A stretch of DNA of 23,686 nucleotides from a virus, in the IMG/VR virus record IMGVR_UViG_3300013093_002166, positions 1-23,686 of that record. One strand, 5' to 3'. A program made the translations under genes and the position numbers. The notes under the pieces were generated by a model, which saw only the letters and a list, made by a program, of their open reading frames with translations, was not told the DNA's origin and ran no database searches. Below, piece after piece: positions 1 through 23,686 of this stretch; within the stretch, counting starts at the first letter, position 1, and every line of letters starts with the position of its first letter.

Positions 1-64
1 ACAATTCCAAAAATCTTGCTGATCTGGTGTCAATTTTAACTCCAATAGTTTAACAATAGCTAGT

Positions 65-93
65 ATTATACTAGATTATGCCAACTGTGTCAA
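65..93 (-). promoter_or_regulatory. Consensus sigma-70 promoter reading out of the left edge
   Basis: On the minus strand a perfect TTGACA (88-93) and a perfect TATAAT (65-70) are separated by exactly 17 bases. This is the full consensus for the bacterial housekeeping sigma factor. It lies just past the iscA stop codon and points to the next minus-strand gene beyond the window, so it would start a new, probably early, transcription unit. Nothing else is visible in bases 1-99. Confidence 0.8.
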
Positions 94-99
94 ATGGGT

Positions 100-426
100 T
101 TATACTCGAAAACTTTCACCGCAACCGCAACGGTCACGTTCATTTGGATTGATAAAATCAAATCCTTCATTGAGTCCATTGCGGACCCAGTCTACAGTCA
201 TTCCATTCAAATAAGCGTCTGCTTTTTGATCAACTAAAACTATAAATTCTTGTTGGCTATAATTGATCACACCGACTTCTGCTTCGTATTTGTCAACATA
301 TTCTAGTGTATATGCTAAACCACTACAACCTGTGGTCTTTACACCTATGCGAATACCAACGCCTTTACCGCGTTTGGCAAGATTTTGTTTGATCTTAGCC
401 TTGGCTGTGTCTGTTACGGTAATCAT
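100..426 (-). CDS. iscA: A-type iron-sulfur cluster assembly protein (IscA/HesB family)
   Basis: This 108-residue protein is a full-length A-type iron-sulfur carrier, which in bacteria receives or stores Fe-S clusters and passes them to target enzymes in the cytoplasm. The three family cysteines are present: Cys34 in a TTGCSG motif and Cys100 and Cys102 in the C-terminal CGCG motif. The ATG start overlaps the end of the iscU frame by about 32 bases, so the two are probably translated as a coupled pair. It is the last gene before a consensus promoter that opens the next unit. IscA, SufA and ErpA cannot be told apart by eye; linkage to IscU favours the Isc-type name. In a phage it is an auxiliary metabolic gene, presumably host-derived, that may keep Fe-S enzymes supplied during infection. 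Confidence 0.93.
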   Translation of the reverse strand: MITVTDTAKAKIKQNLAKRGKGVGIRIGVKTTGCSGLAYTLEYVDKYEAEVGVINYSQQEFIVLVDQKADAYLNGMTVDWVRNGLNEGFDFINPNERDRCGCGESFRV

Positions 427-781
427 CTATTGCGGCTTTCACACAATCTTCTGCGAGGATTGAGCAGTGGATTTTAACAGGTGGAAGAGCCAACTCCGAG
501 GCGATGTCGCTGTTTTTAATACTTCGCGCCTCGTCCAAAGTTTTTCCTTTAACCCACTCTGTGACCAAGCTAGAACTGGCGATCGCACTACCACATCCGT
601 ATGTCTTGAAACGAGCATCTCTAATAATACCATCTTCATCTACTTTTATTTGTAATTTCATGACATCCCCACAAGCAGGTGCACCGACCATTCCGGTTCC
701 AACTGTAGGATCTCCTTTTTCAAACGATCCTACATTGCGTGGGTTTTCGTAATGGTCGACTACTTTTTCGCTATATGCCAT
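395..781 (-). CDS. iscU: Iron-sulfur cluster scaffold protein IscU
   Basis: This 128-residue protein is a complete IscU, the scaffold on which a [2Fe-2S] cluster is built from sulfur supplied by a cysteine desulfurase. Residue numbering matches the bacterial family: Cys37 (in APACGD), Cys63 (in YGCGSA), and His105-Cys106 bind the cluster, and Asp39 is present. The LPPVK motif at residues 99-103, which the chaperone HscA recognises in host IscU, is intact, so the phage protein could use the host HscA/HscB release machinery. No cysteine desulfurase (IscS) is seen in the window, so sulfur would have to come from the host enzyme. The ATG lies one base past the stop of the upstream solute-binding protein gene, and the 3' end overlaps iscA. 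All catalytic residues are intact, which argues for a working protein. Confidence 0.95.
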   Translation of the reverse strand: MAYSEKVVDHYENPRNVGSFEKGDPTVGTGMVGAPACGDVMKLQIKVDEDGIIRDARFKTYGCGSAIASSSLVTEWVKGKTLDEARSIKNSDIASELALPPVKIHCSILAEDCVKAAIDDYRNRHSQG

Positions 782-782
782 A

Positions 783-1727
783 TTAGTGTAATTGTATCTT
801 CTTTACCAGCCCAGGTGTAAAGTAATCGGCAAATTTAGTGTAAACTATTTGAGTTGCATCAGCAAAACGAGCTTGTTCTTCTGCACTCATTTTAATAACT
901 TCTATACCATCAGCTTCTGCACGAGCTTGTACTTGCTCAACATCGTCGATACTAATAGCACGTTCATAACGAGCGGCTACTTGAGCACTTTCAGAAACAA
1001 TAGTTTGTAGTTCTGGACTCAATGAATTCCAGAAATCAGTACCAATTAGGATACTTGTTAGGAATAAACTGTGTTCTGTATGGTTAATATAATTACTTAC
1101 TCGTGCTTGATTTAATGCATAGATACGCGGGTATGTGCTTTCTCCGACAGTAACATTTGCATTGCCTAAATTATCTGTCAGCTCTTCTAATTCCATCGGA
1201 ACTACGTCAGCTCCTAATGTTTTGAATGTTTCAATAGCTACAGGGCTAAAACTTGTACGTAATTTTACACCACGCAAATCTTCAATACGGCTAACTGCTT
1301 CGTTTCCAGGAATAATACGGAAACCGCCCGAGTATGTAAATGCTAAACCTTTTACTTTCTTTGACTCTTGCAAACTGTTTAGTAAGCTAGCACCAACTTC
1401 ACCTTCAAATACACGAGTTGCATGATCGTGATCTTTAAACAAAAATGGTAAGTCTAATGCATAAAAATCTTTATTAATCTTACCTAGTGTAATTGTGTAA
1501 GTTTGACTCATTTCAATTGCACTAGCATCTAATAAATCTACTAGACTATGCTTGTCAGGACTAACGCCATTGTTATATTTGTCCCCATATTCACCCATAG
1601 TCATAACTTCTATGTCTAACTCTCCAGGTGCTCTTTTATTCACTTCGTTGGCAAATACTTTGGCCGCACGAATAAACAATTCGATTGGTTCGTGTGCTAA
1701 TACCCATTTTACGTGTTTTGCTGTCAT
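783..1727 (-). CDS. TRAP-type solute-binding protein (DctP-like) lacking a signal peptide
   Basis: The 314-residue product matches the DctP family of substrate-binding proteins of TRAP transporters, which in bacteria bind organic acids such as C4-dicarboxylates in the periplasm. Family features include the LPFLF segment near residue 94, the GGFRIIPGN and LRGVKLRTSFSP segments that surround the usual carboxylate-binding arginine, and the FWNSLSPELQ segment near residue 233. The oddity is the N-terminus: MTAKHVKWVLAHEP enters the mature fold directly, with no hydrophobic signal sequence, and no TRAP membrane subunits are nearby. The protein would therefore stay in the infected cell's cytoplasm, or be a virion component, unless exported by another route. 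A GGAGAT ribosome site precedes the ATG. Ligand and role are unknown. Confidence 0.88.
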   Translation of the reverse strand: MTAKHVKWVLAHEPIELFIRAAKVFANEVNKRAPGELDIEVMTMGEYGDKYNNGVSPDKHSLVDLLDASAIEMSQTYTITLGKINKDFYALDLPFLFKDHDHATRVFEGEVGASLLNSLQESKKVKGLAFTYSGGFRIIPGNEAVSRIEDLRGVKLRTSFSPVAIETFKTLGADVVPMELEELTDNLGNANVTVGESTYPRIYALNQARVSNYINHTEHSLFLTSILIGTDFWNSLSPELQTIVSESAQVAARYERAISIDDVEQVQARAEADGIEVIKMSAEEQARFADATQIVYTKFADYFTPGLVKKIQLH

Positions 1728-1749
1728 TTAAGATCTCCGCTTATTTTAC

Positions 1750-2001
1750 TTATTTAGCGTCTTCTACAGGCTCATTAATATCTCTGCCATAATCGCTGGC
1801 ATTCCATGCACGTTCATGGAAAAAATACATAATACTGTTAACTACTAGGGCAAAACTAACTACTCCTAGGCCTACCCAAGGATTACCACTAGCGATCCAT
1901 CCACCAAAGAAATTAGTAATAGTAACCAAAATACGCCAAGTAATAACTTTAGCGAAACTACGTGGAATCTTTTCTTCTACTTTTGTTTTTAAACTGAACA
2001 T
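1750..2001 (-). CDS. Small membrane protein, DUF2061 family
   Basis: This 83-residue protein fits DUF2061: an N-terminal RSFAKVITWRILVT segment leading into a hydrophobic stretch (about residues 20-39), a second hydrophobic stretch (about residues 45-64), and the family's closing FFHERAW motif near residue 65. It should be an inner-membrane protein with two helices. Host relatives are found in many proteobacteria and their function is not established. It sits between the exported small protein and the DctP-like protein. Its ribosome site lies inside a hairpin whose 5' arm is a late promoter box (see 1999-2027), so production is probably restricted to late infection. Confidence 0.8.
   Translation of the reverse strand: MFSLKTKVEEKIPRSFAKVITWRILVTITNFFGGWIASGNPWVGLGVVSFALVVNSIMYFFHERAWNASDYGRDINEPVEDAK
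1751..1758 (-). promoter_or_regulatory. Late-promoter-like box GCTAAATA
   Basis: GCTAAATA on the minus strand, about 24 bases before the ATG of the solute-binding protein gene and overlapping the upstream gene's stop codon. It differs from the T4 late box TATAAATA at its first two bases. Similar CTAAATA boxes recur in this window, so it may be a variant late promoter, but this one alone is weak. Confidence 0.35.
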
Positions 2002-2027
2002 AAAATACCCCTTTCGAGGTATTTATG
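1999..2027 (-). promoter_or_regulatory. Late promoter overlapping an RBS-masking hairpin
   Basis: CATAAATA (2020-2027, minus strand) matches the T4 late box at seven of eight positions. The bases AAATACC inside and after it (2018-2024) pair with GGTATTT (2003-2009). Two further pairs (one G-U, one C-G) close a GAAA tetraloop (2012-2015), giving a nine-pair stem. The GAAAGGGG ribosome site lies in the loop and 3' arm. RNA started at the late promoter would lack the 5' arm and have a free ribosome site, while read-through RNA would be masked. Confidence 0.65.
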
Positions 2028-2029
2028 GA

Positions 2030-2347
2030 TCAATTTGGTACTAATACGATTTTTTTAGTATTAGTTGCTGGATCAATCATTTCTTGCCAATGATATCCAA
2101 CAGGTGGTGCTTGTACAACTGTTTGTGGTTGTTGAACAATAACACTAGGTTGTTGCTCGACAACAACAGTACTTGGACGACTTAGTTCGTATCCAACTAC
2201 ACCGCCAATTAATGCCGGTGCAACCCAGCAGCCGCCGCAACCATAATATCCGCCGTGCCAACCGCCCATGCGATATGGACCGTGGGCTTGTGCACTTGCT
2301 GTACCAAATAATACTAATAATGATAAAGCTAATAATGTCTTTTTCAT
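2030..2347 (-). CDS. Small exported protein of unknown function
   Basis: The 105-residue product starts with a clear signal peptide: MKK, then a hydrophobic core (about residues 4-15), then an Ala-x-Ala cleavage region near residues 17-22. The mature part has a Gly/His/Tyr/Cys-rich stretch (about residues 23-44), a hydrophobic ALIGGVVGYE segment, a Val/Gln/Pro-rich stretch with repeated QQP, and a C-terminus with YHWQEMIDPATNTKK. It resembles small bacterial envelope or periplasmic proteins, but I do not recognise a characterised family. Its leader is near-duplicated upstream of another exported-protein gene at 18655-19057 on the other strand. An AAAGGAG ribosome site lies eight bases before the ATG. 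A role in altering the host envelope is only inference. Confidence 0.75.
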   Translation of the reverse strand: MKKTLLALSLLVLFGTASAQAHGPYRMGGWHGGYYGCGGCWVAPALIGGVVGYELSRPSTVVVEQQPSVIVQQPQTVVQAPPVGYHWQEMIDPATNTKKIVLVPN

Positions 2348-2348
2348 A

Positions 2349-2409
2349 ACATACTCCTTTAAGCGTATAATAATATAACGCCTTAGACTAATATTTAGTT
2401 GACAATTAT
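2349..2409 (-). promoter_or_regulatory. Structured leader, copy A of a duplicated element
   Basis: Read on the minus strand this leader contains ATTGTCAACTAAATATTAG, then TCTAAGGCGTTATATTAT, then TATACGCTTAAAGGAG before the ATG. Nearly the same order and sequence occurs on the plus strand at 18590-18654 (copy B). The TAAG(G)CGT arm pairs with ACGCTTA just before the ribosome site, forming a bulged hairpin. An ACTAAATA late-like box lies at 2392-2399. Function is unproven; it could be a regulated promoter with a 5' hairpin. Confidence 0.55.
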
Positions 2410-3437
2410 GTCATATAAACATTCCTGTAATTGTCTAATAAACAAACCCAATTATGTTTACCACTTGCAAAATTACTAATCTTTTTTTCTTTGTTAGTAG
2501 CATAATTTGGTTCATCAAATACTTCACTTAATACCTGCCGCATAGGCCACCGATGGGTATTTGGATTTCCTTTAATTTTAGTAAAAGGTTCCTTAGTGTT
2601 TATTGCCCATTTTTGAAATTCTATTGAATCAAAAAAACCGTATATATTAGTTGCTACAGATTTTGGCATACTAATTTTATGTTCGTATTGTGCGGTATAC
2701 CAATCTAAATTAAAGATGCAATACCATCTAAGATCTGCTATTGTCTCTATTTTTCTAGGACTAGCATCTATTACTGGTTGTAAAAATTCTAATAATTCTG
2801 GATCTATATTATTTTTATAAGATTCGTAAATTGTTTCCGGAGTACCTAATGTGTGATGAAACATAGCAGTATCACCATTGGCAAAAAAATCATCCGTCGG
2901 TCCAAACAATTGATTACCACACATACCACTAACATAAATCCCGTCTAATTCTTGACAGTTAAATTCATTACTAGTAGGTACTTTTATGTGATGTTTAAAT
3001 TCTTTACGGATTCTTCTATCAAACATATCACCAGATTCGATAATAGAATTATAAGTTCCGTATACTCTTATCTGGTCCGGGTCATTTGCAAAATATTTTA
3101 ATGCAAATAGCACATAGGTACTATCGATACCACCACTCCACATTACATTAATAGGTTTGCCTAAAGATAATAATTCTCGAGCACGTTCTTCTGTAATGCT
3201 GAAAAAATCTTTATTATAATTTAACTCGGCACCGGGCATCGGATGCAAGTCAGGTGTTATATTTAAAAAATGAGGAAGTATTCCAGTTCTATCGTAAACC
3301 ATATTATGAGTATTAAGATTAAAATAATCATAATTGTCATGAAGATTTTCACTGAATTTATCTGATAATAAATTTCGAGAACTTGGAAATGCTTTTATAT
3401 AATTTGAAATAACATGTACGTTATAATAAAGAATCAT
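2406..3437 (-). CDS. Asparagine-synthase-like PP-loop ATP pyrophosphatase
   Basis: The 343-residue protein carries the PP-loop SGGIDST at residues 101-107, after a beta strand (PINVMW), the signature of N-type ATP pyrophosphatases that adenylate a substrate before adding nitrogen or sulfur. The spacing and the C-terminal part (DSIEFQKWA, then THRWPMRQVLSEVF near residue 290) resemble the synthetase domain of asparagine synthase-like enzymes. The N-terminal 80 residues do not look like the usual glutaminase domain and lack an N-terminal Cys2, so ammonia or another donor would be needed, or the preceding 96-residue protein may be a partner. The start overlaps that gene by 17 bases. The region looks more AT-rich than the flanking nrd and late genes, suggesting a separately acquired cassette. 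The substrate cannot be told. Confidence 0.75.
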   Translation of the reverse strand: MILYYNVHVISNYIKAFPSSRNLLSDKFSENLHDNYDYFNLNTHNMVYDRTGILPHFLNITPDLHPMPGAELNYNKDFFSITEERARELLSLGKPINVMWSGGIDSTYVLFALKYFANDPDQIRVYGTYNSIIESGDMFDRRIRKEFKHHIKVPTSNEFNCQELDGIYVSGMCGNQLFGPTDDFFANGDTAMFHHTLGTPETIYESYKNNIDPELLEFLQPVIDASPRKIETIADLRWYCIFNLDWYTAQYEHKISMPKSVATNIYGFFDSIEFQKWAINTKEPFTKIKGNPNTHRWPMRQVLSEVFDEPNYATNKEKKISNFASGKHNWVCLLDNYRNVYMT

Positions 3438-3711
3438 CGTAACTCCATATTTCAGATTTATTTCGAAAATCGATAGTTTTCTTTAATATAGGTATATTTC
3501 TTTTTATCAAATCTTGTATTATATCAATACTTGGTAAAGCATCCGAATTTTTTAACGACGACACAGGAACAATTAAACTCCTGTGCCCATACACAGTTGT
3601 CTGAGAATCATAAAAGAAGTAATCTTTAACAGTAAAACAATTAAAATCTTTTCCGAATGTTGGAAACTCATTTACTTCAAATAAAAATTCTTTTATGAAA
3701 GACTCAATCAC
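3421..3711 (-). CDS. Unknown protein coupled to the PP-loop enzyme (GTG start)
   Basis: A 96-residue protein with no family I recognise. It is rich in Phe, Asp and Lys, with no signal peptide, membrane span or obvious catalytic motif. The only plausible start is GTG at 3711, whose GTGA overlaps the TGA of the histone-like gene, so it is probably translated by re-initiation. Its 3' end overlaps the PP-loop gene by 17 bases. The tight packing suggests that the histone-like protein, this protein and the PP-loop enzyme are made together, and this one may supply the missing N-terminal domain or substrate specificity of the PP-loop enzyme. That role is inference. Confidence 0.6.
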   Translation of the reverse strand: MIESFIKEFLFEVNEFPTFGKDFNCFTVKDYFFYDSQTTVYGHRSLIVPVSSLKNSDALPSIDIIQDLIKRNIPILKKTIDFRNKSEIWSYDDSLL

Positions 3712-3902
3712 TTTGCTTCTTTGCGGGCGTTCTTAACTGCTGTAACGTCGTTACGAGTCTCTTTGCACAATTTAGCCAAATCTTGACAATGTTTACGAAC
3801 GCGAGTACCTGCGGCACCTACTTCTTTATCGTAAAACTTTTCAAAATCTGCTTCCATTGCTTCGATGATTGCAGTAAATTCTGCATATTTGTTTGTGGCC
3901 AT
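3708..3902 (-). CDS. Histone H1-like (Hc1-type) DNA-binding protein
   Basis: This 64-residue, Lys- and Ala-rich protein matches the short Hc1-type histone H1-like proteins of bacteria and phages: an N-terminal acidic helix (EFTAIIEAMEADFEKFYDKE), the AAGTRVRKHCQDL segment with its conserved Thr/Arg-Val-Arg-Lys core near residues 31-38, and a basic C-terminal helix ending ARKEAK. Such proteins bind DNA non-specifically and may compact or remodel it. It is the first gene behind a strong sigma-70-like promoter (3942-3970) and has a well-placed AGGAG ribosome site, so early, high expression is likely, in keeping with a role on host or phage DNA soon after infection. An unusual Cys39 is present. 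Confidence 0.8.
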   Translation of the reverse strand: MATNKYAEFTAIIEAMEADFEKFYDKEVGAAGTRVRKHCQDLAKLCKETRNDVTAVKNARKEAK

Positions 3903-3941
3903 TTAATTTCTCCTTTAGGCGAGTACAGAGTACTTATACCT

Positions 3942-3970
3942 AGTATACAACAGATAAAAATAAATGTCAA
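3942..3970 (-). promoter_or_regulatory. Sigma-70-like promoter of the histone-like gene cassette
   Basis: Minus-strand TTGACA (3965-3970) and TATACT (3942-3947) are separated by 17 bases. The -35 box overlaps the end of the PAAR gene. Between the -10 box and the ribosome site are two small inverted repeats, TATAC/GTATA and AGTAC/GTACT. The promoter would start RNA about 35 bases before the histone-like gene. Confidence 0.8.
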
Positions 3971-4353
3971 CTATTTGCAAACACGTTTGGCGAACCTGAA
4001 CTGATAGTATGATCCATATGCCCATCTGAATCATATTTGTCGCCTAATCTTCCAACTAATAAATTATTAGCATACACGTTACCGCTGTATGTACTTAGAG
4101 CAGGTGCATGTGTAACAGCACTTGGTACACAAGGAGTACCATCATCATGAACCTTCATAGTGTCATTTTGTCGAACTATTCCAATATTGTTCACAAACAC
4201 ATTATCGCTACCTTTATCGGTAGCCTGTGTAGTCGGTGTGTCCCAATGCCAATCTATTGGATTGCCGTGCCCGTCTCGCTGGCATACAGAACCCTGAGCA
4301 CCATCTGTGCAGGCTACTGTATCGGTTCCATTTTTACGAGCTACGGCTGGCAT
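3967..4353 (-). CDS. PAAR-motif tail spike tip protein
   Basis: The 128-residue protein has the features of PAAR proteins, which cap the membrane-piercing spike of contractile phage tails and type VI secretion systems. It opens with MPAVARKNGTD and carries evenly spaced Gly-Asp and His segments (NNIGIVRQNDTMKVHDDG, SGNVYANNLLVGRLGDKYD, DGHMDHTISSGSPNVFANS). Repeated NVF/NVYxN strands followed by VxRxxD/LxD are typical of this fold, and His and Cys residues could bind the tip metal ion. In T4 the equivalent is gp5.4. The end overlaps the -35 box of the next promoter. No clear ribosome site precedes the ATG, which sits eight bases after the upstream gene's stop, so coupled translation is likely. 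Confidence 0.8.
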   Translation of the reverse strand: MPAVARKNGTDTVACTDGAQGSVCQRDGHGNPIDWHWDTPTTQATDKGSDNVFVNNIGIVRQNDTMKVHDDGTPCVPSAVTHAPALSTYSGNVYANNLLVGRLGDKYDSDGHMDHTISSGSPNVFANS

Positions 4354-4361
4354 GTTAATAT

Positions 4362-4652
4362 TTATGCTAATTTAATACCAGTAGTTTGCTCGGTATAACG
4401 ATCTGCGGCATCTTTAATTGTGGGTGCCAAAACCATTATTGTATTTCTGTTAATAGAAACCTCTGCATCTGGATCTGTAGTAAACAAGAATGGAACTAGA
4501 CCAATGCCATCTTTAGTTGCTGTTAAACACAATGGTTTACTAACCTTAACTCCTAATGCACCTTCTTCGATTAATTTAGCAACAATCTCTTCGCCTGCTG
4601 TTGTTTTGATTGTTACAACTTCACCTGGGGTGATACCTTTATTAATTAACAT
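4362..4652 (-). CDS. Small conserved phage protein of unknown function
   Basis: A 96-residue protein starting MLINKGITPGEVVTIKTTAGEEIVAKL, which reads as a small beta-barrel. The opening GEVVTIKTTAGEEIVAKLIEE resembles an SH3- or Sm-like strand pattern, followed by KVSKPLCLTATKDGIGLVPF and a C-terminal helix. There is no signal peptide or membrane span. It lies between glutaredoxin and the PAAR gene, eight bases before the latter. I know similar short proteins from T4-like phages of aquatic bacteria but no assigned function. The Sm-like comparison rests on strand pattern only. Confidence 0.65.
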   Translation of the reverse strand: MLINKGITPGEVVTIKTTAGEEIVAKLIEEGALGVKVSKPLCLTATKDGIGLVPFLFTTDPDAEVSINRNTIMVLAPTIKDAADRYTEQTTGIKLA

Positions 4653-4655
4653 TTA

Positions 4656-4883
4656 TTATACCTTTTCAAAATGAGCTTTTAATTCTGTAAAGCCGCCTAT
4701 TAATTTATCGTCTAAAAATATTTGTGGAACAGTTCTGGCAGTAGGTACTGCTTCTAATAACTGTTCACGAGTATAGTCTTTATTAATGTTACGTTCTTCG
4801 TAATCAATTCCCTTCAGTTTTAGAAGGTTCTTCGCTTGGTCGCAATAAGGACATTGGTTCTTGCTCCACACTATCGCTTTCAT
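4656..4883 (-). CDS. Glutaredoxin
   Basis: The 75-residue protein is a single-domain glutaredoxin with the CPYC redox site at residues 11-14, the TVPQIF cis-proline segment near residue 52, and the GGFTEL glutathione-binding motif near residue 64. It probably re-reduces the phage ribonucleotide reductase encoded just upstream, as phage glutaredoxins do in other T4-like genomes. I chose the ATG at 4883, preceded by AAGGAA. A longer in-frame reading from a GTG at 4946 would add a basic tail not seen in the family. The 5' end overlaps the 58-residue small gene by 80 bases in another frame. Confidence 0.9.
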   Translation of the reverse strand: MKAIVWSKNQCPYCDQAKNLLKLKGIDYEERNINKDYTREQLLEAVPTARTVPQIFLDDKLIGGFTELKAHFEKV

Positions 4884-4980
4884 TTTTTGTTTCCTTTTTC
4901 TTAAAAATTTGATCCCAGTTGCTTTCAAAGGTCTGACGATCGACACTGAAAGGTCTGGATTTACTTCCTTTACCTGACAT
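4804..4980 (-). CDS. Small conserved phage protein (MSGKGSK type), overlapping glutaredoxin
   Basis: A 58-codon gene starting MSGKGSKSRPFSVDRQ, with NWDQIFKKKE near residues 21-30. The start MSGKGSK-x-RPFSV followed by a W-D-x-I-F motif is, from memory, a recurrent tiny protein next to nrdB and glutaredoxin genes in T4-like phages of aquatic bacteria, of unknown function. A strong AGGAGAT ribosome site lies six bases before the ATG and just after the nrdB stop. Relatives as I recall them end soon after the W-D-x-I-F motif; here the frame continues about 28 more codons into the glutaredoxin gene, so the acidic C-terminal part may be incidental. Confidence 0.7.
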   Translation of the reverse strand: MSGKGSKSRPFSVDRQTFESNWDQIFKKKETKNESDSVEQEPMSLLRPSEEPSKTEGN

Positions 4981-4992
4981 TGTTATCTCCTA

Positions 4993-6093
4993 TTATAGTG
5001 CTGGTAAGGCATCGTAGTCAATGCCTTCGCTCATCACGCCAATAACATAATTGGTTGATTCGCTTTCCTGTAATGCTGTTTGTTTTTTACTTGTATCGCT
5101 ATGCTTATTAAACCAAGGGATCGGAGTCGACTTTGGCGCTGTACTTTGATATTTAATACCTATTTCTTTAAGAGCATTAACCGCGGTATAATCAACAAAG
5201 TCCATTAGAATATTTGCATTAAGTCCAATCACAGGACCTTTCTTGAACAAGTATACTGCCCAGTCTTTTTCTTCACGAATTACATCCATATATAAATTAT
5301 ATACTTCTTGTTCGCATTCTTCTTTAACGGCGGCAAAACGGCTGTCTTCTTTGATTACTTGGTTGATTAAGAAAGCAGTCCAGCCTTTGTGTAGCAACTC
5401 ATCTTGCAAAATCAAACTAATAATGTTGCCATTACCAATAAAGATTTTATTCTCAACCATCGCTAGACTTGTAGCAAAGCTAACCATAAAGCGGAATGCC
5501 TCTAGTGCATATGATGCATTAAGAGCCAACCAGATTGCTCGGATGTGTGCTTCTTCTGAATATTGTCCGCCAGTTTCTTTGGCACAATTTATTCTATGTA
5601 ATTGGTCGTAGTAGTCTCCAATACTTGCCGCCATGTCTACAATCTCTTGTGTATCATGAATAGTGTTGAATACATCTTTAGGCACATTGTAAATATTACG
5701 GATTATGTGACTGTAGCTCTTGCTATGGATGTTGGTTTCAAAGAAAGTCCAGTTGTAGACAAGTGCTTCGAGTTCAGGTAAACTGATAACAGGCGTAAAC
5801 ACTTGGCTTGGTCCTCTACCTTGAAGACTATCAAGTGCTGTTTGACGCAATAAATTGCTGGTGAAAATATGTTTAATCGCATCGCTTGCATCCTTAAAAT
5901 CATTTGCGTCTTTACTAAGACTAATCTCTTCGGGTTGCCAGAAGAAGCCTCGGGCTGTCGCTTCAAAGTCTGCAATTTTTTTGTATTTGACTTCTTCAAA
6001 ACGTTGGATAGTAACTGGACCTGCTGGATCCAGAAACATCTTACGTGTCAAATAGTCTGTCTTTGTATTTAAGTTATATTGTTCTTTACTCAT
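4993..6093 (-). CDS. nrdB: Class I ribonucleotide reductase beta subunit
   Basis: The 366-residue protein is the small subunit of aerobic ribonucleotide reductase, which holds the di-iron centre and tyrosyl radical used to make deoxynucleotides. Metal-site residues line up with E. coli NrdB: Asp88 (in LDSLQGR), Glu119, His123, Glu198 (in LEAFRF), Glu232 and His235 (in QDELLH), with radical tyrosine Tyr127 in HSKSYSHIIRN. The acidic C-terminus ending DYDALPAL fits the peptide that docks to NrdA. Between Glu119 and His123 there is one more residue than in E. coli (ETNIH against ETIH). The ATG overlaps the nrdA stop as ATGA, so the subunits are translationally coupled. Confidence 0.97.
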   Translation of the reverse strand: MSKEQYNLNTKTDYLTRKMFLDPAGPVTIQRFEEVKYKKIADFEATARGFFWQPEEISLSKDANDFKDASDAIKHIFTSNLLRQTALDSLQGRGPSQVFTPVISLPELEALVYNWTFFETNIHSKSYSHIIRNIYNVPKDVFNTIHDTQEIVDMAASIGDYYDQLHRINCAKETGGQYSEEAHIRAIWLALNASYALEAFRFMVSFATSLAMVENKIFIGNGNIISLILQDELLHKGWTAFLINQVIKEDSRFAAVKEECEQEVYNLYMDVIREEKDWAVYLFKKGPVIGLNANILMDFVDYTAVNALKEIGIKYQSTAPKSTPIPWFNKHSDTSKKQTALQESESTNYVIGVMSEGIDYDALPAL

Positions 6094-8420
6094 AGTTTAC
6101 ATGCTTCGCAATCTTCTTCGTCTAATTCTGAATCTATGTTATATCCGTTGATATAAGATTCTGCAATAGTTTCGACAGCTTTACTACCTGCTTTGTTAAT
6201 CAAACTGTAGTAGAAAGTTTTTAGTCCCCATACTTGAGCCTGCATTAAATTCTTAGCAATCAATGTAGTTGGCACTTTACGATCTGCAAAGTGTGCTGGG
6301 TTATAAAATGTGTTTGTACTTATGCTTTGATCAACGTAGGCGGCTAAAACTGCGGCTGTCTTTATATAACCATCGCAATCCTTTTGATCCCACATTAACT
6401 GATACTTGTTCTTAAGTTTAGCATATTCGGGTACAACCTGTGTAAACGATCCGGCTTTGCTTTCTTTTGTACTGATCAAACTCATAGGTAACTCGATTCC
6501 ATTAGTGCTGTTTATAACAACACTACTGCTTTCAACTGGGGCAATGGCCATTAAGGTTGCATTGCGAACTCCATACTGTTTCATATTAGTACGTAAGGTT
6601 TCCCAGTCAAGTTCAGGTGTGAAGTCTGCTAGTTCATTAGCACCTTCAGCTCGTAGTTCCCAGGGGAAGATCCCCTGGCCGTAGCGTGTCTGACTACTAT
6701 GTAAGCACGCCCCGCGTTCTTTGGCCAACTCAACAGTAGCTTCTGTCAAGTAATAGGCTTGATGCTCCATCCAAGATTTAACATCTTGTAGTGCATCCTT
6801 TTCTCCATACTTTAATCCACGTTTGGCATGCCAGTAGGCTAGGTTAGTAACACCAATGCCCAGGGGCTGTATTTCATCGTTGGATAACTTGCTCTGGATT
6901 GATAGGAAGTCTTGGTAATCAAGAATGTTACATAGGCTACGCTGTAGAATACGGCAAGCACGACGCATGTCTTCTGGATTACGGAAGGCTCCCCAGTTGA
7001 TTGAGCCAAGTGTACAAAGAGCAATACGGCCATCCACATCATCAAGACGCTTGAAAGATTTAGTAGGTAATAGGATTTCACAACAAAGGTTACTTTGATA
7101 AATTGTATGGAACTCAGGATCGAATGGTCCTTGATTTTGTACGTTGTCGATGAACACTAGATAGATACGTCCAGTATCTGTACGTTCTTTAAGTATACCA
7201 CCTTTGAATACATCTTCTGCGTTCATAACTTTCTTACGTAAGTCTGTACGCTTTTCATACTTTACATACAGTTCTTCAAATTGCGCTGTGTTACGATAAA
7301 AGGCTTCATATAATTCAGGTACTTCATTCGGATCAAAGAACGTGATATTTTCTTTGTTCTTAAATCGTCTCCAAAAGAATTTGCTAAGGACAACTCCATA
7401 GTCCATGTGTCTAACTCTTGTTTCCTCTGTTCCTTGGTTGTTCTTAAGAACAATAAGGTCATCAAACTGATGATGCCAAATGGGATAAAATACAGTAGCA
7501 CTTGCATTGCGAATACCTCCTTGACTGCAACTACGAAGATCTCCGAACCATTTCTTCAAGAATGGGATCATGCCAGTATGCATGATCTCTCCGCCACGAA
7601 TAGGTGAACCTAATGGACGTAGTCGACCAATTTCTAAACCAATACCAGCACGTTTACTAGCATACTTGGCCATCATTTCCCCAGATGCAAATATACTATC
7701 TAAATCATCATCACTGCGTATCAAGACACACGAACTGAACTGCTTGGTAGGAGTTCCCAGACCAGCAAGCACAGGAGTAGCCAAAGTGAATAGGCCATCG
7801 CTAGCCGCTTGGTAATATTCTTTGATGTAGCGCATGCGAGCTGAGTTAGGTTCTTCTTTATGGAAGACTGTAGCCGCGGCAATAATATATCTAATTTGCG
7901 GAGTTTCATAAATTTCCTTTGTTGCACGATTGCGCACCAAATATTTTTCAATAAGTTGTTCAATTGCGGCGTATGAATATTGTTCATCTTTTTCATGATC
8001 CAACATAGCATCCATTTTGTTCCAATCATCTTCTGTATACCACTCTAATAGTTCTGGAGTATACAATCCTACTGAAACATTTTTTTGTATAATTTTGTAT
8101 AGGTTCGGTACATCATAACTGCCGTAAACATCTTTACGTAACATTGATAAACGCTGTTTACCTGCTACATACTGATAATTTACATGACCTACACCTGGAT
8201 TTGATTCCATATCAATCAAATCCACTATTGCTCTAAGTGTAATTTCATCAATCTCTGCTGTAGTAATTCCATCATAAAAATGTGGCTGACTTTTAATTTC
8301 TATCATTGATTGACTTACATCTGCAATGCCCTTGCATACTTTTGCTATCTGGGCTTGCCATTTTTCTACTGCCAACGGCTCCCTATTGCCGCTTCTTTTA
8401 ATTACTGTAATCTTAGTCAT
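6090..8420 (-). CDS. nrdA: Class Ia ribonucleotide reductase alpha subunit
   Basis: The 776-residue protein is the catalytic subunit that reduces ribonucleoside diphosphates to deoxy forms. An N-terminal ATP-cone (about residues 1-95) suggests dATP feedback control. Active-site residues correspond to those of E. coli NrdA: Cys231 and Cys469 as the redox pair, Cys446 as the thiyl radical, Asn444 and Glu448 around it, and Tyr737-Tyr738 for radical transfer. The C-terminus has a Cys771-x2-Cys774 pair for re-reduction by glutaredoxin or thioredoxin. The length is close to the 761 residues of the E. coli enzyme. It leads the operon nrdA, nrdB, MSGKGSK protein, glutaredoxin behind a sigma-70-like promoter at 8580-8608 with a roughly 150-base leader. 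Confidence 0.97.
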   Translation of the reverse strand: MTKITVIKRSGNREPLAVEKWQAQIAKVCKGIADVSQSMIEIKSQPHFYDGITTAEIDEITLRAIVDLIDMESNPGVGHVNYQYVAGKQRLSMLRKDVYGSYDVPNLYKIIQKNVSVGLYTPELLEWYTEDDWNKMDAMLDHEKDEQYSYAAIEQLIEKYLVRNRATKEIYETPQIRYIIAAATVFHKEEPNSARMRYIKEYYQAASDGLFTLATPVLAGLGTPTKQFSSCVLIRSDDDLDSIFASGEMMAKYASKRAGIGLEIGRLRPLGSPIRGGEIMHTGMIPFLKKWFGDLRSCSQGGIRNASATVFYPIWHHQFDDLIVLKNNQGTEETRVRHMDYGVVLSKFFWRRFKNKENITFFDPNEVPELYEAFYRNTAQFEELYVKYEKRTDLRKKVMNAEDVFKGGILKERTDTGRIYLVFIDNVQNQGPFDPEFHTIYQSNLCCEILLPTKSFKRLDDVDGRIALCTLGSINWGAFRNPEDMRRACRILQRSLCNILDYQDFLSIQSKLSNDEIQPLGIGVTNLAYWHAKRGLKYGEKDALQDVKSWMEHQAYYLTEATVELAKERGACLHSSQTRYGQGIFPWELRAEGANELADFTPELDWETLRTNMKQYGVRNATLMAIAPVESSSVVINSTNGIELPMSLISTKESKAGSFTQVVPEYAKLKNKYQLMWDQKDCDGYIKTAAVLAAYVDQSISTNTFYNPAHFADRKVPTTLIAKNLMQAQVWGLKTFYYSLINKAGSKAVETIAESYINGYNIDSELDEEDCEACKL

Positions 8421-8467
8421 TTCTCTTTCTTTATGTTGTTTCTTGTTTAGTTACGCGGTTGAGGTAG

Positions 8468-8510
8468 TATTTAGTGGTGGCTAAACCGACCACGAATCTA
8501 TTCGTAGTCG
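8468..8510 (-). promoter_or_regulatory. nrdA leader: late-like box and imperfect hairpin
   Basis: The 201 bases between the tail-fibre stop and the nrdA start are non-coding. They hold an ACTAAATA box (8468-8475, minus strand), about 48 bases before the nrdA ATG, and an imperfect inverted repeat at 8487-8510 (CGAC-x-ACGAAT pairing with ATTCGT-x-GTCG). The repeat lacks a U-tract on the minus strand, so it is not a standard terminator of the tail-fibre gene. It may be a 5' leader structure. Confidence 0.35.
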
Positions 8511-8579
8511 TTGATTTTTGGGGATTTTTAATAGGATTTTTTTCTAACCGACGTATATTTTATCTTAGTAACACACTGA

Positions 8580-8608
8580 ATTATATACGCATTTATACTT
8601 ATTGTCTA
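8580..8608 (-). promoter_or_regulatory. Sigma-70-like promoter of the nrd operon
   Basis: Minus-strand TAGACA (8603-8608, five of six bases of consensus) and a perfect TATAAT (8580-8585) are separated by 17 bases. Transcription would start near 8573, about 150 bases upstream of the nrdA ATG and just past the tail-fibre stop. This would give early or middle expression of the nucleotide-synthesis genes independent of the late tail gene. Confidence 0.72.
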
Positions 8609-8621
8609 TCAAATCGAAGTA

Positions 8622-10373
8622 TTATTGAGTTGTTGTATATGAAAAACCAAACTCACCTTGGTCACCGGTTAAGGTATTAGTGTAATAAATCATTATACCA
8701 TAAGGGCTACCAGTTCCATTACGTGTACCTAAAGGTGCATTATTTGAATCAATTGCACCAGCATAAGTATTTCCGTTAATATCTATAAGTGCGGCAGAAA
8801 AGCTTAATTGAAGGCTATACGAACTGTTAGTATTATACACAGAATCGGTTCCTGCGAAATCAAAATCATCACTCATATGAATAGTCTGATGCACAATGTC
8901 TACTGCTAAGGATATTGTTCCTCTGCGACTAAATGCATTAACATTACTTTTGTAAAAATATTTAATTTCGTAATTTATAGTATCACTAATATAATTAGGA
9001 CTAGAGTTTGAAAGACCTGCTGAACTAGTATTCACTGGTAATCTAAAAATACTAGTAGGGCTACTTTGAGTTGTTATAGCATTAGTGAGAGGAGTAGGAT
9101 TTATCCAACCAAACGAGCTATAAGATCCATGTCCTGCAAATTCAGGAATATACTTAACAGTATAATTGGAAAACATTAAACCATCTGAAAAATTACTTTG
9201 TTGTCCTAATGCTCTATCGGATTCGCAATTTACTACTGTATTACCATAAGTTTGAAAATATATTTGAGGGGTAGCATCATTTATGTTTGTGTTACTAGTA
9301 CCATTGTTACCGACATTAACCATTTTAGCGTTTACAAGAGTATTATTAAATCCTCTTTCAATATACAAAGCATGTTGTCTTATATTGTAAAATTTAGGAT
9401 TAATAATTTGAGTTTGTCTTGGGCCGTATTGTTGCCCATCTATGTTACCTTGCGAACCTGCTCCAAGTCTAATGGCCTGCTGTGCATCATCGAATTTACA
9501 ATTTTCAAAAATATTATTTAAAATATCAAACTGTGCATTAATTGATGCAGTAAAATTTTTAAATCTAATGTTTCGAAATATATTGTCTTCGCATGTAACC
9601 ATGCTTCCTACTGCAACCATGTCGATACCGATACACTTACTATTGCTATTGCCAGTTGTCGAACTACCTTGTAATAATAAATCTTCAAATACACTGAATT
9701 TTACACTATTTACAAGCAAACATGTATTAGCACCGCCAGGACTATAAATTGTTAATCCTTTTACATTAATGTATGAAGATGCATTTCCATTACCATCCAA
9801 TGGCGCTTGCATTGCCGCCGAGGTATAACCTACAGCTGGAACAAAATTTATTATAGTTTTATTTGACCCAGCGCCTTCTATAGTTGCATAACTTGGGATA
9901 TATAAAGTGCTTGATATTAGATATGTGCCAGATGGAATTATTAATTTAACCCTGTTTGCAACATCGACGGTTGCTAGACCATAACTAGCATTTCCAAATA
10001 ATTGATTGATTGCTGTTTGTAATGCCACAGTATCATCAGTTACTCCATCGCCTTTCGCACCAAAATCACGAGATGTAACTTGGTCTTCTAATCGATTTTG
10101 ATATGTTCTGCTATCGGCAAAAACAGCAGTTCCTGTTTTATAAGTATAATTTAATTCACCTAATATATTACTATAAGAATTAAAATCATTGGTTGTTAGT
10201 ACACGAGTATTACCAACTGCGGGAGAACCTTCTGAAATGGCACCGTTACCAATAAACAACTGTTGGGTATCAATGGCCCATGCCATTTCACCGCTAGCTA
10301 ATTGTGGCAATCCTGTGCCTTGATTCGCTTGTCCGCGACGTATTTGTATGCGACTAATTTGTACTACAGCCAT
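8622..10373 (-). CDS. Tail fibre or tailspike protein with pectate-lyase-like beta helix
   Basis: The 583-residue protein begins with a short virion-attachment module (IQIRRGQANQGTGLPQLASG near residue 10, then GEMAWAIDTQQLFIGNG) seen at the N-terminus of many phage receptor-binding proteins. A linker is followed by the tailspike signature DFGAKGDGVTDDTVALQTAI near residue 102 and a long region of short Asn/Gly-rich strands (about residues 130-400) typical of right-handed beta helices. The C-terminal 150 residues probably form a trimerisation or receptor-binding domain. It likely binds, and may cut, a host surface polysaccharide. Catalytic residues cannot be assigned by eye. Its ribosome site lies in a hairpin that overlaps a late promoter box. 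Confidence 0.85.
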   Translation of the reverse strand: MAVVQISRIQIRRGQANQGTGLPQLASGEMAWAIDTQQLFIGNGAISEGSPAVGNTRVLTTNDFNSYSNILGELNYTYKTGTAVFADSRTYQNRLEDQVTSRDFGAKGDGVTDDTVALQTAINQLFGNASYGLATVDVANRVKLIIPSGTYLISSTLYIPSYATIEGAGSNKTIINFVPAVGYTSAAMQAPLDGNGNASSYINVKGLTIYSPGGANTCLLVNSVKFSVFEDLLLQGSSTTGNSNSKCIGIDMVAVGSMVTCEDNIFRNIRFKNFTASINAQFDILNNIFENCKFDDAQQAIRLGAGSQGNIDGQQYGPRQTQIINPKFYNIRQHALYIERGFNNTLVNAKMVNVGNNGTSNTNINDATPQIYFQTYGNTVVNCESDRALGQQSNFSDGLMFSNYTVKYIPEFAGHGSYSSFGWINPTPLTNAITTQSSPTSIFRLPVNTSSAGLSNSSPNYISDTINYEIKYFYKSNVNAFSRRGTISLAVDIVHQTIHMSDDFDFAGTDSVYNTNSSYSLQLSFSAALIDINGNTYAGAIDSNNAPLGTRNGTGSPYGIMIYYTNTLTGDQGEFGFSYTTTQ

Positions 10374-10402
10374 GGAAATATCCTCTATATAGGATATTTA
10401 TC
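10371..10402 (-). promoter_or_regulatory. Late promoter overlapping an RBS-masking hairpin (tail fibre)
   Basis: GATAAATA (10395-10402, minus strand) is a seven-of-eight match to the T4 late box. AAATATCC (10392-10399) pairs perfectly with GGATATTT (10376-10383), and one further pair (10391 with 10384) leaves a six-base loop. The GAGGA ribosome site lies in the 3' arm. Only RNA starting at the late promoter would lack the 5' arm and be freely translated. This is the second copy of this design in the window. Confidence 0.65.
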
Positions 10403-11120
10403 AGTTATACTTGTAGTATTTCTCCACACGATCCCACCATTTGCCTTCCCAATGGGCAAAATCTTCAGGTTTTAGTATAAATTCCTGATAAACAGGTTCA
10501 TCTATCATTTCTAGTTGTTCGTTCATTTTAGGACTTACACACATTAAAACTACACCTTTTTTAATGTTGCTTCCATAGACTTTGTTGTGTGCTAGTGCGT
10601 AGGCAGTTAATTGAAGATAATAATCCTCAATCCATTCTTCTTTTTTAGGTTTATTAGTTTGCTTGTAATCTAAGATAGCTTCTTCATTTAGATGTAATCC
10701 GCATCCATCAGTAGTTCCAGCATATAGTCCTGGATAATACAATGGAACTTCAACTCCCCAAATTTCATTTATGTTAACAAGTCCTTGAGAAATTACAGTT
10801 TGTGCCATAGCATGGCTTTGCTTGCTGTAAGGATTAGTACCTGGAGGAGTAATTGCACCAGTTTTAACATAGTCTTCTAGAAACTTGTGCATACGTGTGC
10901 CACGTCCGCTTGCTTCTGTTACAATTTCTTGTGCTTTAACTTCGCCTACACGTTTTTTCCAGTTATTAAGAGCATCAATCTTTTCTTGGCTTTTAGTCTT
11001 ATCTAAGATTGTAGTTACACTAGGAACTTTGCTGCCGTCAGGTAACGCATATAAGCGTTTACCTGCTTCGCTTTTACGATCTATTTGGGTATAGACAAAC
11101 CTTTCTGTTAATAAAGTCAT
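10401..11120 (-). CDS. RecB-like PD-(D/E)XK exonuclease
   Basis: The 239-residue protein has the core of the RecB/Cas4-type nuclease family: the RGTRMHKFLEDY segment with His78, TTDG with Asp138, the catalytic strand ILDYKQTNK with Asp151 and Lys153, and the following helix motif LQLTAYALAHN with Gln170. It should be a metal-dependent DNA exonuclease in replication, recombination or host DNA breakdown. I recall close relatives as a conserved exonuclease of T4-like phages from aquatic hosts. A sigma-70-like promoter (11129-11156) lies so close that its RNA would begin only about two bases before the ATG. I see no ribosome site, so the message may be leaderless. Confidence 0.85.
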   Translation of the reverse strand: MTLLTERFVYTQIDRKSEAGKRLYALPDGSKVPSVTTILDKTKSQEKIDALNNWKKRVGEVKAQEIVTEASGRGTRMHKFLEDYVKTGAITPPGTNPYSKQSHAMAQTVISQGLVNINEIWGVEVPLYYPGLYAGTTDGCGLHLNEEAILDYKQTNKPKKEEWIEDYYLQLTAYALAHNKVYGSNIKKGVVLMCVSPKMNEQLEMIDEPVYQEFILKPEDFAHWEGKWWDRVEKYYKYN

Positions 11121-11128
11121 ATACGCTT

Positions 11129-11156
11129 AGTATACATTCATTAAGCAGTTTGTCAA
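11129..11156 (-). promoter_or_regulatory. Sigma-70-like promoter of the exonuclease gene
   Basis: Minus-strand TTGACA (11151-11156) and TATACT (11129-11134) with a 16-base spacer. Transcription would start near 11122, next to the ATG at 11120. The boxes match those of the histone-like gene promoter (3942-3970). Confidence 0.75.
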
Positions 11157-11501
11157 CTATTTAAACGCTCTTTTTGTAGCTTGTTTAGCCATTTGAGCAA
11201 CAGAGTCTCCGCCTGTGCCAACTGGATTGTGTATTGTTTCGTCTTCTGGCTCATCTTGATTAGTTTTAACAACCACACCTTTGCCGTCGAACTTATTTAC
11301 TAATTGCTGTAAAGTCGGATCGCTATCGTATCGTGCGGAAAATCTATCGTAATCAATATCGGGTGCGCCATAAGGTTGCATCATTTTATTGATTGCATCC
11401 CAGGTCAAAGACGATGCGACATTGGAATTATTTGCTACAGTTTGTTGATCCCTTAATATAAGAACTAAGGGATCAACGCTTTCACGAATAGTTTGAATTA
11501 C
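11157..11501 (-). CDS. Frame -1 extension of the 329-residue protein, likely reached by frameshift
   Basis: This 114-codon stretch is open in the -1 frame relative to the gene ending at 11498 and has no ATG or GTG near its beginning. The first usable codon is a TTG at 11408 with no convincing ribosome site, but coding-like sequence already begins upstream (VIQTIRESVDPLVLILRD). The later part, TWDAINKMMQPYGAPDIDYD followed by DPTLQQLVNKFDGKGVVV, resembles from memory a small conserved protein of T4-like phages from aquatic hosts, of unknown function. A slippery A-AAA-AAG lies exactly where the two frames can join. If joined, the product is 443 residues. Otherwise this is an 83-residue protein from TTG. 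A homopolymer sequencing error is the main alternative. Confidence 0.6.
   Translation of the reverse strand, partial: VIQTIRESVDPLVLILRDQQTVANNSNVASSLTWDAINKMMQPYGAPDIDYDRFSARYDSDPTLQQLVNKFDGKGVVVKTNQDEPEDETIHNPVGTGGDSVAQMAKQATKRAFK
11444..11477 (-). promoter_or_regulatory. Perfect 12-bp inverted repeat after the slippery site
   Basis: GTTGATCCCTTA (11444-11455) is the exact reverse complement of TAAGGGATCAAC (11466-11477), with a 10-base loop. In minus-strand RNA the stem begins 23 bases after the A-AAA-AAG heptamer. No U-tract follows, so it is not an intrinsic terminator. It could stimulate frameshifting, be an RNA processing site, or mask the TTG start region. Confidence 0.6.
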
Positions 11502-12487
11502 TTTTTTTTTGATGCAAGTAATATGCCTAGTCGACGACTATAGTCGACACTTTCACGTTTTATTCTGCCTTCTTCATCGCCTAACGGTGCTTCACCGCCC
11601 ATTTCTGGTGCCATGCCCATTCCTGGACCTTCTGCGCCTGGAGGAGGAGGATTACCACCAACTTCTGGACCTGCACCCATTGTAGGAGCTTCGCCACCTG
11701 ATAATGTTGATAAGCCTGCTTGTAAGCCTTGACGACTTTGTTCTAAACATGAATAAATTTGTTCCAATGCAGGTTTGACTGAATCTTGGAATTGTTGGGC
11801 AACATCGCTGCCTTGGTTTTCTCTTATAGAGTCTAATAGTTCTAAAAGTTGTTCTGCTTTTAGTTGAGCTGTATCTTCTAACCAGCCTGTAATTCTTTCT
11901 ACCATATCCTTGGCGGCCATGATATTCTTGGCTTTATCTTCTTCGCCTTCTAATAATACATAACTTGCTTGGGATTCGCTTAGGTCATAACGTGTTAATA
12001 ATTCTGCCTTTAATTCGTCTCTATCACTTTCGCCTAGTTCAACTCGTTGTAATGCATTTTCAATCCAGCTCATTGGAACTGAATGAGCGCTTGCGCGAGC
12101 ACGGAATGTAGCATTAACATAGTTTTCTTCTACTGCTTTTTCTTTCTTCTTATCTTTAGCGGCCTTTTTCATTGACTCTTTCTTGTTACCATCTTTATCT
12201 AGATCTATGTAATCTGGTTTTGCGCCTTCATTCATTTCACGCTCAAGTAATTCTTGATTGATGCAATCTAACATGGCACGAGTTTTTTGATAAGTTGTGC
12301 TTTTTTGCATACTTTCAAAGCTTTCACTTACTTCAAATTGACTAATCTTTGTACGTAGTTTGTTACGAGCATCTTCTAATTGTGCTTCTGTAAATTGTTC
12401 TAAGTTTAGTTTATAGCCAAACTTTCTTGCTAAATTTTCGTTTAATTTTTTAGCCGTTACTGGCTTTGATAATTCTCTTAATTGCAT
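11498..12487 (-). CDS. Virion-associated protein candidate with frameshift site at its end
   Basis: The 329-residue protein starts MQLRELSKPVTAKKLNENL, followed by a helical region and a calcium-loop-like DLDKDGNKKES near residues 97-107. A Lys-rich stretch follows, then a long helical part (about residues 125-265), a Gly/Pro/Met-rich low-complexity linker (about residues 270-305), and the tail KRESVDYSRRLGILLASKKK. I recall this architecture as a conserved protein of T4-like aquatic phages without a proven function. The N-terminus resembles the capsid-targeting motif shared by neighbours. A perfect TATAAATA late box lies about 27 bases upstream, so it is a late gene. The reading frame ends in A-AAA-AAG directly before TAA, a strong -1 slippery site. 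Confidence 0.75.
   Translation of the reverse strand: MQLRELSKPVTAKKLNENLARKFGYKLNLEQFTEAQLEDARNKLRTKISQFEVSESFESMQKSTTYQKTRAMLDCINQELLEREMNEGAKPDYIDLDKDGNKKESMKKAAKDKKKEKAVEENYVNATFRARASAHSVPMSWIENALQRVELGESDRDELKAELLTRYDLSESQASYVLLEGEEDKAKNIMAAKDMVERITGWLEDTAQLKAEQLLELLDSIRENQGSDVAQQFQDSVKPALEQIYSCLEQSRQGLQAGLSTLSGGEAPTMGAGPEVGGNPPPPGAEGPGMGMAPEMGGEAPLGDEEGRIKRESVDYSRRLGILLASKKK
11501..11507 (-). other. Candidate programmed -1 frameshift site (A-AAA-AAG)
   Basis: In minus-strand RNA the last codons are UCA AAA AAA AAG UAA, containing the heptamer A-AAA-AAG, the same type as the E. coli dnaX site. A slip of one base back at the last two codons avoids the stop and continues for 114 codons. 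A run of nine A is present (11502-11510). Confidence 0.6.
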
Positions 12488-12513
12488 GGTGGTTTCCCTA
12501 AGCTTCTATATGT

Positions 12514-12521
12514 TATTTATA
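12514..12521 (-). promoter_or_regulatory. T4-type late promoter box TATAAATA
   Basis: A perfect match to the T4 late consensus on the minus strand, 27 bases before the ATG of the 329-residue protein gene, close behind the stop codon of the preceding gene. It supports a T4-like late transcription system (gp55-type sigma) in this phage. Confidence 0.8.
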
Positions 12522-12963
12522 CAAAACTGTACTTAAACATCTTGGAAATTTGTTCCTTGAAATGTTCGACTTTACTGTTACTATTTTCTAATTTGTTTAA
12601 TAATATTAAATATCTGTCAAAATCTTTAGTTTTTTTAAGATTATTAGCAAAAATTAAACTATCGCTATGATTCTTTTTGTAATCTCTATCCAGCTGTTCT
12701 ATTTCAAACATCCTGTTTAAATCATTTCTGTCATATGCTTTTGCTGCCATCAATGCACTAGTTTTAAGATAAAATGTACCTATCGGGTCTAGTATACTAG
12801 AATTGTTAATAGTCCAGTCACCTTGTTTATTTTGTTCTATAATATAGTTTCTATAAACAACGTTGCCGTTAGGTAATATACTTATTGGTAAAGTCTTTTT
12901 AAAATCTTCTTCAAAGTGCATGGATAGCTCTTTGATTACTTTTTCTTTTTTATTTGTTTTCAT
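12517..12963 (-). CDS. Conserved phage protein of unknown function
   Basis: A 148-residue soluble protein beginning MKTNKKEKVIKELSMHFEED. It has a beta-rich middle (ILPNGNVVYRNYIIEQNKQG), an Ala-rich helix TSALMAAKAYDRNDLNRMFE near residue 85, and a C-terminal helix with KDFDRYLILLNKLENS ending in MFKYSFV. I recall this pattern as a conserved protein of T4-like phages from aquatic hosts with no known role. The ATG at 12963 is preferred to a TTG six bases earlier. It overlaps the previous gene by 14 bases. Confidence 0.7.
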   Translation of the reverse strand: MKTNKKEKVIKELSMHFEEDFKKTLPISILPNGNVVYRNYIIEQNKQGDWTINNSSILDPIGTFYLKTSALMAAKAYDRNDLNRMFEIEQLDRDYKKNHSDSLIFANNLKKTKDFDRYLILLNKLENSNSKVEHFKEQISKMFKYSFV

Positions 12964-13198
12964 TTGCAACTACTGTTGGATCTTGTTGTCCTACTTTAGT
13001 TACCAAACTTTTACGAATCAAGGCCTGAACTTTGAATTGATCATGTTCACTAAGGTGTGCTAATTTAATAGGGTCTTTAAGTTTTTTTAGTAACTCTTTT
13101 TCTTCGTTTGTAGTCCATATTTCAAACTTAGAAAGCATATCAAACTTTTCTCCTTTAGCAGGAGGTTCGTATCCGGCAATTAGTTCATTAATTTTCAT
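12950..13198 (-). CDS. Small protein with capsid-targeting-like N-terminus
   Basis: An 82-residue protein starting MKINELIAGYEPPAKGEKFD and continuing with a charged helical part (NEEKELLKKLKDPIKLAHL, then EHDQFKVQALIRKSLV). The ATG at 13198 overlaps the TGA of the preceding gene as ATGA. An in-frame GTG reading at 13222 would add eight residues without a ribosome site, so I reject it. The first residues share the M-[K/Q]-hydrophobic-x-[D/E]-[L/I] pattern of four other proteins here. I recall relatives of the helical part in other T4-like phages; no function is known. Confidence 0.68.
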   Translation of the reverse strand: MKINELIAGYEPPAKGEKFDMLSKFEIWTTNEEKELLKKLKDPIKLAHLSEHDQFKVQALIRKSLVTKVGQQDPTVVANENK

Positions 13199-13803
13199 TT
13201 TACGCCAGCGATAGTTAACCACTTGTACAGTTCATCTTTTTCACTCAATGGGCTACGTGAACCAGGATTTGATGCTCCTCTGTTTGCACGTTCAAATCCT
13301 TTATCTCTTACTTGATCGATAAAGTTATCAGTGGCATCTCCGCCAACATCGTGATTGCCCTGGCTGATAAGATCTTGATGTTTTTCATCTAGCTCTGCAC
13401 CATGGTGATGTTGCTTAGACAAGTGATGTGCGTGATATTCCATATCTGCAGGATGAACTTTGCCAATTAAAAAATTAAGTGCTTTATGATATGATGTATC
13501 TTCGTCGTCATCGTCATTTGGTGAAAAATCAGGATGGGCTTTCCATGCATCGTAACTTACTTTATGAGGCATTGCACCTTCTTCTTCAAATTCTTCGCTA
13601 GTTGTTTGATCTGTTGTAGTAACTTGTGATCCTGGCTTAATAGCAGTTGGATCCATTTGGGGCATAGTGTACGCTCCCGGAGTTTTAGGATCAGGCGTTA
13701 ATGTTTTTGCATCAATTTCTTGTCCGTTTGATAATTTAGCTTTATCACCTGCTACACCTGTTACAGTTATTCCGTCTTCACCTAATATGTCTTTAATTTT
13801 CAT
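13195..13803 (-). CDS. Unknown protein with capsid-targeting-like N-terminus and His-rich region
   Basis: The 202-residue product begins MKIKDILGEDGITVTGVAGD, then GDKAKLSNGQEIDAKTL, which reads as a small beta domain. A Thr/Pro/Gln-rich linker follows, then an acidic patch (PNDDDDEDTS near residue 100) and a His-rich segment (EYHAHHLSKQHHHGAELDEK) that could bind metal. The C-terminus ends DELYKWLTIAGVK. The LGE at residues 7-9 fits the L-x-E cleavage signal of the T4 prohead protease, just after the shared N-terminal motif. It overlaps the nucleotidyltransferase gene by 11 bases and the next gene by four. Function is unknown; an internal head protein is the inference I favour. Confidence 0.65.
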   Translation of the reverse strand: MKIKDILGEDGITVTGVAGDKAKLSNGQEIDAKTLTPDPKTPGAYTMPQMDPTAIKPGSQVTTTDQTTSEEFEEEGAMPHKVSYDAWKAHPDFSPNDDDDEDTSYHKALNFLIGKVHPADMEYHAHHLSKQHHHGAELDEKHQDLISQGNHDVGGDATDNFIDQVRDKGFERANRGASNPGSRSPLSEKDELYKWLTIAGVK

Positions 13804-14479
13804 CTTGTTCTCCGAGGCTTAATTCGGCACTCTCTAGTTTAGTAATGTATTTACGCAATTTTTCGATTTGTCCGCGAGCTCTGAGTAGCTTGAACGCTAA
13901 GTTTTCCACGCTCTGCTCGCCTCCAGCTTCTAGTCCTGCTTTTCGTAAACGTTTTAATTCATTCATAGCCGCACGACATTGTGCTATATCTTTAGTACGC
14001 ATGGCAAAATTAATCTTACCAGCATAACTACGAGCTTTACTCTTAATATCTTTTGGATCTACTGTTGGTTCAATATGTTCAGGTTTAGTTAACCATTTAT
14101 TATCTAGTACACTATAGATGCCAGCTGAGTGATGTGTTTGACTTGCAGGCTGTACATATAATTCTACAGGTATACCTTTTATGTTTAAGTTGTAAGTATT
14201 ATTGTATTGTACTTTTTGTGCTGTATATAATTCTTCGCTGTTTACTACTAGGTGTAAATCGATATCACTGTAATCGCTATAATTATAGCCAGCACTTGAA
14301 CCACTTAATGTAACATCTTTAAGTTTTAAATTGGGTACTTCTAAAAATTCTACAAAGTGTTTGGCTATTTTAAGTAACTGGTGGCGAACTTCTGGACGTA
14401 AGGAATCGTTGTCCCAAAGAACTGGATTTAGTTCGTGATGATGGGGATTTGGATCAATTGATAGTTCTTGAATCTGCAT
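13793..14479 (-). CDS. Nucleotidyltransferase (pol-beta superfamily) with capsid-targeting-like N-terminus
   Basis: The 228-residue protein contains the polymerase-beta nucleotidyltransferase motif: Gly60-Ser61 (LSGSSAGYNYSDYSDIDL) with the metal-binding pair Asp72 and Asp74 in SDIDLHLVV, and a likely third acid at Glu106 in IPVELYVQ. It should transfer a nucleotide from an NTP to an unknown acceptor, perhaps a protein, RNA or small molecule. After the catalytic domain comes a helical region with many Arg and Lys (about residues 140-220). The start MQIQELSIDPNPHHHEL shares the pattern found on neighbouring genes. It heads a tightly overlapping run of four genes. If packaged in the head, it could act on host targets just after DNA entry, as T4 Alt does with another chemistry. 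Confidence 0.75.
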   Translation of the reverse strand: MQIQELSIDPNPHHHELNPVLWDNDSLRPEVRHQLLKIAKHFVEFLEVPNLKLKDVTLSGSSAGYNYSDYSDIDLHLVVNSEELYTAQKVQYNNTYNLNIKGIPVELYVQPASQTHHSAGIYSVLDNKWLTKPEHIEPTVDPKDIKSKARSYAGKINFAMRTKDIAQCRAAMNELKRLRKAGLEAGGEQSVENLAFKLLRARGQIEKLRKYITKLESAELSLGEQDEN

Positions 14480-14495
14480 TCAGTATTTAACTGAA

Positions 14496-14900
14496 TTAGA
14501 GTCCTAGGAACTTGAATATTTGTGGAAGATTCATAGCATGTACCCAACCAGATCCAGCTAAAAATGCCAGTAAGGCCATGCCGTATTTGATGCCTTTGTC
14601 TTTGAGTGATTGTAGTTCTTTGATTTTGCTGGCTAGTTCGTCGTGCTGGGCAGTTTGTTTATCGTTAAGCTCTTCTGCATGTTGGTAGTATTTGTCTGCA
14701 TTTTGCCAATAAGCTGATTGCATGGTTTTTAATTCGTCCATAACAGTATCGCGAGTGCGATCTAGACAGTCGTGCATTTCTTTGATGTCGTCTTTGACTT
14801 CACCAATTTTTTCGTTGATGTTCTCAACCTTAGTTTCTAATATTCCTACACGCTCGGGTAGTTCTGCCAATTGTGATTGGACTAATGCTGTTCGGGCCAT
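14496..14900 (-). CDS. Coiled-coil protein with C-terminal membrane helix
   Basis: A 134-residue protein. Residues about 10-95 form a long charged coiled coil (LPERVGILETKVENINEKIG, then EVKDDIKEMHDCLDRTRDTV, then HAEELNDKQTAQHDEL). This is followed by GIKYGMALLAFLAGSGWVHA, a probable membrane helix, and a short tail. The layout resembles XhlA-type hemolysin-associated or holin-helper proteins, so a role in lysis or membrane attachment is possible, but no family is certain. A GGAGAG ribosome site precedes the ATG. Confidence 0.65.
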   Translation of the reverse strand: MARTALVQSQLAELPERVGILETKVENINEKIGEVKDDIKEMHDCLDRTRDTVMDELKTMQSAYWQNADKYYQHAEELNDKQTAQHDELASKIKELQSLKDKGIKYGMALLAFLAGSGWVHAMNLPQIFKFLGL

Positions 14901-15001
14901 CCTAGGCTCTCCAATGTTATAAGTCTTGTGCTCGCTCAGAGCTGGGCCTATTGTATGATTGGTAATAATGTGCCTAGATAATGATATTTTGCCTACAACT
15001 T

Positions 15002-15009
15002 TATTTAGT
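15002..15009 (-). promoter_or_regulatory. Late-promoter-like box ACTAAATA
   Basis: ACTAAATA on the minus strand, between two convergently spaced minus-strand genes and about 100 bases before the coiled-coil membrane protein gene. The same eight bases occur before nrdA, the exported-protein gene and a tail gene. The intervening 14901-15001 holds no gene I can support. Confidence 0.3.
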
Positions 15010-15014
15010 TAAGA

Positions 15015-15416
15015 TTACTTTTTAAAAAACGCTATGTTTTTGCCAGGATCAACTGTATTGAATACGGTATATTTCTGTTGCATGTCTTCTCCTAAGCCGC
15101 TAATATATGGAACTAGATGAAAATCTTCTTTAAGAAATCCTATAGGATCGCCGTTATTTTCATATAGCATATCACGCTCGGTTGAAAAATCAAATCTCCA
15201 TAAATGCAAGACCTCATCTGTATCAAAGCCTGCATTACGGCCACTTGTTTCTAACACTATGGGATTTTGTGAATAGATAATATTAGCTCGTATGCCTAAC
15301 GTCTGAATTATGGTTTGAAAGTTTTGTTCTTGCCAACGTTCTTTCTCTCTACCAGGTTCTGAACGATTCTGGCCAGTATGAGTAATGTCGACTAGTGTGT
15401 ATAACTTGTATTCCAT
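15015..15416 (-). CDS. Conserved phage protein of unknown function
   Basis: A 133-residue soluble protein beginning MEYKLYTLVDITHTGQNRSE, followed by QEQNFQTIIQTLGIRANIIY, then LHLWRFDFSTERDMLYENNG, then GDPIGFLKEDFHLVPYISGL. I recognise this block order from T4-like phages of aquatic bacteria, where it is annotated without function. There is no signal peptide, membrane span or catalytic motif. It follows a transcription terminator at 15433-15456, so it is probably read from its own promoter or by read-through. A TTAAATA sequence (15421-15427) lies just before the ATG but too close to act as a normal late promoter. Confidence 0.72.
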   Translation of the reverse strand: MEYKLYTLVDITHTGQNRSEPGREKERWQEQNFQTIIQTLGIRANIIYSQNPIVLETSGRNAGFDTDEVLHLWRFDFSTERDMLYENNGDPIGFLKEDFHLVPYISGLGEDMQQKYTVFNTVDPGKNIAFFKK

Positions 15417-15432
15417 ACATTATTTAAGCCAA

Positions 15433-15456
15433 CAAAAAAGGACTCCGAAGAGTCCT
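15433..15456 (-). terminator. Intrinsic terminator with UUCG loop
   Basis: In minus-strand RNA, AGGACTC pairs with GAGTCCT around a UUCG loop and is followed directly by a run of U. This closes the transcription unit of the 201-residue protein gene. Confidence 0.92.
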
Positions 15457-15493
15457 GATTTGCTTCCCATCCCGAACAGGAATAAACTATGGA

Positions 15494-16099
15494 TTAATAA
15501 CCACCACCGTTAGCAACAGTAGTTGTTTGAGCAGTTAATGAACCACCGTTGAAGTAAACTGGAACAACTGCTACGGCAGCACCTGCACCTAAGTTAACAG
15601 CGTTTGAAACTGCTGTTTGGATAGTTTGTGCATTAGCATTTGCTAAAGCGGCATGTTGCATGTCAGCGTTTTCTGAAGCGGCTGTGTCAATGTAAGCACC
15701 AACTACGAAAGTAGCTGTAGCACTTGATGTTGCACCGTTAGCGTTAGCAAATACTACACCACCGACTAATGCGATTTCAGCGGCAATTGCTACACCGTTC
15801 AATGCGGCATAAACGTTGCTGTTTGATGGGTATATGTATGCGGCTGGAACAACTGTGTTACCTGATACGTCATTGATAGCGTACTCTTGACCTTGTGTAT
15901 TTTCGTTTGTTGGATAGTCAATTCCACTTGATCCATTGTTTAGGTTAGTACCAGTTAAAGTAACTTTGAAAAACGCAATTTGACGTGTTCCAAAGTTGCT
16001 GAATGGTGCAATTGCACGACGATAGTTAGCGGCAACGCCTGTGCTAATTGTACCGTCTGTACCTGTTTGTCCTACTAAATTACCTGAATATGTTGGCAT
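15494..16099 (-). CDS. Probable abundant virion protein
   Basis: The 201-residue product starts MPTYSGNLVGQTGTDGTIST and is rich in Ala, Val, Thr, Asn and Gly with few charges, typical of a beta-rich structural protein. A segment GTRQIAFFKVTLTGTNL follows near residue 38, and the C-terminus is Ala/Val-rich, ending VANGGGY. The ATG at 16099 follows a strong GAGGAG site; a TTG eight codons earlier is rejected. The gene stands alone, with a GCTAAATA box, a perfect 5' hairpin (16126-16142) and a strong terminator. Its isolated, well-bounded unit suggests high expression, as for capsid decoration or tail proteins. I recall similar proteins in other T4-like phages but cannot name the structure. Confidence 0.65.
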   Translation of the reverse strand: MPTYSGNLVGQTGTDGTISTGVAANYRRAIAPFSNFGTRQIAFFKVTLTGTNLNNGSSGIDYPTNENTQGQEYAINDVSGNTVVPAAYIYPSNSNVYAALNGVAIAAEIALVGGVVFANANGATSSATATFVVGAYIDTAASENADMQHAALANANAQTIQTAVSNAVNLGAGAAVAVVPVYFNGGSLTAQTTTVANGGGY

Positions 16100-16125
16100 G
16101 TTAATCTCCTCGAATTTGCTCAACT

Positions 16126-16142
16126 GCTTACACTCTGTAAGC
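16126..16142 (-). promoter_or_regulatory. 5' leader hairpin of the abundant virion protein gene
   Basis: GCTTACA (16126-16132) and TGTAAGC (16136-16142) are perfect complements around a three-base loop. The hairpin lies in the leader between a GCTAAATA box (16170-16177) and the ribosome site. 5' hairpins of this kind can stabilise phage mRNAs. Confidence 0.5.
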
Positions 16143-16169
16143 GACTTTATAAAAAAGCCTTTGTAACAT

Positions 16170-16177
16170 TATTTAGC
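16170..16177 (-). promoter_or_regulatory. Late-promoter-like box GCTAAATA
   Basis: GCTAAATA on the minus strand, about 71 bases before the ATG of the abundant virion protein gene, with a leader hairpin between. The same box precedes the solute-binding protein gene at 1751-1758. Confidence 0.4.
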
Positions 16178-16224
16178 AGGTTTTGGAAAAACTATGCAGA
16201 TATGCCCTAAATTTAAGTTCTATA

Positions 16225-16476
16225 TTATTCTTTATTTTCTTGAATACGTTTAATACCGCGTTTAAATTTATTAACATCTGAAGCTTTAATACTGTTAATA
16301 AATCTACGTTCCATTTCGGCAGCAGTTTCTATGTCATAATTCTCGCGTATCATATCTAATAAGTTAATAGCACTTTGGATAATGTTACTTCCACGGCTTT
16401 CTATTACTAGATCCGTATTTCGGCTAATTCCAGCTTCGTTTAATTCTTGTAAAATGCTACGTGTACTTTTACGCAT
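16225..16476 (-). CDS. Small conserved phage protein of unknown function
   Basis: An 83-residue, highly charged helical protein beginning MRKSTRSILQELNEAGISRN, then SNIIQSAINLLDMIRENYDI and a C-terminal half rich in Arg and Lys (MERRFINSIKASDVNKFKRG). The LQELNE segment near residues 9-14 resembles prohead-protease L-x-E signals, but the N-terminus is not a close match to the shared motif elsewhere. I recall relatives in T4-like phages with no function. An AATAAATA late box lies 20 bases upstream of the ATG. Confidence 0.68.
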   Translation of the reverse strand: MRKSTRSILQELNEAGISRNTDLVIESRGSNIIQSAINLLDMIRENYDIETAAEMERRFINSIKASDVNKFKRGIKRIQENKE

Positions 16477-16495
16477 TGTTATTCTCTTTATACAG

Positions 16496-16503
16496 TATTT
16501 ATT
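16496..16503 (-). promoter_or_regulatory. Late promoter box AATAAATA
   Basis: Seven of eight bases of the T4 late box on the minus strand, 20 bases before the ATG at 16476. It lies in the 146-base divergent intergenic region shared with the plus-strand small-gene block. Confidence 0.6.
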
Positions 16504-16539
16504 GAATTTTACAGCCTAGTTACATTTATATCAAACAGG

Positions 16540-16593
16540 TTGAAAAATCTCAGTAGAAACACTAACATGATAAATATTCAGTAGAAACACTAA
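16540..16593 (+). promoter_or_regulatory. Promoter region with a 15-base direct repeat
   Basis: CAGTAGAAACACTAA occurs at 16551-16565 and again at 16579-16593, 28 bases apart start to start. Between the copies lies GATAAATA (16569-16576), a plus-strand late-box match. TTGAAA (16540-16545) stands 17 bases before a poor -10 TAACAT (16563-16568). The repeats flank the candidate late box like operator sites. This is the only visible promoter region for the small genes at 16623-17089. Confidence 0.5.
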
Positions 16594-16622
16594 TAGACAC
16601 ACATTTATAAAGGAGACACACA

Positions 16623-16769
16623 ATGTCAAAAATACTAGAACAGCTCAAAAAGCTATTTAACACCCCTACAGCATTAGAAAGATTTATTGAAAGCAAAAAT
16701 CCAACCAGCCCGGCTGAAGTCGATTATTGGTTACGTCAATACGATACAGCAAGATATAGGGGACTATAA
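16623..16769 (+). CDS. 48-residue protein of unknown function
   Basis: A short ORF beginning MSKILEQLKKLFNTPTALER, followed by FIESKNPTSPAEVDYWLRQY. The ATG follows an AAGGAG ribosome site in an ACACA-rich leader. The N-terminal half is an amphipathic helix, while the PTSPAEVDYWLRQYD part looks like a small helical domain. The stop overlaps the next start as TAATG, so this is the first gene of a coupled run. I do not recognise a named family. Confidence 0.65.
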   Translation: MSKILEQLKKLFNTPTALERFIESKNPTSPAEVDYWLRQYDTARYRGL

Positions 16770-16864
16770 TGGATGACGAATTATTTGCATCAATTATTCG
16801 AGTAATGTCATATACCCTATTAGCACTGGCATTTGGGTTAACATTAACTATTTTCTTAAAATAA
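16769..16864 (+). CDS. 31-residue single-span membrane peptide
   Basis: Starts MDDELFASIIRVMSYTLLAL and ends GLTLTIFLK: a short acidic N-terminus followed by one hydrophobic helix with a lone C-terminal lysine. The start overlaps the previous stop (TAATG). Its size and shape resemble small phage membrane peptides, but no family is recognisable. Confidence 0.5.
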   Translation: MDDELFASIIRVMSYTLLALAFGLTLTIFLK

Positions 16865-16877
16865 GGACACACACATT

Positions 16878-16982
16878 ATGAAACCAATTAAACAATTTAT
16901 AAATTCTATTATTGAAGCAATCGTAGAAGCACGTAAAGCTCGTGCGGATCAGCTGGTTAGTAGCCTTAATAATGGAAAGTAA
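16878..16982 (+). CDS. 34-residue basic amphipathic helix peptide
   Basis: Starts MKPIKQFINSIIEAIVEARK and continues ARADQLVSSLNNGK. The whole peptide could form one amphipathic helix with an Ile/Ala face and a basic face. An AAGGACACACACA leader precedes the ATG. It sits between two membrane peptides, two bases before the next gene. Function unknown. Confidence 0.5.
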   Translation: MKPIKQFINSIIEAIVEARKARADQLVSSLNNGK

Positions 16983-16984
16983 TT

Positions 16985-17089
16985 ATGACTGTACTAATAG
17001 ATAAAATTAATGAGATTGAAGAACTTAGTGGTAAAATTGCACTAACTTGTTTATTCATTACTCTGGCATTAACAATAATTACAGCATGA
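16985..17089 (+). CDS. 34-residue single-span membrane peptide
   Basis: Starts MTVLIDKINEIEELSGKIAL with an acidic amphipathic N-terminus, then a hydrophobic span (IALTCLFITLALTIITA) to the end. The stop overlaps the start of the acetyltransferase gene as ATGA, so the two are probably translated together. Function unknown. Confidence 0.52.
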   Translation: MTVLIDKINEIEELSGKIALTCLFITLALTIITA

Positions 17090-17937
17090 AATACGTAGTC
17101 AAAGGCATCACTAATAACGGTGATGTTTTCCGTCCAAGTGATTGGGCAGATAGATTATGCTCGGTACTATCATTATTTGTTCCTAATGCTAAACCTAGAC
17201 CAGTTAATGGTACAAATGTAGCTTTATTTTCCACATTAGTTATGCCAACATTTATCGATGGTGTTAGATCTGTAGTTATCGATAAGAAACTAACCGATAT
17301 AGAACCTTTAGCATTGGATTTTGCTTTGACTTTTGCTAGAGATAATAATCTCACTGTAGAGCATGAGGGTATAAATAAAAATATGATTACTACTAGATTT
17401 TTAACCCCTAAGGAATACAATTGGTACGCCGATTGGATAAAAGAACAAGATGAAGAAACTATCAGATTGTTCTTTGGCATCCCAGTTACTGAATATTTTA
17501 TTGATAACTTAGTTAAAGGTTTTGCCGATAACCCAGATCAACATAACTTTCTAGTAGCAGAACGTAATGGTGTATGGGTAGGTACTGTACATATTGCCAT
17601 TGTTAGCGATACAGACATTGAATTCGGTATCATAGTTGATCATAGCTGTCGTAACCAAGGTATAGCAGACACGATGATGAAAGAAGCTATACAATGGGCT
17701 ACACACCGTAAATACACACATTTGTACATGCATTGCTTATCATGGAATAAACCAATTCGTAACTTATGTGAAAAACATGGGTTGGAAGTTAAAAATTTCA
17801 CTGATGGGAGAGAAGTTGACAGTATTTGTAAATTACCTCCTTTAAGGATTACTTCACAGGTAGGTAAAGAATTTTCAATGAAGAATCATAATTTGTATCG
17901 ACTGATATTACAAAGTGAAGAAGAAATGTTTAGCTGA
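17086..17937 (+). CDS. DUF3579 domain fused to a GNAT acetyltransferase
   Basis: The 283-residue protein has two parts. Residues about 1-95 match DUF3579, a small domain I know chiefly from betaproteobacteria: VVKGITNNGDVFRPSDWADR, then PTFIDGVRSVVIDKKLTDIE and LDFALTFARDNN. After a linker, residues about 105-260 form a GNAT N-acetyltransferase, with the strand HNFLVAERNGVWVGTVHIAI, the acetyl-CoA pyrophosphate-binding motif CRNQGIADTMMKEAIQWA, and a C-terminal LYMHCLSWNKPIRNLCEKHG typical of the fold. The acceptor is unknown. The ATG at 17086 overlaps the preceding stop (ATGA); an earlier TTG reading lacks DUF3579 features. A shadow frame on the other strand is not real. Confidence 0.8.
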   Translation: MKYVVKGITNNGDVFRPSDWADRLCSVLSLFVPNAKPRPVNGTNVALFSTLVMPTFIDGVRSVVIDKKLTDIEPLALDFALTFARDNNLTVEHEGINKNMITTRFLTPKEYNWYADWIKEQDEETIRLFFGIPVTEYFIDNLVKGFADNPDQHNFLVAERNGVWVGTVHIAIVSDTDIEFGIIVDHSCRNQGIADTMMKEAIQWATHRKYTHLYMHCLSWNKPIRNLCEKHGLEVKNFTDGREVDSICKLPPLRITSQVGKEFSMKNHNLYRLILQSEEEMFS

Positions 17938-17950
17938 TTGTTCATATCAG

Positions 17951-17984
17951 TTTACATACAGTTAGTATTACTGTATAATAAATA
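17951..17984 (+). promoter_or_regulatory. Sigma-70-like promoter overlapping a late box
   Basis: Plus-strand TTTACA (17951-17956), a 17-base spacer and a perfect TATAAT (17974-17979). AATAAATA (17977-17984), a late-box match, overlaps the -10 element. The pair could drive the two small genes at 18039-18523 both early and late. Confidence 0.75.
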
Positions 17985-18038
17985 CATAGACAGCAATAAT
18001 GCTGTTAACACACAAACATACACACAAGGAGAAAAAAT

Positions 18039-18257
18039 ATGTTTTTTGCAGATTCAATTATCGACACCATTCAAGGTGCAAAGAAAAATTTCGTCAACAC
18101 ATTTGTTACTGATGATAAATTCAAAGCTCAATTACACAAACTAGTAGACGCACAAACTGCTATTTCAAAGAGTGCGGCTAAAGCTAGCATGGACATTGCT
18201 GATGCATTTGTTCAACACACTACAGAAGCATTCCGTCCAGTTAAAGGGGCAAAATAA
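18039..18257 (+). CDS. Small helical protein, phasin-like
   Basis: A 72-residue protein beginning MFFADSIIDTIQGAKKNFVN, mostly helical, with LVDAQTAISKSAAKASMDIA near residue 36, a pattern similar to the amphipathic helix of phasins that coat polyhydroxyalkanoate granules. Similarity is by pattern only. The ATG follows AAGGAG in an ACACA-rich leader. Its stop overlaps the next start (TAATG). It is the first gene behind a sigma-70-like promoter, so early abundant expression is likely. Confidence 0.6.
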   Translation: MFFADSIIDTIQGAKKNFVNTFVTDDKFKAQLHKLVDAQTAISKSAAKASMDIADAFVQHTTEAFRPVKGAK

Positions 18258-18523
18258 TGAGTGATTTTACTCCAAAACTACCAGAAGTTAAGTTCAACAA
18301 GAATGGATATGAAATCCGCAGTGATGTATTGGCCATGGCCAAAGATGCTGTCATGGACGAGTATCACATGAAATTCAAAGGCTGGGAAATGTCAGTTGCT
18401 CGTGACGAGAAAACTGGTCAAGTTGTTAGCACAGTAGCCATGCCAGAGTTTCCAGGTATGGACAAGATTTTGGAAGCGGCTGAAAAGTTCTATGGGTTTG
18501 TAAATACAGGCACAAAGAAGTAA
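18257..18523 (+). CDS. Conserved small phage protein of unknown function
   Basis: An 88-residue protein starting MSDFTPKLPEVKFNKNGYEI, then RSDVLAMAKDAVMDEYHMKF and KGWEMSVARDEKTGQVVSTV, ending with a helix and KFYGFVNTGTKK. I recall similar proteins in T4-like aquatic phages, function unknown. It is coupled to the phasin-like gene by a TAATG overlap, and the pair ends at a UUCG terminator, so they form a short bicistronic unit. Confidence 0.68.
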   Translation: MSDFTPKLPEVKFNKNGYEIRSDVLAMAKDAVMDEYHMKFKGWEMSVARDEKTGQVVSTVAMPEFPGMDKILEAAEKFYGFVNTGTKK

Positions 18524-18560
18524 GTATAGCTAGTTCGCCAGAATAGCGTAACATTCACTA

Positions 18561-18581
18561 GGGCTCTTCGGAGCCCTTTTT
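18561..18581 (+). terminator. Intrinsic terminator with UUCG loop
   Basis: GGGCTC pairs with GAGCCC around a TTCG loop and is followed by five T on the plus strand. It closes the two-gene unit at 18039-18523. It uses the same tetraloop design as the minus-strand terminator at 15433-15456. Confidence 0.92.
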
Positions 18582-18589
18582 ATTTGCTC

Positions 18590-18654
18590 AAAATTGTCAA
18601 CTTAATAACAGCTTAAGGCGTTGTATATGTATGTATGCCTTAAGGAGGCCTATT
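18590..18654 (+). promoter_or_regulatory. Structured leader, copy B of a duplicated element
   Basis: Contains ATTGTCAACTTAATAACAG, TTAAGGCGTTGTATATG and TATGCCTTAAGGAGG in the same order as copy A (2349-2409, minus strand). CTTAAGGC (18612-18619) pairs perfectly with GCCTTAAG (18637-18644), and the 3' arm runs into the AAGGAGG ribosome site, so the hairpin could limit translation of the ORF at 18655. Promoter boxes within it are not convincing. Confidence 0.55.
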
Positions 18655-18846
18655 ATGTTAATGAGGACTAGACATGCAACGGACCTTTGTGTTCCCCGTG
18701 ATTTTATTTTTGATGATAAGCCTGGCAAATACGATATCGAAAGCCAATCCAATAGAAACTACGTCTATAACTTCCCATTCAGCGATGTTGACCAAAAACG
18801 TTCCAGGCCATGTAAAGATTCGAAAGTTCAAATTATTCCGAAGTAA
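18655..18846 (+). CDS. Short ORF behind leader copy B, overlapping the exported-protein ORF
   Basis: A 63-residue ORF, MLMRTRHATDLCVPRDFIFD onward, charged and with no recognised domain. It has the best ribosome site in the region (AAGGAGG, six bases before the ATG), and its ATG corresponds to the real start in leader copy A. It overlaps the next ORF by 173 bases in a different frame. It may be a genuine small protein or a leader ORF that controls the next one. Confidence 0.4.
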   Translation: MLMRTRHATDLCVPRDFIFDDKPGKYDIESQSNRNYVYNFPFSDVDQKRSRPCKDSKVQIIPK

Positions 18847-19057
18847 TCCACATAGACTACTCAGTCTATTGATTAATCCAGATAGTGATACTTATATAGA
18901 TGATGATGGCATAATACTTGGCCGTCGTAGAACTATCAAGGTAGTTGACGAAAAAGAAAAAGAACTAAGTGATTATGTAAAAATACGTCTAATGCTTGCA
19001 CGTATGAAAGCTATGAAGGCTTATTCAACAGCTTCTTTATCAAAGAACTCAGGATGA
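18674..19057 (+). CDS. Probable exported protein of unknown function
   Basis: The 127-residue ORF begins MQRTFVFPVILFLMISLANT, a convincing signal peptide, with possible cleavage near Ala-Asn-Thr or Ser-Lys-Ala (about residues 18-24). The mature part is basic, with KIRKFKLFRSNPHRLLSLLI, an acidic PDSDTYIDDDG segment and a Lys-rich C-terminal helix. An AGGA ribosome site six bases before the ATG supports this start. No lipobox is seen. Its 3' end overlaps the convergent metalloprotease gene by 37 bases. No family is recognised; it might be an inner-membrane or periplasmic host-modifying protein. Confidence 0.55.
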   Translation: MQRTFVFPVILFLMISLANTISKANPIETTSITSHSAMLTKNVPGHVKIRKFKLFRSNPHRLLSLLINPDSDTYIDDDGIILGRRRTIKVVDEKEKELSDYVKIRLMLARMKAMKAYSTASLSKNSG

Positions 19058-19431
19058 AGTTTACCCCAGTTACGCATAATAACTGCGGCACGAGCATTTG
19101 CTTCGTTTTCCTGTGGACTGCCAGTAGCACCTGCTCCGTCATCTTCTAGTTCATTCTTTAAGTCTTGATTGTAGTGAACTAGCTCATGCGCTAGTGTACG
19201 GCATATATCCATGATATGTCGATTTTTTACTGTAATTGTAATATGTTCGTTACCAGGAGCATACCCACCAAAACTTTTATGCTCAACACTACGTTTAGTA
19301 TCAAATGCAAAATCAAACTTCGGTAATGATCTAAGATCCAAATCTTCCGCGGCAAAACGTACAAAATCTAATAAGATTTTATATGTATCTTTCTTTTGCA
19401 GACCTTCTGTGAGTATTTCTTTTACTTTCAT
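19021..19431 (-). CDS. SprT-like zinc metalloprotease with capsid-targeting-like N-terminus
   Basis: The 136-residue protein carries the zinc site HELVH at residues 82-86 in ICRTLAHELVHYNQD, and an ENEANARA segment (residues 108-115) that could provide the third ligand, as in gluzincin-type small proteases. The size is right for a minimal SprT/WLM-like peptidase. The start MKVKEILTEGLQKKD shares the N-terminal pattern of other proteins here, and LTE at residues 7-9 fits the L-x-E prohead-protease signal. The ATG at 19431 overlaps the previous stop as TAATG; an earlier TTG is rejected. Its substrate is unknown. It lies downstream of tail genes, which favours late synthesis and virion packaging. 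Confidence 0.78.
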   Translation of the reverse strand: MKVKEILTEGLQKKDTYKILLDFVRFAAEDLDLRSLPKFDFAFDTKRSVEHKSFGGYAPGNEHITITVKNRHIMDICRTLAHELVHYNQDLKNELEDDGAGATGSPQENEANARAAVIMRNWGKLHPEFFDKEAVE

Positions 19432-19943
19432 TATCCGATCCAAATTTCAGGTACAACAGCACTAGCACCACCTGTAAATGTCGATGCAGGTAAGTAGAAC
19501 GAATTATCTACACCTGTCAATGCCACTGTAGCAGAATTGTTATCAAAGTATTGTCCTTGTGTAGTATACCATGACATTAGACTTTGTGCAGTCGGTGTAA
19601 GTTTTACAGGGAATGAGGTATCTGATTGTGTACTTGTTTGACTGTAAGTAACACCTACACTTAATGATCCAGTACTTACTACTCCGTATACAAATCCTAG
19701 AGATCCTACACCACCTAATGATAACGGTACGGTAGAATTTTGAGTGAATAAACGTCCGGATGAAACAACACCACTAACTGTTAGATTAACTGTGCTAGGC
19801 TCTAATAAATTAAGAATTGCAGGACCTGTACCACCTGCATAAGGGCCGCCGCTACTAGTATCAGTATAGTTTTGGGCGCCGTATACAACGCTATCATCCA
19901 ACCCTATGTTTAATACACCAATTGCGTCTGTACCTAGTATCAT
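19431..19943 (-). CDS. Tail-associated structural protein
   Basis: A 170-residue Ser/Thr/Gly/Val-rich protein with few charged residues, starting MILGTDAIGVLNIGLDDSVV and ending VVPEIWIG. The composition and its place in a run of tail-fibre genes suggest a beta-rich tail or fibre component. I recognise no named domain. It is followed by the metalloprotease gene with a one-base overlap and preceded by another tail protein three bases away, so all are in one late operon. Confidence 0.6.
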   Translation of the reverse strand: MILGTDAIGVLNIGLDDSVVYGAQNYTDTSSGGPYAGGTGPAILNLLEPSTVNLTVSGVVSSGRLFTQNSTVPLSLGGVGSLGFVYGVVSTGSLSVGVTYSQTSTQSDTSFPVKLTPTAQSLMSWYTTQGQYFDNNSATVALTGVDNSFYLPASTFTGGASAVVPEIWIG

Positions 19944-19946
19944 ATA

Positions 19947-20327
19947 TTATCCTAATATGATACCACTAATAATACCAAATTGTAAACTTGATTGAATATC
20001 ATTTAAACTGGCAGAATTAAGTGTTACGAAAATAGTAATAGGTTGTCCGCTCCAACTTACTGCGCTATTAGCATTTGAGCTACTGGTAACTTGTTGTACT
20101 GTAACTGTGTTTGTGCCTGCATGGTAAACTCCTACTCCGTTTTCCCAACTTGCTCCGCCGGATGTTTGTGTTACACCATAATCTATAACACTACCATCTG
20201 GTACATGTCCTGAAAATGTTCTGTATCCCAAGCTAGCACCGGTTAGAGTATAAGTGCCGATAGTACTAACTGTTGCACTTTCTCTTACCCTGTCACTAAC
20301 ATACTTACTTAGGAAATTTGCAGTCAT
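19947..20327 (-). CDS. Tail fibre-related small protein
   Basis: A 126-residue protein beginning MTANFLSKYVSDRVRESATV, then GTYTLTGASLGYRTFSGHVP, then ASWENGVGVYHAGTNTVTVQ. The order D-R-V-x-E-x-(S/T)...GTY/TxTLxGA...G-x-x-x-F...WExGxGxY...GTNTxx is the repeated pattern found in many phage and prophage tail proteins. It probably sits in a baseplate wedge or fibre connector. The stop lies three bases before the next gene's start. Confidence 0.72.
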   Translation of the reverse strand: MTANFLSKYVSDRVRESATVSTIGTYTLTGASLGYRTFSGHVPDGSVIDYGVTQTSGGASWENGVGVYHAGTNTVTVQQVTSSSNANSAVSWSGQPITIFVTLNSASLNDIQSSLQFGIISGIILG

Positions 20328-20329
20328 TT

Positions 20330-21148
20330 TTATTGATTAGCTAGTTGTAGTGTTAATGTTACACGAATTTGGTCGCCGTTGTTGGCAATTGAAATTGGCG
20401 CATTACTAAATCTGTTGGCAAATAATAAACTTCCTGAACTTGCTTGTGTTACAAAATAACCGTAAATAAGACCTGCGGCACCAGTGAACGTAAATGTAAT
20501 CTGAGGATATGTTGCAGTACACGGAGTACCTGTGGCAAATGTAAAACTGCTGGGTGTTAGTGAAACACTACTATATCCATAACCACTAAGTTCAGTATAA
20601 TTACTAGAAGTATCCGTTGATGTTGGCGTATAATTATTTGAATATAGTCTCAATGTTAAATTCTGTGGAGCTGTATTGTTAACAATATTTTCTAATGCAA
20701 CTACTTCTCCTGTTTGTGTAAACACAACTGTAGAACCACCTGATGTGGAGTTTTGCATTTGAAGTGTCATTGATACTCGAATTTGGTCACCGTTGTTGGC
20801 AATTTGGATAGGAGCATTACTGAATCTATTAGCATACATCAACTGTCCAGAACTGGCTTGTGTTACATAATAACCATAGATATAACCCGCCGCACCTGTA
20901 AAGTTAAAACTAATTGTTGGATAAGTTGCTGTACATGGTGTGCCGGCTGTAAATGAAAAACTGCTAGGAACTAATGTAACAGCAGAATAACCGTATCCAC
21001 TGAGTTCGGTATAATTGCTAGTAGTATCTAATGCTGTTGGAGTTTGATTATTAGTGTACAGTCTTAAAATTAAAGTTTGAGGAGCTGTGTTATTCACCAT
21101 GTTTTCTAGTGCAATAACTTCTCCTGCTTGTGTGAAAACGACTGCCAT
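20330..21148 (-). CDS. Tail protein made of two tandem homologous domains
   Basis: The 272-residue protein consists of two copies of a domain of about 131 residues (3-133 and 141-272), joined by a Ser/Gly linker. Each begins VVFTQ(A/T)GEV followed by LRLY(T/S)NN, and later TELSGYGYS, GTPCTATYP, FNFTGAAG or FTFTGAAG, YVTQASSG, NRFSNAP and NNGDQIRV. The pattern suggests a beta-sandwich tail or fibre domain. The second copy probably arose by duplication. It lies in the tail-fibre operon behind an AATAAATA late box 25 bases upstream. Confidence 0.75.
   Translation of the reverse strand: MAVVFTQAGEVIALENMVNNTAPQTLILRLYTNNQTPTALDTTSNYTELSGYGYSAVTLVPSSFSFTAGTPCTATYPTISFNFTGAAGYIYGYYVTQASSGQLMYANRFSNAPIQIANNGDQIRVSMTLQMQNSTSGGSTVVFTQTGEVVALENIVNNTAPQNLTLRLYSNNYTPTSTDTSSNYTELSGYGYSSVSLTPSSFTFATGTPCTATYPQITFTFTGAAGLIYGYFVTQASSGSLLFANRFSNAPISIANNGDQIRVTLTLQLANQ
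20333..20728 (-). repeat. Second unit of an internal tandem duplication
   Basis: Encodes residues 141-272 of the two-domain tail protein and is homologous to 20750-21142. Synonymous and non-synonymous differences are spread throughout, so the duplication is not recent. Confidence 0.85.
20750..21142 (-). repeat. First unit of an internal tandem duplication
   Basis: Encodes residues 3-133 of the two-domain tail protein, homologous to 20333-20728, with a short linker between the units. Confidence 0.85.
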
Positions 21149-21172
21149 TTGTTAATCCTTAAATTTCAAAAA

Positions 21173-21180
21173 TATTTATT
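21173..21180 (-). promoter_or_regulatory. Late promoter box AATAAATA
   Basis: A seven-of-eight match to the T4 late box on the minus strand, 25 bases before the start of the two-domain tail protein gene. A second ACTAAATA box lies eight bases upstream, overlapping the previous stop codon (21188-21195). Confidence 0.6.
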
Positions 21181-21190
21181 GTATACGTAT

Positions 21191-22261
21191 TTAGTTGAAG
21201 TAATAAGTGAACTGTACGCTCAGACCAACACCTGGATTTGCATTAGATCCTACAGAAGTTATGTTTACCGTTACATAATCATCTGTAGTCATAGTGAAAT
21301 TAGCCGAAGTTGTTGTTTTATATGTGCCTGATGCTATAGTTATAGTATAAATTACGGATCCATTTTTTACTATTTGAAGTCTAATATCTGCATCCGCGGC
21401 AGTTGCTATTCTACTAACAATTCCGGTCATAGTTAATGGAGCGCTAGCATACCAACGAACTGTGCCAGTTTTGTTTGTAAGATTGCCGTCTTGATACCAA
21501 AATAGTGTTTTAACTATGTTGTCTTTAACACTTAAACTATTAACTAGAATATCAGCCGGTGCTGTTAAATTACCACTACTGTCTAATACTAAGCTATAAC
21601 TACCATTGTTCAACGTATTATCTGCAGGAATTGAACTCCATGATACACTAGTTCCATTTGTTACCAAATAACTACCAGCATGTCCAGTAACACTAGGAAA
21701 CCCAACTGTTGCCCAACTTAATACACCACTACCATCTGTTTGTAATACCTGGCCATTTAATCCTGCGGCTAATGGAAATTTATAATTAGGAAATTGTACA
21801 CTACCGTCAGTATTAAATGTCCAAGTATAAGGTCCTGTCCCAGCTGTTTTAAAACTAATTTGGCTAGCAGTTACTTGATAAGGAACATATCCGCTTAATG
21901 TATGATTAAGCGCATCGTTAGCAATACCAAAAACTTCTGTACCAGTTCCAATACCAAAAACACTACCATTACCAGCATATCCTGCAATTTTAACTGTATA
22001 ATTTGATAAAGCTGTGCTAGGATCTGTAAGAGAAACAACTCCTGCATTAAGAATGCCAGTATTATCTAAATTTACGTTATAAGAACCATTGATTAATTGG
22101 TTCTGTGTAAGAGTAACAATCGATGGACTACCACCAGCAGGTAATTGAACAAAGTATATAGCACCGTCGTTGGTGTTAACCGCTAACTCGCCTAGTTGTA
22201 GCGCACTGGTTTGTGGGACTGAACCCGGTGTCGAGCTACGTCTTAGCTTGATGGTTGTCAT
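21191..22261 (-). CDS. Tail fibre protein
   Basis: The 356-residue protein opens with the virion-attachment module MTTIKLRRSSTPGSVPQTSA, then LQLGELAVNTNDGAIYFVQ, related to the N-terminus of the tailspike at 8622-10373. The middle contains fibre repeats with LNGQVLQTDGSGVLSWATVG, a motif common in long phage fibres. The C-terminal 130 residues (VKDNIVKTLFWYQDGNLTNK, then KNGSVIYTITIASGTYKTT) look like a separate beta domain, possibly the receptor-binding tip. The ATG is 12 bases after the upstream fibre gene stop. Confidence 0.82.
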   Translation of the reverse strand: MTTIKLRRSSTPGSVPQTSALQLGELAVNTNDGAIYFVQLPAGGSPSIVTLTQNQLINGSYNVNLDNTGILNAGVVSLTDPSTALSNYTVKIAGYAGNGSVFGIGTGTEVFGIANDALNHTLSGYVPYQVTASQISFKTAGTGPYTWTFNTDGSVQFPNYKFPLAAGLNGQVLQTDGSGVLSWATVGFPSVTGHAGSYLVTNGTSVSWSSIPADNTLNNGSYSLVLDSSGNLTAPADILVNSLSVKDNIVKTLFWYQDGNLTNKTGTVRWYASAPLTMTGIVSRIATAADADIRLQIVKNGSVIYTITIASGTYKTTTSANFTMTTDDYVTVNITSVGSNANPGVGLSVQFTYYFN

Positions 22262-22273
22262 GAACTACCTTAC

Positions 22274-23686
22274 TTAATATGTGCCGCCGTCTAAGTCGCC
22301 CCATACTGGAACTCCGCTAGAATTAACCTGCATTATTTGTCCAGTCGAACCAATTGACAATTTAGATAGTGTATTTGAACCACTAGCATAAATTGTATCA
22401 CCAGTTGTATATGAAGTTAATCCAGTTCCACCATATACTGGGCCAATTGCTGTTCCGTTCCAAACACCGACTGTAATGGTACCAATACTAGACAAGCTAC
22501 TTAAAGTAGTTACTGCTGTATTAACTAATGTACCGCTAGTTGGGAATGTAACACTTGTAGTGTTAGTTAATGTACCAGTAAATCCGTATGCACCACTGAA
22601 TGTAACAGCACCGCCTGTGCTAACATTACCGCCAATAGTAATTGTATTTGAACCGTTATTGACACCAGTACCGCCATAGGTTGGGCTAACTAATGAACCA
22701 TGCCAAGTACCACTTGAAATAGTACCTAATGTTGTAATACTAGCTTGTCCAGCATAACTTGTATTAATACTGAACGTGCTACCTGTTAATGTTAATGTTG
22801 TACCATCTGCAATATAAGTACCTGCACCGCTGAACTGTGTCCAAGTAATAGCATCTGTACCAATTTTAATAGTTTCAAACGGTGTACCAGTTCCAATACT
22901 AGTCTGTACCCAACCGGTTTTAGCATAATTTGTACCGCGATATATAAACGTAAAATCACCTGGGCGTACTTGTCCGCTAGTACTATTATTAAAGTCAGTA
23001 GCACGAGTTAAAACCCATTTTACACTTCCACTTACACCCACAGTAGTTAATGTATAGATACCGTTGTATTTTGCATTTGAACTAGTAAATGCATCAACTA
23101 ACACACGATCACCGAGTTGTACAGTATATCCATCAATCGCAAGTACTGTTCCAGTTGTTGAATCAGTAAGGGTTGCACCGATACCTAAACCGCCTGAAGT
23201 ATCAGTTGTACCGTCGGTGTATGTCGCGCCAGTAATTGCAGTATTAGTTGTATCAGCAAATATATCAACTGAATCGTGTACATTCAAACCTTGTGTTGCG
23301 GCATCAACATATGCTTTATTTGCCGCATCGGATGACATTGTAGGAGTTGCAACACTAGTAATACGTTTGCTAGCAACATCAACTGTACCCGTTCCTTGCG
23401 GAACCAAATCAATACTAGTATTTGATCCACCGGCTGTAAATGTTAAAGTGCCTGTGCCAGTAATACTACCATTTGTAGTGCCTGTACCGCCATATGCTAC
23501 ACCTAATGCATTTGTCAAATTCAATGTAGCTATTGTTGCTGTGCCACTAAATGTTGGGCTAGCACTGAATACTAAATTGCCTGTACCAGTAGCACCTGTT
23601 GAAGTGACCCCTTCAATTGTTGGATGTCCGGTTAATGTAGGAGCACTAATACTTGGGCTTGTAGCAAATACAAAATTACCTGTACC
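22274..23686 (-). CDS. Long tail fibre protein, N-terminus beyond the window
   Basis: About 470 residues are visible; the reading frame is open to the right edge, so the start lies outside. A TTG at 23524 is only an internal codon. It contains fibre repeats GTGNFVFATSP and GTGNLVFSASP, and three YGGTG turns (AYGGTGTTNG, TYGGTGVNNG, VYGGTGLTSY). A segment SDAANKAYVDAATQGLNVHD matches the Ala-Asn-Lys-x-Tyr-Val-Asp motif widespread in phage fibres. The C-terminus ends in SIGSTGQIMQVNSSGVPVWG, the same element as in the next fibre gene. It is probably a trimeric tail fibre. Confidence 0.85.
   Translation of the reverse strand, partial: GTGNFVFATSPSISAPTLTGHPTIEGVTSTGATGTGNLVFSASPTFSGTATIATLNLTNALGVAYGGTGTTNGSITGTGTLTFTAGGSNTSIDLVPQGTGTVDVASKRITSVATPTMSSDAANKAYVDAATQGLNVHDSVDIFADTTNTAITGATYTDGTTDTSGGLGIGATLTDSTTGTVLAIDGYTVQLGDRVLVDAFTSSNAKYNGIYTLTTVGVSGSVKWVLTRATDFNNSTSGQVRPGDFTFIYRGTNYAKTGWVQTSIGTGTPFETIKIGTDAITWTQFSGAGTYIADGTTLTLTGSTFSINTSYAGQASITTLGTISSGTWHGSLVSPTYGGTGVNNGSNTITIGGNVSTGGAVTFSGAYGFTGTLTNTTSVTFPTSGTLVNTAVTTLSSLSSIGTITVGVWNGTAIGPVYGGTGLTSYTTGDTIYASGSNTLSKLSIGSTGQIMQVNSSGVPVWGDLDGGTY

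Follow-up and report, generated by a model that had tools for sequence, protein, structure and literature searches.

A conserved nine-adenine recoding site predicted to fuse two virion-protein reading frames in an uncultured clade of lake phages

In phages T3/T7 (10A/10B) and in Lactobacillus phage A2, a −1 shift yields two lengths of the major coat protein with a common N-terminus (PMC5009743), the extension being in most cases Ig-like. Phage lambda uses a −1 shift close to the end of a gene to produce a C-terminally extended form; the two products, gpG and gpGT, associate with the tape measure protein and do not occur in virions (PMC5009743). The dnaX-type signal combines an A AAA AAG heptamer with a downstream stem-loop, and a reversed dnaX layout, in which the zero-frame stop comes directly after the site, has been described (PMC5009743). 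In Thermus dnaX, it is transcriptional slippage on an A/T9 run that generates alternative products from one gene (PMC5009743). Outside these systems, the closest described relatives of the gene studied here are found in RaK2-like phages, where two neighbouring ORFs each start at an ATG, stand in variable relative frame and carry no A9 run.

Herein we analyzed a 23,686-nucleotide stretch of viral DNA (positions 1 to 23,686 of IMG/VR record IMGVR_UViG_3300013093_002166, hereafter the window), in which a first-pass annotation had proposed a programmed −1 frameshift joining two virion-region ORFs. This proposal was supported by a slippery site found in 84 of 84 homologues, a −1 ORF behind it, a downstream hairpin and the separate virion genes of relatives, and at the level of comparative sequence analysis we regard recoding into the −1 frame that joins the two ORFs as established. 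Phage genes that use −1 recoding form a known class, to which the lake-clade gene is thus added. Like the T3/T7 and A2 coat genes, it would specify two lengths with a common N-terminus, although the protein is another structural protein and its extension is winged-helix-like; like lambda gpG/gpGT, the shift lies near the 3′ end of the gene and would extend the product at its C-terminus. With the dnaX type it shares the A AAA AAG heptamer and the downstream stem-loop, while differing in having A9 rather than A7, no upstream Shine-Dalgarno sequence identified, a hairpin 11–23 nt away and a protein that is extended; its run length is that of Thermus dnaX. The limited literature searched contained no previous description of recoding for this gene or its RaK2-like relatives. 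On the sequences compared here, three features stand out as unusual: the site is conserved without exception throughout a diverse uncultured clade, a gene with its own start has putatively been replaced, and the hairpin lies far from the site.

The A9 junction in the lake clade

The genes of the locus lie on the minus strand, which the first-pass annotation had left unstated. ORF1 (11498..12487) starts at an ATG, encodes 329 residues in the zero frame and ends, as had been read before, in TCA AAA AAA AAG TAA (11512..11498). The slippery site TCA AAA AAA AAG (11501..11512) contains an A9 run (11510..11502) with two overlapping heptamers, A AAA AAA (11510-11504) and A AAA AAG (11507-11501), and the zero-frame stop UAA (11498..11500) is flush with it. 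From GTA (11501), the −1 frame stays open for 114 codons up to a TAG (11159..11157), so that the extension occupies 11157..11501 and the fused product would have 443 residues; the chance of the −1 frame being open for 114 codons is ~4e-4. Downstream lies a RecB-like exonuclease (10401..11120, minus strand; phrog_298, E 3e-50), which served as a synteny marker, and the gene order in the window is ORF1, extension, exonuclease, tail spike, nrdA and nrdB, with a nucleotidyltransferase-like protein as a further neighbour of the ORF1 locus. The A9 is the only run of at least eight A or T in the window. Other runs of 8–9 A or T were seen in relatives, at L133:8056, L132:5960 and 6225, L134:2113 and L129:4880 (the last a T run; locus coordinates).

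Four scans of environmental viral contigs, in which the homologues were all recovered through the first half of the gene (ORF1), gave 84 distinct sequences with a complete junction, and thinning to one sequence per 75% identity left 49 representatives. The junction reads [T/C]CA AAA AAA AA[G/A/C] TAA in all 84 homologues and is followed by a −1 frame open for 100–124 codons; the exact site and the −1 ORF also recur in 49/49 representatives, for which the lowest pairwise identity is 43%. The nine A's are constant across the 84 homologues, while the third codon of the site is AAG in 69, AAA in 10 and AAC in 5, and the codon before the run encodes Ser or Pro, with a variable first base and a constant third-base A. 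The run is always A9, or A10 in sequences with AAA as their third codon. Outside the site, AAA makes up 67% of the Lys codons of ORF1, and a Lys-Lys-Lys stretch is spelled AAA AAA AAG at one of 47 occurrences. Since the A's are fixed while the codons vary, and since AAA AAA AAG is rare in the rest of ORF1, the constraint acts on the nucleotides rather than the peptide. All 84 homologues have TAA as their zero-frame stop, whereas the extension stop is divided between TAA (60), TAG (14) and TGA (10).

A homopolymer indel (eight or ten A) had been offered in the first-pass annotation as another explanation of the pattern, and A9 homopolymers are indeed error-prone. However, IMGVR_UViG_3300013094_002159, a second contig of the same phage, carries an identical site, and the same run is found in all 84 distinct sequences from many metagenomes, which led us to reject the indel. 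The −1 frame is moreover under protein-level constraint, and a mistake in sequencing or assembly, or a disrupted gene, is therefore vanishingly improbable. The two halves fused in a single frame, which homologues might have displayed, were found in none of the 84.

Judging from its pattern of divergence, the −1 extension evolves as protein: divergence at the three −1-frame codon positions is 0.32/0.23/0.52, highest at the third, in agreement with the initial impression that the 114 open codons are protein-like. AlphaFold predicts a winged-helix-like fold plus a C-terminal helix for the extension (pLDDT 71), and a structure search of the PDB returned best Z scores of 5.5 or less, with winged-helix domains making up many of the matches. 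Searches of Pfam and of the sequences of solved structures gave no usable match. Taken together, the site is a very clean and deeply conserved recoding signal in an uncultured phage group, of which no cultured member was found in this analysis. Homologue-bearing contigs reach 345 and 356 kb (L056 and L091), and the lake-clade phages are on this basis jumbo phages.

Cultured RaK2-like relatives and the separate second gene

When each half was compared directly with 50,697 phage records by tblastn, no match was obtained, and a search of bacterial genomes gave two short matches only, of ~40 residues; the cultured relatives were reached via a divergent homologue, structure matches and profile searches. 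ORF1 is helical with a Pro/Gly-rich linker and a conserved C-terminal segment (RIKRESVDYSRRLGILLASKKK), and its AlphaFold model is likewise mostly helical (pLDDT 70). The first half matched phrog_14154, “virion structural protein”, in 28/34 members, and its profile found one gene each in six jumbo phages, 121Q, GAP32, RaK2, Vibrio 2.275, Atu_ph07 and Phosso, with E values of 3.5e-11 to 121Q and 4.1e-9 to GAP32. Alignment by hhalign reached 96.5% (E 8e-10). By these profile comparisons, ORF1 is a homologue of the RaK2-like virion structural protein 121Q gp27/CBB_298. Mass spectrometry of purified CBB virions recovered CBB_298 with 10 peptides (36% coverage) and its neighbour CBB_299 with 2 peptides (20% coverage) (PMC5259590 Table 4).

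The first-pass annotation had likened the arrangement to phage tail chaperones. We found no tape measure gene near ORF1, and the site does not lie between a major tail protein and a tape measure gene; the homologues are virion structural proteins encoded beside an exonuclease and nrdA, whereas gpG and gpGT do not enter the virion. We therefore do not regard the gene as a tail assembly chaperone.

In the relatives, the first gene is paired with a neighbour (121Q gp27/gp28, GAP32_293/294, RaK2 ORF135/136, CBB_298/299). This next gene is separate, encodes 107–118 aa and has its own ATG in 121Q, GAP32, RaK2, CBB, Vibrio 2.275, BF, Munch, XaC1 and Hallingskeid; its frame relative to the first gene is 0, 1 or 2, and a Shine-Dalgarno sequence is mostly present. 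The gene after it codes for an exonuclease or a comparable nuclease in the cultured phages, and nrdA comes next in 121Q, GAP32, RaK2 and CBB. RaK2-like phages thus resemble the lake clade in the first protein, probably in the second, and in their order before the RecB-like exonuclease and nrdA. For the extension itself, Foldseek matched A0A2I7S9L4 (118 aa, the length of NVP2275O_026) with a probability of 0.99 and E 6e-3, while hhalign of the extension alone was weak (19–25%) and the extension profile had no match in seven jumbo phage genomes. A fused profile aligned with the concatenated pair to the last residue (E 4.8e-11), a score driven mainly by the N-terminal part. Because the profile was without a match in the seven jumbo genomes, homology of the extension rests on synteny, fold and co-linear alignment; from its position, size, predicted fold and fused alignment, it is probably the orthologue of 121Q gp28/CBB_299.

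This relationship raises the possibility that the lake clade, too, translates the downstream ORF on its own, through reinitiation or coupling, in the manner of the cultured RaK2-like phages, where the orthologous gene has a separate ATG and usually a Shine-Dalgarno sequence (121Q, GAP32, RaK2, CBB, BF, Munch, XaC1 and others). The start sites of the lake clade argue strongly against it. The −1 frame of the window has its first ATG at codon index 39, in line with the earlier remark that no ATG or GTG lies near its start; the ORF as listed begins at an internal TTG (11408), and the first start codon of the −1 frame falls within the predicted domain. No ATG, GTG or TTG is present within the first 15 −1-frame codons in 52 of the 84 homologues, and in the remainder the positions are not conserved. 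An SD-like sequence precedes ORF1 in 84/84, against 3 only for candidate starts of the −1 ORF, so that neither a conserved start codon nor a conserved Shine-Dalgarno sequence for the −1 ORF was found across the 84 homologues. Furthermore, the frame relation is invariably −1 in the lake clade, as opposed to 0, 1 or 2 in the cultured phages. Independent translation is accordingly highly improbable. The downstream ORF with its own ATG and ribosome site, which by the first-pass annotation would count against frameshifting, does occur in distant cultured relatives, as part of another arrangement, and never inside the clade.

Since the second protein has its own ATG in the cultured relatives and no conserved start in the lake clade, we propose a putative replacement of independent initiation by −1 recoding in the latter, where the second protein would be made solely in fused form, joined to the first by the frameshift. 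The Vibrio 2.275 and 121Q proteins, used as scan queries, retrieved close RaK2-like relatives only and no intermediate arrangement. Because the cultured RaK2-like phages keep the two genes separate, the comparison offers a natural before-and-after case of frameshifting versus independent initiation, and the pair of lake and cultured phages yields a testable prediction on the stoichiometry of the two virion proteins. It also has a practical side: gene callers split the lake-clade gene at the stop, and miss or truncate its second half.

The downstream hairpin and the mode of slippage

The perfect 12-bp hairpin that had been pointed out 23 bases downstream of the site is present in the window: the stem GTTGATCCCTTA/TAAGGGATCAAC begins at 11477, 23 nt past the G of AAG, and lengthens to 14 bp with one G-U pair, giving a hairpin at 11444..11477 on the minus strand (stem 11477-11464/11457-11444, loop 11463-11458). 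To place this in the clade, structure was scored over the 72 nt after the site against shuffles that preserve the −1 peptide and codon usage. The mean z was −3.5 for the first 35 sequences and −3.14 for the 49 representatives, of which 5 showed no clear hairpin (z above −1). Window by window along the gene, the signal (mean z −2.85 to −3.67) was found only at 0–60 nt beyond the site, falling to about zero thereafter, and the region upstream of the slippery site gave a weak signal (z −1.3). Immediately 5′ of the A9, at 11531-11549 (minus strand), we also observed a short inverted repeat, GTCGACTATAGTCGTCGAC (GTCGAC...GTCGAC), which is present in part of the clade and was not found to be conserved across all homologues.

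The consensus stem pairs in 74% of cells in 58 unselected segments, compared with 31–43% when slid. In 20 sequences picked for carrying the stem, 93.6% of cells were paired and 5 pairs showed compensatory changes on both sides, with 0/500 shuffles matching the observed values and RNAalifold in agreement; as that selection raises the percentage paired, the 74% is the fairer figure. G-U pairs are common in the stem, which points to an RNA structure rather than a DNA palindrome. Rfam gave no match, and no Shine-Dalgarno-type stimulator was identified.

The hairpin lies further from the site than is customary, as had been suspected. Bacterial −1 signals follow an empirical rule of a structure 4–10 nt after the motif (PMC4066793), and the usual spacing has been given as 5–9 nt, with 11–14 nt known for some other frameshift types (PMC5009743). 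Among 67 sequences, the spacing from site to consensus stem is 11 nt in 36, 14 nt in 18, 23 nt in 10 (window included) and 20–29 nt in 3, and the consensus stem thus lies outside the 4–10 nt that are usual, albeit not strictly required, in bacterial signals; in a few members (L113, L117 and L119) nearer stem starts are found. With a spacing beyond the usual range, contact of the window's hairpin with a ribosome on the site is doubtful, and a hairpin of this type may act with UAA in the A site, stimulate only weakly or serve a different purpose. This purpose could be a separate job in mRNA processing or stability, with slippage arising from the A9 alone, be it ribosomal or transcriptional. The range of spacings, from 11 to 29 nt, and the five of 49 lineages that keep the A9 without a clear hairpin would fit this; on the other hand, the structure signal is confined to just after the slippery site, and lineages whose sequence has changed (L043, L051, L113, L117 and L119) have rebuilt the hairpin in another register. 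We regard a separate job as doubtful.

Overall, the gene probably makes two virion-protein forms by ribosomal −1 frameshifting. Most ribosomes would stop at the UAA right after the A9 and release the 329-residue form, and a fraction would slip by −1 on A AAA AAA/A AAA AAG, resume at GUA and append 114 residues forming the small winged-helix-like domain; the resulting 443-residue form would share its N-terminal part with the shorter one. The downstream hairpin would probably raise the rate of slipping by slowing the ribosome, and both forms would be expected to enter the virion. In E. coli, a cassette with 9 A gave 40% shifting versus 10% for 7 A, although, as far as the text consulted shows, the assay scored proteins and would not distinguish slippage by the ribosome from slippage by the polymerase (PMC3711429); this difference would explain the retention of all nine A's.

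The same fusion protein would result if RNA polymerase added an A on the A9 and the A10 mRNA were read through. Runs of 9 A or T are efficient slippage sites for bacterial RNA polymerase (PMC5009743), and such transcriptional slippage would account for the nine A's being kept in 84/84, beyond the need of one heptamer, for the retention of A9 in the five-sequence AAC class, and for the lineages without a hairpin. The ninth A is, however, also explained by two tandem heptamers, the run is longer than A9 only in sequences with AAA as their third codon (A10), and the UAA is flush with the run in every homologue. Lying 3′ of the run, the hairpin is still untranscribed when the polymerase sits there, and a conserved downstream RNA hairpin is not expected for polymerase slippage of the Thermus dnaX type, yet one is present in most lake-clade lineages. 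We hence consider transcriptional slippage, the main rival, unlikely, and ribosomal slippage to fit best, given a hairpin that is conserved in most lineages, downstream, and unable to act on the polymerase at the run. The combination of long hairpin spacing and flush UAA should itself be useful for telling ribosomal from transcriptional slippage. Bypassing was also considered and set aside, as no gap or matched landing site is needed to join the two frames.

Within ribosomal frameshifting, a more specific scheme can be drawn up, in which peptidyl-tRNA-Lys shifts by −1 with the invariant UAA in the A site, aided by a hairpin 8–20 nt past the stop instead of the usual 5–9 nt from the heptamer, so that two separately initiated genes would have become a clade-wide, ratio-controlled fusion. 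In this full form we hold it to be quite improbable.

Other genes in the window and its relatives

Several further genes were observed in the window. At 100-781 (minus strand), an Fe-S biosynthesis protein (PF01521) and a NifU_N/IscU-like scaffold (PF01592) lie on the same strand with a slight overlap, next to a predicted DctP, a TRAP-type extracellular solute-binding protein (783-1727, minus strand; PF03480, E 1e-50), which on a phage contig is possibly a host-derived uptake gene. At 17047-17937 (plus strand), a DUF3579 domain is fused with a GNAT acetyltransferase domain on the strand opposite to most virion genes.

Among the relatives, a full-length DnaK/Hsp70 (PF00012, E 2e-255) is encoded at L132:8636-10561, with neighbours in L134 and L129, and lies near a putative ClpS-like gene in the same cluster of relatives. 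Curli secretion genes are found in a 48-kb relative (L132:14187-17913), comprising CsgF (PF10614) and CsgG (PF03783, E 3e-47), and in a 64.6-kb relative (L134:9891-12117), the latter assigned by sequence only. They adjoin genes for a secreted curlin-like repeat protein, which has no Pfam match, and for a FecR-domain protein.
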